Below are positions 1 through 64,000 of a DNA stretch of 64,000 bases, in pieces. Each line of letters starts with the position of its first letter. Positions within the stretch are counted from its first letter, which is position 1. This DNA is from Reyranella aquatilis. Its GTDB lineage: Bacteria; Pseudomonadota; Alphaproteobacteria; Reyranellales; Reyranellaceae. Both the position numbers and the translations under genes were made by a program. The notes beneath the pieces are model-generated. The model saw only the letters and a list, made by a program, of their open reading frames with translations. It made no database searches and was not told the DNA's origin. Location: NCBI RefSeq assembly GCF_020880995.1, contig NZ_JAJISD010000004.1:372001-436000 (forward strand). The letters run 5' to 3'.

Positions 1-1281
1 CAGATGGGCTGCCGCGGCTGGAGCTACGACGACGTGCTGCCCTTCTTCATGAAGTCCGAGCAGTACGTGCAGGGCGGCGACAAGGAGGTGCGCGGCCAGG
101 ACGGCCCCCTCAAGGTCGAGGACTATCGGACCATCCTGCCGCTCACCCACCGCTTCGTCGAAGGCGCGCAGCAGGCGGGCATTCCGTTCAACCCGGACCT
201 CAACGGCAAGACGCGCCAGGGTGTCGGCTACTCGCAGATGACCCGGCGCGGCCGCTGGCGCGGATCGACGGCGCAGACCTATCTCCGCGAGGCGCGCGGC
301 CGTCCCAACCTGCGCGTCGAGACCAACGCGCAGGGCGGCAAGCTGATCTTCGAGGGCAGCCGTTGCGTCGGCGTCACCTTCCAGCGCGGCGGCAGCCTCA
401 CGGAAGTGCGCGCCAATCGCGAGGTCATCGTCTCGGGCGGCGCGATCAACTCGCCGCACATCCTGCAGATCTCCGGCATCGGACCGGCCGCGCACCTGCA
501 GTCGCTCGGCATCCCGGTGGTGCACGACCTCGCCGGAGTCGGCGGCAACCTGATCGACCACTATGTCGTGCGCGTCGTGCATCGCGTGAAGGGGGCCGAG
601 ACGGTCAATGAGATTTCGCGCTTCCCGCGCGTGCTGCCGGAGATCCTGCGCTTCGCCCTGACCGGCCGCGGCGCGCTCACCTTCGGCGTGACGACGGCGC
701 AGGTCTTCTGCGACAGCCGCGAGGGGCTGGCCTCGCCCGATCTGCAGCTTCTGTTCACGCCGGGCAGCACCCATCCGCTGAAGTTCGGCCAGCTCGACGA
801 GGAGCCCGGCATGAGCTGCGTGGTCTGCGTCGTGAAGCCCGACAGCCGCGGCACCATCATGGCGGCGTCCGCCGATCCCTTCGCGCGGCCGCACATCAAG
901 CCCAACTACCTCTCGACGCATACCGACGAGCTGGCGCTGCTGGGCGGCGTCCGGCACGTGCGCCGCATCTTCGCCGCCCCCGCCCTCGCCCAGCACAGCA
1001 CCGGCGAAATCCAGCCCGGGCCCGACGTGAAGACCGACGCCGACCTGCTGGCCTATGCCCGCCGCGCCGGCAATACCCTCTACCACCCGGTGGGTACCTG
1101 CCGGATGGGCGAGGATCCGCGCGCCGTCGTCGATTCGCGCCTGCGTGTGCACGGCCTCCAGGGCCTGCGCGTTATCGACGCCTCGGTGATGCCGACGCTG
1201 ACCACCGGCAACACCAACGCCCCCACGATCATGATCGGCGAGAAGGGCGCGGCGATGATCCGGGAAGACGCGGCCGCATAA
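1..1281 (+). CDS. GMC-family FAD oxidoreductase (choline dehydrogenase-like), 5' end outside window
   Basis: C-terminal roughly 426 residues of a glucose-methanol-choline oxidoreductase. The frame is open from the first base, and the N-terminal GxGxxG FAD-binding segment expected about 100 residues earlier is absent, so the gene starts upstream. The GMC signature [15 protein letters not shown] lies near residue 145. The C-terminal active-site region has HPVGTCRMG (catalytic His) and NTNAPT (partner His/Asn position), followed by the FAD-contacting end. Members oxidise alcohols such as choline, polyethylene glycol or aryl alcohols; the substrate here cannot be told. A GTG-started GyrI-like gene follows 16 bases later and may be co-transcribed. 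Confidence 0.9.
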
Positions 1282-1297
1282 ATCGCCGGACCCTTCG

Positions 1298-1909
1298 GTG
1301 AGCAGGATCGACTTCAGGAAGACGCTGGCGGCGCTCTACACGGCGCCCGCCGGCCGCTTCGCCGAGATCGATGTGCCGGCGCTCGGCTTCGTGAAGGTCG
1401 ACGGCGAGGGCGATCCCAACGTCGCACCAGCCTACAGGCGGGCGATCGAGTGGCTCTATCCGGTGAGCTACGCGATGAAGTTCGCCGCCAAGGCGGCCGG
1501 GAGGGACTATGTCGTGCCTCCGCTGGAAGGCCTCTGGTGGGCCGACGATCCGGCGGACTTCGTGGCCCGGCGCAAGGAGCGCTGGCGCTGGACGATGATG
1601 ATCATGGCGCCCGACTTCATCGAACCGTCGGTCTTCGAGGCAGCGGTCGAGAAGGCGAGGAAGAAGCTCGGCGACGCACCCGCGACCCTGAGGTTCGAGC
1701 CGCTCGCCGAGGGCCGCGCGCTGCAGACGCTGCACGTCGGCCGTTACGACGACGAAGGCCCCACCCTCGCCCATCTGCACGACGAGATCATGCCGGCCCG
1801 GGGCCTCGATTTCGCCGGCCCGCATCACGAGATCTATCTCAGCGATCCGCGCCGCACCGCACCGGAGAAACTCAAGACGATCCTGCGGCAGCCGGTGAAG
1901 CCGATCTGA
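1298..1909 (+). CDS. GyrI-like small-molecule-binding domain protein
   Basis: A 203-residue protein resembling the stand-alone GyrI-like (SHS2-module) small-molecule-binding family found in actinobacteria and alphaproteobacteria. Family-like features are the aromatic-rich stretch [12 protein letters not shown], the [13 protein letters not shown] strand, and the C-terminal [14 protein letters not shown] and [25 protein letters not shown] segments, the last being typical of the family end. The start is GTG, 16 bases after the GMC stop. Proteins of this type bind or hydrolyse small hydrophobic compounds; no specific ligand can be proposed. A copy of the dispersed repeat follows. Confidence 0.75.
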
Positions 1910-1954
1910 CGGGTTGCAACATGAGCAAAGGTCCTTCGCCTCGCTCATCAACGG

Positions 1955-2065
1955 CCTCACCCTGAGGAGCGAACGCAGTGAGCGTCTCGAAGGGTGGGCA
2001 CGCGCAACACGTCTGATGCCCATCCTTCGAGACGCGCGCCTGCGGCGCGCTCCTCAGGATGAGGG
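1955..2065. repeat. Dispersed palindromic repeat, family A, copy 1
   Basis: About 111 bp of imperfect inverted repeat. The outer arms are CCTCACCCTGAGGAGC and GCTCCTCAGGATGAGG; the inner arms are GCGTCTCGAAGGGTGGGCA and TGCCCATCCTTCGAGACGCG. Related copies lie at 5852-5963 and 16495-16625. It sits between two convergent genes, which suits a transcript-end hairpin. It carries no coding potential. Confidence 0.85.
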
Positions 2066-2091
2066 GGTGTTGTTGCCCCTCAAACTCGCGA

Positions 2092-3117
2092 TCAGCGGAT
2101 GGGCGGCGCGTATTGCAGGCCGCCCTGGGTCCACAGCGCGTTCTGGCCGCGCGGGATCTTGAGCAGCGAACCCGAGCCGACATTGCGTTCGAAGATCTCG
2201 CCGTAGTTCCCGACCTGCTTGACGATGTTGTAGACCCACTTCTCGTCGACGCCGAGCGCCTTGCCCATGCCCGGCGTGACGCCGAGGATGCGCTTGATGG
2301 CGGGATTGTCGCTCTTCAGCATCTCGTCGACGTTCTTCGAGGTGATGCCGTATTCCTCGGCCTCCAGCATCGCGAACTGGGTCCAGCGCACGATGTCCTC
2401 GAACTGGTTGTCGCCGTGGCGCACGACCGGTCCCAGCGGCTCCTTCGAAATGACCTCGGGCAGCACCATGTAGTCGTCCGGGTTGGGTGCGTTGGCGATG
2501 CGGGTCGCGTAGAGGCGCGCCTGGTCGCCGGAATAGGCGTCGCACCGGCCGCTGAAGAAGGCGCTGCGGCTCTGGTCCGGATCCTCGAACAGGACCGGCT
2601 TGAAGGTCATCTTGTTGCTGCGGAAATAGTCGGCGATGTTGAGTTCCGACGTGCTGCCCGTGAGCACGCAGATCGAGGCGCCGTTCAGTTCCTTGGCGCT
2701 CTTCACGCCGAGCTTCTTCGGCACCATGAAGCCCTGGCCGTCATAGTAGGTGACGCCCACGAAATCGAGACCGAGCGCGGTGTCCCGCGTCAGCGTCCAG
2801 GTCGAGTTGTTCGACAGGAGGTCGACCTCACCGGCCTGCAGCGCGGTGAAGCGCTGCTGGCCGGACAGCGGCACATACTTCACCTTCTCCGAATCGCCGA
2901 ACAGCGCGGCCGAGACGCCGCGGCAGATGTCGACGTTCATGCCGGTCCACTTGCCCTGGTTGTCGACCACCATGAAGCCCGCGATGCCGCCCACCGCGAC
3001 GCCGCAGACGAGCTGCCCGCGGGCCTTCACCGCATCGAGGTCCTTGCCGGCCAGTGCCTCCCCGGCCGGCAGGGCAAGCGCCGCACCGAGCGCCATCGCG
3101 GCGAACATCTTCTTCAT
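2092..3117 (-). CDS. General L-amino-acid ABC transporter substrate-binding protein (AapJ-like)
   Basis: A 341-residue periplasmic binding protein of the AapJ/BztA class. A Sec signal peptide MKKMFAAMALGAALALPAGEALA is followed by the type-2 periplasmic-binding fold, with VKARGQLVCGV, GKWTGMNVDICRGVSAALFGD and FTALQAGEVDLLSNNSTWTLTRD typical of general L-amino-acid transporters. The ATG at 3117 is chosen because it begins the signal peptide and is preceded by an AGAGGA ribosome site; longer readings add non-signal residues. No permease or ATPase gene lies beside it. The only neighbour on the same strand is a Bug-type binding protein 25 bases upstream, so this is an orphan receptor. Confidence 0.9.
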   Translation of the reverse strand: MKKMFAAMALGAALALPAGEALAGKDLDAVKARGQLVCGVAVGGIAGFMVVDNQGKWTGMNVDICRGVSAALFGDSEKVKYVPLSGQQRFTALQAGEVDLLSNNSTWTLTRDTALGLDFVGVTYYDGQGFMVPKKLGVKSAKELNGASICVLTGSTSELNIADYFRSNKMTFKPVLFEDPDQSRSAFFSGRCDAYSGDQARLYATRIANAPNPDDYMVLPEVISKEPLGPVVRHGDNQFEDIVRWTQFAMLEAEEYGITSKNVDEMLKSDNPAIKRILGVTPGMGKALGVDEKWVYNIVKQVGNYGEIFERNVGSGSLLKIPRGQNALWTQGGLQYAPPIR

Positions 3118-3142
3118 GGAACGGTTCCTCTTTCTTTCCAGC

Positions 3143-4120
3143 TCACTCGATCTTGGCACCGACCGTCTTCACGACGTCGGCCCACTTCGCGCGGTCGCGC
3201 TTCACGGTCGCCTGGAACTGCTCGATCGTTTCATAGCGCGGCGTGTTGCCGAGCTCGACCAGCTTCTTCTGGACGTCGGGATCGGCCAGCGCCGACTTGA
3301 TCGCGAGGTTCATCTTGAGGGCGATCGCGGGATCCAGCCCCTTCGGCGCGAAGATGCCGAACCAGGTGTAGCTGTCGAAGCCCGGCAGGCCCGCCTCGTC
3401 GATGGTCGGCACGTCGGGAATGGCCGGCACGCGCTGCTTGGTCGAGACGCCCAGCAGCTTCATCTTGCCCGCCGCCGCCTGCGGCATCGCGATCTGGACC
3501 TGGGCGAAGATGCAGCAGGTGTCGCCGTTCAGCACCGACTGGATGGCGTCGGGCGAGCCCTTGTAGGGCACGTGCACCATGTCGAGCCCGGCCTTGGCGT
3601 TGAACTCGGCGAAGGCGAGGTGCGTGCCGGCGCCGTTGCCGGTCGAGGCGTAATTGTACTTGCCGGGCGCCGCCTTCACCTTGGCGATGAAGTCCTTCAC
3701 GTCCTTGGCGTCGATCGCCTTGGGATTGATCGCCAGCACGTTCGACACGTCGACGAGGGTCGAGATCGGCGTGAAGTCCTTCTCGGGATCGAACGGCAGC
3801 TTGCTGTAGAGCGCGGCATTGATGCCGTGCGTGCCGGCCGTCCCCAAGAGGAAGGTGTATCCGTCGGGCTTGGCGTTGGCGACGAACTCGGACGCCACGT
3901 TGCCGCCGGCGCCGGCCTTATAGTCGATCACGATGCGCTGGCCGAGCGCCTTGTCGAGCAGCGGCTGCAGGATGCGCGCGACGACGTCGGTGCCGGAGCC
4001 CGGCGGGAACCCCATGACGATGTTGATGGGCCGGGTGGGCCAGTCCTGTGCCGCCGCGGGAAAGACGGCGCAAGCCGCAGAGAGAAAAAGCGCCGTGGCG
4101 CCAAGCAGAAATCTGCGCAC
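3143..4120 (-). CDS. Tripartite tricarboxylate transporter (Bug family) substrate-binding protein
   Basis: A 325-residue Bug/TctC periplasmic receptor. It has a signal sequence (VRRFLLGATALFLSAACAVFPAAA), the N-terminal WPTRPINIVMGFPPGSGTD loop that grips the ligand carboxylate, AGAGGN, KPDGYTFLLG, and YKGSPDAIQSVLNGD near the middle. The GTG at 4120 is preferred to an ATG 33 bases upstream because AAGGAGA lies about 6 bases before it and the shorter form begins at the signal peptide. TctA/TctB membrane partners are absent, as is common for Bug proteins. It is divergent from the acyl-CoA dehydrogenase gene across 53 bases. Confidence 0.88.
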   Translation of the reverse strand: MRRFLLGATALFLSAACAVFPAAAQDWPTRPINIVMGFPPGSGTDVVARILQPLLDKALGQRIVIDYKAGAGGNVASEFVANAKPDGYTFLLGTAGTHGINAALYSKLPFDPEKDFTPISTLVDVSNVLAINPKAIDAKDVKDFIAKVKAAPGKYNYASTGNGAGTHLAFAEFNAKAGLDMVHVPYKGSPDAIQSVLNGDTCCIFAQVQIAMPQAAAGKMKLLGVSTKQRVPAIPDVPTIDEAGLPGFDSYTWFGIFAPKGLDPAIALKMNLAIKSALADPDVQKKLVELGNTPRYETIEQFQATVKRDRAKWADVVKTVGAKIE

Positions 4121-4173
4121 TGTGATCTCCTTCGAGTCCGATACTATGCTCATGCAAGAAACGGGGAAAATCC

Positions 4174-5337
4174 ATGGGTTACATGACCGACGAGCGCCGC
4201 ATGATCCAGGAGACGGCGCGCGCCTTCGTCATGAAGGAAGTGCTGCCGGTCGCGAACAGGCTCGATCCGGAGAAGGGCGACATCCCGCCGGAGCTGATCC
4301 GGAAGCTGGCGGACATGGGCTATTTCGGCATCGTGATCCCCGAAGAGTATGGCGGCATGGGCCTCGGCGTCTTCGAATACTGCCTGATCACCGAGGAACT
4401 GGCGCGCGGCTGGATGAGCGTGGCCTCGATCATCGCCCGTGGCAACGGCCTCAGCGCCGGCCGCGGCATGACAGAGGCCCAGCGCGCCGTCTTCCTGCCC
4501 CGCGCCGCCCGCGGTGAGTTCCTGGGCGCCGCCGCCATGTCCGAGCCCAATGTCGGCTCCGACCTCGGCAGCATCTCCTGCCGCGCCCGGCGGGACGGCG
4601 ACGACTGGGTGATCACCGGCAACAAATACTGGTGCACCTTCGCCGACGGCGCCGACTACATCATGCTGGTCGCCCGCACCTCCGACGCGCCCGATCCCAA
4701 GCGCAAGCATGTCGGCCTCTCCTCCTTCCTGATCGAGAAGCCGCGCGGCACGTTGCCGCCGGGCGTCAAGGGATCGCCCATTCCCAAGATCGGCTATTTC
4801 GGCTGGAAGACGTGGGAGCTGGCCTTCGACGAGTGCCGGCTGCCGGGCTCGGCGTTGATCGGCGAGGAAGGCCGCGCCTTCTATTACATCTCGGCCGGCC
4901 TGGAACGCGCCCGCGCCCATACCGCGGCCCGCGCCATCGGCCTCGCGCGCGGGGCGCTCGAAGACGCCACCGCCTACGCGCAGGAGCGCCGCCAGTTCGG
5001 CCAGGCGATCGGCGACTTCCAGAACACGCGCTTTCGCCTCGCGCGCATGGCCACCGAGATCGAGGCCTCGCGCCAGCTGATGTACTTCGTGTGCGACGAG
5101 ATCGACCAGAAGCGGCGCTGCGACAAGGAAGCCGCAATGGTGAAGTTCCACGCCTCCGAGATGGCCGAGCGCGTCACCTCCGAGGCGTTGCAGGTGTTCG
5201 GCGGCGCCGGCTACACGACGCTGCACGCCGTCGAGCGCTACTGGCGCGATGCGCGCCTCACCAAGATCTTCGAGGGAACCTCCGAGATCCAGCAGCGCAT
5301 CATTTCCGACCACCTGCTCGGCAAGCAGAAGGCATGA
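4174..5337 (+). CDS. Acyl-CoA dehydrogenase
   Basis: A 387-residue FAD enzyme that introduces an alpha-beta double bond into an acyl-CoA and passes electrons to ETF. Signatures visible: the FAD/substrate segment AAMSEPNVGSDLGSISCRA, GNKYWCTFADGADY, the C-terminal QFGQAIGDFQNTRFRLARM, EALQVFGGAGYTT and IFEGTSEIQQRIISDHLLG. The length is typical. The catalytic Glu position falls in the RYWRDARLTKIFEGTSEIQ region, as in short/branched-chain enzymes. It overlaps the next gene (DUF3237) by four bases (ATGA), so the two are translationally coupled and may act on the same acyl compound. Confidence 0.93.
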   Translation: MGYMTDERRMIQETARAFVMKEVLPVANRLDPEKGDIPPELIRKLADMGYFGIVIPEEYGGMGLGVFEYCLITEELARGWMSVASIIARGNGLSAGRGMTEAQRAVFLPRAARGEFLGAAAMSEPNVGSDLGSISCRARRDGDDWVITGNKYWCTFADGADYIMLVARTSDAPDPKRKHVGLSSFLIEKPRGTLPPGVKGSPIPKIGYFGWKTWELAFDECRLPGSALIGEEGRAFYYISAGLERARAHTAARAIGLARGALEDATAYAQERRQFGQAIGDFQNTRFRLARMATEIEASRQLMYFVCDEIDQKRRCDKEAAMVKFHASEMAERVTSEALQVFGGAGYTTLHAVERYWRDARLTKIFEGTSEIQQRIISDHLLGKQKA

Positions 5338-5822
5338 GCCAGATGGACATCGACACTTTCATCCAGACCGCGCCATCGCTGCGCTTCGCCTTTTCCATCA
5401 AGGCGAAGGTGGGGCCCATCCAGGATCTCGGCCAGACGGCCCGCGGCCATCGCCGCATCATCGACATCCTGGGCGGCGAGGTGCGCGGCCCGCGGCTGGA
5501 GGGCGAGATCCTGCCGGGCGGGGCCGACTGGCAGATCGTGCGGCCCGACGGCACGATCGAGGTGGTGGCGCGCTACACGATCCGCAGCGCCGCCGGCGCG
5601 ATGATCTACGTCCAGAACGACGGCCTGCGCGTCGCCAGCCCGGAGATCCTGGAACGCATGTCCAAGGGCGAGCTGGTGCCGCCGGGCAGCTACCACTTCC
5701 GCACCGCCCCGCGCTTCGAGACGTCGGAGCCCACGCTCAAGTGGCTGGAACGCGCGACCTTCGTTGGGGTCGCAACGCGGGCGCCCGACAGGGTTGCGAT
5801 CGGCTTCCACGAGGTGCTCTAG
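5334..5822 (+). CDS. DUF3237 domain protein
   Basis: A 162-residue single-domain DUF3237 protein (lipocalin-like beta barrel by family description). Family features are GHRRIIDILGGEVRGPRLEGEILPGGADW near the N-terminus, ARYTIRSAAGAMIYVQNDG in the middle and YHFRTAPRFETSEPTLKWLER near the end. The ATG at 5334 overlaps the acyl-CoA dehydrogenase stop as ATGA; a second ATG lies nine bases in. The molecular function of DUF3237 is not established; it often accompanies CoA and aromatic catabolism genes, as here. A family A repeat follows directly. Confidence 0.85.
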   Translation: MSQMDIDTFIQTAPSLRFAFSIKAKVGPIQDLGQTARGHRRIIDILGGEVRGPRLEGEILPGGADWQIVRPDGTIEVVARYTIRSAAGAMIYVQNDGLRVASPEILERMSKGELVPPGSYHFRTAPRFETSEPTLKWLERATFVGVATRAPDRVAIGFHEVL

Positions 5823-5851
5823 AGCCGTTCCACGTCACATTGACCCACTTA

Positions 5852-5963
5852 CCTCATCCTGAGCAGCGCTGCGGAGCAGCGCGTCTCGAAGGATGGGCAA
5901 CAGGCAAGGTGCGCGTGCCCACCCTTCGAGACGCATCGCCGCGCGATGCTCCTCAGGGTGAGG
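5852..5963. repeat. Dispersed palindromic repeat, family A, copy 2
   Basis: 112 bp imperfect inverted repeat with outer arms CCTCATCCTGAGCAGC and GCTCCTCAGGGTGAGG and inner arms GCGTCTCGAAGGATGGGCA and TGCCCACCCTTCGAGACGC. It fills most of the 187 bp convergent gap between the DUF3237 and SGNH genes. Confidence 0.85.
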
Positions 5964-6009
5964 TCGTTGTTTGAATGTTCGGCTTGATTCAATCTCGCCC
6001 AGAAGTGCT

Positions 6010-7302
6010 CTAGGGACGCGCCGGCCGCTCCCTCTTGCGGCAGACCTCGGCGACACGCGGCGCGATCAGGGAGGCGAACCGGGCGGCGCCCTTGGCGGAG
6101 AAATGTTCGCCGTCGGCGAAGTCGTCGGGGCTGAACTGCTTCCCGTCGAGCGCGATGTAGGTATCCCCCAGGGTCGCAGCCTCATGCTGCAGGAGAGAGT
6201 TCAGACGCGACAGCAGCGCCTGCAGATCGCCCGCCCGCAGATGGGGACCCCACATGTCCCGGCGGCCGCTGGATCCGACCAGCGAGGCGAAGTCGAAGAT
6301 CTCGCCGATCCAGAGGGTGGCGATGCCGCGTTCGCGGTTGATCGAGGAGATCGAGCGTACGTTGCGCAGGAAGATCGCTTCCAGTGCGCGATCCGGCTCG
6401 ACGCTCGCCCGCCCCTCGGGCGCCGGCGGTGCGCGCGCCGTGTCAAAGGCGAACGCCGCAAGCCGGCCGAGAAGGCGCACCAGCGGCGAGACCTGCGGCA
6501 GCAGGCGCTCGACCCGGCGGACTTCCAGCGCATCGACCAGTCGCGGCGTCTGGTAGGTCGCAAAGCCGGGATCTAGGTCGCGAATGTGCGAACTCGCGAT
6601 GTCGGTTCCTCCGACATAATAGACGGCGCAATCGGGCAGGATGCCGTAGGCCTGCTGGTAGAAGGCCGTGCGAATGACGATCTGGACGGTGCTGTTGGCG
6701 GTGACGCCATGGTTCAGCACCGCGAAGCGGTCGCGGCCGAGAAGTCCTTCCAGGCGCTCCGCCCACGTCTCGCCGTCGTCGACGGCAAGATCCTCGGTCG
6801 TCGACCCGCCGAACACCGCGACGACCGTCCTGTCGCGCAGTTCCGCGGCCGAACGCTCCCGCCCGCGCAATCCTTGCGAATCGACACGATGAATCCCGCG
6901 CGACCCCTTCACGGTCGGCAGGTTCGTCGCCTGCAGGAGCGGATGCCAGACCCGTTCCACTTCGCGCGGCGCGTTTGCCGGCATCAGGTCGCTGTCGGCC
7001 AGGTCGTGTCGCGTCATCGCGACCGAGCCGAAGCCGAGACCAATCTCGATCGCGGCCAGCGACAACACGACCATGGTGACGCGCGGCCAGCGTGCGCAGA
7101 CGATGCCGAGAACCAACAGCGAGGCGAGATAGGCGAAGTACCAGCTGCGTCTCAGGCCCGGCATCAGTTCTGCGGCGAGCCCGTAGCGCCAGGTAGCCGC
7201 GAGGGCCGCAATCCCCAACACCAGCGCCACGAGCACGGCGATCGTCCGCTCGAAGCGATAGGGTCTCGTCAGTCCAACGTGGGATGCCAGCCGGCGGAGC
7301 AT
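6010..7302 (-). CDS. SGNH/GDSL-type hydrolase with N-terminal membrane segments
   Basis: A 430-residue protein. Two to three hydrophobic helices (about residues 20-95) anchor it in the inner membrane. The remainder resembles an SGNH hydrolase: block I is VVAVFGGSTTED near residue 165 with the nucleophile Ser, block II Gly may be in LNHGVTANS, and block V is DGEHFSAKGAARFA near the C-terminus supplying the Asp/His pair. Such proteins remove or transfer acyl groups on cell-surface glycans. It is the last gene of a minus-strand run (TauE, aldolase, ABC transporter, this gene), 54 bases after the ABC gene. The substrate is unknown. Confidence 0.7.
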   Translation of the reverse strand: MLRRLASHVGLTRPYRFERTIAVLVALVLGIAALAATWRYGLAAELMPGLRRSWYFAYLASLLVLGIVCARWPRVTMVVLSLAAIEIGLGFGSVAMTRHDLADSDLMPANAPREVERVWHPLLQATNLPTVKGSRGIHRVDSQGLRGRERSAAELRDRTVVAVFGGSTTEDLAVDDGETWAERLEGLLGRDRFAVLNHGVTANSTVQIVIRTAFYQQAYGILPDCAVYYVGGTDIASSHIRDLDPGFATYQTPRLVDALEVRRVERLLPQVSPLVRLLGRLAAFAFDTARAPPAPEGRASVEPDRALEAIFLRNVRSISSINRERGIATLWIGEIFDFASLVGSSGRRDMWGPHLRAGDLQALLSRLNSLLQHEAATLGDTYIALDGKQFSPDDFADGEHFSAKGAARFASLIAPRVAEVCRKRERPARP

Positions 7303-7356
7303 GCTTCGGCGGAGATATCACGCCGTCCCCGGACCGACAAAAGACGGCGGGTGCGT

Positions 7357-9201
7357 TCAGCGACCCAGCAGGTTGGCGCGGACATGCGCCCAGAAACCGG
7401 GGTCCCGCGGCGTCGAACGGCTGGCCGCCGCCATCTTGCGGTAGAGATCGCCGAGCGACCGCTTGCTGGCGTCGGCCCGCAACGTCGTTCCATCGGCGCC
7501 GGGCTCCAGCGTGAGCTCGCGCGTATGGAAGACTTCCAGCCCGGGGCGGTGGCCGATGCTGACGACCGATGTTTCGGGCAGCTCCTCGATCAGGAGCTTC
7601 ATCACGTTCTCCTGACCGGCTTCGTCAAGCGCCGAGGTCGCCTCGTCCATGAAGATCCAGTCGGGCTTGTGGATCAGCACCCGGGCAAAGGCGACGCGCT
7701 GCTGCTCGCCACCGGAGAGGATGTGGTCCCACCGCTCGGTCTCATCCAGTCGGTCGCGGAGATGGTCGAGGCCCACCTTGTGCAGCACGTCTTTCAGGGC
7801 ATCATCGGTGATGCCTTCCGGCGCCATCGGGTAGTGCATCACCTCGCGCAGCGTTCCCAGCGGGAAGTAGGGCTTCTGCGGCATGAACGTGATGTTGCCG
7901 GTCGGAAGGTGGATGGCGCCGCGGCCCCAGGGCCAGACCCCGGCGACGGCGCGCATGATCGTGCTCTTGCCGCTGCCGGACTTGCCGCGGATCAGCACCC
8001 GCTCGGCCCGCTGGATCTCGACCTCCGCTTCGGCGACGAGCATCTCGCCGCTGGGCCGCGCCACCCCCAATTCGCGCATGACGAGCCGGTCCGAATCAGC
8101 CGGCGGGTGGACGACGATCCGCTCCACGTCGGCCACCTCGCTGCTTTCCTCTAGGTCGGTGAGCGCCACGTGCAGGTGCACGACGCGATCGGTCGAGGCC
8201 CGCCACTCGGCGAACTTCGGGAAGTTGTCGATCAGCCAGGAGAGCGCCCATTGCACGCTGGAGAAGGCCTGTGCCGTCTGCATCAGGCCGCCCAGTGCGA
8301 TCTCGCCGCCGAGATAGCGCGGCAGCGCGACGATCAGCGGCACGATGGGCGCGAGATAGGCCAGCGAGCTGGTGAGCAGGGACAGGTTGCCCTGGCCGCG
8401 GGTCTGGACGTTCCAGGCGGTGCGCAGGTCGAAGAGCGAGCCGCGCAGCCGTTCGCGCTCGTCGTCCTCGCCGCGCATCAGGGCGATGCCTTCGGCGTGC
8501 TCGCGCGCGCGCGTCAGGCCGGACCGGAAGTCGGCCTCCCGGCTCTGGCGGATATTGCCGGCGTGGATGAGGCCACGGCCGAGGAAATAGGTGAGCAGAG
8601 AGCCGACCAGCGCATAGGCGACCGCGGCCCAGACCATGTAGCCCGGCAGGTCGAACTCGAAGCCGAACAGCCTGATCGGCATCGTGCCCGACAGGATCCA
8701 CAGCACGCTGAGGAAGGTGAAGAGCTGCAGCACGCACTGCAGGATGCTCTGGGCGAACTCGACCGCGTATTCGGTCGAGATGCGGATGTCCTCGGCGATG
8801 CGGCCGTCGGGATTGTCGACCTCGTCGGCCAGCATGCCGAGCTGGTACTGGCGACCCGCGTTCAGCCAGCGCTGGACCGTGACGTGCGACAGCCAGGACC
8901 GCCAGTTGATCTGCAGCCGCCGCTTGATGTGGAGCTGGATCGCCACCGCCACGCCGGCCGACACGACGATGGCCGCCAGGATCCAGAGCAGCTCCATGAG
9001 CTGCCCGACGTCACGCTTGTCGAGCGCGTTGAAGAAGTCGCGGTTCCAGATGTTCAGCCATAGCGCGATGCCGACATTGGCCGCACCGAGCACCACCAGA
9101 CCGCCGGTCAGGGACCAGGCGACGGCACGATACCCCGGCGCCGTCCAGTAACCACTGGCAACGGCGGCGAAAGCGCGTATCGAGCTGTGCGGTGTATCCA
9201 A
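7357..9201 (-). CDS. ABC transporter, fused permease and ATPase (ABCD/YddA type)
   Basis: A 614-residue half-transporter with an N-terminal membrane domain of the SbmA/BacA-like and peroxisomal ABCD class, recognised from GYRAVAWSLTGGLVVLGAANVGIALWLN, NIWNRDFFNALDKRD, NPDGRIAEDIR and FRSGLTRAREHAEGIALMRGED. The C-terminal ATPase has Walker A GKSGSGKST, Q-loop FMPQKPYFPLGTLREVM, signature LSGGEQQR and Walker B IFMDEATSALDE. Relatives export or import peptides, fatty acyl-CoAs or cobalamin. The start codon is TTG, immediately after the aldolase stop, which implies coupling with that gene. Confidence 0.9.
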   Translation of the reverse strand: MDTPHSSIRAFAAVASGYWTAPGYRAVAWSLTGGLVVLGAANVGIALWLNIWNRDFFNALDKRDVGQLMELLWILAAIVVSAGVAVAIQLHIKRRLQINWRSWLSHVTVQRWLNAGRQYQLGMLADEVDNPDGRIAEDIRISTEYAVEFAQSILQCVLQLFTFLSVLWILSGTMPIRLFGFEFDLPGYMVWAAVAYALVGSLLTYFLGRGLIHAGNIRQSREADFRSGLTRAREHAEGIALMRGEDDERERLRGSLFDLRTAWNVQTRGQGNLSLLTSSLAYLAPIVPLIVALPRYLGGEIALGGLMQTAQAFSSVQWALSWLIDNFPKFAEWRASTDRVVHLHVALTDLEESSEVADVERIVVHPPADSDRLVMRELGVARPSGEMLVAEAEVEIQRAERVLIRGKSGSGKSTIMRAVAGVWPWGRGAIHLPTGNITFMPQKPYFPLGTLREVMHYPMAPEGITDDALKDVLHKVGLDHLRDRLDETERWDHILSGGEQQRVAFARVLIHKPDWIFMDEATSALDEAGQENVMKLLIEELPETSVVSIGHRPGLEVFHTRELTLEPGADGTTLRADASKRSLGDLYRKMAAASRSTPRDPGFWAHVRANLLGR

Positions 9202-9999
9202 TCAGTCGCGGAAGCCCGGATCGATCCGGTCGAGCTTCCGCAGGAGAGCCGGCCAGTCCAGCAGGCCGAACGGCCGGCGGGTCTTCGGCTGATAGTTCAT
9301 GTAGGTCGCGTCCACCACGTCGGCGGGGACGTCGATCAGCTTGGTGTTGCACGACATGGCCGCGATCTGCGTTTTGCAGCTCAGCTCCAGCCGGTGCATG
9401 GCATTGAACGCCTCGGGTATCGTCGCGCCGGTGGTCAGCAGACCGTGGTTGCGCAGAATCATGGCGTTGTTGTCGCCCAGGCTCTTCACCAGCGCCTCGC
9501 GCGCCGCGAGATCGAGCACCACGCCGTCGAAGTCGTGATAGCTGATCCTGGCGAAGCGCATCGAGGTCTGGGTGTTGGGCAGCAGGCCGCATTCCATGGT
9601 CGACACGGCCATGCCCGGCCAGGTGTGCGTGTGGATCACGCACGCGACCTCGGGCTTGGCCATGTGGATGGCGCTGTGGATCACGAAGCCCGCTCGGTTG
9701 ACGCCATACTCAAGTCCGCCCGCGAACTCCGGCCGGCTGAGGATGTTGCCCTCGTGGTCGATCTTCAGGAGGCTCGACGCGGTGATCTCCTCGTAGAGGA
9801 GACCGTAGGCGTTGATGAGGAAAGCATCGTGCTCGCCGGGCACCCGCACCGAGATGTGGTTCGCGATCAGGTCGGACATGCCGTAGAGGTCGATCAGCCG
9901 GTAGCAGGCCGCGAGGTCGACGCGGGCCTGCCATTCTTCCGGCGAGACGTTCGACCGGAGATCGGCAACCTTGGAAGTCTTGAGGGCGTGCACGGCCAT
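9202..9999 (-). CDS. Class II aldolase/adducin family protein
   Basis: A 265-residue class II aldolase-fold protein. The zinc ligands are visible in VIHTHTWPGM (HxH) and the later RNHGLLTTG, with the phosphate/substrate loop near ANHISVRVPG. The ATG at 9999 is chosen because GGAG lies eight bases upstream; the frame is open further but without a site. Short forms of this family act as aldolases, epimerases or decarboxylases on small hydroxy-acids, and some sit in aromatic or sugar-acid catabolism. It is downstream of a TauE exporter and abuts an ABC transporter on the same strand. Confidence 0.87.
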   Translation of the reverse strand: MAVHALKTSKVADLRSNVSPEEWQARVDLAACYRLIDLYGMSDLIANHISVRVPGEHDAFLINAYGLLYEEITASSLLKIDHEGNILSRPEFAGGLEYGVNRAGFVIHSAIHMAKPEVACVIHTHTWPGMAVSTMECGLLPNTQTSMRFARISYHDFDGVVLDLAAREALVKSLGDNNAMILRNHGLLTTGATIPEAFNAMHRLELSCKTQIAAMSCNTKLIDVPADVVDATYMNYQPKTRRPFGLLDWPALLRKLDRIDPGFRD

Positions 10000-10067
10000 T
10001 GAAACGCTCCGGAAATGAAAGGGTTCCGGACCGTACGCCGCGAAGCCCCGGAGCGTCCATCGATGGC

Positions 10068-10808
10068 TCAGAAGAGCCCGCGCGCTGCGAGATAGGCGCC
10101 GAGCGCCAGAAGACCCGCGAAGAACCACAGCCGGAACGCCTGCGGCGACAGGCGTGTCCGCACGGCCTGACCCAGCCGCATCCCGGCCAGCGCCACCGCC
10201 ACGCCGGCCAGCGAGGGCCAGGCCATCTCGAGGCCGATTCCCGGGCGGCCCGCCAGGGTCGCGCCGAGGGCCAGGGTCGAAACCGTGAAGGACAGGCCCA
10301 GCGCCTGAACGAGTTCATCCCGGGTGAGGCCGACCGCCTGCAGGTACGGCACCGCCGGTATCACGAAGACGCCGGTCGCGGCGGTGATCGCCCCGGTCGC
10401 CGCCCCGGCCAGCGGCCCCAGCCATCCTTCCGCCGAAGCCGGGACCGCGAGCCTGAAGGCCGCCAGCCCGGACACGGCATAGGCCATCAACGCGATGCCC
10501 AGCGCCGGCGCGGCGTAGGGCCCGCCGAGGCCCGAGAGGAAGGACGCGCCCAGCCATGTGCCGACACAGACACCGAGGTTCAGCGGCCACAGCCGTCGCA
10601 GCAGCCTCGCGAGATGCGGACCGTCGACCATCTGCCAGAGATTGGTGACCAGCGACGGCAGGATCAGCAGCGCCGCCGCCTCGACAGGCGACAGGACGAT
10701 GGCCAGCAGGCCCATCGAGATGGTCGGCAGGCCCAGTCCGATGATGCCCTTGGCGAAGCCCGCCACCAGGAAGACCGCCAGGACGAAGCCGAACGTGGAG
10801 AGGATCAT
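10068..10808 (-). CDS. TauE/SafE family membrane exporter
   Basis: A 246-residue integral membrane protein with about eight hydrophobic helices in two repeated halves, each led by a glycine-rich segment (GFAKGIIGLGLPTISMGLLA and GAATGAITAATGVFVIPAVPYL), the hallmark of the TauE/SafE/YfcA family of anion exporters (sulfite, sulfoacetate or similar). It is divergent from a LysR regulator with only 27 bases between start codons, a classical arrangement for a LysR gene and its target. The aldolase follows 68 bases downstream. Confidence 0.88.
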   Translation of the reverse strand: MILSTFGFVLAVFLVAGFAKGIIGLGLPTISMGLLAIVLSPVEAAALLILPSLVTNLWQMVDGPHLARLLRRLWPLNLGVCVGTWLGASFLSGLGGPYAAPALGIALMAYAVSGLAAFRLAVPASAEGWLGPLAGAATGAITAATGVFVIPAVPYLQAVGLTRDELVQALGLSFTVSTLALGATLAGRPGIGLEMAWPSLAGVAVALAGMRLGQAVRTRLSPQAFRLWFFAGLLALGAYLAARGLF

Positions 10809-10835
10809 GCCGCACTGATGAGATCTGGCCGGACG

Positions 10836-11786
10836 ATGCGCAATGTGGAGAATACGGAGTCTGCCTTCGGACAGCCCGAAGGCTCACGGGAGCGATCCTT
10901 GCGCTTCGACTTCACCGACCTCCGCCTGTTCCAGTTCGTGATCCAGACCGGCAGCATCACGCGCGGCGCCGAGCGCGCCCACCTGGCGCTGGCCTCCGCG
11001 AGCGCGCGCATCCGCGGCATGGAGGAGGCGCTGGGCGTTCCCCTGCTGACGCGTGGCCGGCGCGGCGTCGAGCCGACGGAAGCGGGTCGGAGCCTGCTCG
11101 ACCACGCGCGCATCGTGCTGCAGCAGATCGAAACGATGCGCGGCGACCTCGGCGCCTACTCGCGCGGCCTCAAAGGTAGTGTCCGCATCCTGGCCAACAC
11201 GTCCGCGCTGTCGGAACACCTGCCGGCACTGCTGGCCAGCTTCCTCGCCGCCCACCCGACGGTGGACGTCGACCTCGAGGATCGCGAGAGCCCGGCGATC
11301 GGCGTCGCCATCCGGGCCGGCGAGGCGGATATCGGGATCGGCTCGCAGGCCGCCCTCGTTCCGGGGCTGGAATGCCACGCCTTCAGGACCGACCGTCTGG
11401 TATTGGCCGTGCCGGCGAACCACCCACTGGCCCGCAGGCGCAAGTCCAGCTTCGCGGAGCTGCTCGATCTCGATTTCGTCGGCCTGCCGCGCGGCACGGC
11501 GCTCGACGATCACGTTTCCATGCAGGCCGCCCGGCTCGGCCGGGCGCTCAGGCTGCGCGTCCGCGTGAACAGCCTCGACGCGGTCTGCGCCATGGTGGCG
11601 GCGGGCGTCGGCGTGGGCATCGTGCCGGAGACCACCCTGTCGCGCCACCGGCGCGTCCTGCCGATCGCGGCGCTGCGTCTGAGCGAGGCGTGGTCACTGC
11701 GGGAGCTCAGCCTGATCGTGCGCGATTCCCGTCGTCTCACGCGTCCGGCCCGCCTGTTGTACGACGCCTTGCGCAAGCCGGGTTGA
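10836..11786 (+). CDS. LysR-family transcriptional regulator
   Basis: A 316-residue LysR protein. The N-terminal winged HTH runs LRLFQFVIQTGSITRGAERAHLALASASARIRGMEEALGVPLLTR, followed by the linker helix and a two-lobed effector domain with VRILANTSALSEHLPALLASFLAAHP and ADIGIGSQAA. ATG 10836 is used; an in-frame ATG at 10818 would add six residues. The HTH begins about 25 residues in, slightly later than usual, so a downstream TTG near 10899 is also possible. It is divergent from the TauE exporter gene, its most likely target; the effector is unknown. Confidence 0.9.
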   Translation: MRNVENTESAFGQPEGSRERSLRFDFTDLRLFQFVIQTGSITRGAERAHLALASASARIRGMEEALGVPLLTRGRRGVEPTEAGRSLLDHARIVLQQIETMRGDLGAYSRGLKGSVRILANTSALSEHLPALLASFLAAHPTVDVDLEDRESPAIGVAIRAGEADIGIGSQAALVPGLECHAFRTDRLVLAVPANHPLARRRKSSFAELLDLDFVGLPRGTALDDHVSMQAARLGRALRLRVRVNSLDAVCAMVAAGVGVGIVPETTLSRHRRVLPIAALRLSEAWSLRELSLIVRDSRRLTRPARLLYDALRKPG

Positions 11787-11793
11787 GCACCGG

Positions 11794-12429
11794 CTACCAG
11801 CGCAACAGTCGATGGCCGACGACGGCACCGAGGAGGATCACCGGCACCGCCGCCAGCGGATACCAGGTGAGCACGAAGAGCGGCGAGTCGTCGAAGCAGT
11901 GAAAGGCATAGAGGACAGCGGCGGCGGCGGCGGCCAGCGCGCCGGAAGCCGCACCGGCCAGGATCGGAGAGGCCGGCGCCGAGCGGCGCAGCACCAGGAG
12001 CAACCCGAGGAGCGGGCCCAGCGCAAGCACGGGGATCGCCTTCAGGCAGTCGCGGGCATTGCTGCCGACCAGTCGCGTTCCCCAGCTTCCCGCGGGCGCC
12101 AGCATCAATTCGATCGCAAGGCCCGACACGGCGAGAACGGCCAGCACGACGACACCCCGGCGCCACGATCGCGAAGCCAAGGGCCGCGCCAGCGCGATGC
12201 AGGCGGACGCGGCGGCGAGCAGCGCCGTCAGCACCAGGACGAGCTTGAAATCGAATCGCCACGTCGCGAACGCCGCCGCGAGGTCCACGCGCGGACCGAG
12301 CTCCAGGACGAAGATGCCCAAAGACAGGACCGACCCCAGCGCCACCGCACGCGCCACCGAGCGGCTGAGCGATGTGGCGGACCGCGCGCGATCCGCGACC
12401 AGGGACTCGACGAGTTGCTCGGTTTTCAT
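11794..12429 (-). CDS. nrsF: NrsF-type membrane anti-sigma factor (DUF1109)
   Basis: A 211-residue protein with about six transmembrane helices after a short cytoplasmic N-terminus (MKTEQLVESLVADRAR) that in the family binds the sigma factor. Two conserved cysteines stand 50 residues apart, Cys128 in NARDCLKAIP and Cys178 in YAFHCFDDSP. This is the spacing of the pair that Caulobacter NrsF needs for releasing SigF under metal or oxidative stress. The ATG overlaps the sigma stop as ATGA, so the pair is translationally coupled. The family, the coupling and the divergent bufferin genes all agree on the assignment. It converges with the LysR gene seven bases away. Confidence 0.9.
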   Translation of the reverse strand: MKTEQLVESLVADRARSATSLSRSVARAVALGSVLSLGIFVLELGPRVDLAAAFATWRFDFKLVLVLTALLAAASACIALARPLASRSWRRGVVVLAVLAVSGLAIELMLAPAGSWGTRLVGSNARDCLKAIPVLALGPLLGLLLVLRRSAPASPILAGAASGALAAAAAAVLYAFHCFDDSPLFVLTWYPLAAVPVILLGAVVGHRLLRW

Positions 12430-12974
12430 GTCCTGCCCCTGCGATAGGCTTCGGCCAGCGAGCGAAGGGCGCGATGCAGCGCCACGCGCACGGCGCCCTC
12501 GCTCAGCCCCATCCGCGCGCCCACCTCGCGGGCCGTCTGACCCTGGATGGAAATTCCCTCGACGATGCGACGCTGGCGCTCGGGAAGTCCCGCCAGCATC
12601 TGCTGCGCGTCCAGCGCGCTTCCTTCCTCCGCCGCCTGCGGCGCGGCGAGCGTTTCCGCATGCTCGTCGATGTCGATGTGATCGGTGAAACCGCGCCGGC
12701 GCAGGTGATCGACGAGCTTGTGGCGCGCGATCGCCCGCAGCCACGGCTGAAGCGGCTGTGTCTCGTCCCAGGTGTCGCGCTTCAGATGCATGGCCAGCAA
12801 AGTCTCCTGAACGACATCCTCACAATCGGCCCGTGGCCGGCCGGCGGCCGCGAGACTGCGCGAGGCCACGCCCCGCAACCAAGCGGCAACGAGGATCAGC
12901 AGGCGGCGATAGGCCTCGTCGTCCCCTTTCCGGGCTGCCCGCATGAGTGCGGAGAGATCGTCCGGATCAGGCAA
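12426..12974 (-). CDS. sigF: ECF sigma factor, SigF type
   Basis: A 182-residue ECF sigma factor. Region 2 is visible in GDDEAYRRLLILVAAWLRGVA, CEDVVQETLLAMHLKRDTWD and PWLRAIARHKLVDHLRRRGF; region 4 in LPERQRRIVEGISIQGQTAREVGARMGLSEGAVRVALHRALRSL. The TTG at 12974 is chosen because AAGGA lies about nine bases upstream and a promoter-like GTAATG-N16-CGAA at 12995-13020 ends just before it, so the longer TTG at 13013 would fall inside the promoter. It is followed by nrsF and is divergent from bufA; an autoregulated stress sigma factor is inferred. Confidence 0.9.
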   Translation of the reverse strand: MPDPDDLSALMRAARKGDDEAYRRLLILVAAWLRGVASRSLAAAGRPRADCEDVVQETLLAMHLKRDTWDETQPLQPWLRAIARHKLVDHLRRRGFTDHIDIDEHAETLAAPQAAEEGSALDAQQMLAGLPERQRRIVEGISIQGQTAREVGARMGLSEGAVRVALHRALRSLAEAYRRGRT

Positions 12975-12994
12975 CAGACTCGATCCTTCACGTA

Positions 12995-13020
12995 TTCGTG
13001 TTGAAGGGCACAAACATTAC
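12995..13020 (-). promoter_or_regulatory. Putative SigF-dependent promoter of sigF-nrsF
   Basis: On the minus strand GTAATG (13020-13015), 16 bases, then CGAAT (12998-12994). The same layout stands on the other strand in front of bufA. It matches the -35 GTAAC / -10 CGAA form described for Caulobacter SigF. It implies autoregulation and fixes the sigF start downstream at 12974. Confidence 0.7.
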
Positions 13021-13054
13021 AGGCCCTGCGCCGAAAAAAGAAACCGTCGGCGAT

Positions 13055-13080
13055 GTAACGCTTCCACACGATCCTGCGAA
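13055..13080 (+). promoter_or_regulatory. Putative SigF-dependent promoter of bufABC-doxX
   Basis: GTAACG at 13055-13060, exactly 16 bases, then CGAA at 13077-13080 (continuing TG). The element lies 49 bases before the bufA ATG and mirrors the minus-strand element at 12995-13020, giving two divergent promoters of the same class in a 154 bp intergenic region. Confidence 0.75.
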
Positions 13081-13128
13081 TGACCTCTTGCGGGCCGACA
13101 GTGGCCCGACAGCAAGAGGGATCTTTCC

Positions 13129-13419
13129 ATGATCAATCGTACCACCAACGCCGCGCTCGCGGCCGCCGTCGCCGCCGCCGCCCTGATGTCGGCCGGCGCC
13201 AACGCCCAGACCGCCAACGCCGACAAGGAGCGCTGCTACGGCATCGCGATGGCCGGCAAGAACGACTGCGCCGCCACCGGCAACAATTCCTGCGCCGGCC
13301 AGTCCAAGGCCGACTACGACGCCAAGGCCTGGAAGTACGTCGCCAAGGGCTCGTGCGCGACCATGGAAGTGACGCTGAAGGACGGCATGAAGCGCAAGGG
13401 CACCCTGTCGCCGATGTAA
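13129..13419 (+). CDS. bufA: Bufferin precursor peptide BufA (DUF2282)
   Basis: A 96-residue DUF2282 protein, the precursor of a copper-binding RiPP. A Sec signal peptide (residues 1-26, ending AGANAQ) serves as leader. The mature part has four cysteines: Cys36 ([12 protein letters not shown]), Cys47, Cys55 (NNSCAGQSK) and Cys76 (GSCATME). In studied bufferins the two central cysteines, here 47 and 55, are converted to thiooxazole rings that bind copper. ATG 13129 follows an AGAGGGA site. bufB and bufC follow directly; a SigF-like promoter precedes. Processing enzyme, carrier and regulator are all local, so the locus appears complete. Confidence 0.92.
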
Positions 13420-13430
13420 GGACGCGCGTC

Positions 13431-14297
13431 GTGACGGCGGATCGCTCCCCTCGTGCCGGCGCCGGGCTGAAGCCCGAGCACCAGCGGCACATCCTCGACG
13501 CCCAGCCCGATATCGGCTGGTTCGAGGTGCATGCCGAGAACTACATGGGGGCGGGCGGTCCGCCGCATTCCTTCCTCGAGCGCATCCGCGCGCTCTACCC
13601 GCTTTCCCTGCACGGCGTGGGCCTGTCGATCGGATCGGCCGGCGGCATGACGCCCGGGCATCTCGCCCGCCTGAAGACGGTCGCCGATCGCTACGAGCCC
13701 TTCGTCGTCTCCGAACATCTCGCCTGGTCGACACACGAGGGCGTGTTCCTCAACGACCTGCTGCCGCTTCCCTACGACGAGGCCACGCTGGCACTGGTGA
13801 CGCGGCATGTCGACGAGGTCCAGTCGGTTCTGGGCAGGCGGATCCTGATCGAGAATCCATCGACCTATCTCCGCTTCGAGGGCGAGGAGATGGCCGAGAC
13901 CGAGTTCCTGCGCACCCTCGCCCGGCAGAGCGGTTGCGGCCTTCTGCTGGACATCAACAACGTCGTCGTATCCGCGGCCAATCTCGGCTTCGATCCCGCG
14001 GCCTACCTCGCCGCCTTCCCTGTCGAGCATGTCGGGGAGATCCATCTGGCGGGCCATGCCGTGCTGCACGATGGCGCGGCGCCTGGCGGCGAGCGCCTTC
14101 TCGTCGACACGCACGACCGGGCCGTCTCCGACGAGGTCTGGGACCTGCATCGCCATCTGATCGGGCGGCTGGGCCCCCTCCCGACACTCATCGAATGGGA
14201 CGCCGACGTGCCGGCCTGGCCTGTCCTCGAGGCGGAGGTGGCGCGGGCTCAATCGGTGCTGCGCCAAGACGGCGTGTCGCGCGCCCGGGCAGCCTGA
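13431..14297 (+). CDS. bufB: MNIO-family RiPP-modifying iron enzyme BufB (DUF692)
   Basis: A 288-residue DUF692 protein, a multinuclear non-haem iron-dependent oxidase that modifies cysteines in BufA. The TIM-barrel metal ligands can be placed in HAENYM (His34/Glu36), SLHGVGLS (His61), SEHLAW (Glu95/His96), ENPS (Glu141), LLDINN (Asp174/Asn176), EIHLAGH (His205/His209), DTHDRAVSDEVW (Asp226/His228, Glu235) and IEWDADVP (Glu255/Asp257). GTG 13431 follows AAGGA eight bases upstream and 11 bases after the bufA stop. No key residue is missing. The next gene, bufC, begins after a single base. Confidence 0.93.
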   Translation: MTADRSPRAGAGLKPEHQRHILDAQPDIGWFEVHAENYMGAGGPPHSFLERIRALYPLSLHGVGLSIGSAGGMTPGHLARLKTVADRYEPFVVSEHLAWSTHEGVFLNDLLPLPYDEATLALVTRHVDEVQSVLGRRILIENPSTYLRFEGEEMAETEFLRTLARQSGCGLLLDINNVVVSAANLGFDPAAYLAAFPVEHVGEIHLAGHAVLHDGAAPGGERLLVDTHDRAVSDEVWDLHRHLIGRLGPLPTLIEWDADVPAWPVLEAEVARAQSVLRQDGVSRARAA

Positions 14298-14298
14298 C

Positions 14299-15069
14299 AT
14301 GCGCGCACTCGCCGACATCCAGCGGACCTTCACGCACGCCCTGCTGCAGCCCGTGCTCCGGGTGCCGGACGCCGTCGGCGAACGGGCCGGAACCTCGCGC
14401 GAGCGGCGCTTCCGCGTCTATCGCAACAACGTCAAGGCAAGCCTGGTCGCGGCCCTGACCGCCAGGTTCCCGGTGGTCCGCCGTCTCGTGGGCGACGAGT
14501 TCTTCGAGGCGATGGCGCTCGTGTTCATCGGGCAGCATCCTCCCCTCTCCCCCGTTCTCGCCGAGTACGGCGCCGGCTTCGCCCGTTTCCTGGAAGGGTT
14601 CGAGCCCGCGGCCGATCTGCCGTATCTCCCGGACGTCGCACGTCTCGAATGGGCGCGTCACGCGGCCTATCACGCGGCCGATGCGGCGCCGATCGGGATC
14701 GACCGGCTCGCCGCCCTCGCCCCCGAGGATCTCCATGACGCGAGGCTCGTCCTCCACCCGGCGGCCGCCCTCGTCGATTCGCCCTGGCCCATCGTGTCGA
14801 TCTGGACCACCAACAGCGTCGACGAGGAAGTGCGCCCGATCGGACCCGACCACGGCGCCGAGACCGCGCTCGTCACGCGCCCCCGGCACGACGTCCTGAT
14901 CCACCGGCTGCCGGCCGGTGCGGGGGTGGCGATCGCCAGCCTGCAGGCGGGCCGCCCCCTCGGCGAAGCGATCGCCGGCGCGCCGGCCGATTTCGACCTG
15001 CCCCACATGCTCGCCGTGCTCTTCGGTGCCGGCGCCATCACCGGTCTTCTCAAGGGAGCCCCCGAATGA
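14299..15069 (+). CDS. bufC: BufC, DUF2063 partner protein of BufB
   Basis: A 256-residue protein with an N-terminal DUF2063 domain (IQRTFTHALLQPV, RFRVYRNNVKASLVAALTARFPVVRRLVGDEFFEAMALVFIGQHPP, LPYLPDVARLEWARHAAYHA) and a C-terminal winged or RRE-like region. In characterised bufferin and methanobactin systems this partner binds the precursor leader and presents it to the DUF692 enzyme. The start is one base after the bufB stop, and the end overlaps doxX by four bases (ATGA), so the four genes form one translationally coupled unit. Confidence 0.92.
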   Translation: MRALADIQRTFTHALLQPVLRVPDAVGERAGTSRERRFRVYRNNVKASLVAALTARFPVVRRLVGDEFFEAMALVFIGQHPPLSPVLAEYGAGFARFLEGFEPAADLPYLPDVARLEWARHAAYHAADAAPIGIDRLAALAPEDLHDARLVLHPAAALVDSPWPIVSIWTTNSVDEEVRPIGPDHGAETALVTRPRHDVLIHRLPAGAGVAIASLQAGRPLGEAIAGAPADFDLPHMLAVLFGAGAITGLLKGAPE

Positions 15070-15515
15070 TCTCTCTGCTTCGACGCCTCGACACGCTCCT
15101 GTCGGGCATTCCGCACGAACTGATGGCGCTCCTCGCACGGCTCTCGATCGGCACGATCTTCCTGCGCTCCGGCATGCTCAAGCTCGAGGGCTGGGAGAGC
15201 GGCACCACGCTGGCGCTGTTCCGCGAGGAATACCAGCTGCCGCTCCTGCCGCCGGAACTCGCTTCCCTGATGGCCACGGCGGCCGAGCTCAGCCTGCCGA
15301 TCCTGCTCTTCCTCGGCCTGTTCACGCGGCCGGCCGCGCTCGCGCTGCTCGGCATGACGCTGGTGATCGAGATCTTCGTCTATCCCAACGCCTTCGACAC
15401 GCACGGCGTCTGGGCGGTCTCGCTGCTCTATCTCGCCAAGTTCGGTCCCGGCAGCCTCGCGCTCGACCGCGTGATCCTCGGGCCGGCCCGCCCTAGCGCT
15501 TACGGACGGGCTTGA
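15066..15515 (+). CDS. DoxX-family membrane protein of the bufferin operon
   Basis: A 149-residue four-helix inner-membrane protein of the DoxX family: ARLSIGTIFLRSGMLKLEGWESGTTLALF, ELSLPILLFLGLFTRPAALALLGMTLVIEIFV and a last helix around AVSLLYLAKFGPGSLALDRV. DoxX proteins commonly close bufferin operons, where a redox role at the membrane has been proposed but not shown. ATGA overlap with bufC. Its last 23 bases overlap the convergent Lrp gene, so the two 3' ends share coding DNA. Confidence 0.88.
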   Translation: MISLLRRLDTLLSGIPHELMALLARLSIGTIFLRSGMLKLEGWESGTTLALFREEYQLPLLPPELASLMATAAELSLPILLFLGLFTRPAALALLGMTLVIEIFVYPNAFDTHGVWAVSLLYLAKFGPGSLALDRVILGPARPSAYGRA

Positions 15516-15987
15516 GGTCGGACGCGATCGGATAGGCGGTCGTCGACTTCACGCGCTCCATCGAGAAGCGCGAGGTGACGTTCTTCAGCGGCATCGTGTC
15601 GATCAGCTTCTTGTAGAAGGCGTCGTACGCCTGCATGTCCGAGACCGCGACGCGCAGCATGTAGTCGATGTCGCCGGCCATGCGGTGGAATTCCATCACC
15701 TCGGGCATGGCGGTGATGGTGCTGGCGAACTTCGAGAGCCAGGCCGAGGAATGGTCGCCCGTCTCGATCGACACGAACACGGTGAGGCCGACGCCGATCG
15801 ATTCGGGCGAGATCAGCGCCACGCGCTTCAGGATGACGCCGGACTTCTCCAGCCGCTGGATGCGCTTCCAGCAGGGGCTTTGCGAGAGACCGACCCGATG
15901 GGCGATCTGCGCCAGCGATAGGCTCGCATCCTCCTGGAGGAGCGCCACGATCTTCCTGTCGATGGCATCCATGCTTCGAACATCCAT
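15493..15987 (-). CDS. Lrp/AsnC-family transcriptional regulator
   Basis: A 164-residue Lrp/AsnC regulator. The N-terminal HTH is AIDRKIVALLQEDASLSLAQIAHRVGLSQSPCWKRIQRLEKSGVI, and the C-terminal RAM ligand-binding domain includes VSIETGDHSSAW, PEVMEFHRMAGDIDYMLRVAVSDMQAYDAFYKKLI. The ATG at 15987 and one five codons later (15972) are both plausible. Members sense amino acids and often control a neighbouring or distant amino-acid gene; no clear divergent target lies next to it. It converges with and overlaps the DoxX gene by 23 bases. Confidence 0.92.
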   Translation of the reverse strand: MDVRSMDAIDRKIVALLQEDASLSLAQIAHRVGLSQSPCWKRIQRLEKSGVILKRVALISPESIGVGLTVFVSIETGDHSSAWLSKFASTITAMPEVMEFHRMAGDIDYMLRVAVSDMQAYDAFYKKLIDTMPLKNVTSRFSMERVKSTTAYPIASDLKPVRKR

Positions 15988-16005
15988 ATGCAGCGGCCGG
16001 CCAGT

Positions 16006-16278
16006 CTAGACCGGAAGCAACTCCAGGCGAACCGGGGCCCCCAGACGCTCGCTGAGCAGGGTCGCAAGGGCGTCGACGTCACCGTCGACCCGCCCGCCAT
16101 AGCTCAACAGGCGCGGATCCGCGCCGTTGAACCAGGAAATGCGCCATTCACCCGCCTCGCACACCAGCGAGCCCACGACGCGGCCGTGCGCGGAGATCGT
16201 CCACAGGGACGGCTCCTCATAGGCTGCCTGGAACATCCGGGCGGCGCGGGCAACGAGGGTGCTGGCGAGGCTGAGCAT
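16006..16278 (-). CDS. Small hypothetical protein
   Basis: A 90-residue protein of unknown family: a short amphipathic N-terminus MLSLASTLVARAARMFQAAYEE, then beta-rich sequence (PSLWTISAHGRVVGSLVCEAGEWRISWFNG) and a helical end (VDALATLLSERLGAPVRLELLP). The amino-acid pattern and third-position GC look coding. The ATG at 16278 is chosen since the residues upstream in this frame are arginine-rich and unlike a protein. It stops 18 bases before the Lrp start and reads the same way, so it could precede Lrp in a transcript. No ribosome site is obvious. Confidence 0.5.
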   Translation of the reverse strand: MLSLASTLVARAARMFQAAYEEPSLWTISAHGRVVGSLVCEAGEWRISWFNGADPRLLSYGGRVDGDVDALATLLSERLGAPVRLELLPV

Positions 16279-16658
16279 GATGGGGAGTCTACGGTCCGGC
16301 CGGCGAAACCGGCAATGAAACGGTCGGTCGAATCGGCGCGCGCAGACGGCAGAAATAGCTTCTCGGATCGCCATCGGGAGAAAATTCATCTCTCCCCGTC
16401 CGCGGCGCTTGAGGCTTCACGATCCAGATGCATCAAACATCCGCCTCATCCTGAGAGTCTGACCGGGCATAAATTGAATCGGTTCAGGCACTGACCTCAT
16501 CCTGAGGAGCGCCGCCCCTCGAGTGCCTCGGGGTAAACTCCACGGCGCGTCTCGAAGGATGGGCAACAAACGTGGTGCTCGTGCCCATGCTTCGAGACGG
16601 CCCTTCGGGCCTCCTCAGCATGAGGTAGGAGTGTGATCCCGCTCTGCTCGGAAGGACT
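16279..16658. other. 380 bp non-coding gap with repeat
   Basis: The stretch holds a full family A repeat (16495-16625) and a partial copy of its outer arm (CCGCCTCATCCTGAGA at 16441-16456). The remaining 160 or so bases at the low-coordinate end show no convincing frame, RNA gene or promoter. Confidence 0.6.
16495..16625. repeat. Dispersed palindromic repeat, family A, copy 3
   Basis: 131 bp, the longest copy. Outer arms are CCTCATCCTGAGGAGC and CCTCCTCAGCATGAGG, inner arms GCGTCTCGAAGGATGGGCA and TGCCCATGCTTCGAGACGG. Extra sequence (CCCCTCGAGTGCCTCGGGGT) in the left arm forms its own small hairpin. It lies just past the soxA stop, suiting a 3'-end role for the Sox operon. Confidence 0.85.
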
Positions 16659-17435
16659 CTAAGGCCGGACCGCCGGAGTCTCGAGTTTCATGCCCTTGGC
16701 TCGCTCCATGAGATAGAGCTCCAGCGCGACATACTCCGGTGCATCGAGCGACCAGGCTTCGGCGCGGATGCCGACCAGGCAATTGCGCAGCCGCCGCTTC
16801 AGCGAACCCAGCGCCTGCCATTCCAGGCGGTAGATCGGATACCCGGTGGGATGCGCCTCGGGAATGACGATCCCCGCCAGCTTCTTGCCGGCATTGTCGT
16901 CGTGGCAGATCGCACAGGACAGGTTGAGTTGGCCCTGGCGGCGCCGATAGATGCCCTCGCCCTGCGCGCGGAACGCATCGACGACGGGACCGTACGGCGG
17001 CGCGATCGGCATGCCGCGCGACTGGTGGGCGACGTAGGCTTCGAGGGAAAGCAGGTCGCGGTTCTCCGGCGGCAGCCGCTCGGCCTTCTGGTTCTCGGTG
17101 CGACACATATTGATGCGGCCTTCGAGATCGACCGGCCGGTCGGCACCCTGCGGGATCGCGGGGTAGCGCGTGGCGACGCCCTTCATGCTGTCGGCCGCGA
17201 CGCCGTGACAGTCGGCACAGGACTTGTTCTCGGCGCCCGCCGGCTTCGCCCAGAGCTGGCCACCGAGCTGGACGAACAGCATGCCGGGATTGGCGGTGTC
17301 GTCGTCCTGCATCTTCTGCAGGGCCTCGCCCATGTCCTGGTAGCCGGAGCGGCGCTTGTCCGCGCCCGCCTGGGCCGCGGCATAGGATGCGGCGAAGACC
17401 AGCGCGAGACCGAAGGCCAGAAGCCGCGCGGTCAT
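16659..17435 (-). CDS. soxA: SoxA, sulfur-oxidising c-type cytochrome subunit
   Basis: A 258-residue periplasmic dihaem SoxA. The signal peptide runs MTARLLAFGLALVFAASYAAAQA. Haem sites are CADCH near residue 73 and CAICH near 174. The active-site cysteine that carries the sulfane ligand is in RNCLVGIRAE near residue 218. With SoxX it forms the SoxAX cytochrome that links thiosulfate to the SoxY cysteine. It is the last gene of the operon and overlaps soxZ by four bases. The length and all three motifs are complete, so a functional protein is expected. Confidence 0.95.
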   Translation of the reverse strand: MTARLLAFGLALVFAASYAAAQAGADKRRSGYQDMGEALQKMQDDDTANPGMLFVQLGGQLWAKPAGAENKSCADCHGVAADSMKGVATRYPAIPQGADRPVDLEGRINMCRTENQKAERLPPENRDLLSLEAYVAHQSRGMPIAPPYGPVVDAFRAQGEGIYRRRQGQLNLSCAICHDDNAGKKLAGIVIPEAHPTGYPIYRLEWQALGSLKRRLRNCLVGIRAEAWSLDAPEYVALELYLMERAKGMKLETPAVRP

Positions 17436-17752
17436 TCGACGGCGATGGCCACGCGCTCCTCGGCGGCGAAGCCCTCGTCGCCCGTCCAGCGCAGGACCAC
17501 CGTGCCGCTCTCGCGGGCCTGGGCGAAAAAGGAGACGAACGGGTTGGCCGCGATCGCGGGCGACATCTCCATCGCGAAGATCTCGGCGCCGTTCCAGGTC
17601 GCGGTGAAGCGCTCGATGATGTTGCGCGGGATGATGCGGCCGTTCGGACCGGGCCGGAAGCCGGTCTCCATCGGGTGCAGGATCAGCGCCTTGATCTCGA
17701 CGACCTCGCCACGCCTGGCGGTCTTGGGGGCGTTCACCAGGATGTTCGACAT
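17432..17752 (-). CDS. soxZ: SoxZ, sulfur-compound chelating protein
   Basis: A 106-residue immunoglobulin-like SoxZ that pairs with SoxY to form the carrier complex of the Sox pathway. Family features: RGEVVEIKALILHPMETGFRPGPNGRIIPRNII at the start, FTATWNGAEIFAMEMSPAIAANPFVSFFAQ in the middle and GTVVLRWTGDEGF near the end. ATG 17752 shares one base with the soxY stop (TGATG), and the soxZ stop overlaps soxA by four bases, so translation through the three genes is coupled. No signal peptide: it travels with Tat-exported SoxY. Confidence 0.95.
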   Translation of the reverse strand: MSNILVNAPKTARRGEVVEIKALILHPMETGFRPGPNGRIIPRNIIERFTATWNGAEIFAMEMSPAIAANPFVSFFAQARESGTVVLRWTGDEGFAAEERVAIAVE

Positions 17753-18198
17753 CAGGGCGACTCCTCGAGACAGGCGGCCAGCGTCACGATCACGTCGGCG
17801 CCGCCGCTCCAGAACCTGCCGTCGCTCGTCTCGGCGATGGCGATGATGCGCTGGCTGTCGCCCAGCTTGACGCGCGTGCCGACCACGGCCTTGCCGTTGC
17901 GCGGGCCGAGCCGTGCCGAGAAGACGTTGGGCTGGGGGTTCTTCTCGTTGAAGACATGGATCGCCTTCACATGGTCGGCCTCCGACATGGGGCTCTCGAC
18001 CGTCACGGTGAGCGGCACGGTGCTGCCGTTCTCGACCAGCGGCGGCACGTCGAGCTTGACCCGGCCCTCGGTCGGCGTGGCCGTTCCGACGACCTTGCGG
18101 ATCGCCTCGGCCATGGCTTCCTGTGTCGCGGACGCGGGCGCCAGCGGCAGGACGAGTACGGCGGCGGTGGTGCCGGTCAGGAAGCGACGTCGGTCCAT
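17752..18198 (-). CDS. soxY: SoxY, sulfur carrier protein, with atypical C-terminus
   Basis: A 148-residue SoxY. Tat signal MDRRRFLTGTTAAVLVLPLAPASA; the carrier domain includes VPPLVENGSTVPLTVTVESPMSEADHVKAIHVF and NPQPNVFSARLGPRNGKAVVGTRVKLGDSQRIIAIAETSDGRFWSG. The C-terminus reads VIVTLAACLEESP. The swinging-arm cysteine is retained (five residues from the end), but the classical GGCGG motif is replaced by AACLEESP. The stop is complete and shared with soxZ, so this is not a truncation. The altered arm may change how SoxA, SoxB or SoxCD reach the cysteine. Confidence 0.92.
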   Translation of the reverse strand: MDRRRFLTGTTAAVLVLPLAPASATQEAMAEAIRKVVGTATPTEGRVKLDVPPLVENGSTVPLTVTVESPMSEADHVKAIHVFNEKNPQPNVFSARLGPRNGKAVVGTRVKLGDSQRIIAIAETSDGRFWSGGADVIVTLAACLEESP

Positions 18199-18633
18199 TC
18201 AATCCTTCAGGGTCACGAGATAGGCCACGACATCCTCGACCTGCTCGGCCGAGAGGATCGTCTTGCCGTCGAATGCACGGGCGACCCGCTGCAGGCCACC
18301 GGTCCGATAATAGGCCGGCATGATCGTGTCGGCATTGAGACGCGTCCCGTCGACGATGCGCAGGCGCAGCTGACCCTCCGACCAGCGGGAGCCGGCGCCC
18401 GCGAGGCTGGGTGCGAGATCTCCCTGGAAGCGCTCCTCGGCGATCGGCCCGGAATGGCACAGCAGACAGAGGCCGGTGCTGCGACTGGCCACGATGGCGC
18501 GGCCCCGTGCGGCATCGCCCGGCCTGCCGGTGAGCGAGGTGGGGATCGCATCGTCCACGATCTGCGGCGTGACGGGTTGGGCGGCAGCGGCCTGGGCACC
18601 GAGCAGGAGGGCGAGGACAGGCAGGATCCGCAT
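18199..18633 (-). CDS. soxX: SoxX, monohaem cytochrome c
   Basis: A 144-residue SoxX. Signal peptide MRILPVLALLLGAQAAAAQP; one haem site CLLCHSGP near residue 56; the distal ligand Met may be in ADTIMPAYYRTGGL, typical of SoxX, followed by LSAEQVEDVVAYLVTLKD. It forms SoxAX with SoxA. An ATG at 18633 starts the signal peptide cleanly; one at 18645 would overlap fccB. The stop directly abuts the soxY start codon. In this operon soxX precedes soxYZA. Confidence 0.93.
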   Translation of the reverse strand: MRILPVLALLLGAQAAAAQPVTPQIVDDAIPTSLTGRPGDAARGRAIVASRSTGLCLLCHSGPIAEERFQGDLAPSLAGAGSRWSEGQLRLRIVDGTRLNADTIMPAYYRTGGLQRVARAFDGKTILSAEQVEDVVAYLVTLKD

Positions 18634-18637
18634 CGCG

Positions 18638-19894
18638 TCAACCAAAGGTCTCGGCGACGATGGTGTGGAACCAGCTCGATGCGTAGAGCGCTTCCTGGCC
18701 CCGCAGACCGCCCACGGCGACCAGCGGGCTGACGCCGCCAGCCCCGGGAACGTCGGCGAGTTGGCCCTTGTCGGGGCGATAGACGCCGGCGATCGAGATC
18801 CCGTAGTCGGCCGCCAGAAGGCTGTAGCAGGTATTGATCAGGATCGGCTCCTGCGGCTTCTCTCCCGCCAGCAGGCGCACGAGGGCGGCGGCGCACACCT
18901 TGGCCTGGGCATTGGCCGCGAAGGCGGACTTCGGCATACCGCCCATGATGGCCGCATCGCCCAGCACGTGGATGTTCGGCCGCAGCGTCGATTCGAAGGC
19001 GACGGGTTCGACCGGGCACCAGCCGGTACGGTCGGCGACGCCGGCCTGGGCGGCGATGGCGCCGGCCTTCTGCGGCGGGATCACGTTGGCGACGGCGGCC
19101 TTGTGGCTGCCGAATTCGGTCGTCAGCGTCAGCGTCGCGGGATCGACCGAGGTCACCTTGCCGCCCTGGCTGAGCGGCACCCATTCGATCATGCCGGGAT
19201 AGAGTTCGGCCCAGCCGTTCTGGAACAGGCGCTGCTTGGAGAAGGCATCCTTGGCGTCGAGCAGCAGCAGCTTCGACTTCGGCTTCCAGATCTTCAGCCA
19301 GTAGGCGATCAGGCTGGCGCGCTCGTAAGGGCCGGGCGGACAGCGGAAGGGATTGGCCGGCGCCGACATCACGACCAGCCCGCCATCCTCCATCGCCTGC
19401 AGCTGCCGGCGCAGCAGGACGGTCTGCGCGCCCGCCTTCCAGGCATGCGGCATCTTCTGCGCCGCGGCCTCGTCGTAGCCGGCGATGGCGCCCCAGTTGA
19501 AATCGATCCCGGGAGACATGACCAGCCGGTCGTAGGAAAGCCGGTTGCCGTCGGCCAGCGCCACCGTCTTCGCCTCGGCATCGACCGCCGTCGCGCTCGT
19601 CTGCGCGACGGTGACTCCTGCGCCCTTGAGCCCGTCGTAGCGGAACTGCTGCTGGTCGATCTCGCGCAGGTTGGCGAGCACGGCGTTGCTGAACGGGCAG
19701 GACGTGTAGATGGGATTGGGCTCGACCAGGGTGACGTCGAGCGTGGGCTGCAGGGCCTTCAGCGTGCGCGCCGCCGTGGCGCCGCCGAAGCCACCGCCGA
19801 TCACGACGACCCGGGCCTTGCCCTGCGCCGACACGACCGCGGGCGCGAGGCCGGCGGCGACGGTGAACTTCAGGAAATGCCGGCGCGTCGCCAT
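18638..19894 (-). CDS. fccB: Flavocytochrome c sulfide dehydrogenase flavoprotein subunit (FccB/SoxF)
   Basis: A 418-residue periplasmic flavoprotein. Tat signal MATRRHFLKFTVAAGLAPAVVSA; FAD-binding VVVIGGGFGGATAARTL; a cysteine in YTSCPFSNAVL at the position that covalently holds FAD; a redox cysteine pair in PFRCPPGPYERAS and INTCYSLLAADYGIS; FAD contacts NIHVLGDAAIMGGMPKSAFAANAQAK. It oxidises sulfide to sulfur and passes electrons to a cytochrome c subunit. Here the gene is sandwiched between a small cytochrome c gene and soxX, and probably supports Sox turnover. Confidence 0.93.
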   Translation of the reverse strand: MATRRHFLKFTVAAGLAPAVVSAQGKARVVVIGGGFGGATAARTLKALQPTLDVTLVEPNPIYTSCPFSNAVLANLREIDQQQFRYDGLKGAGVTVAQTSATAVDAEAKTVALADGNRLSYDRLVMSPGIDFNWGAIAGYDEAAAQKMPHAWKAGAQTVLLRRQLQAMEDGGLVVMSAPANPFRCPPGPYERASLIAYWLKIWKPKSKLLLLDAKDAFSKQRLFQNGWAELYPGMIEWVPLSQGGKVTSVDPATLTLTTEFGSHKAAVANVIPPQKAGAIAAQAGVADRTGWCPVEPVAFESTLRPNIHVLGDAAIMGGMPKSAFAANAQAKVCAAALVRLLAGEKPQEPILINTCYSLLAADYGISIAGVYRPDKGQLADVPGAGGVSPLVAVGGLRGQEALYASSWFHTIVAETFG

Positions 19895-19904
19895 GCCCGC
19901 TCCG

Positions 19905-20198
19905 CTATTCGGGCTGCGCGGCGAACCAGGCCGCGATGGCCTGGGTCTGCTGGTCGTCGAAGCCCTTGGCGATGCGGCCCATCACGCTCGAGGGCCAGGC
20001 GCCGCTGCGATACTCGCGCATGAAGGTGACGATATCCTCGGCCTTGCGGCCGTTGATGTGCGGAATCACCGAATCCGCCACCTTCTTAGGCGCATGGCAG
20101 CCGGTGCAGGAACTGGCGCCCGGCGGCGCATCGGCCGCCGTTGCCGGGCCGACCAGCAGCACGATGCTGGCCAGGCCCGACAGCAGCGCGCGATGCAT
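19905..20198 (-). CDS. Monohaem cytochrome c
   Basis: A 97-residue periplasmic cytochrome c. Signal peptide MHRALLSGLASIVLLVGPATA; haem site SCTGCHAPKK near residue 31; a possible axial Met in SSVMGRIAKGF near residue 71; end TQAIAAWFAAQPE. It lies between the molybdenum hydroxylase large subunit (TGATG overlap) and fccB (10 bases). It could be the electron acceptor for either: dihaem FccA is normal for flavocytochrome c, while periplasmic Mo hydroxylases of the isoquinoline-oxidoreductase type also use a separate cytochrome c. Confidence 0.9.
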   Translation of the reverse strand: MHRALLSGLASIVLLVGPATAADAPPGASSCTGCHAPKKVADSVIPHINGRKAEDIVTFMREYRSGAWPSSVMGRIAKGFDDQQTQAIAAWFAAQPE

Positions 20199-22369
20199 CA
20201 GGCGCCCTTCTTCAGATCGTTGTTCATCAGCGGCAGGTTGCGCACGCGCTTGCCGGTCGCCTTGGCAATCGCGTTCAGCACGGCCGGCGCCGCGACGGCG
20301 ATGGTCGGCTCGCCGACGCCGCCCCAGAAATCGTGGGTCGGCACGAGAACCGTCTCGACGTCGGGCATCTCGTCGATGCGCATCACGTTGTAGCTGTCGA
20401 AGTTGGTCTGCTCGACCGCCCCGTCCTTGACCGTGATCTCGCCGTACAGCGCGGCCGACAGGCCGTAGACGAACGAGCCCGCGACCTGGCGGTCGATCTG
20501 CGCCGGATTGACCACGTGGCCGGGATTGGTGGCCGCGGTGATCTTGTGGATCTTGAGCTGGCCGTCCTTGCTCACCGACACTTCGGCGACGCCGGCGACG
20601 TAGCTGCCGTAGCCCATGACCTGCGAAATGCCGTGGAAGCGGCCCTCGGGCAGCGGCTTGCCGTAGCCCGCCTTGTCGCAGGCCGCCTTCAGCACCGCCG
20701 CCCACTTGGGCTTCAGGTACTTGAGGCGGAAGGCCAGCGGATCCTGGCCCGCCGCTGCCGCCAGCTCGTCCATGAAGCATTCCATGTAGACGGCGTTCTG
20801 GTTCACGTTCACGCCGCGCCAGAAGCCCGCCGTGATATGCGGATTGCGCATCGCATGGTCGATCATCAGGTTCGGGATGTCGTAGCCGTAGGCGGCCTCG
20901 ACCCCGGACTGCATGAGCCCCTGGAAGGCGATGGGATCCATGCCGTTCACCAGGTTCTGCGGCAGCAGCGACGCCAGGATCGACTGGCCCGAGAGACGGA
21001 TCTGCAGGCCGACCAGGTTGCCCTGGGCGTCGAGACCGGCCGTCAGCTTGGCCATCGTCGTCGGATGGTACTGGCAGTGCGTCATGTCTTCTTCGCGCGA
21101 CCAGATGAGCTTGATCGGCGTGCCGGGCATCTGCTTGGCGGCGAGCACCGCCTGCCGGACATAGTCCGACCGGCCGCGACGGCCGAAGCCGCCGCCCAGC
21201 ATCAGCTTGTAGACTTCGCACTGCGAGACCGGCAGGCCGGCCGCCTCGGACGCCGCGGCAAGCGCCGCCTCGCCGTTCTGTGTGCCGCACCAGACCTCGC
21301 ACTTGTCGGCCGTGTAGCGCGCGGTGGCGTTCATCGGCTCCATGGTGACGTGGTGCTGGTAGGGGAAGCTGTAGACGGCCTCGACCTTCTTGGCTGCGCC
21401 CTCGATCGCCTTCTGCGCGTCGCCCGCCTTGTTGCCGACGAAGGCCTCCTTGGCGTCGAGACCTTCCTTCAGCATCGCGTTGATCGTCGCGGTCGAGACC
21501 TTGCCGAGGTCGCCGATGTCCCAGTTGGTGACGACGGCATCGAGCGCGGTCTTGGCCTGCCAGTAGGTGTCGGCCACCACCACGACGGCATTGCCGTCGA
21601 TCGCGAAGATCTTCTTCACGCCGGGCATCTTCTCGGCCTTGCCGGCGTCGAAGTCCTTGAGCTTGCCGCCGATCACCGGGCAGGCGCGCACGGTGGCGTT
21701 CAGCAGGCCCGGCATCGTGTAGTCCATGCCGTACATCTGCTGGCCCGTGACCTTCTCGACCGTGTCGAGCCGCTTCAGCGGCTTGCCGGCGATCTTCCAG
21801 TCCTTGGGATCCTTGAGCTTCACTTCCTTGGGCGGCTCGAGCGCCGACGCCGCCGCGGCGACCGCGCCATAGGTCACCGTCTTGCCCGAGGCCTTGTGGG
21901 TGATGATGCTGTTGGCCGCGCTGCATTCGGCGGCCGGCACGTTCCACTGCTTGGCCGCCGCCGCGATCAGCATCTCGCGGGCGGTCGCGCCGCCCTCGCG
22001 GACATATTGCTGGCTCTCGCGGATGCCGCGGCTGCCGCCGGTCGAGAAGTTCCTCCAGACGCGGTTGCGCTTCAGGTTCTCGCCGGGAGTCGGATACTCC
22101 CAGGTGACCTTGCTCCAGTCGCAGTCGAGTTCCTCGGCCACGAGCTGGCAGAGACCGGTGAGCGTGCCCTGTCCCATTTCCGAACGGGCGATGCGGATCA
22201 CCACCTTGTCGTCGGGATGGATGACCACCCAGGCGTTCAGTTCCTTGACGGCCTGGGCCTGCGCCTCGTTCCCTTCGAAGGGAAGGTGGAAGCCCAGCGA
22301 GAAGCCGCCGGCGACGGCGGCGCCGCTGACGAGAAAGCCGCGACGGCCGAGAGAAGTCTGGATCGTCAT
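20198..22369 (-). CDS. Molybdenum hydroxylase large subunit (isoquinoline 1-oxidoreductase beta-like)
   Basis: A 723-residue Tat-exported (GRRGFLVSGAAVAGG) xanthine-dehydrogenase-family subunit of the IorB type. Molybdopterin-binding features: IARSEMGQGTLTGLCQLVAEEL, STGGSRGIRESQ, PYQHHVTMEPMNATARY, LMLGGGFGRRGRSDYV, FWRGVNVNQNAVYMECFMDELA, and the C-terminal GVGEPTIAVAAPAVLNAI with the catalytic Glu in VGEPT. Such enzymes hydroxylate or dehydrogenate N-heterocycles or aldehydes in the periplasm. The 2Fe-2S subunit lies 15 bases upstream and the cytochrome c overlaps its stop. Its place at the head of a Sox operon is unusual. Confidence 0.93.
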   Translation of the reverse strand: MTIQTSLGRRGFLVSGAAVAGGFSLGFHLPFEGNEAQAQAVKELNAWVVIHPDDKVVIRIARSEMGQGTLTGLCQLVAEELDCDWSKVTWEYPTPGENLKRNRVWRNFSTGGSRGIRESQQYVREGGATAREMLIAAAAKQWNVPAAECSAANSIITHKASGKTVTYGAVAAAASALEPPKEVKLKDPKDWKIAGKPLKRLDTVEKVTGQQMYGMDYTMPGLLNATVRACPVIGGKLKDFDAGKAEKMPGVKKIFAIDGNAVVVVADTYWQAKTALDAVVTNWDIGDLGKVSTATINAMLKEGLDAKEAFVGNKAGDAQKAIEGAAKKVEAVYSFPYQHHVTMEPMNATARYTADKCEVWCGTQNGEAALAAASEAAGLPVSQCEVYKLMLGGGFGRRGRSDYVRQAVLAAKQMPGTPIKLIWSREEDMTHCQYHPTTMAKLTAGLDAQGNLVGLQIRLSGQSILASLLPQNLVNGMDPIAFQGLMQSGVEAAYGYDIPNLMIDHAMRNPHITAGFWRGVNVNQNAVYMECFMDELAAAAGQDPLAFRLKYLKPKWAAVLKAACDKAGYGKPLPEGRFHGISQVMGYGSYVAGVAEVSVSKDGQLKIHKITAATNPGHVVNPAQIDRQVAGSFVYGLSAALYGEITVKDGAVEQTNFDSYNVMRIDEMPDVETVLVPTHDFWGGVGEPTIAVAAPAVLNAIAKATGKRVRNLPLMNNDLKKGA

Positions 22370-22384
22370 GATGCGTCCTCCCCT

Positions 22385-22834
22385 TTAGGCCTTCGCCGCG
22401 GCGTGGATGGCGGCGCGGACCTGCTGGTAGGTGCCGCAGCGGCAGATGTTGGTCATCGCCTCGTCGATGTCGGCATCGGTCGGGTTCGGCTTGGCAGCCA
22501 GCAGCGCCGTCGCCGCCATCACCATGCCGCTCTGGCAGTAGCCGCACTGGGGCACGTCGAGCTCGACCCAGGCCTTCTGGATCTTGTTCAGCACGCCGTT
22601 GGCCGCCAGGGCCTCGATGGTCAGGATCTTCTTGTCGCCCACGCTGTTGACCGGGACGCTGCAGGACCTCACCGGCGCGCCGTCGATATGGACCGTGCAC
22701 GAGCCGCACTGCGCGATGCCGCAGCCATACTTGGTGCCGGTCAGGCCGAGCTGCTCGCGCAGCACCCAGAGAAGCGGCGTGTTCGGATCGGCCGTGTAGT
22801 CGACCGCCTTGCCGTTGACGTTGAGGACAGCCAT
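22385..22834 (-). CDS. 2Fe-2S subunit of the molybdenum hydroxylase (isoquinoline 1-oxidoreductase alpha-like)
   Basis: A 149-residue small subunit. The plant-ferredoxin cluster ligands lie in [17 protein letters not shown] and VRSCSV; the C-terminal helical domain carries the second cluster in [13 protein letters not shown] and [15 protein letters not shown]. It has no signal peptide and would be co-exported with the Tat-bearing large subunit. It transfers electrons from the Mo centre to the cytochrome. First gene of the eight-gene minus-strand operon ending at soxA; the promoter should lie in the 97 bases before it. Confidence 0.94.
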
Positions 22835-22931
22835 CCCAGTCTCCCGTCGTTCAGGAAATATGGAAGGACCCTAGCCGAGCGGCGCTTCGGAACCTAGCCG
22901 CGACACCGCACTCACGGATGTGTGATGCGCG

Positions 22932-24263
22932 TCAGCGCACGCTCGCTTCAAAAACGCGCCGGAAGTTGCCGCCCAGAAGTTTTGCCGTTTCTTCCGCATT
23001 GAATCGGGTGCGCAGCGCGGCGGCGAGCTGCGGCAGATCGGCGTAGCTCGGCATCGCGCTGCCGCCCACGAGGCCGAGCTGGTCCGTGCCCAGGCCGACA
23101 TGATCGATGCCCGCGATGTCGACCATCCTCGCGAAGCCCTCGGTCGCATAGGCCACGACGTTGGGGAAGTAGGCGGTCACGGGCCAGATGCCGATGACGC
23201 CGCCGGTCGCGGCAATCGCACGGGCATGGTCGGGCAGGATGCGCCGCGTCCAGGCTGCCGGCCGGGTGGTGAGCGACGTATGAGACAGGACCAGTGGCTT
23301 CGTCGTGACCGCCGCCGCCTTCTTCACGAGTTCGAACGGGCCGTGCGCGACGTCGACGACGATGCCCATCGCATTGCAGCGCCGGATCACCTCGGCGCCG
23401 AACGGCGTCAGCCCGTCATGCACGCTGGGCTCGGTCTGGATGTCGCCCAGTTCGTTCGGCCGGTAATGCGTGAGCTGCAGATGGCGCAATGCCCAGCGCT
23501 GGTAGGCTTCGTCGAGCCGCTCGATCCGGCCCTCGAGGAAGTCGGCGCCTTCCGAGGCGACGATCAGCGAGGGCTGGCCCGCGCGCGCCGCGCGCAGCTC
23601 CGCCGCGGTGCGGATGATCGGCATGCCCTGCTCGCGCGCCAGCGCATGCAGGGCGGGAAACGAACGCTGACTGAACGCATAGAGTTCGCCGGGGCGCGGG
23701 TCGCGACTGGGCCGCAGGCGGCCGTCGGTCAGCTTGATGATCGGCGAATCGGAAACCACCGCCAGCGAGATCGCCGCCACGCCGCCCTGGCGCATCGGCT
23801 CGGCGACGGCCGCGGAGGAGCCCCGGCCGAAACTCAACGGCAGCAGATTGCCCGCATGGCTGTGCAGGTCGACCGCCATGCCGTCCGTCGCCTGCGCCAT
23901 GGCCGGCACCGGAAGGCAGAAGAGCGAGCTTGCGGCCATCAGCGTCCGGCGCGACAGGCGCTTCACGGGCACGGCGTCGTGCAGCTGATAGCGCCAGCCC
24001 TGATCATCCGCCGACACGCGCCAGATCCCGTCGAGCGTCACCGCCCCGTCGGCCCGTTTCATCGGCTGCCGCGCCAGCACCTCGACGACCGCCTCCGGAT
24101 TGTCGGGCACGCACCCCGGGCAGCAGCCGGGCTCGGCCATCAACAGGAAACGCTCGTCGCCGCCCAGCGCACTCGCCGCGAGGACAAACCCCGTGATCTC
24201 CACGCGCCTGCCATCGGCCTTGCCGGCGCGTGCCTTCCCGAGGTCGGTCCACGAGAGGCGCAT
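22932..24263 (-). CDS. M19 membrane dipeptidase-like protein with extra N-terminal Cys-rich domain and internal Tat signal
   Basis: A 443-residue frame with two parts. Residues 1-96 form a small domain (DGRRVEITGFVLAAS, RFLLMAEPGCCPGCVPDNPEAVVEVL, GAVTLDGIWRVSADDQGWRYQLHDA) resembling DUF3299-like proteins. Residues 98-123 look like a Tat signal (SRRTLMAASSLFCLPVPAMA). The rest is a peptidase M19 with metal ligands in DLHSHAG, ASEGADF, VDVAHGPF, SHTSL and LGTDQLG. GTG codons at 23972 or 23966 could start the secreted dipeptidase separately within the same frame. It begins eight bases after the redoxin gene. Substrates may be dipeptides or similar amides. Confidence 0.8.
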   Translation of the reverse strand: MRLSWTDLGKARAGKADGRRVEITGFVLAASALGGDERFLLMAEPGCCPGCVPDNPEAVVEVLARQPMKRADGAVTLDGIWRVSADDQGWRYQLHDAVPVKRLSRRTLMAASSLFCLPVPAMAQATDGMAVDLHSHAGNLLPLSFGRGSSAAVAEPMRQGGVAAISLAVVSDSPIIKLTDGRLRPSRDPRPGELYAFSQRSFPALHALAREQGMPIIRTAAELRAARAGQPSLIVASEGADFLEGRIERLDEAYQRWALRHLQLTHYRPNELGDIQTEPSVHDGLTPFGAEVIRRCNAMGIVVDVAHGPFELVKKAAAVTTKPLVLSHTSLTTRPAAWTRRILPDHARAIAATGGVIGIWPVTAYFPNVVAYATEGFARMVDIAGIDHVGLGTDQLGLVGGSAMPSYADLPQLAAALRTRFNAEETAKLLGGNFRRVFEASVR

Positions 24264-24271
24264 CGGTTTCC

Positions 24272-25330
24272 CTAGAGTTTGGGCGGCGGGTAGTAGGGTC
24301 GGTCGCCCAGCGCCTGCACGCGCTTCCAGAAATCGGGGCCCGATGCCTTGCCGACCTCGTCGAGGTCGGCCGCCTGACGCCACAGGCTCCACGAGTCGGG
24401 ATGCAGGCGGCTCGCTTCCGCCATCTGCCGGTCGCCTTCGGCGACGCGGCCGTTCGCCCGCAGCCACACGCCGAGACGGAAGCGCGCCCTCGCCTCGGCG
24501 ATCTCCGGCGTGACCTTCGGCAGGCTGGCGCGCGCACGATCGGCGGGCAGCGCATGCGCCCCGGTCGAGACCCAGGCGCGCACCGCGTCGAGATAGGCCT
24601 GTCGCGCGGCCAGACGCTCGGCCTGGTCTTCCGGCGTCATGGTGCGGGTCTGGAGGTCCATGCGCCGGAAGTGATCGGTCGAGCCCGCGGTCTCGGGCGG
24701 CCGTGCGATCCGCCCCTGCTCGTCGATCCAGATCGCCTGCGGCACGTTCACGAGATTGTAGAGGTCTTCCAGCCGGTGCTCGGTGTCGATCAGCTGCCAG
24801 TAGGACGACTTGGCCTGTTCGATCCAGGGACGCGCATGCTCCGCGCCGCGGCTTTCCTGCGCCACGGCCACGACCATGAACCCCTTGTCCTTCAGTTCTT
24901 CGTAGAGGGCCTGCCACACGGGCAAGTCAAAGCGGCAGCCTCACCAACTGGCCCACGTGGCGAGGAAGACCTTTCGCCCGCGCAACTGCGACAGCGAGCG
25001 CGGCACGCCATCCAGGTCCGGCAGGGTGAAGTCCGGCGCCTCGAGCCCTTCGAGGGCGGCGTTGCGCTCCTCGGGCGGCGCGCCCAGCGCCCACACGTCG
25101 CGCGCCTCGCTGGCGATCACCGGCCCGCCGAGCTTCTTCCAGAAGGCTTCGAGATCGACCTCGTTGGGCGCCAGGGCCGATGCCGGCAGCGGCACGCAGA
25201 GGTCGGCACGGCACATGCCTTCCGGCTTGAGGGTCCAGCCCGTCACCCTTTCGGCGTCGAGGGGGCTCATCCAGAGCCCGTCATGTGCGGCGATGTCGTG
25301 CTCGCCGTCCGGCGTGAGGATCTTGGTCAT
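24272..25330 (-). CDS. TlpA/ResA-like redoxin, probable selenoprotein (in-frame TGA at the active site)
   Basis: Read with TGA 24943-24941 as Sec130, this is a 352-residue protein. Residues 1-88 are an N-terminal domain with CRADLCVPLP; residues 90-225 are a redoxin domain ([38 protein letters not shown]) with the cis-Pro loop VNVPQAIWIDEQG; the C-terminus is TPR-like. The TGA falls exactly where the first cysteine of the WCxxC motif stands in TlpA relatives, the frame continues without a shift into conserved redoxin sequence, and a Cys follows two residues later. Without Sec the gene would be split in two. A pseudogene by one base change is the alternative. It precedes the M19 gene by eight bases. 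Confidence 0.8.
24908..24940 (-). promoter_or_regulatory. Candidate bacterial SECIS hairpin
   Basis: Immediately 3' of the TGA, GGCTGCC can pair with GGCAGGCC 18 bases later with one bulged G, and a GC/GT wobble extension closes the loop to TTTGACTTGCCCGT. Bacterial SECIS elements lie in this position, but the loop geometry is only a loose match to the usual rule, so this is weak support. Confidence 0.4.
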
Positions 25331-25410
25331 GCCGGAAGCCAAGCACCTTTCGGCGCGGCGGGAAAGCTCCCCGTCGCGCACTTTACGACAGTGCGTGTGT
25401 CACACCCCCG

Positions 25411-27045
25411 CTATTTCGGCGTCGAGATCGTCGTTTCCTTGGAGGTGATGAACTCGAGCAGGACGGGCACGCCCTTCTTCGTCTGTTCGATGCCGCGCTT
25501 GATGGCCGGCACGATGTCCTCCGGCTTGGTGATCCGTTCGCCGTAGCCGCCGAAGGCCCTGGCCATGGCGGCGTAGTCGCCCGAAATGTCGGTCGAGCGG
25601 TACTTCTCGGTCGACACCTTCATGATGTGCAGTTCGATCGCCATCGAGAAGTTGTTGAGCAGGATCGACATGATCGGAATGCGCTCGCGCACCGCCGTCT
25701 CGAAGTCCATGCCGGTGAAGCCGATGGCGGCGTCGCCCCAGACGTTGATGCAGAGCTTGTCCGGGCAGGCGAGCTTGGCGCCCATGGCAAGGCCGAGCCC
25801 GTAGCCCAGCTGCGTGGTCTTGCCCCAGCCGATGTAGGTGTGCGGCGCGGTCGTCTTCCAGAACGGCGAGAGCTGGTCGCGCGGGCTGCCGGCGTCGTGG
25901 GTGATGATCGTGTTGGCCTTGTCGACCGTGTGCTGCAGGTCCCACAGCACGCGATAGGGATTGAGCGGCGCCTCGTTGTTGGTGAGCTTGGGCATCCACT
26001 CCTTAAGCCACTCGTCGGCGATCGGCTTGATCTCGGCCACCACCGGCGCGGCATCGCGCTGCTTGCCGCCCACGAGCTTGCTGCACTCGTCGATCATGGC
26101 GCGCAGCGCGAGCTTGGCATCGCCGATCAGGCCGTACTGGCACCGCACGTCCTTGTTGAGATGGTTGGGATCCAGCGTCGTGTGGATCACCGTCTTGCCC
26201 TTCGGCATCGAGATGCCGAAGTTCGTCTCGGTGAAGGAACAGCCGATGCCGAACAGCACGTCGCACTTGTCGAGGAAGTGGCGGACCTGCCGGGGATAGG
26301 CACGGCCGCCGGAGCCCAGCGACAGCGGATGGGTCTCGTCGAAGCTGCTCTTGCCCTGAAGCGAGGTGCAGACCGGAATCGCCAGCAGCTCGGCCAGTTC
26401 CTTCAGCTCGTCATAGGCTTCGGCCCAGTGCACGCCGTGGCCCGCATAGATGACCGGGCGCCTGGCCTCGACCAGTACCCTGGCGGCTTCCTTCACCGCC
26501 GCCGGATCGGGACCGTAGCGCGTCGGCTTGATCGGCTCGTAGGTCAGCGGATCGGGCGCGTCCTCGCCATTGGCCTCGGCCGGGAACTCGATGATGACCG
26601 GCGAACCGCGGCCGTTGCGCAGCAGACTGAAGGCCCGGCGCATGATGTTCTCGATGTCGGCGCCCGAGGTGATCGGCTCGGCGTGCTTGGCGACATGCGC
26701 CATGGTGATGGTCGAGTTGAAGTTCGGCGGCACGTGCGCGATGCGCCGCGGATAGCCCGCCGGGATCACCAGCAGCGGCACCGATTCGCCGTAGGCCTGG
26801 GCCACGCCGCCATAGGCGTTCTCCGAACCCGGGCCGCTCTGCATGCAGAACACGCCCATCTTGCGGCCCTTGGTCAGGCGCGACATGGCGTCGGCCATGT
26901 GCAGGCCGATGCGCTCCTGGCGCACGATGATCGGGCGGATGTCGATCGCCGCGCAGTGCTCGATCAGATGGTTGACGGGATAGGCGAAGAGATACTCGAC
27001 CCCCTCGCGCTTCAGGATTTCGGCGACGGCCGGGCCGGTCTTCAT
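25411..27045 (-). CDS. Thiamine-diphosphate-dependent enzyme, acetolactate synthase-like
   Basis: A 544-residue ThDP enzyme of the acetolactate synthase/benzoylformate decarboxylase fold. The N-terminal Pyr domain has the cofactor-activating Glu in VRQERIGLHMADAMSRL; the PP domain has the GDx-N(26)-NN metal motif from WGDAAIGFTGMDFETAV to SILLNNFS. The middle FAD/nucleotide-like domain shows SGGRAYPRQVRHFLDKCDVLFGIGCSFTETNFGI. The length is typical. Stand-alone members of this type serve as oxalyl-CoA-like decarboxylases or 2-oxoacid lyases; the substrate is not evident. No regulatory small subunit (ilvH) lies nearby, arguing against valine/isoleucine synthesis. Confidence 0.88.
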   Translation of the reverse strand: MKTGPAVAEILKREGVEYLFAYPVNHLIEHCAAIDIRPIIVRQERIGLHMADAMSRLTKGRKMGVFCMQSGPGSENAYGGVAQAYGESVPLLVIPAGYPRRIAHVPPNFNSTITMAHVAKHAEPITSGADIENIMRRAFSLLRNGRGSPVIIEFPAEANGEDAPDPLTYEPIKPTRYGPDPAAVKEAARVLVEARRPVIYAGHGVHWAEAYDELKELAELLAIPVCTSLQGKSSFDETHPLSLGSGGRAYPRQVRHFLDKCDVLFGIGCSFTETNFGISMPKGKTVIHTTLDPNHLNKDVRCQYGLIGDAKLALRAMIDECSKLVGGKQRDAAPVVAEIKPIADEWLKEWMPKLTNNEAPLNPYRVLWDLQHTVDKANTIITHDAGSPRDQLSPFWKTTAPHTYIGWGKTTQLGYGLGLAMGAKLACPDKLCINVWGDAAIGFTGMDFETAVRERIPIMSILLNNFSMAIELHIMKVSTEKYRSTDISGDYAAMARAFGGYGERITKPEDIVPAIKRGIEQTKKGVPVLLEFITSKETTISTPK

Positions 27046-27064
27046 TCTTGCCTCCCAATCGACA

Positions 27065-27114
27065 GTGTCATCCTGAGCGCAGCGAAGGATCCTTCGCTAC
27101 GCTCGGGATGACAC
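27065..27114. repeat. Short palindromic repeat, family B, copy 1
   Basis: 50 bp near-perfect inverted repeat: GTGTCATCCTGAGCGCAGCG, then AAGGATCCTTCG and CTACGCTCGGGATGACAC. It lies in the 75 bp gap between the VWA gene end and the ThDP-enzyme start. A related, more divided copy is at 59160-59270. Confidence 0.8.
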
Positions 27115-27120
27115 CGCGTG

Positions 27121-28302
27121 TTACTTGTTCAGTTCCTTCATCGCGCTGTCGAGGCCGCCCAGGGTGAGCGGGAACATGCGGTTGCCGGTGAGCTGCTGCA
27201 GCAGCTGGATCGACGGCGTGTAGCTCCAGTGCCGCTCGGGCACCGGATTCAGCCATACCATGCTGCGATAGGTGTCGGAGACGCGCTGGATCCAGGTCTG
27301 CCCGGATTCCTCGTTCCAGTGCTCCACCGAGCCGCCCGGATAGGCGATCTCGTAGGGGCTCATCGAGGCGTCGCCGACGAACAGCACCTTGTAGTCCGGC
27401 GGATAGGTGTGCAGCAGCTGCTGCGTCGAGAAGGTGTCGACGTGGCGGCGGCGATTGTCCTTCCACAGCTTCTCGTAGAGGCAGTTGTGGAAGTAGAAGA
27501 ACTCGAGGTGCTTGAACTCCGAGCGCGCCGCCGAGAACAGCTCCTCGCAGACGCGGATATGCGCGTCCATCGAGCCGCCGATGTCGAACAGCAGCAGCAG
27601 CTTCACCTTGTTGCGCCGCTCCGGCACCATCTTGATGTCGAGGTAGCCGGCATTGCGCGCGGTCGAGCGGATCGTGTCGGGCATGTCGAGCTCGACCTCG
27701 GCGCCCTCGCGCGCGAACTTGCGCAGGCGGCGCAGCGCGATCTTGATGTTGCGCGTGCCGATCTCGACCGTGTCGTCGAGGTTCTTGTACTCGCGCTTGT
27801 CCCACACCTTGACGGCGCGACCCTCGCGACCCTTGTCCTGGCCGATGCGCACGCCCTCGGGATTGAAGCCGTAGGCGCCGAACGGCGAGGTGCCGGCCGT
27901 GCCGATCCACTTGCTGCCGCCCTGGTGGCGCTTCTGCTGCTCCTCGAGACGCTTCTTCAGCGTCTCCATGAGCTTCTCCCAGCCGCCCATCGCCTCGATC
28001 TGCTTCTTCTCCTCCTCGGTCAGAAGCTTCTCGGCCAGCTTGCGCAGCCATTCCTCGGGAATTTCGGCGGCGATGCCCTCGGCGGGCAGCGCCTCGAGGC
28101 CCTTGAAGACGGTGCCGAACACGCGGTCGAACTTGTCGAGGTTGCGCTCGTCCTTCACCAGCGCGGCGCGCGACAGATAGTAGAAGTCGTCGACGCTGTA
28201 GTCGGCCACTCCCTTGTCCATCGCCTCCATCAGGGCGAGATATTCCTTGATGGAGACCGGCAGCTTGGCATTGCGCAATTCGAGGAAGAAATTCACGAAC
28301 AT
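27121..28302 (-). CDS. VWA domain protein (CoxE-like), partner of MoxR ATPase
   Basis: A 393-residue cytosolic protein. The C-terminal half is a von Willebrand A-like domain with the MIDAS-type loop LLFDIGGSMDAHI near residue 247 and a further metal-site segment FVGDASMSPYEI. The N-terminal half is helical and charged (LLTEEEKKQIEAMGGWEKLMETLKKRLEEQQ). The arrangement, 22 bases after a MoxR-type AAA ATPase, is the standard pair that remodels or inserts cofactors into target enzymes (as CoxE with CoxD). No carbon monoxide dehydrogenase genes are adjacent, so the client here is unknown. Confidence 0.9.
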   Translation of the reverse strand: MFVNFFLELRNAKLPVSIKEYLALMEAMDKGVADYSVDDFYYLSRAALVKDERNLDKFDRVFGTVFKGLEALPAEGIAAEIPEEWLRKLAEKLLTEEEKKQIEAMGGWEKLMETLKKRLEEQQKRHQGGSKWIGTAGTSPFGAYGFNPEGVRIGQDKGREGRAVKVWDKREYKNLDDTVEIGTRNIKIALRRLRKFAREGAEVELDMPDTIRSTARNAGYLDIKMVPERRNKVKLLLLFDIGGSMDAHIRVCEELFSAARSEFKHLEFFYFHNCLYEKLWKDNRRRHVDTFSTQQLLHTYPPDYKVLFVGDASMSPYEIAYPGGSVEHWNEESGQTWIQRVSDTYRSMVWLNPVPERHWSYTPSIQLLQQLTGNRMFPLTLGGLDSAMKELNK

Positions 28303-28324
28303 CGCGTTCTCCTCTCCGCCGTGA

Positions 28325-29173
28325 TTACTGGCGCTGCTCCCGCCGCGCCATGAAGGCCAGGCGCTCGAACAGATGGACGTCCTGCTCGTTCTTGAGCAGC
28401 GCGCCGTGCAGCGGCGGGATCAGCTGCTTGCTGTCCTTCGACCGCAGCGACTCCGGCGACATGTCCTCGACCATCAGCAGCTTCAGCCAGTCGAGCAGCT
28501 CGGAGGTCGACGGCTTCTTCTTGAGGCCCGGCACTTCGCGGATGTCGTAGAACACGTTCAGCGCCTCGCGCAGCAGGTTGCGCTGCAGGTCGGGGAAGTG
28601 GACGTCGACGATCTGCGTCATCGTCTCGCGATCGGGGAAGCGGATGTAGTGGAAGAAGCAGCGGCGCAGGAAGGCGTCCGGCAGCTCCTTCTCGTTGTTC
28701 GAGGTGATCATCACGATCGGGCGCTGCTCCGCCTTGATCGTCTGCTGCGTCTCGTAGACGTAGAACTGCATGCGATCGAGTTCGAGCAGCAGGTCGTTCG
28801 GGAACTCGATGTCGGCCTTGTCGATCTCGTCGATCAGCAGGATCGGCCGCGTCTCGGAGGTAAAGGCCTCCCACATCTTGCCGCGCTTGATGTAGTTGCC
28901 GATGTCCTTCACGCGCTCGTCGCCGAGCTGGCTGTCGCGCAGGCGCGAGACGGCGTCGTACTCGTAGAGGCCCTGCTGCGCCTTGGTGGTCGACTTGATG
29001 TGCCACTCGATGATCGGCGCGTTCAGCGCCTTGGCCACCTCGTGCGCCAGCACGGTCTTGCCGGTGCCCGGCTCGCCCTTGATGAGCAGCGGGCGCTGCA
29101 GCGCGATGGACGCGTTAACGGCAACGCGCAGGTCGTCGCTGGCAACGTAGGAGTCGGTACCGGTAAATTTCAT
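28325..29173 (-). CDS. MoxR-family AAA+ ATPase
   Basis: A 282-residue AAA+ protein. Walker A is GEPGTGKTVLA near residue 37, Walker B is ILLIDEIDKAD near residue 105, sensor 1 is VMITSNNEKELPDAFLRRC with the arginine finger. The ATG at 29173 starts the family-typical MKFTGTDSYVASDDLRVAVNAS; sequence further upstream is not conserved. It forms a chaperone pair with the VWA protein that follows. It sits downstream of the cytochrome b561 gene by 78 bases on the same strand. Confidence 0.93.
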   Translation of the reverse strand: MKFTGTDSYVASDDLRVAVNASIALQRPLLIKGEPGTGKTVLAHEVAKALNAPIIEWHIKSTTKAQQGLYEYDAVSRLRDSQLGDERVKDIGNYIKRGKMWEAFTSETRPILLIDEIDKADIEFPNDLLLELDRMQFYVYETQQTIKAEQRPIVMITSNNEKELPDAFLRRCFFHYIRFPDRETMTQIVDVHFPDLQRNLLREALNVFYDIREVPGLKKKPSTSELLDWLKLLMVEDMSPESLRSKDSKQLIPPLHGALLKNEQDVHLFERLAFMARREQRQ

Positions 29174-29251
29174 GGTGCAAAATCCAAATTTCACTGTTGT
29201 TTCAACCACCCTAGAGGGGCGGTTTCGGGCCAGCAAGGCCGCGCGAGCAGG

Positions 29252-29947
29252 TCAGCCGCCCGCGCGCACGATGAAATAGACCAGGGCGGCGCAGGCCAGC
29301 AGGACAGACATCGCAAGGCGGCCCGAGGCGAAGCGGAGCCGCGGTGCAGGCTCGCCCGGCTCCACCGCCTGATCCAGCCGCTTGCGGCCGGTGATCATCG
29401 GGCCGATCAGATTGTGCCGCTTCCAGACGAGGTAGAGCGCGACGGCCGCGACGTGGACCGCCACCAGGATCAGCAGCACGTTGATCCACCAGGCATGGAA
29501 GGCGGTGGCACGGTCGACCCATTTGTCGGCGACCTTGAGCGCCAGGGGTCCGTTCACCATGCCGGTGTCGGTGTCGGCCGCGAAGAGACCGGCCACGACC
29601 TGGGCCAGCACGGCGAAGATCAGGACGACGACCATCGCGCCGCCCATCGGGTTGTGGCCGACGTCGCGCGGCCCCTCCTTGCGGAAGAGATGACCGACAT
29701 GGGTGAGCGCCGCCGCCGGGCCCTTCAGGAAGTGCGAGAAGCGGGCCGTGCTGCTGCCCACGAAGCCCCAGACGATGCGGAACAGCAGCAGCGTCAGGAT
29801 GGCGTAGCCCGACCAGAAGTGTAGTTGCATCCAGTCGCCCTTGGCGCGGCCGCTGAAATACGAGGTCGCCATCAGGATTACGAGCAGCCAGTGGAACAGC
29901 CGGACGGGAACGTCCCAGACGAGGATCTTGTCGTTCTTGCCGGCCAT
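29252..29947 (-). CDS. Cytochrome b561 family membrane protein
   Basis: A 231-residue dihaem cytochrome b561 of the bacterial Ni/Fe-hydrogenase-cytochrome-b-like fold. Four core helices with haem-ligand histidines at His19 (RLFHWLL) and His43 (QLHFWSGY), and later ones in RATAFHAWWINVLLILVAVHVAAV. A fifth hydrophobic helix ends the protein. It shuttles electrons between quinol and a periplasmic acceptor. The gene is divergent from a cytochrome c' gene across 200 bp, a pairing often seen for b561/c' modules, suggesting that cytochrome c' is its redox partner. Confidence 0.9.
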   Translation of the reverse strand: MAGKNDKILVWDVPVRLFHWLLVILMATSYFSGRAKGDWMQLHFWSGYAILTLLLFRIVWGFVGSSTARFSHFLKGPAAALTHVGHLFRKEGPRDVGHNPMGGAMVVVLIFAVLAQVVAGLFAADTDTGMVNGPLALKVADKWVDRATAFHAWWINVLLILVAVHVAAVALYLVWKRHNLIGPMITGRKRLDQAVEPGEPAPRLRFASGRLAMSVLLACAALVYFIVRAGG

Positions 29948-30147
29948 CGGTCGTCATCTCCTGTGCAAGTCGCGAGCATAGTCGAACCGCGGGCCCGGTG
30001 GGCAGGGGTTGCGAGGAACGACCACACGCAGTCGTGATTGATGTTGGGGTCCGTGCAGGTTCGCTTTCTGCGCCAACCTCTGCAACAAATAGACCGTCGG
30101 CGAGGCATAAATTGTCCGTCGTCCGCAATTCTAAAGGGGATGGTACG

Positions 30148-30603
30148 ATGAGGAAGACTTTGGTCGTGGCGCTGGTCGGTGCCCTGGCAGCCGGTGCGAT
30201 GGTGGGCGGTGCGACGATCGCGATGGCCCAGGGCGACGTGATCGCCCAGCGCAAGGATAACCGCAAGCAGGCCGCCGCTGCGATGCGCGCCGTCAAGGCA
30301 ATCGTCGACGCCAAGGGCCCGACGGCCGGCGCCGTCGAACAGGCCGCCAAGCTCAAGACGCTCGAGGCCGCCTTCGTGAAGATGTTCCCGGCCGGTTCCG
30401 ACAAGGGCGAGACGCGCGCCCTGCCGGTCATCTGGACGGACTGGGCGGGCTTCGAGGCCGCCAGCAAGGCATCCGACGCCGCCTACGACAAGCTCGCGGT
30501 CGCCGCCGGCTCGGGCAATGCCGAGGCGCTGGCGACGGCCTTCGCCGATGTCGGCAAGACCTGCGGCGCCTGCCATCAGAAGTTCCAGGCGAAGGCCAAC
30601 TAG
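30148..30603 (+). CDS. Cytochrome c' (class II)
   Basis: A 151-residue periplasmic cytochrome c'. Signal peptide through residues 1-28 (ending IAMAQ); four-helix-bundle sequence with DVIAQRKDNRKQAAAAMRAVK and FEAASKASDAAYDKLA; haem motif CGACH at residues 139-143, just before the C-terminus as in class II cytochromes. It binds NO and serves in nitrosative defence or as an electron carrier. ATG 30148 follows AAGGGGA. A strong terminator follows (30641). Divergent from cytochrome b561. Confidence 0.95.
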   Translation: MRKTLVVALVGALAAGAMVGGATIAMAQGDVIAQRKDNRKQAAAAMRAVKAIVDAKGPTAGAVEQAAKLKTLEAAFVKMFPAGSDKGETRALPVIWTDWAGFEAASKASDAAYDKLAVAAGSGNAEALATAFADVGKTCGACHQKFQAKAN

Positions 30604-30640
30604 GCGCCCGCCGGCTTCCAGAATCATCGCTTCAAGCGAA

Positions 30641-30669
30641 GGGCGGCGGTTTATCCCGCCGCCCTTTTT
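30641..30669 (+). terminator. Rho-independent terminator after cytochrome c'
   Basis: GGGCGGCGG-TTTATC-CCGCCGCCC followed by TTTTT, 38 bases after the cytochrome c' stop. Nine G:C pairs with a U run. Confidence 0.9.
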
Positions 30670-30693
30670 CGTTGGCTGAAGCGCGCCGGCCGG

Positions 30694-31344
30694 TCAGGCG
30701 GCCACGCCGCTCTGGCGCGGTGCCGTAAAGGCCCGCTGCACGATCGACTCGGCCTCGAAGCGCCAGGTGCGCGAAGCGTTCATCGGCGACAGGCGCAGCC
30801 GGTCGCGCATGTTCATCCAGCGCTCGAAGCCGAAAGCCACGTCGAGGGAATCGAGAACCGGCTCGCGCGCTCGGGGTTCGAGGGCGTCAAGTTCGACCGC
30901 AAACCACACCGCCACCCGTTCCCGAAGCTGCTGGCGAAGATGCGCGATCCCGCGGCCGACGGCCGGCGCCACGCCGCATACGCGCTGGGCGAAGTGCCAG
31001 ACCGGCAGCCATTGCTCGAACGTCTGGGCCCTGTCCGACACCAGCAATGCGGTGCGCTTGGCCAGCGGCACCGCCCGGTCCACGGGACGATCCGGATCGA
31101 AGGCTCGGCTGACGGACAGGTCGAACGCGGCCTCATAGAGATCCGCGAGACGGGGAAAATGCTGGAAGAGGACGGTCGCCGGAACGCCCGCAATCGAGGC
31201 GATGATGGCCGGGCTCGGCTCGACGTCGCCCGCCTGGATGAGATCGAGGGTGGTCTGAACCAGGGATTGCCGGATCCGCTGCCCACCGACGATACGGCCG
31301 TCCTGGGAAAGCGAGACATCAACGGGGAATCCGACAATTTTCAT
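30694..31344 (-). CDS. TetR-family transcriptional regulator
   Basis: A 216-residue TetR-like protein. The HTH is near residues 24-70: RQSLVQTTLDLIQAGDVEPSPAIIASIAGVPATVLFQHFPRLADLYEAAFDLS. The turn is slightly degenerate relative to classic TetR (FQHF in place of YYYF). The C-terminal ligand domain is unassigned. The N-terminal 20 residues (MKIVGFPVDVSLSQDGRIVGG) are unusual for the family, so the start may lie further in. Upstream is a 685 bp AT-richer gap with a GTTAG-N12-CTAAC inverted repeat close to the start, a possible operator. It converges with the cytochrome c' terminator. Confidence 0.7.
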   Translation of the reverse strand: MKIVGFPVDVSLSQDGRIVGGQRIRQSLVQTTLDLIQAGDVEPSPAIIASIAGVPATVLFQHFPRLADLYEAAFDLSVSRAFDPDRPVDRAVPLAKRTALLVSDRAQTFEQWLPVWHFAQRVCGVAPAVGRGIAHLRQQLRERVAVWFAVELDALEPRAREPVLDSLDVAFGFERWMNMRDRLRLSPMNASRTWRFEAESIVQRAFTAPRQSGVAA

Positions 31345-31405
31345 GGAAACCGACCGGCGAGAGTTAGCGTGTCAAAAATCTAACACTGCTCGGATTTTGC
31401 GTAAC

Positions 31406-31423
31406 TTGCAAAAATGCATATCT
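31406..31423 (+). promoter_or_regulatory. TTGCAAAAwTGCATATCT element, site 1
   Basis: TTGCAAAAATGCATATCT, about 60 bases upstream of the TetR start. The core TGCA-AAAA-TGCA is palindromic, extended by ATAT. The same element recurs at 31841 and in front of the praR-like gene at 39936. Confidence 0.55.
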
Positions 31424-31571
31424 AACAACTCACACACCCTTATTTATCTGCATTTATCGTCCGTCAGATAGGCATTTTTGATGATCTGACATTGCATTTT
31501 AGCCGCAATATGTAAAAATCAAGCATATTGTCGTGACGAGCTGGATCGCAAGGGACGGCCGGAACGCGCCC

Positions 31572-31800
31572 CAAAAATACGAAAGGCCGGTCGCTTGGGG
31601 AACGACCGGCCTTCCTTATGAGCCCGCCTGGGTGTGTGGGGTATCGAAGCCTTGGGGTGTGTGGGAAGGGGCTTCGATGAACGGCTTGGGAGGCCGTCGG
31701 CGGGCTGTGTGGATCTCTCTGGTGGGAGCGCTCGGTCGAGCGCTGCCTGTGGGTTGTCGTTCAAAAACCTTCAGCGATGCAATTGGAGACCAAACCGGCC
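31572..31800 (-). ncRNA. Candidate structured small RNA
   Basis: Read on the minus strand, the region folds into an 8 bp hairpin (AGCGCTCG/CGAGCGCT, 31744-31727), then a closed multi-branch unit with outer stem AGCCCGCC/GGCGGGCT (31706-31699 with 31628-31621), inner stems 31677-31670 with 31651-31644 (TCGAAGCC/GGCTTCGA) and 31696-31682 (CGGCCT/AAGCCG), and finally a terminator hairpin followed by a U-rich tail. Two CCACACACCC stretches lie in the loops. The 5' end is estimated. It does not match any family I can name. Confidence 0.45.
31585..31611 (-). terminator. Rho-independent terminator of the candidate small RNA
   Basis: GGCCGGTCG-TTCCCCAAG-CGACCGGCC, then TTTCGTATTTTT on the minus strand. 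On the plus strand the hairpin is followed only by TTCCTTATG, so it reads best on the minus strand. Confidence 0.7.
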
Positions 31801-31840
31801 TCACGAAGAGACCGTAACAGCTGTACCATAAGACAGTTAG

Positions 31841-31858
31841 TTGCAAAATTGCATATCT
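31841..31858 (+). promoter_or_regulatory. TTGCAAAAwTGCATATCT element, site 2
   Basis: TTGCAAAATTGCATATCT. It lies upstream (minus-strand sense) of the candidate small RNA and would overlap or adjoin its promoter. It differs from site 1 by one base. Confidence 0.55.
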
Positions 31859-32029
31859 TCTTTCGGAGGGGCCGGAGAAAGATCAACAAATCCTACACTA
31901 GCCTGCGGTCAGATAGTCGAAAAAAGGAGCGCACGGACCGCGCAGAACAAGCAAAAAACTCGACTTTCTCCAAGTTTTTCAACGAGAAAAGATCACCGGA
32001 GCCCTCGGGGACAGCATTTCTTGATGCAA

Positions 32030-32893
32030 TTAGGCTTTTGCGATCCGGTCGAGGACCGGCCGCAGGTGCGCCAGGAAGCAATCCGGATTCTCGCTCATCG
32101 GGAAATGGCCGAGGCCGGGCATGATGATGCAGAGGGCGCCCGGCACCATCGCGGCCACCTCCTCGGTTTCCGCCGGCGAGCAGGAATAGTCGTACTCCCC
32201 GGTCAGCAGGAACAGCGGGCAGCGGCCGGTATCGATCGCGGCGATGCGCTGCCGCAGGTCCCCATCGACCTTGTAGAAGTGCAGATCCCCTTTGAAGACC
32301 CCCGGGCCGCCCTGCATGTAGTGCCAGAGCGTTTCCCAGCGGTCGGCCGCGGGGGCGTCGGGCCCCACCAGGCCGGAAACGATCCCGGCGCAGACCTCGC
32401 CCCCGTGTACGTCCGCGTGGTGCAGCCACTCCGTATCGTAGTAGGGCGCGACGTGGGCGGACGACTGCAGGCCGATGAGGGCCCGGAATCGGTCGGCGTG
32501 CTGGGCGGCGAGGTTGAGCACCAGGCGGCCTCCGATCGAACAGCCCATGACCACGGGCCGGTCCAGCGACAGGGCATCGGCGAAGGCAAGGACGAACGCC
32601 GTATAGAAGTCCCGTGTCAGGCGGTACTCCTCGGCCTCGAAACCCTGCGGCGGCGACGACTTGCCATGCCGGGGCATGTCGAAGGCGATGACGCGAAAGC
32701 GCCGGGTCACCTCGGGATCGGTCAGCACGCCCCGGTACTGCCGTCCGTCGGAACCGGCGGTGTGCAGGCAGATGAGCGGGATCCCCTCGCCCGCCTCCTC
32801 GAAATAGACGCGGTAGCGCCGGCCTTCGAAATCGAGCGAGAGATAGCGGCCGACGATCGGTTCGAGGGCGGGCAGACCCGGCGCGGCGCTCAT
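32030..32893 (-). CDS. Alpha/beta hydrolase
   Basis: A 287-residue alpha/beta-hydrolase. Oxyanion region LICLHTAGSDGRQYRG, FDMPRHGKSSPP loop, nucleophile elbow VVMGCSIGGRLVLN (G-C-S-I-G-G) near residue 121, acid region LLTGEYDYSCSPAE and catalytic His in MPGLGHFPMSENP near residue 267. The family includes ester, lactone and C-C bond hydrolases (MhpC-like); the substrate is not clear. ATG 32893 overlaps the stop of the upstream SCP2-like gene (ATGA), so the two are coupled. Confidence 0.9.
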   Translation of the reverse strand: MSAAPGLPALEPIVGRYLSLDFEGRRYRVYFEEAGEGIPLICLHTAGSDGRQYRGVLTDPEVTRRFRVIAFDMPRHGKSSPPQGFEAEEYRLTRDFYTAFVLAFADALSLDRPVVMGCSIGGRLVLNLAAQHADRFRALIGLQSSAHVAPYYDTEWLHHADVHGGEVCAGIVSGLVGPDAPAADRWETLWHYMQGGPGVFKGDLHFYKVDGDLRQRIAAIDTGRCPLFLLTGEYDYSCSPAETEEVAAMVPGALCIIMPGLGHFPMSENPDCFLAHLRPVLDRIAKA

Positions 32894-33270
32894 CGTGCAC
32901 CGCCTGCGGCGGCAGCCAGCGCCCGCGGCGCTTCGAGCACCGCCTTCAGATAGAGCAGGTTGGCCATCAGCGGCTGGAGATCGCCCTCGAACTTCATCAG
33001 GCCGCGACGCACCAGGGCCAGCAGGTCGTGGTCGCCCGGCGCCGGACGGGGTCGCCAGAAGCGCTGCCAGTCCGCCTCCTCGGCGCGCAGCGCGAAGCGC
33101 CACGACGGCATGACGAACGGCCCCTCTTCCACCTTCTCGATCCGCCCGCGCAGCACGTGGACCAGCCAGGCGCGCGGACGCGCCTCGACCAGGAAGGCGC
33201 CCGTGAGATGACGGCCGCGCCGCACCAGCGCCTCGTCCCCGTTCACGAGGTCCGCAAGTTTTTCCAGCAT
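32890..33270 (-). CDS. SCP2-like lipid-binding domain protein
   Basis: A 126-residue protein whose sequence pattern resembles a sterol-carrier-protein-2-type domain: GAFLVEARPRAWLVHVLRGRIEKVEEG (beta strands), FALRAEEADWQRFW, LLALVRRGLMKFEGDLQPLMANLLYLKAVLEAPRAL, the last resembling the L-x-G-x-I/L-K-x-x-G-D region of SCP2 folds. It is probably cytosolic and binds acyl or sterol-like ligands for the hydrolase encoded by the overlapping downstream gene. The assignment rests on pattern only. Confidence 0.65.
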   Translation of the reverse strand: MLEKLADLVNGDEALVRRGRHLTGAFLVEARPRAWLVHVLRGRIEKVEEGPFVMPSWRFALRAEEADWQRFWRPRPAPGDHDLLALVRRGLMKFEGDLQPLMANLLYLKAVLEAPRALAAAAGGAR

Positions 33271-33388
33271 CCTTCCTCCCCTCCGGTCGTGACCCGCCAG
33301 CCCGCCGGGTTTCGTGTTTCGGCCTCAATTCCATGCTAGACGGTCCCCCGTCCAGCCGATACCGGCCGCGCCAACCGGGAGCCTGTCC

Positions 33389-33886
33389 TTGCCCTTCGTT
33401 CGTTCCGTCCGCGCCCTCCTGCCCCTCGCCGGGGCTGCCCTGTTGCTGGCCGCCGCGGCCCAGCCGGCGGCTGCCGGCATGGAAGAAGCGGTCAAGGCGC
33501 TGCAGGCCGGCGATCCCGTGACGGCCGAGAAGGAGCTGCAGGTGCTGGCCAAGGAGCGCGATCCGCGCGCCCAGTTCCTGCTCGGCCTCTACATCTACGG
33601 CAACGCCGAATCCAAGCTGTTCGACATCAACAAGGCGACCCCGCTTCTGCTCGATGCGTCCGAGCGCGGCTATCTTCCCGCGATGATCCCGCTGGCCGGC
33701 GCCTATGCCGAGGGCAAGGGCGTGCCCAAGAGCCTCTTCGAGGCCTACAAGTGGTGCGCGATCGCCGACCGGTGGAACGTGCCCAACGCCAATCTGGCGC
33801 TCGAGCAGGCGGCGCGCGAGCTGCCGGCCGACGAGGTCGAGAAGGCGAAGGCCGCCGCGCTCGCCTACCAGTTCAAGACGAAATGA
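33389..33886 (+). CDS. Secreted Sel1/TPR-like repeat protein, short
   Basis: A 165-residue protein with a signal peptide (LPFVRSVRALLPLAGAALLLAAAAQPAAA) and two to three Sel1-like repeats: MEEAVKALQAGDPVTAEKELQVLAKERDPRAQFLLGLYIYG, ATPLLLDASERGYLPAMIPLAGAYAEGKGVPKSLFEAYKWCAIA. The TTG at 33389 is preferred since GGGAG lies about 8 bases before it and the signal peptide begins there; an ATG lies upstream at 33314 but adds residues unlike a signal. The stop overlaps the next Sel1 gene by four bases. Such proteins scaffold periplasmic complexes. Confidence 0.8.
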   Translation: MPFVRSVRALLPLAGAALLLAAAAQPAAAGMEEAVKALQAGDPVTAEKELQVLAKERDPRAQFLLGLYIYGNAESKLFDINKATPLLLDASERGYLPAMIPLAGAYAEGKGVPKSLFEAYKWCAIADRWNVPNANLALEQAARELPADEVEKAKAAALAYQFKTK

Positions 33887-35088
33887 TCGCGGCGCGGCTG
33901 GCGCTCGCCGCGGCGCTCGTCGCCGCGGGCGCTGCCGCGCAGGCTCAGCAAGCCGCCGACGCCTCGGACGTGGCCGCATCGCTGCGTCCCGCCGTCATGG
34001 CCTACCGCCAGGGCGATGCCGCGACGGCCGAACGGACGCTGCGCGCGCTCGGCTCGTCGAATGCCGATGCCAACGCCTGGCTGGGCGCGATCCTGATCGA
34101 TCGCGGCGCCAAGGCCGAAGGGCTGAGCCTTATCCAGCGTGCCGCGGATGCGGGATCGGCCGAAGGCCAGCACCGGCTCGCCCTCGTCTTCGCCACGGGC
34201 GACGCCGGCGTGCCGCGCAATCCCGCCCGGGCCGTTGAGCTTTTCGAGAAGGCCGCCGCGCAGGGACATCGCCGCGCGCAACTCAATCTCGGGCTGATCT
34301 TTCTTCGCGGCCAGGGCGTTCCGCGCGACGTGATCCAGGCCCGCGCCTGGCTGGAAAAGGCATCCGCCGACGGCGATCCCTACGCCACCTATGCGCTGGG
34401 GCGGGCGATGGCGGAGAACGCGCCGCCCGCTTCGGCCGATCCGACGCGGGCCGCCGATCTCTTCCGCCGCGCCGCCGAGAAGGGGCACATGCTCGCCGCC
34501 CTGCGCTACGGCCTGGCCCTGGCCGAGGGATCGGGCGTGAAGCAGGACCAGGCGGCGGCCCAGCGCTGGCTGGTCCAGGCCCAGCAGAACGGCGTTCCCG
34601 AGGCGGCGCTGGCGCTGGGCGACATGGCCGTGCGGACGCCCGCGACGCGCGACAAGGCGGCCAACGAGAAGATCCTGAAGTCGGCCATCAGCTGGTACCA
34701 GGCCGCGGCCAATGCCGGCGTGCCGTCCGGCCAGTTCAAGCTCGCCAACGCCTATCTCGCCGGCTCGGGCATGCCGCGGGATCCCGTCCAGGCGCAGTTC
34801 TGGTACGGCCGCGCCGCGCAGCAGGGACTGCCCGAGGCGCAGCAGGCGCTCGGCGTCATGCTGTTGACCGGCAGCGCCGGGACCAGCGATCCGGTGGAAG
34901 CCTTCAAGTGGCTGTACCTCGCCGAACGCGGCGGTCACCCGGAAGCGCGTGCCGTCCGCGAGAAGGCGGGCGACAAGGTCTCCGATCGCGATCGCAAGCG
35001 GGGCGAGGCGCTGGCCCAGGCGTTCAAGCCGGCCTCCGAGCTTCCGCTCGACGAAGGCCAGCCGCGCCTCGTGCCGGTCCGGCGCTGA
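33883..35088 (+). CDS. Secreted Sel1-repeat protein, long
   Basis: A 401-residue periplasmic protein: signal peptide MIAARLALAAALVAAGAAAQAQ, then about eight Sel1 repeats of roughly 36 residues, each with the A-x-x-x-L-G-x-x-Y/F-x-x-G pattern, for example AEGQHRLALVFATGDAGVPRNPARAVELFEKAAAQGH and AQLNLGLIFLRGQGVPRDVIQARAWLEKASADGD. Sel1 domains mediate protein-protein contacts, commonly in envelope stress or exopolysaccharide systems. ATGA overlap with the short Sel1 gene shows coupled expression of the two. The mmcB gene follows immediately. Confidence 0.9.
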   Translation: MIAARLALAAALVAAGAAAQAQQAADASDVAASLRPAVMAYRQGDAATAERTLRALGSSNADANAWLGAILIDRGAKAEGLSLIQRAADAGSAEGQHRLALVFATGDAGVPRNPARAVELFEKAAAQGHRRAQLNLGLIFLRGQGVPRDVIQARAWLEKASADGDPYATYALGRAMAENAPPASADPTRAADLFRRAAEKGHMLAALRYGLALAEGSGVKQDQAAAQRWLVQAQQNGVPEAALALGDMAVRTPATRDKAANEKILKSAISWYQAAANAGVPSGQFKLANAYLAGSGMPRDPVQAQFWYGRAAQQGLPEAQQALGVMLLTGSAGTSDPVEAFKWLYLAERGGHPEARAVREKAGDKVSDRDRKRGEALAQAFKPASELPLDEGQPRLVPVRR

Positions 35089-35110
35089 CGTGGTCCCCGA
35101 TGAACCGGCG

Positions 35111-35575
35111 ATGGAAGCGCCGGCCGTCGCGCGCCAGACGCGCCCTGACATCACCCTCGCCGTCTGCCGCGGCGCCTGCCGCCTGATGCGCCAGTCCGGC
35201 CGTACCGTGCTGCGCGAACTGCCGCTGCCCGACGGGCGCCGCGCCGACATCATGGCGATCGCCGGCAGCGGCGAACTCACCATCGTCGAGGTGAAGTCCT
35301 CGATCGAGGATTGGCGGGTCGACCAGAAGTGGCCGGACTATCTCGCCTGGTGCGACCAGCTCTACTTCGCCGTGCCGGTCGACTTCCCGCAATCGCTGAT
35401 CCCCGAGGAGGTCGGCCTGATCGTCGCCGATGCCTATGGCGGCGAGATCCTGCGTCCTCCCGCGCGCCACCCGGTGACGGCGGCGCGGCGCAAGGCGCTG
35501 CTCATCGACTGCGCGCGCCTCGCCTCGGAGCGGCTGGCACGCCTCGAGGATCCGGAGTTCGTCGACCTCGCCTGA
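35111..35575 (+). CDS. mmcB: MmcB-family DNA repair protein
   Basis: A 154-residue nuclease-like protein of the MmcB family, first seen in the Caulobacter SOS regulon for mitomycin C damage. Restriction-endonuclease-like core: ADIMAIAGSGELTIVEVKSSIEDWRVDQKWPDYLAWCDQLYFAVP with the D...E-x-K motif (Asp in ADIMAI, EVK). ATG 35111 is used; a GTG at 35090, two bases past the Sel1 stop, gives seven more residues and no better ribosome site. It converges with the ABC gene three bases away. Its placement after Sel1 genes seems incidental. Confidence 0.85.
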   Translation: MEAPAVARQTRPDITLAVCRGACRLMRQSGRTVLRELPLPDGRRADIMAIAGSGELTIVEVKSSIEDWRVDQKWPDYLAWCDQLYFAVPVDFPQSLIPEEVGLIVADAYGGEILRPPARHPVTAARRKALLIDCARLASERLARLEDPEFVDLA

Positions 35576-35578
35576 CCG

Positions 35579-37777
35579 TCAGCCGGGCATCGCACGGGAA
35601 GTGGCGGTGGATGCCGCGCCCGGCGTCTGGCTGCGGCTCGCCTCGGCCATCCGGATGCGGGCATAGGCCATCACCTCGGTCGGCGGCCCCACCCGTTCGA
35701 TGCGCCCGTCCATCACCAGCGCCACGCGATCGGCGATGGCGAGCGGCGCCAGGCGGTGGGTGATCATGATGACGGTGCGGCCGCGCGTGTTGGACTTGAG
35801 CTGACGCAGCAGCTGCTCCTCGGTGGCGGGATCGAGCGCGCTGGTCGCTTCGTCGAGGATCAGGATGCGCGGATTGCGGATCAGCGCGCGCGCGATGCAG
35901 AGAAGCTGGCGCTGTCCGGTCGAGAGTCCCTGCCCGCGTTCGCCGAGCACGGTGTTGTAGCCCTGCGGCAGGCGCTGGATGAAGTCGTGGGCACCGACGA
36001 ATCGCGCCACCGCCACGACGCGGCCGGGATCCTTGTCGGCGACGCCCATCGCGATGTTCTCGCGCACCGATCCGGTGAAGAGCTGCAGGTCCTGCGGCAC
36101 CGCGCCGATCTGCGCCCGCAACTGCGCCGGCGAGATGTGGGCGATGTCGGTGCCGTCCACCAGCACGCGGCCGTCGGTCGGCGTGACCAGACCCTGCACG
36201 AGATTGGCGATGGTGGTCTTGCCCGAGCCCGACGGGCCGACGAGGCCGATGATCTCGCCCGCCGCGATCGAGAGATCCATCTCGCGCAGGATGGGCGGCC
36301 CGCGATCGTGTGCGCGGTAGGTGACGCGCTCCAGCGCGATGTCCCCGGTCAGCGCCGGCATCGGCGCGAACTCGCCCGGCCGCGTTTCGGGCGGCTCGCG
36401 CATCAGCTCGTCGATGCGCTTGAAGGCGGCCCCCACCGCCTGGAGCTGGTGCCAGGCACCGGCGAGCTGGCGCATCGGCTGCAGCGCGCGCACGGCCAGC
36501 ATGTTGGCGGCGACCAGCGCGCCGATCGTGAGGCGATGATCGGCGATCTCGCCGACGCCGATCATCACGATCGCCAGCGACGCCACGAGTTGCAGCGTGC
36601 CCGAGGCGCTGGCCGCGAGCGTGGCGAGGTTGCCGGCGCGCAGGCTGGCGCGGGCCGATTGCTCGACCCTGGCCTGCCAGCGCTTCTCGACTTCCGCTTC
36701 GAGGCCGAGCGCCTTGATGGTGGCGGCGTTGGCGACGGTCTCGTTGAGCGTCGAGCTCTTGGCCGCGAGCGCCTGGAACGTCTCGTCGGCCAGCCGCCGC
36801 TGCGCGCGGTGACCGGCGAGCGACACCGCGACCAGCACCGGCACCGCCAGCGCCGCGACGAGGCCGAGCGTGGCGCTGATGGCGAAGGTGGCGACCAGGA
36901 AGATCACGACGAACAGCAGGTCGATCGCCAGCACCGGCATCTGGCCGGTGAAGAAGCCGCGCAGCACGTCGAGCTGGCGCAGGCGCTCGGCGATGACGCC
37001 CGAGGGCGTCCGTTCGAAATGACGGTAGGGCAATGCCATCAGGTGATGCAGCACCTCGGCGCTCATCAGCGCATCGAGGCGCGCACCGGTCCTGGCGGAC
37101 AGCCAGCCGCGCGCCACGCGCAGGCCGAAGTCGGCGCCATAGGCTGCGAGCATGCCGGCGCAGAGTACCGCCAGCGTCGACCGCAGCCCCTCGGGCGGAC
37201 GGCCCGCGATCACCGCGTTGACCACCAGCATCATGAAGAGCGGCGTGAGGAGGCCGAGCAGGTTGATGAAGAACGATGCGGCCGCGAGCCTGACGACGAC
37301 CGGTCGCAGGCGTGCCCAGAGCGGGGCGTACCATTGCCCGGCTGGAGACGGTCCCAGGGGCTGGCGCAGCAGCAGGGCACGCGTTCCGAGGGACCGCGCC
37401 TCCTCGGCCGTCGATTGCCAGACACGCCCTTCCATCACATCGAGGATGGTCCAGCCGTTGCCGCGGCCCGAGACCACGACGTGGGACGCCCCGTTGGCGC
37501 CGACGATGGCGAAGGGTACGGACAACTCGTCGAACGGCCGGCCGGCGAGATCGACCGCCTCGCCTTCGAGGCCGAGCCGCGCCGCCACCGTCAGGAAGGC
37601 GGTCTCGTCGAGGCCTGCCGCGGGAATTGCCACGAGACGGCGAATGTCGGCCTCGCTGACTGGGCGGCCGACCTGCTGGGCGATGTAGAGCAGCGCCCGC
37701 ATCAGGGAATCGACGCGGCGATGGCCAGCGGCATCCCATTCGGGCTGCCGGAAGCCGCCGTTCTCGAGAGGGGCCAT
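35579..37777 (-). CDS. Type I secretion system ABC transporter (HlyB/LapB type) with inactive C39-like domain
   Basis: A 732-residue exporter. N-terminal residues 20-140 resemble a peptidase-C39-like domain without the catalytic Cys (LLYIAQQVGRPVSEADIRRL, HVVVSGRGNGWTILDVMEG). The membrane domain spans about 160-430; the ATPase has Walker A GPSGSGKTTIA, Q-loop AVPQDLQLFTGSVREN, signature LSTGQRQLL and Walker B ILILDEATSALDP. The degenerate C39 domain is normal for T1SS proteins moving large RTX proteins or adhesins without cleavage. The signature LSTGQ differs at one place from LSGGQ. No HlyD, TolC or RTX gene lies nearby, so it is orphaned here. Confidence 0.9.
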   Translation of the reverse strand: MAPLENGGFRQPEWDAAGHRRVDSLMRALLYIAQQVGRPVSEADIRRLVAIPAAGLDETAFLTVAARLGLEGEAVDLAGRPFDELSVPFAIVGANGASHVVVSGRGNGWTILDVMEGRVWQSTAEEARSLGTRALLLRQPLGPSPAGQWYAPLWARLRPVVVRLAAASFFINLLGLLTPLFMMLVVNAVIAGRPPEGLRSTLAVLCAGMLAAYGADFGLRVARGWLSARTGARLDALMSAEVLHHLMALPYRHFERTPSGVIAERLRQLDVLRGFFTGQMPVLAIDLLFVVIFLVATFAISATLGLVAALAVPVLVAVSLAGHRAQRRLADETFQALAAKSSTLNETVANAATIKALGLEAEVEKRWQARVEQSARASLRAGNLATLAASASGTLQLVASLAIVMIGVGEIADHRLTIGALVAANMLAVRALQPMRQLAGAWHQLQAVGAAFKRIDELMREPPETRPGEFAPMPALTGDIALERVTYRAHDRGPPILREMDLSIAAGEIIGLVGPSGSGKTTIANLVQGLVTPTDGRVLVDGTDIAHISPAQLRAQIGAVPQDLQLFTGSVRENIAMGVADKDPGRVVAVARFVGAHDFIQRLPQGYNTVLGERGQGLSTGQRQLLCIARALIRNPRILILDEATSALDPATEEQLLRQLKSNTRGRTVIMITHRLAPLAIADRVALVMDGRIERVGPPTEVMAYARIRMAEASRSQTPGAASTATSRAMPG

Positions 37778-37838
37778 TTTCCAAGGGTATCAGAAATGCC
37801 CTTGGATTCAATTATCTGCGAGGGTTTCCTAAAGCAAA

Positions 37839-37864
37839 GGGCGCGCACCTGCCGGTGCGCGCCC
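37839..37864 (-). terminator. Rho-independent terminator after metK
   Basis: On the minus strand GGGCGCGCAC-CGGCAG-GTGCGCGCCC followed by TTTGCTTT, 24 bases past the metK stop. Ten-pair G:C-rich stem with a U-rich tail. Confidence 0.85.
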
Positions 37865-37887
37865 TGCTTGTCGGAAGATCAGACGGC

Positions 37888-39174
37888 CTAGCGGGCGCCG
37901 AAGGCGCGCTTCAGCTCCGCGACGAGATCCGTGCGCTCCCAGGAGAAGCCGCCGTCCTTCTCGGGCTTGCGACCGAAGTGGCCGTAGGCCGCCGTGCGCT
38001 GATAGATCGGCTTGTTGAGCTGCAGCGAGCGGCGGATGTTGGTCGGACGCAGCGGGAAGAGATCCGACAGGACCTTCTCGAGCTTGCGCTCGTCGACCTT
38101 GCCGGTGCCTTCGGTGTTCACATAGAGCGACATCGGATCGGCGACGCCGATCGCATAGGCGACCTGGATCAGGCAGCGATCGGCGAGACCGGCGGCCACG
38201 ACGTTCTTGGCGAGGTAGCGCGCGGCGTAGGCCGCCGAACGGTCGACCTTGGTCGGGTCCTTGCCCGAGAAGGCGCCGCCGCCGTGCGGGGCGTAGCCGC
38301 CGTAGGTGTCGACGATGATCTTGCGGCCGGTGAGGCCGCAATCGCCATCGGGACCGCCGACGACGAAGTTGCCGGTCGGGTTGACGAAGAAGTCGGCGGC
38401 CTTCTTGGGCATCCAGCCCTTGGGCAGCGACTTCTCGACGTGACCGGCGATCATCTCGCGGATCATGCCCGAATTGTACTTCTTGCCCTTCTTGTTGGCT
38501 TCGCGGTGCTGGGTCGAAACGACGACCTTGGTGGCGCCGACAGCCTTGCCGTCGGCGTAGCGCACCGTCACCTGGCTCTTGGCGTCGGGCTGCAGGTCGC
38601 CGAGCTCGCCCGAGCGGCGGGCCTTGCTCAGCACTTCGAGGATCTTGTGCGAGAAGAAGATCGGAGCGGGCATGAACGAGCCCTTCTCGTACTCTTCGGA
38701 GTCGCGGCAGGCGAAGCCGAACATCAGGCCCTGGTCGCCCGCGCCTTCCTGCTCACCGAGATTGCCGCCCTTCTTCTTGGCATCGACGCCCATCGCGATG
38801 TCGGGCGACTGGCCGTGCAGCAGCACCTCGACGTCGGCGCCATGGAAGGAGAAGCCGTCCTGGTCGTAGCCGATGTCGCGCACGACGTTACGGGCGATCT
38901 CGGTGATCGCTTCGCGGTTCACGACGGTGTGCTTGCCATACTTCTTCATGTACGGCTCGGAGGCGCGGCCCTCGCCGGCGACGACGATCTTGTTGGTCGT
39001 GACCAGCGTCTCGCAGCCCAGGCGGGTGTTGGCGTGGCTGTCGTCGGCGTGGCCGAGCTTCACGTCGTTGGCGATGAACGCGTCCAGGATCGCATCGGAA
39101 ATCTGGTCCGCGACCTTGTCCGGATGTCCTTCAGAAACCGATTCGCTGGTGAAGATGTAGTCCTTGAGCGCCAA
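37888..39174 (-). CDS. metK: S-adenosylmethionine synthetase
   Basis: A 428-residue MetK, longer than the 384 residues of E. coli, which is usual for alphaproteobacteria. Motifs: [18 protein letters not shown] (ATP site His), [16 protein letters not shown], and the glycine-rich [23 protein letters not shown] (P-loop-like). It makes SAM from methionine and ATP. It is the last gene of the olsB...metK housekeeping cluster, followed by a terminator. The 192 bp leader between praR and metK holds a GGCGG/CCGCC hairpin but no SAM riboswitch pattern that I recognise. Confidence 0.97.
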
Positions 39175-39366
39175 AGATCCCTCCCAAAGTTCGCATGGAC
39201 TCCGGGCAGGGCGGTGCTTCCGCCAACGGCCGGCTTAGCCTTTATTTTCGCGGTGGCAAGTCGTCCAAATCCGTCCGCGGCGACCCCGCCCATCGGGGCC
39301 GCGGTGGTTAAAAACGCCAAATGGCAGTGGAAATCAAGAGGATCTCGGGCCTATTTCCTGCGCCGT

Positions 39367-39837
39367 TCAGGCGCGGGGCTGGCGTCCCTTGCGCGTGCCG
39401 ACCGCCTCGGCATGGCTGGCCGCGCCGACCGCCTTGACCATCTCGAAGATGCGCTTGCGCACACGGCCCTCGCCGATCTTGTAGTAGGCGCGAACGAGTT
39501 CGAGCGTCTCGCGCTTGATGAGCGGGTCCTTCTCCTGCTCGAACGGCGTACCGGCTTCACCGAAGCCGCCTTTCTTGCCGCGGCCAGACACCGGCCGGCC
39601 GGCGAGCGCGTTCGAGGGCATCTCGTCGAAGAAATACGAAACCGGCACGTCGAGGACCTTTGCGAACTCGAACAGGCGGCTGGAGCCGATGCGGTTGGAG
39701 CCGCGCTCGTATTTCTGGATCTGCTGGAAGGTGAGGCCGACCGCCGTCCCGAGCTTTTCCTGGCTCATGCCGAGGAGCGTGCGCCGCTGGCGCATCCGCG
39801 CTCCGACGTGAACATCTACGGGATGCGACTTGGCCAT
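39367..39837 (-). CDS. XRE-family regulator, PraR/PhrR-like
   Basis: A 156-residue HTH_3 regulator. HTH at residues 12-66: ARMRQRRTLLGMSQEKLGTAVGLTFQQIQKYERGSNRIGSSRLFEFAKVLDVPVSYFFDEM, the sequence typical of the alphaproteobacterial PraR/PhrR group. The C-terminal part (KRETLELVRAYYKIGEGRVRKRIFEMVKA) is also conserved in the group. Its place between lnt and metK is the usual one for this family. Two ATGCATAT boxes 21 bases apart lie about 110 bases upstream and could be its own binding sites. PraR relatives control quorum sensing, attachment or stress survival. Confidence 0.9.
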   Translation of the reverse strand: MAKSHPVDVHVGARMRQRRTLLGMSQEKLGTAVGLTFQQIQKYERGSNRIGSSRLFEFAKVLDVPVSYFFDEMPSNALAGRPVSGRGKKGGFGEAGTPFEQEKDPLIKRETLELVRAYYKIGEGRVRKRIFEMVKAVGAASHAEAVGTRKGRQPRA

Positions 39838-39934
39838 CAGGTGCCTACTCCTTCCGAACGCTCAAACACGACGTAAACGCGCATACGACGCAATCGTGGC
39901 CGAATGGCGTGCAGCGAGTGCTGCCCGATCCACA

Positions 39935-39972
39935 TGTGCAAAAATGCATATCTACACGCGTAGGATGCATAT
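39935..39972 (-). promoter_or_regulatory. Paired ATGCATAT operator-like boxes upstream of the praR-like gene
   Basis: Two ATGCATAT boxes at 39944-39951 and 39965-39972, start to start 21 bp (two helical turns). The first is part of TGCAAAAATGCATATCT, the element also seen at 31406 and 31841. Between the boxes lies the palindrome CTACACGCGTAG. Confidence 0.6.
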
Positions 39973-40015
39973 TACTTATGCTGCTCCAAACCCGAATGCA
40001 AGCCGAACCTCAAGG

Positions 40016-41536
40016 TTAACGGCTTGAGATTCCTGATTTTTTGCCAGAGGGGCCGCGGCCGAAAAGCCCAAGTGCGCCGGCCGCCAGGAGCAGAAGCACG
40101 AGAAGAGTCCCGTCCCCCCAGCGGCCATACGGCGTGGGCTCGCGCGCTGGGGGAATCCTGTGATCGATGATGCCTTCCTGCTCCATGTCCAGCGCGGCCA
40201 GCACGCGCCCGTAGGCGTCGATGACGGCGGAAACACCGGTGTTCGCCGCCCGGATCATCGGCAGGCCCTCCTCGACCGAGCGCAGGCGGGCGCTGGCGAG
40301 ATGCTGGTAGGGACCGCTGGACAGGCCGAACCACGCGTCGTTGGTGACGTTCAGCAGCCAGCGCGGCCGCGCGCCGGGACCGGTGACGGCGGCGGGAAAG
40401 ATCACCTCGTAGCAGATGATCGGCGAGACGGACGGCAGGCGTGGCAGGTCGAGCGTGACTCGCGACAGGCCCTCCTCGAACGAGCCGCGCCCGATGAAGC
40501 CGGACACCGGCGCGAGCTGCTTGTGGAACGGGATGTATTCGCCGAGCGGCACCAGATGGACCTTGTCGTAGCTGGCGACGATCGTCCCGGCCTGATCGAT
40601 GACCAGCAGGGAGTTCCAGACCCCTTCGTCCCGCTTGCCGGTGCCGCGCGCCGCGCCAGTGAGAAGGTAGCCCTCCGGCGGCACGGCCTTCGCCATCACG
40701 TCCAGTGCGGGCGATCCCGGCTCGACGATGAAGGGCGGCGCGGTCTCGGGCCAGATCACCGCGGCCAACCGGTCGAACCCGTCGCGCCGGCTCATCTCGA
40801 CCAGCTTGTTCACCTGACGGGCCCGGTTCTCGGGCCGCCACTTCTCGGCCTGCGGCGTGTTCGGCTGGACGATGCGCACCAGCGGTCCGTCGCCCGTCTC
40901 GGCCGGGGCCATCACCGACTGCCCCGCAAAGCCCGCGCCCGCCACGACCGCGAGCGCCAGCAGCGAGGCCCGCCAACCCGCCGCCGGCGCAGCGAGGATC
41001 ATGAAGGTGAAAAGGCCGAGCCCGTAGACACCGAACAGCGCCGCCCCCTGCAGCAGGGGAACGGCAAAGGCCCAGACATGCGCCAGCGGATTCCACGCGT
41101 AGCCGGTGAAGACGTGGCCGCGCAGCCACTCGGCGACCGTCCAGGTGACGGCGAGCAGGAGCAGGCGCGCATACCGGCCGCCCAGCGCCGGCCAACGCCC
41201 GGCGGCCCACTTGGCGGCGCCCGCCGCCATGCCGGGAAAGAAGCCGAGAAGCGCCGCCAGTCCAATGACGATGGGCGGCCCCAGCAGAGCGTAGTCGGCG
41301 GGCGGCACGAAGAACGCCTCGACGATCCAGTAGGAGCCGACGGCGAAATGGCCGGTTCCCCACGCCCATCCCCGCAGCAGGGCGCTCTTCGGCCCCGGCG
41401 CGGTGTCCCACAGCCAGACGAAGGCCACCGCGCCGACGATGGCGAGCGGCAGCCAATGGAGGGGCGGCATGGCAAGGGCGGCGAGCGCACCGGCCAGGAA
41501 GGCGACGCCTGCGGCGCGCCAGCCTCTGAGGGTCAT
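40016..41536 (-). CDS. lnt: Apolipoprotein N-acyltransferase
   Basis: A 506-residue Lnt, the last step of lipoprotein maturation (adds an acyl chain to the N-terminal Cys). About six N-terminal transmembrane helices (residues 5-200), then the nitrilase-like domain with the catalytic triad Glu in AVIWPETAPPF, Lys in YDKVHLVPLGEYIPF and Cys in PIICYEVIFP. A C-terminal helix (LLVLLLLAAGALGLF) anchors the end. Length normal. It is 26 bases after corC, the usual order corC-lnt. Confidence 0.96.
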   Translation of the reverse strand: MTLRGWRAAGVAFLAGALAALAMPPLHWLPLAIVGAVAFVWLWDTAPGPKSALLRGWAWGTGHFAVGSYWIVEAFFVPPADYALLGPPIVIGLAALLGFFPGMAAGAAKWAAGRWPALGGRYARLLLLAVTWTVAEWLRGHVFTGYAWNPLAHVWAFAVPLLQGAALFGVYGLGLFTFMILAAPAAGWRASLLALAVVAGAGFAGQSVMAPAETGDGPLVRIVQPNTPQAEKWRPENRARQVNKLVEMSRRDGFDRLAAVIWPETAPPFIVEPGSPALDVMAKAVPPEGYLLTGAARGTGKRDEGVWNSLLVIDQAGTIVASYDKVHLVPLGEYIPFHKQLAPVSGFIGRGSFEEGLSRVTLDLPRLPSVSPIICYEVIFPAAVTGPGARPRWLLNVTNDAWFGLSSGPYQHLASARLRSVEEGLPMIRAANTGVSAVIDAYGRVLAALDMEQEGIIDHRIPPAREPTPYGRWGDGTLLVLLLLAAGALGLFGRGPSGKKSGISSR

Positions 41537-41562
41537 CGTGTCACGCGGCGGTCAGGCGACGG

Positions 41563-42510
41563 TCAGGCGGCGGGCGCCGTCGTCGGCGGCCGCACGCGCA
41601 GGCGGCGGATGCGCCGGGGATCGACATCGAGGATCTCGAATTCCACACCCGACGGATGGCGCACCACTTCGCCGCGCTCGGGAATGCGTCCCAGCAGCGA
41701 GAAGATCAGACCGCCGACCGTGTCGATCTCGCGTCGCTCGTCTTCCGACAGGACCTTGCCGATCTCCTCCTCGAGGAGCTCGATCGGCGTGCGGCCGTTG
41801 ACGTCGATCGTGCCGTCGACACGGCGAGCGACCGTCGGCGTCTGCGCGACGTCGTGCTCGTCCTCGATCTCGCCCACGATCTCCTCGACGAGGTCCTCGA
41901 TGGTGAGCAGCCCGTCGGTGCCGCCGAACTCGTCGACGACCAGCGCCATGTGCGTGCGCGAGCGGCGCATGTCGAGAAGCATGTCGAGCACCGGCAGGGT
42001 CGGCGCCACGAACACGACGCGCCGCAATATGTCGCGCAGGTTGAACTTCTTGGACGTGCCCCAGTAGGCCAGCACGTCCTTGATGTGGATCATGCCGATC
42101 ACGTCGTCGAGCGATTCGCGGTAGATCGGATAGCGCGAATGCGCTTCGGCCTGGATCAGCCGCACCACCTCGTCGAGCGGCGTGTCGGCGGCGATGCCCA
42201 CGATGTCGACCCGCGGCACCATGACGTCGGCCACCGTCTTGTCGCGCAGCTTCAGGATGTTGGCGAGCAGCTCGCGCTGGTCGTCGCTGATCGGAGTGTC
42301 GCTCTCGGGCGTCTCCTCGATCAGTTCCTCGATCGCCTCGCGGACGGCTTCGTTCTTGTCCCGGCGACGCAGGCGCCGCAGGAGTGCGCGCAACAGGCCA
42401 CCGCTCGGGGCGACATCGGGAGCCGGCGATGTCACCGGGGTGCTAAGGGGCTCAGTCGACGAAGCCGGGCCGATGCCCGGCCTGGTACTGTGCGCTGTGG
42501 AGTCAGGCAT
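41563..42510 (-). CDS. corC: CorC/HlyC-family transporter-associated protein with CBS domains
   Basis: A 315-residue cytosolic CorC/YbeX-type protein. It has no membrane domain; two CBS domains are visible (VMVPRVDIVGIAADTPLDEVVRLIQAEAHSRYPIYRESLDDVIGMIHIKDVL, and DEFGGTDGLLTIEDLVEEIVGEIEDEHD) followed by the CorC_HlyC transporter-associated domain (GTIDVNGRTPIELLEEEIGKVL, VGGLIFSLLGRIPERGEVV). YbeX/CorC is linked to ribosome metabolism and Mg/Co efflux. Normally it directly follows ybeY; here an opposite-strand aldo/keto reductase gene is placed between them. Confidence 0.93.
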   Translation of the reverse strand: MPDSTAHSTRPGIGPASSTEPLSTPVTSPAPDVAPSGGLLRALLRRLRRRDKNEAVREAIEELIEETPESDTPISDDQRELLANILKLRDKTVADVMVPRVDIVGIAADTPLDEVVRLIQAEAHSRYPIYRESLDDVIGMIHIKDVLAYWGTSKKFNLRDILRRVVFVAPTLPVLDMLLDMRRSRTHMALVVDEFGGTDGLLTIEDLVEEIVGEIEDEHDVAQTPTVARRVDGTIDVNGRTPIELLEEEIGKVLSEDERREIDTVGGLIFSLLGRIPERGEVVRHPSGVEFEILDVDPRRIRRLRVRPPTTAPAA

Positions 42511-42560
42511 GGCCGATAAGATAGGCTATCTCCCCCGCGTTGCAATCGTGGAAGTTCCTG

Positions 42561-43391
42561 ATGCGTTCCTGCAAGCTTCCGTCCGGCGCTGAAATGCCGG
42601 TGCTCGGCCTCGGCACCTGGCGCATGGGAGAGAACGCCCGCCGCCGCGCCGAAGAACTCGACGCCCTCACTTACGGGCTCGATCTCGGCTATCCGATGAT
42701 CGACACCGCCGAGATGTACGGCGAAGGAGTCGCCGAGGAGATCGTGGGCGACGCGCTACGGGGCCGCGACACCCTCCCCTTCATCGTGAGCAAGGTCTAT
42801 CCGCACAACGCCTCGCGGGCGGGCACGATCGCCGCCTGCGAGCGCAGCCTGAAGCGCCTGCGGCTGGAGCGCATCGACCTCTACCTCCTGCACTGGCGCG
42901 GGGGCACGCGGATCGAGGAGACCTACGAGGCGTTCGACAGACTGAGGAGCGCCGGCAAGATCGCCGACTTCGGCGTCAGCAACTTCGATCTCGACGACAT
43001 GCAGGACGCCGCACGGCTCGACAAGGGACGGACCGCCACCAACCAGGTGCTCTACTGCCTGTCGCGGCGCGGTCCGGAGTTCGACCTGCTGCCGTGGATG
43101 CGCAAGCGCGCGATCCCGTTGATGGCCTATTCGCCGCTCGACCAGGGCGGCCTGCTGCGCAAGGCACCGCTGAAGAAGCTCGCCGACGAGGTCGGCTGCA
43201 CGCCCGCGCAACTGGCGCTGGCCTGGCTGTTCGCGCAGCCGGGCGTCGTCACCATCCCGAAATCCGCGAATCGAGAGCGCGTGAAGGAGAACTTCGCGGC
43301 ACTCCAGGTCGAGCTGACGCCGGAGATCCTGCGCGAACTCGACCGCGCCTTCCCGCCGCCGAGGGCCAAGCAGCCCCTGGAGATGCTGTAG
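42561..43391 (+). CDS. Aldo/keto reductase
   Basis: A 276-residue AKR with the full catalytic tetrad Asp48 (IDTAEMYGEG), Tyr53, Lys78 (IVSKVYPHN) and His111 (LLHWRGG), and NADPH-loop TIPKSANRERVKENF at the end. It resembles DkgA/2,5-diketo-gluconate-type reductases. ATG 42561 starts just before the first beta hairpin (KLPSGAEMPVLGLGTW). It reads against its neighbours and splits corC from ybeY, which usually adjoin; it shares the divergent region with corC. Physiological substrate unknown. Confidence 0.92.
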   Translation: MRSCKLPSGAEMPVLGLGTWRMGENARRRAEELDALTYGLDLGYPMIDTAEMYGEGVAEEIVGDALRGRDTLPFIVSKVYPHNASRAGTIAACERSLKRLRLERIDLYLLHWRGGTRIEETYEAFDRLRSAGKIADFGVSNFDLDDMQDAARLDKGRTATNQVLYCLSRRGPEFDLLPWMRKRAIPLMAYSPLDQGGLLRKAPLKKLADEVGCTPAQLALAWLFAQPGVVTIPKSANRERVKENFAALQVELTPEILRELDRAFPPPRAKQPLEML

Positions 43392-43902
43392 CTCGACAAT
43401 CTATTGTTTCCTCCCCCCGTAAGACCGGGGAGGAGAAGAGCCTTAACGCTCCAGATACGGATCGGCGATGCCGAGCCTGGCCAGCACGCGACGCTCCAGC
43501 GCTTCCATGCGCTCGGCATCGTCCTCGCCGGTCTCGTGGTCGTAGCCCAGCAGATGCAGCGTGCCGTGAACGACCAGATGCGTGAAATGGTCGGCCGGCG
43601 ACTTCTTCTGCTCGCGCGCCTCGCGCCAAACGGTCTGGCGGGCCAGCACCATGTCGCCCAGGAAATCGCGCTCGCCCGAGGGATAGGACAGGACGTTGGT
43701 CGGCTTGTCCTTCTTGCGGTCGCGCGCGTTGAGCACACGCACGCCCTTGTCGTCGTCGAGCGCGACGTTCAGCGAGCGCATGCCGCGACGTCGCGTGCCC
43801 GCGAACGCGGCTCGTGCGGCACGGCGCGCGAGCTTTTCAGCGTCGGGCAGCGCCTTCAGCCAGCCCTCGTCCAGCACGACGACCGTGCAGCGCAGCGCCG
43901 GC

Positions 43903-44873
<971 letters not shown>

Positions 44874-44877
<4 letters not shown>

Positions 44878-46289
44878 GCAGCCACCTCGTAGTCGCCGGT
44901 GACGATCTCGCCCAGCAGGCTGTTGGCATAGCCTTCGATCAGCCGCACGTCGACGATCCGGCCGAACAGGCGCGGATCGCCCTGCGCGTAGACCGATTGC
45001 AGCCACGGCGTCTTGCCCATGATCTGCCCCGGCTTGCGGCCGGCCTCGGCGAACAGCACGGGTACGGTGGTGCCGGCCTTGGACTCGTTGAACGCGCGGG
45101 CCTGCTGTCCGACCAGCGCCTGCAGCGCGGCGAGCCGGGCCACCTTCACGTTCTCCGGCACCTGGTCGGTCAATGCCGCCCCGGGCGTGCCGGGACGGCG
45201 GCTGTAGCGGAAGGCATAGGCGGACGCGAAACCCACCTGCTCGATGAGCCGCATCGTCTCGTCGAAATCGGCATCGCTTTCCCCGGGAAAGCCCACGATG
45301 AAGTCCGACGACAACGCGAGGTCGGCACGCGCGTTGCGCAGCCGCTCGACGATGCGGAGATAGAGGTCGCGACCGTGGCCGCGGTTCATCGCGTCGAGGA
45401 TGCGATCGGATCCCGACTGAACCGGCAGGTGCAGGTAGGGCATCAGCTGCGGCACGTCGCCGTGCGCGGCAATCAGGTCGTCGTCCATGTCGCGCGGATG
45501 GGAGGTCGTGTAGCGCAGCCGCGCGAGGCCGGGGATCTCGCCGATCGCGCGCACCAGCCGCGCCAGCGACCAGGTCGAGCCATCCGGCCCCTCGCCGTGA
45601 TAGGCGTTGACGTTCTGCCCCAGCACCGTGAGTTCGAGCGCGCCGGCGGCCACGAGCTGCCGCGCCTCGGCGAGCACCGCCGAAGCGGGTCGCGAATACT
45701 CGGCACCGCGCGTGTACGGCACGACACAGAAGGTGCAGAACTTGTCGCAGCCTTCCTGGATCGACAGGAAGGCCGAGCCGGCCCGGATCCCCTGCGGCGA
45801 CGGCAGGTGATCGAACTTGCTCTCCGGCGGAAACTCCGTGTCGAGCACGCCGGCACCCGGCACACGCTTGCCGCCCACGCCCGCCGCGGCCGACTTGCGC
45901 GCGACCTGGGCCAGCAGCTCGGGCAGACGGTGGTAGGCCTGCGGGCCCACGACGATGTCGACGGCGGGCTGGCGGCGCAGGATCTCCTCGCCTTCGGCCT
46001 GGGCGACGCAGCCCGCGACCGCGATCGTGTAGTCCCGGCCCTCGGCGCGGCGCTCGGTCTTCAGGTCGCGCAGCCGTCCCAGCTCGGAATAGACCTTCTC
46101 CGAGGCATGCTCGCGGATGTGGCAGGTGTTCAGCACGACCAGATCGGCCTGGTCGGGCGCTTCGGCCAGCGCATAGCCCAGCGGCCGCAGGACGTCGGCC
46201 ATGCGATCGGAATCGTAGACATTCATCTGACAGCCGTAGGTGCGGATGAACACGCGCTTGGGCTGTCCGTCGGTGCGGACGTCCTTCAT
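44874..46289 (-). CDS. miaB: tRNA-2-methylthio-N6-dimethylallyladenosine synthase
   Basis: A 471-residue radical SAM methylthiotransferase. N-terminal cluster cysteines in [30 protein letters not shown] and [11 protein letters not shown]; radical SAM motif CDKFCTFC (residues near 180); C-terminal TRAM domain ([28 protein letters not shown]). It thiomethylates A37 of tRNAs reading UNN codons. ATG 46289 gives a start 14 residues before the first conserved block (FIRTYGC). Lies 44 bases after plsC and overlaps the next gene by four bases. Confidence 0.96.
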
Positions 46290-46333
46290 CGGTCTCCGGT
46301 GCTGGAACGCGCGGTTTCTATCACCGCCACCGA

Positions 46334-47203
46334 TCAGGGTCGAGGGCCGGCGGGCGCCGGCTCGGCCAGCGGCGGCAGCAGCTCCGGGCGGCCGGAATTC
46401 GCCGCCTGCACGCCGGAGGAAACCTGGCGGAAGCAATGCTCGGCGAGCTTCTTGCGGTCGCCCAGCTGGTCGATGTCGATCGGCGGGAAGAAGGTGACGA
46501 CCGCTTCGGTCTCGCCGAGGCATACCATCTGCCAGAGGTGCGGCACGAGGTCGAGATCGCCGAACCAGGCGAACAGGGGCCGCCAGTAGCGACCGAGCGG
46601 AATGCCGTCGAGCCGCGTGTAGGAGATCGCGACCGGCTGCACGACGATGGGCCGGTCGTCGCGCCGAAGCTGCGCCACCGCAAACAGGGCGCTGCGGAAC
46701 GGCAGGACGCGCGTGCCGTCGCTGCTGGTCCCCTCGGGAAACAGCATGAGATTGTCGCCGGTGTTCAGGCGCCGCAGCATCTCGTCGCGGCTGTTGCTGG
46801 TCTTGCTCGAGCGCCGCTCGACGAAGATCGTGCGCTGCGCCTTCGCCAGCGTGCTGAAGAACGGCCAGGTCGCGACCTCGGCCTTGGCCACGAAGCTGCC
46901 GGGGATCAGGCCGCCCAGCACCTCGATGTCGAGATAGGAGACGTGATTGCAGACATAGAGGGTCGGCGTGACGGTCGACCGCGCGCCGTTCACCTTCACC
47001 TTGATCCCGAGGATGGTGCAGACCGTCCGGTGATAGAACACCGGCATCCAGCGCACGACCGGCGTGATGCGACAGGCGAGCGCCAGAAGATGGAACGGCA
47101 GCAGGACCAGCGTGAGCAGCAGGTAGCTCAACAGCCGAAACGCGCCACGCAGAGGAGAGCCGATCCAGGTCGCGGCGACAGGAGCGTCCGCCGCGCTACT
47201 CAC
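46334..47203 (-). CDS. Lysophospholipid acyltransferase (PlsC/OlsA type)
   Basis: A 289-residue membrane acyltransferase. One N-terminal transmembrane helix ([21 protein letters not shown]), motif [13 protein letters not shown] (HxxxxD), [25 protein letters not shown], and [20 protein letters not shown] (second motif). Its 5' end overlaps the OlsB-like gene by eight bases. In ornithine-lipid synthesis OlsA acylates the lyso-ornithine lipid made by OlsB, so the pair probably does this; a glycerophospholipid role remains possible. Confidence 0.9.
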
Positions 47204-48038
47204 GCATCCCGCGTTCGTAGTGGCGGATGTACTTCTCGGTCACCAGTTCGGTCTTCACGATGATGAAGACATCGGTGCTGTTGAATTCGGGGTCGATCAC
47301 CGCGCCGTCGCCGACGAAGCCACCGAGCCTCAGGTATCCCTTGATCAGCGGCGGCACGCGCGCCATCGCCTTGCGCGGGTCGTAGCTGCCGGGCTCGAGC
47401 ATATCCATCTTCACGTAGCGGCTCGGCAGCGCGCGCACGCGGATGTCGGGCGGCGCGAGATGATGGTGATAAAGGTAGGAAAGCGCCTGGGCGTGCTGCT
47501 CCGGATCGACGCCCGGCAGGCTGGCGCAGCCGAACATGACCTGGATGTTGTAGTGGTAGGCATAGAGCGCGATGCCGCGCCACAGCATCTGCATGGTCGC
47601 GGTGTTGCGCGCATCCTTGGCGATGCAGGAGCGGCCGAGTTCCAGGACCTCGCCCGGATAGTCGATCATCTTCTGGATGTCGTACTCGGCCGACGAGTAG
47701 AAGCGGCCCATCTTCAGCGCCGCCGACCGGCGGATCAGTCGATAGGTGCCGACGATGCCCTCGGGTCCTTCGCCGCGGCGGCGGTCGAGCACGAGCAGAT
47801 GGTCGCAGACCTCGTCGAACGGATCGAAGTCGCGGCCGAGCGCCTTCATTTCGGGGGAGGCGTGCGCCGCCATTTCTTCATAGAAGACGCGGAACCGCAG
47901 TGCCTGTGCCGCTTCGATCTCGGCAGCGGTCTGCGCCAGGCGAACCTCGAAATCGCCAGCCACGACCTTCACGATCTCCGCATTGGAGACCGGCGGTCCG
48001 AGAAGCTCGGCTTCGCTGTCAACGCGGTCGATGCGCAT
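47196..48038 (-). CDS. olsB: OlsB-like ornithine acyl-ACP N-acyltransferase (GNAT-fold hemolysin-like family)
   Basis: A 280-residue acyltransferase. Family features: FEVRLAQTAAEIEAAQALRFRVFYEEM, DPFDEVCDHLLVLDRR, IVGTYRLIRRSAALKMGRFYSSAEYD, VLELGRSCIAKDARN, GCASLPGVDPEQHAQALSYLYHHHLAP, and ALPSRYVKMDM. OlsB attaches a 3-hydroxyacyl chain to ornithine. ATG 48038 is chosen over a TTG two codons upstream. It overlaps the PlsC-like gene, consistent with an olsBA pair. Lies 66 bases downstream of fur, perhaps with its own promoter. Confidence 0.85.
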   Translation of the reverse strand: MRIDRVDSEAELLGPPVSNAEIVKVVAGDFEVRLAQTAAEIEAAQALRFRVFYEEMAAHASPEMKALGRDFDPFDEVCDHLLVLDRRRGEGPEGIVGTYRLIRRSAALKMGRFYSSAEYDIQKMIDYPGEVLELGRSCIAKDARNTATMQMLWRGIALYAYHYNIQVMFGCASLPGVDPEQHAQALSYLYHHHLAPPDIRVRALPSRYVKMDMLEPGSYDPRKAMARVPPLIKGYLRLGGFVGDGAVIDPEFNSTDVFIIVKTELVTEKYIRHYERGMRE

Positions 48039-48104
48039 GAACAATCCGCAAGGGGGCCGCCCCGATCATGGGCCCATTATCGGGGTGGCGCCGGTCCAGT
48101 CCAC

Positions 48105-48542
48105 TTATTTTTGGTGGTCGGATTTCCCGTCCAGAGGAACGCCGTAGAGTTCCAGGCGATGACCGACCAGCCGGTAGCCGGCCTTCTCGGCGATCTTCCG
48201 CTGCAGTTCCTCGATCTCGTCGTTGTGGAATTCCACAACCTTGCCGCTCTGGATGTCGATCAGGTGATCGTGGTGCTCGTCCGGCGTTTCCTCGTAGCGG
48301 GCACGCCCGTCGCCGAAGTCGTGCTTGGCCAGGATGCCCGCTTCCTCGAACAGGCGTACCGTCCGGTACACCGTCGCGATCGAGATGTTCGCGTCGATCG
48401 TGGTGGCGCGACGGTGCACGGCCTCGACGTCGGGATGATCCGACGCTTCCGACAGGACGCGGGCGATCACGCGTCGCTGGTCGGTCATCTTGAGGCCGCG
48501 CTCTGCGCATAGGATTTCGAGTTTGGATTTCCGGTCTGGCAT
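48105..48542 (-). CDS. fur: Fur-family metal-responsive regulator
   Basis: A 145-residue Fur/Mur-type repressor. DNA-binding domain LKMTDQRRVIARVLSEASDHPDVEAVHRRATTIDANISIATVYRTVRLFEEAGIL; metal site HHDHLIDIQSGKVVEFHNDEIEELQ. The CxxC structural zinc site of E. coli Fur is missing, as is normal for alphaproteobacterial Fur/Mur proteins, which may sense iron or manganese. It precedes olsB and is divergent from the tusA-like gene. Expect control by Fe or Mn of distant genes. Confidence 0.94.
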   Translation of the reverse strand: MPDRKSKLEILCAERGLKMTDQRRVIARVLSEASDHPDVEAVHRRATTIDANISIATVYRTVRLFEEAGILAKHDFGDGRARYEETPDEHHDHLIDIQSGKVVEFHNDEIEELQRKIAEKAGYRLVGHRLELYGVPLDGKSDHQK

Positions 48543-48586
48543 GACGGCCTACCCTACACTGGCAGGCGTTCGGGGTATAGTTGGAC

Positions 48587-48820
48587 ATGTCCATACACGC
48601 CGACCATGACATCGACATTACCGGCGAGGTCTGTCCCATGACGTTCGTCCGGACCAAGCTCAGGCTCGAACGCATGAAGCCCGGCGAAACGCTGGCCGTA
48701 AGGCTTCGCGGCGAGGAGCCGTTGCGCAACGTTCCGCGCGCCGCACGCGACGAGGGCCACGCCATCCTGGCCATCGAGGCCGAGGGCGATGCCCAAATCG
48801 TGATCATCCGCCGCGCCTGA
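48587..48820 (+). CDS. TusA-family sulfur-carrier protein
   Basis: A 77-residue TusA/SirA-fold protein. The active segment DITGEVCPMTFVRTKLRLERMKPGETLAV has the sulfur-binding Cys, but the usual CPxP reads CPMT. It carries persulfide sulfur for tRNA thiolation or for sulfur-oxidation enzymes. ATG 48587 is chosen; a TTG lies two codons upstream. It reads opposite to its neighbours, with its stop abutting the rimI stop (convergent). It is divergent from fur. The Sox operon earlier in the window is a possible functional link. Confidence 0.85.
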   Translation: MSIHADHDIDITGEVCPMTFVRTKLRLERMKPGETLAVRLRGEEPLRNVPRAARDEGHAILAIEAEGDAQIVIIRRA

Positions 48821-49291
48821 TCAGATGAGAGTGAGACGCATGATGAAAGCGTCGGCCGGCGCCCGGCCGGGCCGGGGATAATAGCCGGCGCGCTTGCCCA
48901 CGACGACGAAGCCGAGCGAATCGTAGAGCGTCCGGGCACCGGGATTATCCGCACCGACTTCAAGGAAAAGCGTCTTCGCCCCGGCGGCGCGGGCCTGCTC
49001 CATCACGGCATCGAGGAGCCGGCGCGCCGCGCCGCGGCGGCGGTGGCCGGGCTCGACCGCGACGGCCATGAGTTCGGCCTCGTCGTCCACGACGCGACAC
49101 AAGGCCATGCCGATGTCGACGTCGGCCTGCCTCAGCAGGAAGCCGGCGCTTCCCGGCGACGACATCAGCCCCGCAACATCCTGCCGCGTCCAGCCGCGCT
49201 CGCCCATCGGACCGAAGGAGTCGCGATGGAGACGCGCCGCGCTGTCGAGATCGAGCGCGCCCAGGCGGACAAGGGTGAAGCCCGCCTCCAT
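48821..49291 (-). CDS. rimI: Ribosomal-protein-alanine N-acetyltransferase-like GNAT
   Basis: A 156-residue GNAT acetyltransferase. The acetyl-CoA pyrophosphate loop lies in AVEPGHRRRGAARRLLDAVMEQ; further features are AKTLFLEVGADNPGARTLYDSLGFVVVGKRAGYYPRPG, close to RimI proteins. It probably acetylates the N-terminus of ribosomal protein S18. ATG 49291 overlaps the tsaB stop (TGATG), so the two are coupled, as in most alphaproteobacteria. Its stop meets the tusA-like stop head-on with no bases between. Confidence 0.88.
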   Translation of the reverse strand: MEAGFTLVRLGALDLDSAARLHRDSFGPMGERGWTRQDVAGLMSSPGSAGFLLRQADVDIGMALCRVVDDEAELMAVAVEPGHRRRGAARRLLDAVMEQARAAGAKTLFLEVGADNPGARTLYDSLGFVVVGKRAGYYPRPGRAPADAFIMRLTLI

Positions 49292-49965
49292 CACTCGACC
49301 GTGCGGCGGGCGCCATCCGGCAGGGTGATGTTCACGCCCCGCAGATAGAGCGGCCGCGGCAGGCCCTCCTCGCGATTGCGCCGGCGCCACTTCTCGACGC
49401 CGACACTCTCGGCGAGGCCGCCGAGGACGGCCGGATCGGGTGGGCCGTCGTGGGCGATCGCATCGATGTCGGCGGCCCTCAGCGACTGGACGAGCGGGCC
49501 CACGTCCTTGCCGACGATCAGGCACGCGCGTCCGGCCAGTCGCGCCGCGAGGTCCGCCGCGGTCGTCGCGAACGCCTCGGGCTCCGCACCGATCGCGCAG
49601 AACCAGTCGCCGAGCTTGGTGTCGACCGCGGCGACCACCAGCCGGTCGGTCGCGGGCGCCTGGGCGCGCAATACCGTGGTGGTGGGAATGCCCGCGAGGG
49701 GAATGCCGAGACCGACCGAGAGGCCGCGCGCCGCCGACAATCCCACGCGCACGCCCGTGAAGCTGCCCGGCCCGGTCGTGACGGCGATCAGGTCGAGCTG
49801 TCGCCGGGCGATTGCGGCCCGGTCGAGCGCGTCGGCGATCGCGGGCAGAAGACGCGCCGCCTGCTCGCGGCCCTCCTCCAGGAGACTGACGAGAGTGACG
49901 CCATCGCGCAGGACCGCGACACCCTGTCCGCTCACGGCGCAGTCGAAGGCGAGAACCGCGCTCAC
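49291..49965 (-). CDS. tsaB: tRNA t6A synthesis protein TsaB
   Basis: A 224-residue ASKHA-fold protein, partner of TsaD for N6-threonylcarbamoyladenosine at A37. Features: VLAFDCAVSGQGVAVL, HAARLLPAIADAL-like region (QAARLLPAIADALDRAAI), VTTGPGSFTGVRVGLSAARGLSVGLGIPLAGIPTT and VAAVDTKLGDWF. The GTG at 49965 is preferred because TsaB normally begins a few residues before the first beta strand; an ATG at 50013 would add 16 unconserved residues. Neither has a strong ribosome site, so the start is uncertain. Overlaps rimI. Confidence 0.9.
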   Translation of the reverse strand: MSAVLAFDCAVSGQGVAVLRDGVTLVSLLEEGREQAARLLPAIADALDRAAIARRQLDLIAVTTGPGSFTGVRVGLSAARGLSVGLGIPLAGIPTTTVLRAQAPATDRLVVAAVDTKLGDWFCAIGAEPEAFATTAADLAARLAGRACLIVGKDVGPLVQSLRAADIDAIAHDGPPDPAVLGGLAESVGVEKWRRRNREEGLPRPLYLRGVNITLPDGARRTVE

Positions 49966-50022
49966 AGGCTGAGGCCGCGCAGGGTACTGGCGCCAGGAGA
50001 AGCGGCTGGGCATTGTTGTGTC

Positions 50023-50580
50023 ATGAAGCTCGACATTGTTGCGATCGCTCCGCCCGACTTCGACGTCGATGTGACGCTGGCCTATGCGACGGACGCAAAT
50101 CTAACGGGACGGCCGGTGTACCGAAACGCCGAATGCTGGCTGCATCGCGAGGCTGCCGAGAAGCTCGCCGCGGCGATCGAACTCGCGCGGCCGCTGGGCT
50201 ATCGCCTGCGGATCTTCGATGCGCTGCGGCCGGTCGAGGCGCAATGGGCCCTGTGGAACGTCAATCCCGATCCCGAGTTCATCGCCGATCCCCGTCGCGG
50301 CTCGCCGCATTCGCGCGGCGTGGCGGTCGATCTCAGCCTGCTCGACGGCGAGGGGCGCGAACTCGACATGGGCACCGGCTTCGACGCCTTCACGCCGCTG
50401 TCCCATCACGGGCGGACCGACATTCCGGTCGAGGCGCAGCGCAACCGCCTGCTGCTCATGGGTTTGATGACGTCCGCCGGGTGGGACTTCTACCGCAACG
50501 AATGGTGGCACTATCAGCTGTTCGACGCCCGGCGCTATCCGCTCGTCTCGGACGCAGACCTGCCGCGTCCGATGATGTGA
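50023..50580 (+). CDS. D-alanyl-D-alanine dipeptidase (VanX/DdpX type)
   Basis: A 185-residue zinc dipeptidase. Zinc ligands and catalysis are in SPHSRGVAVDLSL (SxHxxGxxxD, His near residue 97, Asp near 104) and NEWWHYQLF (Glu and His near 160). It cleaves D-Ala-D-Ala; in non-resistant bacteria it recycles peptidoglycan fragments. No signal peptide, so it is cytosolic. ATG 50023 lies close to an upstream AGGAGA. It is divergent from tsaB and converges with the Bax-like gene. Confidence 0.92.
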   Translation: MKLDIVAIAPPDFDVDVTLAYATDANLTGRPVYRNAECWLHREAAEKLAAAIELARPLGYRLRIFDALRPVEAQWALWNVNPDPEFIADPRRGSPHSRGVAVDLSLLDGEGRELDMGTGFDAFTPLSHHGRTDIPVEAQRNRLLLMGLMTSAGWDFYRNEWWHYQLFDARRYPLVSDADLPRPMM

Positions 50581-50602
50581 CCGATGTTGGTGACGGGGCG
50601 CC

Positions 50603-51712
50603 TCAGAAGCCCGAGAGCCGCGCCTTGTCGAAATCGCGCAGATCGTTCTCGCGCATGATCTGGCGGACGAACTGCACATACTCCTGGCCGCGCTCCGAAT
50701 AACGAAGCAGCGAACCGATCAGCCGGAAGCCGTCCGGAGCCTCGCCGCGCGCGCGCATCGCGGCGCGCTCGTTGCGGAAGCCGGCATAGGCGGGATGGGT
50801 GTTGAGGTTCGTGATGTAGGCTTCGGTCGATTCGCCGACGTCGGCGAAAGGCTGCGGCATGCCGGCGCCGGGTTTCCACGGCACGGAGACGCTGTGGCGC
50901 CCGACCGCCTGGATCTGGCCGTACAGGGCGTTGCCGGTGCGCGCGGCGAAGGAGGTGCCCCAGCCGGACTCGACGCCCCCCTGGGCGATCGCCATCGACG
51001 GCGGAACGATGTCGACGCGACGGACCAGCTCGTCGATCTTGTCGGCCGAGGTGTCGTATCGATCGGCGAGATCGTCGAGCCAGATGCGCTCGATGGCCGT
51101 CAGCATCTGCGGCGTCGAATAGAGCTTGTCGCGCAGGTAGAGGAGCTGCTCGCGGTCGGCCAGCACGCGCTGGTTGACCTCGAGGATCACCGGCAGCAGC
51201 GCGGTGATGAACAGCATCTTGCGCGCGTTGCCGTCCTTGTTGCCGAGGTCGGCCGGCACGCGATCGACCTTGTAGGGCGGCACCGCTTCACCCTGACGGA
51301 TATCGGTGAGCGTGTAGGAGACGTCGCGGAAGAAGCCGGCGAGCTCGTCGGCGGTGCGCGGGCTGATCGCGCGCACCTGGACCTGGCGGCGAACGGCGTT
51401 GCCCGGGGCGGCGAAGCGGCCGTGGGCCCCCGAACCGTCGCGCGGCGAGCGGTTGACGACGTCGTCGGGCTCGCTCACCTCGTGCCGCACGAACATGAGG
51501 GCGGCCGGCTCGGCATCCATGACGAGAAGCGACGGCTGCTCCGCCTCATGGGCGTAGGCGCTGCCGACGCCGACGAAAGACAGATAGGGCGCTACGTCCA
51601 TCGACGGGAGCGGTTTGTAGAAGGCGACACCCGTCGCCAGGACTGCCGCCCATGCGGCCGGAAAAGCATATTGGCGCCCGCGCTCGATCGCGGGCCGTAG
51701 GGTCAACTGCAT
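50603..51712 (-). CDS. Glucosaminidase domain protein (Bax-like)
   Basis: A 369-residue envelope protein. N-terminal hydrophobic segment (YAFPAAWAAVLATGVAFY) is a signal anchor. C-terminal glucosaminidase domain (about residues 225-350): VPPSMAIAQGGVESGWGTSFAARTGNALYGQIQ with the catalytic Glu in VESGWG, and YSERGQEYVQFVRQIMRENDL at the end. It cleaves peptidoglycan glycan strands. ATG 51712 is used since the upstream residues in frame are not signal-like. The middle region (DVSYTLTDIRQGEAVPPYKVDRVP) is shared with Bax relatives. No partner is adjacent. Confidence 0.88.
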   Translation of the reverse strand: MQLTLRPAIERGRQYAFPAAWAAVLATGVAFYKPLPSMDVAPYLSFVGVGSAYAHEAEQPSLLVMDAEPAALMFVRHEVSEPDDVVNRSPRDGSGAHGRFAAPGNAVRRQVQVRAISPRTADELAGFFRDVSYTLTDIRQGEAVPPYKVDRVPADLGNKDGNARKMLFITALLPVILEVNQRVLADREQLLYLRDKLYSTPQMLTAIERIWLDDLADRYDTSADKIDELVRRVDIVPPSMAIAQGGVESGWGTSFAARTGNALYGQIQAVGRHSVSVPWKPGAGMPQPFADVGESTEAYITNLNTHPAYAGFRNERAAMRARGEAPDGFRLIGSLLRYSERGQEYVQFVRQIMRENDLRDFDKARLSGF

Positions 51713-51814
51713 GCCACACTCTTCAATTCGTTTTGCTCGCACGAACGGCCGGTCGCGCGGCCCCGGGGGAGCCGCGAACGCCATCACAACGCGTACGCTC
51801 TGAGCTGAAGCGGC

Positions 51815-52363
51815 CTACTGGGCCGCCTGGACTTCAACCACTTCCGGCACGTAGTGCTTCAGAAGGTTCTCGATCCCCATCTTCAGCGTGGCCGTCGAAC
51901 TCGGGCACCCCGAGCAGGACCCCTGCATGTGCAGGTAGACGATGCCATCGCGGAAGTCGTGAAACACGATATCGCCGCCGTCCTGGGCCACGGCGGGCCG
52001 GACGCGGGTGTCGAGGAGTTCCTTGATCTGGGCGACGACTTCATCGTCGTCCGCCGCAGCGGCCGCGGCCGCCTCTCCGTCGACGATCACGGGATCGCCC
52101 GACGTGTAGTGCTCCATGATGCCGCCGAGGATCGAAGGCTTCATGATCTGCCAGTCCCGGTCGGCCGTCTTGGTGACGGTCACGAAATCGGACCCGAAGA
52201 ACACGCGCTCTACGCCCTCGATCGCGAACAGCCTCTTGGCAAGCGGCGACGGCGTGGCGGCCTCTACGTTGGCGAAGTCCGCAGTCCCCTTCTCCATGAC
52301 CACGCGGCCGGGGAGAAACTTGAGGGTCGACGGATTGGGCGTCTGCTCGGTCTGGATAAACAA
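51815..52363 (-). CDS. nfuA: NfuA/NifU C-terminal domain Fe-S scaffold protein
   Basis: A 182-residue protein: N-terminal Nfu_N domain (LFIQTEQTPNPSTLKFLPGRVV, AKRLFAIEGVERVFFGSDFVTVTK) and C-terminal NifU domain with the cluster-binding motif GSCSGCPSS. It carries 4Fe-4S clusters to target enzymes. The start is TTG 52363: the family begins exactly at FIQTE, and GGAGG sits five bases upstream. Longer readings from an ATG at 52408 add unrelated residues. A very AT-rich segment 130 bases upstream probably contains the promoter. Confidence 0.95.
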   Translation of the reverse strand: MFIQTEQTPNPSTLKFLPGRVVMEKGTADFANVEAATPSPLAKRLFAIEGVERVFFGSDFVTVTKTADRDWQIMKPSILGGIMEHYTSGDPVIVDGEAAAAAAADDDEVVAQIKELLDTRVRPAVAQDGGDIVFHDFRDGIVYLHMQGSCSGCPSSTATLKMGIENLLKHYVPEVVEVQAAQ

Positions 52364-52655
52364 ACCTACCTCCGGTTCGAACGCTTCGCGGGAGACCCCG
52401 CTCGGCATCGCTCAGGCTGGGGATCAGGACGTCTCCATCCCCACTCGATGCCCTCGGACGTAGGAACCACGGGCAGGTCGATCAAGTTGATTCTGAATCG
52501 CCATTGTATAAATATTATGGAATAATTTGAAATTATATAAATTTATCAATTACTTAACGTGTATTTCTCGAAATGTAACCTTTGTCACCGGTTTCGACAC
52601 AAAGAAGGATTCCGCGCGGATCGCCGCATCGCGCCGGCAAAACTTCCTGCACGCC
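52364..52655. other. 292 bp gap between nfuA and usp genes with AT-rich island
   Basis: From 52488 to 52580 the sequence is about three-quarters A/T (for example AAATTTGAAATTATATAAATT-like runs), in strong contrast to the roughly 68% GC around. The rest is ordinary. No frame or RNA gene is convincing. It likely holds the nfuA promoter. Confidence 0.6.
52369..52373 (-). promoter_or_regulatory. Strong Shine-Dalgarno of nfuA
   Basis: GGAGG on the minus strand, five bases before the TTG at 52363. It decides the TTG start. Confidence 0.8.
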
Positions 52656-53138
52656 TCACGAAATCGCATCGATCTCGGCGTCGGTCAGGGCACCCGGCAC
52701 GATCGTCAGCGGGATGCGAAGCTGCGCACCGGACTTGCCGGTGAAGGCCGTCACCAGAGGCCCCGGCCCGTCGCCGCTCGAGGCGCTGCCCAGCACCAGG
52801 ACCGAGATCGATCGGTCCTCGACGAGCAGCTTCGAGAGTTCGTCGCGGCTCTTGCCCTCGCGAATGTAGATCGACGGCGGCTGGCCGGTCAGCGACACCG
52901 CCACGTCGGCGTGGCGGGCCACCACTTCCTCGGCCTGCTGCCGGGCCTCCTCGCGCATCAGCTCCACCACGGAGCCCCATTGCTGGCCCTCCGGTGGATC
53001 CATCACGTAGAGCATGGCCACCCGGCCGCCCGTGCGCTTGGCGCGGCGGCAGGCGTAGCGCAGGGCGTTGCGCATCTCCGGGCTCTCGTCGACCACGACC
53101 AGGAAGACACGTTCGTCGGACTTCGGTTGAACGCTCAT
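52656..53138 (-). CDS. Universal stress protein (UspA family)
   Basis: A 160-residue UspA-fold protein. N-terminal strand VFLVVVDESPEMRNALRYACRRAKRTGGRVAMLYVM, the C-terminal nucleotide-binding region VLVLGSASSGDGPGPLVTAFTGKSG followed by the typical LRIPLTIVPG end. The G-2x-G-9x-G-S/T ATP pattern is approximate here. Members are induced by starvation and other stress. Its start is 18 bases from the TIGR02186 gene stop on the same strand, so it may be the last gene of the DUF2333-TauE-TIGR02186 run. Confidence 0.88.
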   Translation of the reverse strand: MSVQPKSDERVFLVVVDESPEMRNALRYACRRAKRTGGRVAMLYVMDPPEGQQWGSVVELMREEARQQAEEVVARHADVAVSLTGQPPSIYIREGKSRDELSKLLVEDRSISVLVLGSASSGDGPGPLVTAFTGKSGAQLRIPLTIVPGALTDAEIDAIS

Positions 53139-53156
53139 CGAACCGCTCCCCCTCTC

Positions 53157-54014
53157 CTAGAGACGCCGCATGACGGAGCCGCCGATCCAGCCGACCAGCA
53201 GGGCCATCAGGATGGCGCCGAGCCCGTACAAGGTTCCGTCGTGACTGGCCCATCCGGCAAGCTGGGCGCTGAAGCCGACCTTGCCGACGGGCAGCGGCCG
53301 CGACACCGCCGCGACGATCTTGCCCTCGCGCAGCAGATAGACCCGGACCTCGTAGACGCCCTCCGGCAGGCGCGACGGAAACGGCAGATCGACGCGGAAG
53401 AGACGGCCGGCCTGTACCGTGACCTGGCCGATGGCCGCGGGATAAAGGCCCTCGCGCCGCTTGACCTCGACGAGGCCGGCGCGAAAGCGCGCAAGGTCGG
53501 CGGCATCCCGCGGCGTCGCCGGCTTGACGCTCGCCAGGCGATCCTCGAGCGAGAGGATCTCGCCGCCGGCGCTGCGCGCCAGCAGGCGCTGCAGCGGCTG
53601 GCTGGCGGCGATCGCGTAGTAGGCCGGCACGTCGTCGAACGACTGCCGTCCCGTATTGAGCCAGATGCCGAGGAACCGCTGCTTGCGCATGACCGTCTCG
53701 CGCGCGGCCGGCCCCGCCACCACGACCACGATCTCGCCGGGCGGGTCGAACATGCCGAACATCAGGATGCTCTCGCCCTGGAAGGCCGAGGTGATCGACA
53801 CGCGGGCCAGCGAAAGATCGACGATCAGGTCGGGGGTCGTTGGTTCGGTCGGCACCGAAGGCGGAGCCATCGCGTCGGGCGGCCCGCCGATGGTGGGCGC
53901 CGGGCGGGTGGCCGGGGCCGGCTCGACCCGGGGGCTCTGGGCCAGGGCGCCGGCCGCGCTCACGAAGAGCGAAAGGGCGACGCCAAGCGCGGCCAGCGTG
54001 CCGGCCCGTCTCAC
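53157..54014 (-). CDS. TIGR02186-family membrane-anchored protein
   Basis: A 285-residue protein with a signal peptide (VRRAGTLAALGVALSLFVSAAGALA) and a C-terminal transmembrane helix (LYGLGAILMALLVGWIGGSVMRRL). The main part (LIVDLSLARVSITSAFQGESILMFGMFDPPGEIVVVVAGPAARETVMRKQRFLGIWLN) is typical of TIGR02186, a conserved alphaproteobacterial family of unknown function that usually accompanies a TauE exporter, as here. GTG 54014 overlaps the TauE stop (GTGA). A role as accessory to the exporter is inferred. Confidence 0.88.
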   Translation of the reverse strand: MRRAGTLAALGVALSLFVSAAGALAQSPRVEPAPATRPAPTIGGPPDAMAPPSVPTEPTTPDLIVDLSLARVSITSAFQGESILMFGMFDPPGEIVVVVAGPAARETVMRKQRFLGIWLNTGRQSFDDVPAYYAIAASQPLQRLLARSAGGEILSLEDRLASVKPATPRDAADLARFRAGLVEVKRREGLYPAAIGQVTVQAGRLFRVDLPFPSRLPEGVYEVRVYLLREGKIVAAVSRPLPVGKVGFSAQLAGWASHDGTLYGLGAILMALLVGWIGGSVMRRL

Positions 54015-54937
54015 CGCAGCACCTCTCGGCTGCCCAGCGAATAGAGCGAGCTCGGCGTGCGCAACAGCTCCGTCAGCAATTCCGCCGCCACCGCCAGGAT
54101 CAGGATCGACATCAGGGCCCGCAGCGCCAGGCCGGGCAGCTTGGCCGCGATTCGCGCGCCGATCGGCGCCCCGACGACGCCGCCCAGGATGAGCAGCAGC
54201 GCCAGCACGACGTCGACCGTGCCGTTGGTCGCGGCCTGCAGGAAGGTGACGTTGGCCGCCACGAACAGGATCTGGAAGTTCGAGGTCCCGATCACCACCG
54301 CGGTCGGCATGCCGAGCAGGTAGATCATCGCCGGCACCAGCACGAAGCCACCGCCGACGCCCAGGATCGCCGACAGGATGCCGATGAGGAAGCCCAGCCC
54401 GAGCGGAAGCAGGGCGCTGATATAGAGCTTCGACTTGTAGAAGCGCAGCTTCAGCGGCAGCCGGTGCACCATATAGTGGGTATGCAGCTTGCCGCGCGGT
54501 GCCTCGGGATTGCGACGCCGCCGGAAATAGCTGCGCAGGCTCTCGAACAGCATCAGCAGGCCGATCGTGGAGAGCATCACGACGTAGAGCACGGCGATCA
54601 CGAAATCGATCTGGCCGATCCGCTTCAGGTAGGTGAACAGCCAGACGCCGCCCGAAGAGCCCAGCATGCCGCCCGCCAGCAGCACGAGCCCCATGCGCAG
54701 GTCGACATTGCCGCGCCGCCACTGGACCTGCAGCGAGGAGATCGAGTTGGCCACCACCTGGTTGGCCTGGCTGGCGACCGCGACCGCCGGCGGGATGCCG
54801 ACGAAGATCAGCAGGGGCGTGGCGAGGAACCCGCCGCCCACGCCGAACATGCCCGACAGCAGTCCCGCCGCGGCGCCGAGGCCCAGCAGCAGGAACACGT
54901 TCATCGAAAGCTCGGCGATGGGGAGGTAGATCTCCAC
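54011..54937 (-). CDS. TauE/SafE family exporter, second copy
   Basis: A 308-residue exporter with about nine hydrophobic segments and the two family repeats LLSGMFGVGGGFLATPLLIFVGIPPAVAVASQ and GILSAILGVGGGFVLVPAMIYLLGMPTAVVIGTSN. A charged cytoplasmic loop (RSYFRRRRNPEAPRGK) divides the halves. GTG 54937 is favoured because the residues EIYLPIAELS between it and the next ATG (54904) are conserved in this subgroup. It is coupled to the TIGR02186 gene; the substrate is probably an inorganic or organic sulfur anion. Confidence 0.92.
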   Translation of the reverse strand: MEIYLPIAELSMNVFLLLGLGAAAGLLSGMFGVGGGFLATPLLIFVGIPPAVAVASQANQVVANSISSLQVQWRRGNVDLRMGLVLLAGGMLGSSGGVWLFTYLKRIGQIDFVIAVLYVVMLSTIGLLMLFESLRSYFRRRRNPEAPRGKLHTHYMVHRLPLKLRFYKSKLYISALLPLGLGFLIGILSAILGVGGGFVLVPAMIYLLGMPTAVVIGTSNFQILFVAANVTFLQAATNGTVDVVLALLLILGGVVGAPIGARIAAKLPGLALRALMSILILAVAAELLTELLRTPSSLYSLGSREVLR

Positions 54938-54945
54938 GCCGCAGC

Positions 54946-55992
54946 CTACTTCAGCAGGATGTTGGTGATCTCGCGCAGTTGCGTGCGGGCCCGCAGCAGG
55001 TAGAAGCCCTGCGCGAGCAGGTGATTGGGAATGAGCAGCGCATCGGGATAGCCGTTCCAGACGACCCACGGGTCGAGCTGCGCGGCGATGCGGAAGGTCT
55101 CGACCGTGCCGTTCCAGGCATTCGTGAGCTCGCGGTCGCGGATCACGTTCTGGAAATCGGAACCGAGGTCTCGCAGCAGCAGGTAATAGACGTAGAGGCG
55201 GCCCTTGTTGAAATAGAAGATGTCGTCGCACCGTGCGTCGAACAGGTCGCCGGCCTTCTCGATGACGTGCTGGTCGATCGCCGCCGAGTCCGAGCCGAGG
55301 TCGTTGGCGATACGGTCGAGCAGCGCCTGGAGATTGTCCGCCCGGCGCTCGAATACCGCCTGGCCGCTGCCCAGCCGCTTGTTGTAGGCCATCAGCCTGT
55401 CGCGGCCGGCGCGATACTTCTGCGCCGAGGTCGTCGAGGGCAGGAGCGAGACGCTCGGCTGCCACAGCCAGATGTTGGGCTGCTCGTTCAGGAAGCCGCG
55501 GGCCTGCTCGAGGTCGCGATCGGTCTGGCTGGAGCCGCGCGTCCGGCCGAGCTGGTCCATCAGTTCCGTGCTGAACCGGCCGAGCGCCGACATGATGCCG
55601 CGCTGGAAGTTCGGCATGTTGTCGAGAAGGCCCGACGGCATGAAGAACGGCATCATCGGCGTCCAGGTGTGGACGTCGACCTCCCGGGTGACGAGATCGG
55701 CCGCCGTGGCCACCGCCTTGCTTTCGCCAGGTGCAACGCCGCGCGCCGCGAACTGCGGATCGTCGTCGATGTCCTCGGTCACCAGCGCGCCGACCGGATA
55801 GTAGAGAACGATCAGAAGCAGGGCGATCCGCCAGGTCCACTTCCAGGCCGTGCGCCCGCCTGACGATGGGGCGCCTGACGATGCCAGGGAAGTCGATCGA
55901 CCCGGCCGCCATGCCCGCACGCTGTCCCAGCGCCGCCGCCACCAGGAAGGCGACGACGATGAAGGCGCGCTGTAGTCCGGTTCGAATGTCAT
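54946..55992 (-). CDS. DUF2333 family membrane protein
   Basis: A 348-residue protein with one transmembrane helix (WTWRIALLLIVLYYPVGALVTEDIDDDPQF) and a large periplasmic helical domain. Family features: REVDVHTWTPMMPFFMPSGLLDNMPNFQRGIMSALGRFSTELMDQLGRTRGSSQTD, LNEQPNIWLWQPSVSLLPSTTSAQKYRAGRDRL and FFNKGRLYVYYLLLRDLG-like region. Function unestablished. It lies nine bases before the TauE start; the three genes DUF2333-TauE-TIGR02186 appear to be a unit. It is divergent from the esterase gene. Confidence 0.88.
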   Translation of the reverse strand: MTFEPDYSAPSSSSPSWWRRRWDSVRAWRPGRSTSLASSGAPSSGGRTAWKWTWRIALLLIVLYYPVGALVTEDIDDDPQFAARGVAPGESKAVATAADLVTREVDVHTWTPMMPFFMPSGLLDNMPNFQRGIMSALGRFSTELMDQLGRTRGSSQTDRDLEQARGFLNEQPNIWLWQPSVSLLPSTTSAQKYRAGRDRLMAYNKRLGSGQAVFERRADNLQALLDRIANDLGSDSAAIDQHVIEKAGDLFDARCDDIFYFNKGRLYVYYLLLRDLGSDFQNVIRDRELTNAWNGTVETFRIAAQLDPWVVWNGYPDALLIPNHLLAQGFYLLRARTQLREITNILLK

Positions 55993-56076
55993 GGCACATC
56001 TTACCATTCGCCTCGTGACGAAACAGGGGCGGCGCCTGCTAGAGTGCGGCAAATGTTTTGAATGGAGTGGGTGGAA

Positions 56077-57030
56077 ATGGCTCTCGATCCGGAATCCCAG
56101 CGTCTCATCGACCTGATGGCGGCGGCGAATCGTCCGGCCTGGAACACGCTGAGCCCGCAAGCCGCCCGCGATCTCTATCTTTCGCTGCGCCCCGGTGCGC
56201 AGGGCCCGCGTCCCGCTCACGTCACCGTGGTCGATCGCACGATCCCGGGCCCGGCCGGCAACCTGCCCGTCCGGATCTATCGGCCCACGGCGGCCGCTGC
56301 GGACGCCAAGCTTCCTGCACTGGTCTACGCGCACGGTGGCGGCTGGGTGTTCGGCAATCTCGACAGCCACGACGTGCTCTGCGCGCAGCTCGCGATCGAA
56401 GCCGGTATCGCGGTGTTCCATGTCGACTATCGGCTGGCGCCCGAGGCACGCTTTCCCGGCGCCTTCGATGACGTCGTGGCGGCGCTCAAGTGGGTCGCAG
56501 CCAATGGCGAAACGGTCGGCATCGACCCCACGCGCTTGGCGATCGGCGGCGACAGCGCCGGCGGCAACCTGGCCGCCGCCGCGTCGATCTGGGCGCGCGA
56601 CCATGGCGGGCCGAAGCTCCTCATGCAGTTGCTCGCCTATCCCGTGACCGACGCGGTCGCCCGCACCGAGTCCTACCGTCGCTACGAGGACGGCTACGGG
56701 CTGAACGCCGTCACGATGGAATGGTTCTTCGACCACTACACGCCCGACAAGGCCAGCCGCGGCGACTGGCGGGTCTCGCCGCTGCGCGCGGCATCGCTCG
56801 CCGGCCTGCCGCCGGCGCTGGTCGTGACGGCGGGCTACGATCCGCTGCGCGACGAGGGCCGCGCCTATGCCTGGCGGCTGCACCAGGAAGGCACGCAGGC
56901 GGACCTGGTCGAGTTCGGCGGCATGCTGCACGGCTTCCTGAGTTCGCCGATGCTGCTGCACGGCGCCCGTCGCGGCACGACGCTCTGCGCCGCGGCCCTG
57001 CGCGAAGCCCTGGTCCTGCGCACGCAGTGA
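56077..57030 (+). CDS. Alpha/beta hydrolase, HSL-family esterase
   Basis: A 317-residue esterase of the hormone-sensitive-lipase family: HGGGWVFGN (oxyanion hole) near residue 89, nucleophile elbow GGDSAGGNLAA near residue 160, acid Asp in VVTAGYDPLRDEG and His in GGMLHGFLSS. ATG 56077 (MALDPESQRLIDLMAAANRP) is the usual family start; an ATG 15 bases upstream is also in frame. Its stop overlaps the MFS gene start (GTGA). It probably cleaves a short or medium ester brought in or exported by the MFS protein. Confidence 0.93.
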   Translation: MALDPESQRLIDLMAAANRPAWNTLSPQAARDLYLSLRPGAQGPRPAHVTVVDRTIPGPAGNLPVRIYRPTAAAADAKLPALVYAHGGGWVFGNLDSHDVLCAQLAIEAGIAVFHVDYRLAPEARFPGAFDDVVAALKWVAANGETVGIDPTRLAIGGDSAGGNLAAAASIWARDHGGPKLLMQLLAYPVTDAVARTESYRRYEDGYGLNAVTMEWFFDHYTPDKASRGDWRVSPLRAASLAGLPPALVVTAGYDPLRDEGRAYAWRLHQEGTQADLVEFGGMLHGFLSSPMLLHGARRGTTLCAAALREALVLRTQ

Positions 57031-58151
57031 GCACGGCCGCTCCGGGCCGCGCCAAGCCCGTCGGCATGGCGCTGCCGGGCCTCGTGATCGCCGTCTGCAT
57101 GATCGGCGACACGCTGCTCTATGCCGTGTTGCCGCTCTACCACCAGGAGTTCGGTCTCTCGCTGGCGATGGTCGGCGTGCTGCTGTCGCTCAATCGCTGG
57201 ATCCGTCTCGTTGCCAATTCCGGCGTTGCCCATTTCGGCGAGCGGATCGGCCCGCACGCGCTGATGATCGCCGCTGCGCTGGGCTCGGCCCTGTCGACGA
57301 CGATCTACGGGCTGATCGAGAATCCGACGGCACAGATCCTGGCGCGTGTGCTCTGGGGCATATCCTATGCCTCGCTCAATCTCTCGACCCTGGCTTATGC
57401 CGTCAGCGACCGCACGAATGCCGGCAAGCGCGTGGGCGCGAGCCGCGCGGCGATCGGCCTGGTCCAGGCCCTGTCGCTGGTGGGCGGCGCCTGGATCGTG
57501 CTCGAGCTGGGCGCCCGCCCGGTGTTCCTGATCTTCGGCGCCGTGACGCTGATCGCGCTGGGCGCGGCGATCGTCCTGCCGCGCCTGCCGGCGGAGCCGG
57601 CGGCAAAGAAGGGCTTCCGGCTGCCGGTGCCGCACCGGCTGGAGGTCTGGGGCTTCGTGATGGGCTTCGCCGGCGACGGCGTCTTCCTGCTGACGCTTGC
57701 CTTCCTGATGAAGGACTCGATCACCTCCGTGGCCCCGGTGATGGCGACGGCGCTGTTGCTGGCCCTGCGCTGGCTGGTCGAGGTCTCGACCGGACCGATC
57801 GGTGGCTGGATCGGCGACCGCTTCGGCGCCCGGCGGATCGCCATCGCCAACGCCGCCCTGCTGGTCTCGGGCTTCGTGCTGATCGCGCTGGACCACGAGC
57901 TGCTGGGCGCGCTGATGATCGTGACCACCCGCGGCATGTTCAACACGCTGATCCCGGTGCTGGTGATCGAGCGCGGCCACGGCACCGTGCTGTCCAGCCA
58001 GGCGAGCTATTCGACCTGGCGCGACTTCGGCGCCGCCGTCGGACCGCTGACGGCGCCGTGGCTGTTCCTCAACGTCCCGCAGGTCCCGCTCTATGCCGCG
58101 CTGGCGCTGGTGCTGGGAGTCAGCGCGTACTTCTGCCTCGTACGACGGTGA
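57027..58151 (+). CDS. MFS transporter
   Basis: A 374-residue permease with 12 predicted helices. Features: GLVIAVCMIGDTLLYAVLPLYHQEFGLSLAMVGVLLSLNRWIRLVANSG (helix 1-2 and the loop), VLWGISYASLNLSTLAYAVSDRT, GPIGGWIGDRFGARRIAIANAALLVSGFVLIA (family loop 2-3 equivalent). The GTG start overlaps the esterase stop. Substrate unknown. A MarR-type regulator follows at 58214, probably controlling the esterase-MFS pair. Confidence 0.9.
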   Translation: MSTAAPGRAKPVGMALPGLVIAVCMIGDTLLYAVLPLYHQEFGLSLAMVGVLLSLNRWIRLVANSGVAHFGERIGPHALMIAAALGSALSTTIYGLIENPTAQILARVLWGISYASLNLSTLAYAVSDRTNAGKRVGASRAAIGLVQALSLVGGAWIVLELGARPVFLIFGAVTLIALGAAIVLPRLPAEPAAKKGFRLPVPHRLEVWGFVMGFAGDGVFLLTLAFLMKDSITSVAPVMATALLLALRWLVEVSTGPIGGWIGDRFGARRIAIANAALLVSGFVLIALDHELLGALMIVTTRGMFNTLIPVLVIERGHGTVLSSQASYSTWRDFGAAVGPLTAPWLFLNVPQVPLYAALALVLGVSAYFCLVRR

Positions 58152-58160
58152 CGAACGGAC

Positions 58161-58212
58161 ATATCGATTCCGATATACTTGCAATCGGAAATACTTCGGC
58201 CCATATAGGGCC
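58161..58212. promoter_or_regulatory. Two palindromes upstream of the marR gene
   Basis: ATATCG-ATTC-CGATAT at 58161-58176 and GGCCC-ATATA-GGGCC at 58198-58212, the second ending just before the MarR ATG. Either could be the MarR operator. Confidence 0.55.
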
Positions 58213-58213
58213 G

Positions 58214-58660
58214 ATGAATACCCCATCCTTTTCCGCGACCGTGAACCTGCTCCGCGCCGCCGCGCGCCTCGAGGAGCGCTTCGCCGGCGAACTCGGCTCC
58301 GTCCACGGGCTCGCCCTCAAGGAAGTGCTGCTATTGATGCACCTCGACCGGGCGCCGCTCCGGCGGCTGAGCCGCGTCGACCTCGCCAAGCGGCTGCATG
58401 TCAGCCCCTCGACTGTGACACGCATGACAAATCCGCTGGAGAAGCTGGGCTGCGTCGGCCGCGAGGCCGATCCGCGCGACGCCCGCCTCGCCTATGTCGT
58501 GCTCACGGAGACCGGCCAGAAGCGGGTCGGCGAGGCGCGGGCGACGCTGGAGCGCCTGGCGGCCGACCTGTTCCGCGACCGCTGGCCCCGGTCGGAAATC
58601 GCCACCCTCGCCGATCTGCTCGGCCGCCTGACCGCCGGCCAGCCGGGAGACCTCGCATGA
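58214..58660 (+). CDS. MarR-family transcriptional regulator
   Basis: A 148-residue winged-helix MarR regulator: LALKEVLLLMHLDRAPLRRLSRVDLAKRLHVSPSTVTRMTNPLEKLGCVGREADPRDARLAYVVLTETGQKRV, with the wing DPRDARLAYVVLT. ATG 58214 follows a palindromic region. The stop overlaps the kinase-like gene (ATGA). Likely to respond to a small phenolic or drug-like compound and to control the upstream MFS-esterase pair and itself. Confidence 0.92.
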   Translation: MNTPSFSATVNLLRAAARLEERFAGELGSVHGLALKEVLLLMHLDRAPLRRLSRVDLAKRLHVSPSTVTRMTNPLEKLGCVGREADPRDARLAYVVLTETGQKRVGEARATLERLAADLFRDRWPRSEIATLADLLGRLTAGQPGDLA

Positions 58661-59151
58661 TCCACCTGATCTGCGGCTCCACCGGCGCCGGCAAGACGAC
58701 CTATGCCGGCCGGCTGCGCGAGCAGTTCGGCGCGCTGCACCTGTCGATCGACGACTGGATGGTGACGCTGTTCGCGCCCGACAAGCCCGCACGGCCGGAC
58801 TGGCCGTGGATCGAGGAACGGGCTGGGCGCTGCGAACGTCAGATCCTCGCGACCGCGCTGCAGGCGGGCCGCGTTGGCATGCCGTCGATTCTCGATTTCG
58901 GCCTGCAGCGCGCCGACCAGCGGCGGCGCATTGCCGAATGGGCAGCGGCTGCGGGCCTCGCCGTGCGCCTGCATTTCCTCGACGTCGATGCCGACGAACG
59001 CTGGCGCCGCGTCGAGCAGCGCAACGAAGAGCAGGGAGAGACCTTCCGCCTGGAGGTCACCCGCCCGATGTTCGATTTCATCGAGACGATGTGGCAGCCG
59101 CCCACGGCTGACGAGATGTCGGTCCTCAATGGCGTGCGAATCGCAGTCTAA
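58657..59151 (+). CDS. AAA/P-loop kinase-like protein
   Basis: A 164-residue P-loop protein with Walker A GSTGAGKTTYA at residues 7-17, HLSIDDWM, ILDFGLQRADQRRRIAEWAAAAGLAVRLHFLDVDADERWRRVEQRN (second nucleotide/LID part) and TRPMFDFIETMWQPP. It resembles the small ATP-dependent kinase family (chloramphenicol/gluconate-kinase-like). The acceptor substrate is unknown. Coupled to marR by four bases. A divided family B repeat follows. Confidence 0.85.
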   Translation: MIHLICGSTGAGKTTYAGRLREQFGALHLSIDDWMVTLFAPDKPARPDWPWIEERAGRCERQILATALQAGRVGMPSILDFGLQRADQRRRIAEWAAAAGLAVRLHFLDVDADERWRRVEQRNEEQGETFRLEVTRPMFDFIETMWQPPTADEMSVLNGVRIAV

Positions 59152-59159
59152 CGGTGCAA

Positions 59160-59270
59160 GAAAGCGAAAGGTCCCTCGCTACGCTCGGGATGACACTGTG
59201 TTGGAACTTGGCGCGGATGCGCTGATCACGAAAGCGGTGTCATGCCGAACGAAGTGAGGGACCTTTACCT
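59160..59270. repeat. Palindromic repeat, family B, copy 2 (divided)
   Basis: GCGAAAGGTCCCTCGCTACGCTCGGGATGACAC at the left and GTGTCATGCCGAACGAAGTGAGGGACCTTT at the right form arms of about 30 bases separated by roughly 45 bases. The core resembles copy 1 at 27065-27114. Confidence 0.75.
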
Positions 59271-59284
59271 CTTCGGTGGTGGCT

Positions 59285-60061
59285 TCAGCGGAATACGTCC
59301 TTGCGGTGGCGCACCTCGGCGAACACCGCGACGGGATCGCTACCGGCGAGGCCGACCGCCGCCTGCACCGCCGGAACGTCGGCGCGCAGGAAGGGGTTGG
59401 TGGCCTTCTCCTCGCCGAGCAGCGACGGCACGGTGGCCTCGCCCTTGGCGCGCGCTGCATCGATCGCGGCCGATCTCGCCTTGAGCTGCTGGTTGCCGGT
59501 TTCCACGGTCAGCGCAAAGCGCGCGTTCGACTGGGTGTATTCGTGAGCGCAGTAGACCCGCATGTCGTCGGGCAGCGCGCGCAGGCGGCTGAGCGACGTC
59601 CAGAACTGTTGCGGCGTGCCTTCGAACATCCGGCCGCAGCCCAGGGCGAACAGCGTGTCGCCGCAGAACAGCGCCTTCTGGTCGCGGAAGGCGTAGGCGA
59701 TGTGGCCGCTGGTGTGTCCCGGCACGAAGAAAATCTCGGCCTCGGCCTCGCCGAACCGGTAGCGATCGCCGTCGTCGACCTCGACGTCGATGCCGGGGAT
59801 CCGGGCACGATCCTGGCGAAGGCCGACGATGGTGCAGCCGGTCGCCTTCTTGATCTCGAGGTTGCCGCCCACGTGATCGCCATGATGGTGCGTGTTGAGA
59901 ATGTGAGTGATCTTCCAGCGCCGCTTTTCGGCCTCCGCGAGCACCGGCCCGGCGACCGCCGGATCGACGACGCCCACGGCGCCGCTCTGCGGCTCGCGCA
60001 TCAACCACACGTAATTGTCGTTCAGGACCGGGATTCGGACGATGTCTAGCGTTGTGCTCAT
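59285..60061 (-). CDS. gloB: Hydroxyacylglutathione hydrolase (glyoxalase II)
   Basis: A 258-residue metallo-beta-lactamase-fold enzyme with THHHGDHVGG near residue 58, FVPGHTSGHIAYAF, LFCGDTLFALGCGRMFEGTPQQ and YCAHEYTQSNARFA, the full binuclear metal set of glyoxalase II. It hydrolyses S-D-lactoylglutathione to lactate, completing methylglyoxal removal. Divergent from a methyltransferase gene across 71 bases, the usual alphaproteobacterial arrangement. Confidence 0.95.
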   Translation of the reverse strand: MSTTLDIVRIPVLNDNYVWLMREPQSGAVGVVDPAVAGPVLAEAEKRRWKITHILNTHHHGDHVGGNLEIKKATGCTIVGLRQDRARIPGIDVEVDDGDRYRFGEAEAEIFFVPGHTSGHIAYAFRDQKALFCGDTLFALGCGRMFEGTPQQFWTSLSRLRALPDDMRVYCAHEYTQSNARFALTVETGNQQLKARSAAIDAARAKGEATVPSLLGEEKATNPFLRADVPAVQAAVGLAGSDPVAVFAEVRHRKDVFR

Positions 60062-60132
60062 GCTGCAACGCTAGCAGAGCTGGCTTGCGCGGGCCATGGT
60101 CGGGCCGGCCGGCTTTCTGCTACAGTTGCGGC

Positions 60133-60921
60133 ATGTGGAGCGACGTCCTCGACCTCGAGGAATTCTACGGCAGCACGCTCGGTCAGATGACCCGGCGGCT
60201 GCTGCGCGCGCGGCTGCGCGAGATCTGGCCGAACGTGCGCGGCGAGACGGTGCTGGGCCTGGGCTACGCCCAGCCCCTGCTGCGCCCCTTCATGGAAGAG
60301 GCCGGACGGACGCTCGCCTTCATGCCGGCCCAGCAGGGCGTGGCCCGCTGGCCGCGCGAGGGCCGCAACCTCGCGACCTTGGTGGACGAACTCGACCTGC
60401 CGCTGCCCGACCGCTCAGTCGATCGCGTGGTGCTGGTCCACGCCGTGGAATGCACCGAGCAGCTGCGGCCGATGCTGCGCGAGATCTGGCGCGTGATGGC
60501 CGATGGCGGCCGCATGGTCGTGATCGCGCCGGCCCGCACCGGCTTCTGGTCGCAGATCGACCGTTCGCCCTTCTACCAGGGCCATCCCTATTCGGCCGGG
60601 CAGATCAACGCACTGCTGCGCGCCAACATGTTCGCGCCGCTGCGCCAGACGCGCGCGCTCTACATGCCGCCGACGCGTTCTCGGCTGATGATGCGCATGG
60701 CGCCGGCCATCGAACGCTTCGGCCAGCGCTGGCTCAGCCGCTTCGGCGGCGTCAACGTCATCGAGTCCGGCAAGCAGCTCTATGCCGGAATCGCCGAGCG
60801 CAGCCAGCCGCAAGCCGCGGCCGCTGCGCGGCCCAAGCTGCGCGTCGCCAGTTCGCGCGACACCCCGCAGGTCGCGGGTGCCGCCCGCACCGCCGAGGAC
60901 GGCGAAAAGCCCGCCTCCTGA
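60133..60921 (+). CDS. SAM-dependent methyltransferase, class I
   Basis: A 262-residue methyltransferase domain protein: VLGLGYAQPLLRPFMEEAGRTLAFMPAQ (motif I, slightly altered), DRSVDRVVLVHAVECTEQLRPMLREIWRVMADGGRMVVIAPARTGFWSQIDRSPF (motifs II-III). The C-terminal 40 residues are low-complexity Ala/Arg. The substrate is unknown. It is divergent from gloB and reads into the dehydrogenase gene 22 bases later; a glyoxalase-methyltransferase pair is common in alphaproteobacteria. Confidence 0.88.
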   Translation: MWSDVLDLEEFYGSTLGQMTRRLLRARLREIWPNVRGETVLGLGYAQPLLRPFMEEAGRTLAFMPAQQGVARWPREGRNLATLVDELDLPLPDRSVDRVVLVHAVECTEQLRPMLREIWRVMADGGRMVVIAPARTGFWSQIDRSPFYQGHPYSAGQINALLRANMFAPLRQTRALYMPPTRSRLMMRMAPAIERFGQRWLSRFGGVNVIESGKQLYAGIAERSQPQAAAAARPKLRVASSRDTPQVAGAARTAEDGEKPAS

Positions 60922-60943
60922 GTCCAAGACGGAAAGACCCGAC

Positions 60944-61876
60944 ATGTCATTTTCTCCGCGCGTGATCGCGTTGCTTGGTTTTGGCGAGGCCGGATCGGCC
61001 ATTGCCCACGGTCTCACGGCCGAGGGTGGCTGGCGGGGCCCGTCGAAGCCGGGCGACAACGCCCCGCGCCGCGTCATCGCCATCGACACCGCGCTCGACA
61101 AGGATGCGCGCGGCACGGCGCTCGGCAAGGCCGCGCGCGGCCTCGATGTCGCGATCAGCGACAGCTACACCGAGGCGCTCGGCGAAGCCGACCTCGTGAT
61201 CTGCGCCGTGCAGGGCGAGCATGCGCTCTCCGCCGCCCGATCCGCCGCCCCACTGCTGAAGCCGGGCGCGCACTATCTCGACCTCTGCACCGTCACGGGC
61301 CGCATGTCGGACGAGGACCGCGCCGAGATCGAGAAAGGTGCCGGCCGTTACGTCGACATCGCCGTCATGGGCGGCTTCTTCAAGCAGGGCATCAAGGCGC
61401 CGATGCTGGTGGCCGGCGAGGACGCCGCCGAGGCCGTCGCCTGGATGAACGACAACGGTTTCGTCGCGACCCTGCTCGGGCCCAAGCCCGGCAGCGCCTC
61501 GTCGGTGAAGATGATCCGCAGCACGCTGGTGAAGGGCCTCGAGGCGCTGGGCGTCGAGGCGCTGGTGGCCGCGCAACGCCAGGGAATCCTCGACGAGGTG
61601 CTGGGCTGCCTGGGCGACGCCGATTCGATGGGCCTGAGCGGCTTCATCACCATGCTGGTCCAGACCCATGTCGTGCATGCCCATCGCCGCTGGGAAGAAA
61701 TGGGCCTGGTGGCGCAGACGCTGCGCGAGACCGGCGTCGACCCGCTGATGACCGAAGCCATCGAGAAGAGCCATCGCCGTACCGTCGACGCCCATATCGC
61801 GCCCGCCGACGGCCAGGTCCCGAGCCTCGAGGACGCGCTCGCGATCCTGTCGGATAAGGTGATCCGTGGACGCTGA
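60944..61876 (+). CDS. NAD(P)-dependent dehydrogenase (6-phosphogluconate-dehydrogenase-like, DUF1932)
   Basis: A 310-residue protein: Rossmann fold at the N-terminus (IALLGFGEAGSAIAHGL), a 3-hydroxyisobutyrate/6-phosphogluconate dehydrogenase-like first domain, and a C-terminal DUF1932 domain (GSASSVKMIRSTLVKGLEALGVEALVAAQRQGILDEVL). The reductant and substrate are unknown; family members oxidise beta-hydroxyacids or related compounds. Its stop overlaps the YbaK-like gene by 11 bases. Confidence 0.88.
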   Translation: MSFSPRVIALLGFGEAGSAIAHGLTAEGGWRGPSKPGDNAPRRVIAIDTALDKDARGTALGKAARGLDVAISDSYTEALGEADLVICAVQGEHALSAARSAAPLLKPGAHYLDLCTVTGRMSDEDRAEIEKGAGRYVDIAVMGGFFKQGIKAPMLVAGEDAAEAVAWMNDNGFVATLLGPKPGSASSVKMIRSTLVKGLEALGVEALVAAQRQGILDEVLGCLGDADSMGLSGFITMLVQTHVVHAHRRWEEMGLVAQTLRETGVDPLMTEAIEKSHRRTVDAHIAPADGQVPSLEDALAILSDKVIRGR

Positions 61877-62369
61877 GCCCAGAACGGGAGATGTCTTCGA
61901 CCGGCTGGTGACGCTGCTCACCGACGCGAAGGCGCAGTTCCGCGTCATCGAGCACGAGGCCGAAGGGAAGTCGGCCGAGATCAGCGTCATCCGCGGCAAT
62001 CGCCCCGACCAGGCCGCCAAGGCCATGGTGCTGGACGTGCGCGGCGGTGGCGGCGGCAGGCGCCACGTGCTCGCCATCCTGCCGGGCAGCCGCAAGCTCG
62101 ACTTCGCCGCCGTGGCCGCGCTCTTCGAGGCGCGCAAGTGCGGCTTCGCCTCGCCCGAAACGGCGCAGGCGCTGACCGGCTGCGTCATGGGCGCGGTGCC
62201 GCCGTTTGCGCTCGATCCCGCCCTCTCGATCGTCGTCGAGGAAGACCTGCTGGCGAACGAGACGCTGTTCTTCAACGCCGGCCGCCTCGACCGCTCGATG
62301 GAACTCGACACGAAGGACTGGCTGGCGATCGCCAGGCCGCGCCTCGCCCGGATCGCGACGCGTGACTGA
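61866..62369 (+). CDS. YbaK/prolyl-tRNA deacylase-like protein
   Basis: A 167-residue YbaK/EbsC-fold deacylase. Features: FRVIEHEAEGKSAEISVIRGNRPDQAAKAMVLDVRG (with the catalytic Lys in AKAMVL), RRHVLAILPGSRKLDFAAVAALFEARKCGFASPETAQALTG, GAVPPFALDPALSIVVEEDLL. It removes mischarged amino acids (Cys, Ala) from tRNA-Pro or related. GTG 61866 lies within the last codons of the dehydrogenase gene. Its stop overlaps the next gene by eight bases. Confidence 0.9.
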   Translation: MDAEPRTGDVFDRLVTLLTDAKAQFRVIEHEAEGKSAEISVIRGNRPDQAAKAMVLDVRGGGGGRRHVLAILPGSRKLDFAAVAALFEARKCGFASPETAQALTGCVMGAVPPFALDPALSIVVEEDLLANETLFFNAGRLDRSMELDTKDWLAIARPRLARIATRD

Positions 62370-64000
62370 GGGGTGGCGCTTCGGTCCCGTGACCGAGGCC
62401 GACTTCGAACCCTTGCTCGTGCTTCGCACCGAGGTGATGCGCGAGCATCTCGAGCGAGTCGGCCGTTATACGCCCGAGCGTTCGCGGCAAATGTTCCGCA
62501 TGCACTTCGACGAGCCCGGCACGCGGTTGATCCTGCTGGACGGCGTGCGGGTCGGCTGCGTCGGGTTCCGCCGGCACGAGCATGAGATCAGAATCGACTC
62601 GTTCTATCTCGAACGGCGACTGCACGGGTCCGGTCTCGGCACCACGATCCTGAAGGCAATGCTCACCGAAGCCGACGCGACCGGCCTGCCCGTGCGGCTC
62701 GAAGTGCTGACCGGCAGCAAGGCCGACCGGCTCTACCTGCGGCACGGCTTCGTGAAGCTGCGCGAAGACGATATCGAGGGCTTCTACGAGCGCCCGGCCG
62801 CCGGTCCGTCGATCCCGGCGCTGCTGCCGCGCGGCCCCGGCCATCAATTCGTCTTCTACGGCGATGCCTGCTCCGGCGTGCCGGGCGCGCTGCACGAAGG
62901 CACCTTCGCCGGCATCAACGCCGCGGTGCGACGTCTCGCGCCCTCACCGGAGTTCATCCTCTTCCTCGGGGACGAGATCGCCGGCTACACGGCCGACGCG
63001 GACACGCTGCGCCGGCAGTGGCGGCACTGGCTCGACCACGAGATGGCCTGGCTCGATCGGCACACGACGCCGATGTGGCACACGACCAGCAACCACGCGA
63101 CCTACGACGTCATGAGCGAGCAGGTGTTCCGTGAGGTTCATGCTCATCTGCCGCGCAACGGCCCGCCCGGCCAGGAAGGCCTGTCCTACTGGGTGCGGCG
63201 CGGCGACCTGCTGCTGGTCTTCGTCCATACGCTGTGGACGGGCCTGGGCGGCGAAGGCCATGTCGAGACGGAGTGGCTTCGCGCCGTCCTGCAGCAGCAC
63301 GCCGATGCGCGCCACAAGATCGTCGCCGGCCATCATCCGGTTCACCCCGTCAACGGCTTCAGCGGTCCGTATCAGCGCGACGTCGGCCCCGAGCATGCAA
63401 ACGTCTTCTGGGACGTGCTGGCCGAGAACGGTGTGCTCGCCTACCTGTGCGGCCACATCCTGGCCTTCGACGTCCAGGTCCATCGCGGCGTCCTGCAGAT
63501 CTGCACGGCCGGCGCCGGCACCGCCCACCGCATGCCGGAGGGGATCGAGTATCTCCATGCGGTGCAGGCCGCGCTGGATGACGGAGGCCTGCGCTACCAG
63601 GTGTTCGACGCCGACGGTCAGGTTCACGAAAAACTGTCTTGGCCGCTGGCCGTGCCGCCGGTCGAGCAGTGGCGGGCCCTGGACGAAGCCGGCATCGGCA
63701 AGGACAGGCTCGCGGCCTTCCGCTTCACCGGCCACACGGCCCCCGCCCCTACCGGCGCGGCACAGACGTTGCTCGCCGCGTTCGAGCCAAATGTCCGCGC
63801 GCCGCTCTGGATCGGACTGAGCGGACCGTCGCAACGGCTCATGGTGATCCTCGAACCGGAACCCGGCCGCAGCCCGCACTACTGGCTGGGACCTCCGATC
63901 GCGGCCGACGCGCCGTTCGACATTCAGCTGCTCGTTCATCCGGGCATGGGGCCGGGGGGCCTGCTGTATCGCCTTGCAGCCGATGCGCCCTGGACTTCCC
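62362..64000 (+). CDS. GNAT acetyltransferase fused to metallophosphoesterase, 3' end outside window
   Basis: An open frame from GTG 62362 to the window end (546 residues). Residues 1-135 form a GNAT domain (RIDSFYLERRLHGSGLGTTILKAML with the acetyl-CoA loop, VLTGSKADRLYLRHGFVKL). Residues 160-400 are calcineurin-like with ligands Asp168 (YGDACSG), Asp204 (FLGDEIAG), Asn244-His245 (SNHATYD), His324-His325 (AGHHPVHP) and His365 (CGHILAFD). The last part (LAAFEPNVRAPLWIGLSG) is beta-rich. No stop interrupts the frame. The combination is uncommon; a role in cleaving and acylating one substrate is speculative. Confidence 0.8.
   Translation, partial: MTEGWRFGPVTEADFEPLLVLRTEVMREHLERVGRYTPERSRQMFRMHFDEPGTRLILLDGVRVGCVGFRRHEHEIRIDSFYLERRLHGSGLGTTILKAMLTEADATGLPVRLEVLTGSKADRLYLRHGFVKLREDDIEGFYERPAAGPSIPALLPRGPGHQFVFYGDACSGVPGALHEGTFAGINAAVRRLAPSPEFILFLGDEIAGYTADADTLRRQWRHWLDHEMAWLDRHTTPMWHTTSNHATYDVMSEQVFREVHAHLPRNGPPGQEGLSYWVRRGDLLLVFVHTLWTGLGGEGHVETEWLRAVLQQHADARHKIVAGHHPVHPVNGFSGPYQRDVGPEHANVFWDVLAENGVLAYLCGHILAFDVQVHRGVLQICTAGAGTAHRMPEGIEYLHAVQAALDDGGLRYQVFDADGQVHEKLSWPLAVPPVEQWRALDEAGIGKDRLAAFRFTGHTAPAPTGAAQTLLAAFEPNVRAPLWIGLSGPSQRLMVILEPEPGRSPHYWLGPPIAADAPFDIQLLVHPGMGPGGLLYRLAADAPWTS

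Follow-up and report, generated by a model that had tools for sequence, protein, structure and literature searches.

The window, a 64,000-nucleotide stretch of DNA from Reyranella aquatilis, carries on its minus strand a gene at positions 24272-25330 that would encode a protein of 352 residues including one selenocysteine (Sec), terminated by a TAG stop at 24274-24272. Translation of the window demonstrated that the frame from 25330 to 24272 is open throughout except for a TGA at 24943-24941, precisely where an earlier note on this DNA had located the sole interruption of a single frame. Translation table 11 splits the gene into a 146-residue open reading frame, which begins with GTG at 25381, ahead of the ATG at 25330, and a second one of 217 residues. 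Read as Sec, the codon at 24941-24943 becomes U130, and TGA is kept at this codon in relatives; Cys132 (24935-24937), the presumed resolving Cys, is found in all 48 of the aligned proteins. The active-site motif thus reads W126-A-S-W-U-G-C132, which satisfies the WAxxUGC pattern and confirms that UGC replaces CxxC at this site, as had been claimed. An M19 dipeptidase-like gene begins the downstream neighbourhood on the same strand (22932-24263, at a distance of 8 nt) and often, not always, adjoins the selenoprotein gene, while a thiamine-pyrophosphate (TPP) enzyme is encoded upstream, also on the minus strand (25411-27045). Still further upstream, minus-strand positions 27121-29236 hold a CoxE-like VWA gene and an adjoining AAA gene, the latter of which we take to be MoxR-like.

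Comparison of loci revealed that the TPP enzyme lies upstream in all 28 near loci, at no more than 0.53 kb except in L011 (3.4 kb), and the CoxE gene is present in 23. The M19 gene was found within 1 kb downstream in 19 of the 28 (two partial matches; the contig of L027 ends too early), in one of three further loci of the same genus, and in two of 20 loci of other genera. In other genera the gene has varied neighbours, of which 20 of 38 proteins were annotated, and the loci compared revealed no partner gene conserved beyond the genus. We infer a self-contained enzyme, without a fixed partner, that draws on general cell reductants.

Three parts can be distinguished in the predicted protein. The N-terminal module (residues 1-95; 25046-25330) contains the invariant C40 (25213-25211) and C45 (25198-25196), the redoxin domain of thioredoxin fold (residues 95-210; 24701-25048) holds the UGC motif and the cis-Pro loop NVP, and the C-terminal region (residues 211-352; 24275-24700) is mostly helical and weakly TPR-like (TPR_14, E 0.023, below cut-off). 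The Pfam families PF00578 (4.7e-16; 59.3 bits against a gathering score of 26) and PF08534 (3.7e-11) match across the TGA, over residues 95-209. PF00578 (AhpC/TSA) also includes TlpA-like proteins. The earlier note had asserted redoxin homology on both sides of the TGA and its location at the first active-site Cys; congruent with this, the AhpC-TSA and Redoxin families span the codon, the loop NVPQAIW is present, and in a profile alignment U130 falls opposite the leading Cys of the CxxC of ResA. ResA is also the closest protein in the PDB to the redoxin part by sequence (7e-16), and a Foldseek fold search returned thioredoxin-fold proteins among the 50 matches listed, with ResA first (E 2.1e-6).

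Alignment of the family underscores four positions, 40, 45, 130 and 132, which are Cys or Sec in all 48 proteins; of the remaining columns, 282 alone reaches five Cys. Four of 52 rows were left out of this alignment, namely L038, L069 and L073 (partial) and L063 (the window itself). A search with the N-terminal module alone in 385 genomes of the class, scoring at most 14 candidates per genome, gave 25 matches at E<=1e-5, all of them at the redoxin gene of the same 22 carriers, so that the module seems to be confined to this family. It scores below the cut-off of every Pfam family, and no structural match to it was identified among the 50 Foldseek matches listed, for which aligned ranges were not printed. 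An AlphaFold model generated from 25 sequences (the window and 24 of 30 fetched loci, leaving out L011 and L012 (close to L010), L016 (extra stop), and L033, L037 and L038 (partial)) has a mean pLDDT of 63.7. It is confident mainly for residues 1-80, falls below 50 at residues 127-134 and is of low confidence toward the C-terminal end.

The designation as a TlpA/ResA-like redoxin in the earlier note stands in part. The thioredoxin fold, the Trp before the reactive residue and the cis-Pro loop (as suggested by NVP) are shared with ResA/TlpA; in contrast, those proteins have CxxC where the window protein has UGC, one residue shorter, and it additionally exhibits extra N- and C-terminal regions, the former with the invariant Cys pair. 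A signal peptide or membrane anchor is typical of TlpA/ResA, the role of which is extracytoplasmic. Here, by hydropathy, no signal-like stretch was seen, the top 15-residue Kyte-Doolittle mean within residues 1-60 being 1.06, at residue 39. As no hydrophobic N-terminal stretch was seen, the protein is probably cytosolic.

The TGA is maintained in every relative that covers it, as the earlier note had proposed to check. Among named relatives of the gene, the nearest come from Reyranella assemblies, at 94% protein identity. Among 30 loci fetched from named genomes one (L037) ends short of the codon, and the remaining 29 all have TGA; L026 and L027 carry GCK in place of GCR with the U kept. Similarly, a search of 385 genomes of the class recovered 25 matches above 230 bits in 22 genomes, all 25 with TGA at the verified position, and the next match drops to 71.6 bits, with eight of eight inspected lower matches being CxxC redoxins. 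In the host order, the gene is present in 71 of 76 genomes, including 51 of 51 of good quality, and all 78 matches have one in-frame TGA, counted irrespective of codon position. These three sets overlap, and their counts are not additive. A full-length Cys form of the family was found neither among the fetched loci nor in the 385 class and 76 order genomes, bearing in mind that the class search scored at most five candidates per genome, a depth at which a weaker Cys form may have escaped, and the order search up to 23. A Cys does occupy the Sec-equivalent position in aligned ResA chains, and in none of the full-length family matches found. A phylum sample of 398 genomes (class members included) yielded two carriers, both of the same genus, and 77 plasmid records gave generic matches only, below 60% identity, none covering 80% of the query. 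Separately, the genomes G123, G227 and G091 hold a second, diverged selenoprotein copy (L102, L103 and L104) with TGA kept, in the motifs AYASWUGC and WSSWUGC.

Downstream of the UGA, a putative bacterial SECIS hairpin, C(U)UGCC-CGUGU-GGCAG, was located on the minus strand at 24911-24926 (loop 24920-24916), 20 nt after the UGA. We aligned 45 distinct of 52 sequences, dropping identical rows; a hairpin of UGCC/GGCA or UGUC/GGCA with one further pair is common to all, with standard pairing in 225 of 225 pair cells. The loop is CGUGU in 44 of the 45, and its position 25 (G) is invariant. The available part of PMC10778597 gives a distance of 16-37 nt from the UGA to the bacterial SECIS loop, within which the 20 nt here falls, and that of PMC4607533 describes a hairpin of 5/6 bp with an invariant loop G, which the present one resembles. 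Support from covariation depends on the form considered. For the 19-33 pairing there is none (201 of 500 shuffles do as well), and for a bulged form, with 18-33 paired and 19 unpaired, one pair is changed on both sides in three sequences and one of 500 shuffles reaches the covariation score; all three sequences are from one genus, so this double change is probably a single event. Outside the alignment, L103 and L104 permit the 18-33 pairing (U-A) and not that of 19-33, while the divergent L102 retains the hairpin with a differing loop, AGGUU. Synonymous constraint, assessed in 343 ten-codon windows across 49 sequences, ranks first at codons 135-144, over the hairpin (0.286; mean of the windows 0.107, sd 0.052), although codons 190-199 are nearly as constrained (peak of 0.269 near codon 190) and the first ten codons past the UGA rank 23rd. 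Leu136 is TTG in 37 of 49 sequences, as compared to 153 of 1,513 other Leu codons (50 sequences), the sequences being related and not independent. Folded alone, the 50-nt stretch of the window adopts a minimum-energy fold that differs from the hairpin, the z-score of which is only -1.46.

We then turn to the decoding machinery. No Rfam match at gathering scores and no tRNA (ARAGORN) were detected in the window; the Sec genes are elsewhere in the host genome (6.0 Mb, 99.8% complete), where selA, selB, selD and tRNA-Sec, the genes that the earlier note had suggested looking for, are all present. The tRNA-Sec is at C12:20769-20860 (RF01852, 71.5 bits) with the anticodon UCA called by ARAGORN, a call that matters because the RF01852 model also matches tRNA-Ser: the next match in the genome is a tRNA-Ser (L002) at 48.3 bits, likewise over the cut-off. 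On the same contig reside selB (C12:21331-23175, 456 bits) and selA (C12:23959-25272, 563 bits), and selD is on C8 (295 bits), inside a 741-residue frame with an extra N-terminal half. selD forms the C-terminal half of this frame (L107, 4783-7008, minus strand), and the N-terminal half looks by eye like an FAD/NADH oxidoreductase; we read the frame as an NDH-SelD fusion, of a kind described in the available part of PMC2398784. Near selA, selB and tRNA-Sec, an FdnG-type formate dehydrogenase alpha subunit (C12:27946-30996, L108) holds one TGA, at ENQARI-U-HGPTVAS, which brings the selenoproteins of the genome to at least two. FdnG would be served by the same Sec machinery as the redoxin, the proteins themselves being unrelated. 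In the class sample, selA is present in 56 of 385 genomes, in 22 of 22 carriers of the redoxin gene versus 34 of 363 non-carriers, without exception (Fisher 6e-21, a p-value that is too small since the genomes share ancestry and are not phylogenetically independent).

How, then, is the TGA to be understood? As a true nonsense codon, it would mark a pseudogene or a sequencing error, and indeed the frame is broken under table 11, and three relatives (L016, L098/G313 and G810) have an extra TAG or TAA in frame. However, the same TGA recurs in the 29 covering loci from other assemblies and one in-frame TGA in every order match, and dN/dS after the TGA is 0.06-0.24 in eight pairs, below the pre-TGA value in six, as judged from which purifying selection acts on both sides of the codon. 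The extra stops are possibly decay or sequencing errors, the close relatives being otherwise mostly intact rather than scattered with frame damage, and the earlier assessment that chance nonsense is unlikely is upheld; we consider a nonsense codon extremely improbable. Two separate proteins might also be made, one stopping at the TGA and the other, with the redoxin and the tail, translated from a downstream restart, for which the 217-residue open reading frame offers a TTG start at 24925. Such a restart would fall at residue 136, so that U130 and C132 would not occur together in either product, even though position 132 is invariant; nor would there be pressure to keep TGA over TAA or TAG, yet it is TGA in all relatives that cover the codon, and we give this arrangement scarcely any credence. 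A changed code, with UGA reassigned to for example Trp or Cys and no selenium involved, would account for UGA being read as sense in both the redoxin gene and FdnG. It conflicts with the presence of selA, selB and selD, with the identity of the tRNA at the best RF01852 match, which has the anticodon UCA and is tRNA-Sec, and with the use of TGA as the stop of three genes in the window (M19, MoCo-binding and cytochrome b561). As TGA is the stop of three of eight neighbouring genes examined, the code is unchanged, and reassignment has a negligible likelihood. With the Sec machinery in the genome and the TGA kept in relatives, the claim of a selenoprotein is supported, and none of the outcomes listed as refuting in the earlier note has arisen; we assign a probability of about 95% to the gene encoding a ResA/TlpA-like, probably cytosolic selenoprotein with UGA decoded as Sec.

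Decoding would be accomplished by SelB with Sec-tRNA(Sec) via the hairpin, giving a product with a ResA/TlpA-like thioredoxin fold in which the attacking residue would be selenocysteine. In a possible cycle, the selenolate of U130 would attack a peroxide or a disulphide as its oxidised substrate, whereafter C132 would close an Se-S bond across one glycine, and electrons would be resupplied by cytosolic thiol systems or through the N-terminal module with its invariant C40/C45 pair. For these steps taken jointly we see roughly even odds. Since no signal-like stretch was seen, a cytosolic reducing or peroxide-removing role would appear more fitting than the extracytoplasmic one of TlpA/ResA. Instead of reduction, the selenoprotein may serve thiol oxidation or the handling of metal or selenium: the UGC pair together with C40/C45 could bind metal or carry selenium or sulphur, the four Cys/Sec positions are invariant, and no conserved redox partner gene was found. 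The fold and the active-site position nevertheless match those of the ResA/TlpA oxidoreductases, and we regard such a function as unlikely.

Judged by its sequence, this is a genuine selenoprotein gene of an already described kind, close relatives of which are already catalogued. The NCBIfam equivalog model NF041054 (WAxxUGC_long, 'ResA-like WAxxUGC motif-containing protein') matches residues 24-351 at 2.9e-87, sharing the WAxxUGC motif and the Sec position. The score of 293.2 bits is under the curated cut-off of 300, and we therefore view the protein as a close relative within the NF041054 family and not as a certified equivalog; a relative that is 71% identical (L054, from the same place as L084) scores 316.3. 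By genome-search scores, matches over the cut-off occur in seven of 76 order genomes though 71 carry the gene, which suggests that automated annotation may overlook the gene or cut it short.

Redoxin selenoproteins of the UGC type had been published by 2008: UGC-containing Prx-like and TlpA-family selenoproteins are tabulated in the available parts of PMC2398784 (2008) and the reviews PMC9312934 and PMC13188914, and, compared by table description, share the pfam00578 or cd02966 redoxin and UGC with the present protein. PMC2398784 reports 46 Sec and 855 Cys forms of the UGC Prx-like type in ocean samples, and almost every family in the available section of its table has Cys homologues, whereas here no full-length Cys form was found in the genomes searched. 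The string UGC is absent from the main text of PMC5029168, one of two works to which a 2026 review refers for the UGC family. Open-access searches under WAxxUGC, NF041054, or selenoprotein with ResA-like returned nothing, and the titles and abstract openings of open-access literature on selenoproteins in Reyranella contain nothing on a redoxin family.

That many selenoproteins have counterparts with Cys raises the question of what selenium is retained for. The present family, Sec in every full-length relative found, would offer a clean system for what selenium does beyond sulphur. The points worth keeping are that no full-length Cys form appeared in the genomes searched and that the Cys-pair module is confined to this gene in the 385 genomes sampled. 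We tentatively propose, at somewhat less than even odds, an obligate-Sec redoxin family, with no change to Cys, near-universal presence in the order, and an unusual UGC site coupled to a private Cys-pair module, in which case the chemistry may truly need selenium. As a minor observation on the downstream neighbour, inspection by eye of the M19 gene indicated an N-terminal extension of about 100 residues with GCCPGC ahead of a signal-like stretch, and in L085 and L096 the aligned part of its homologues begins only at residue 102-103.
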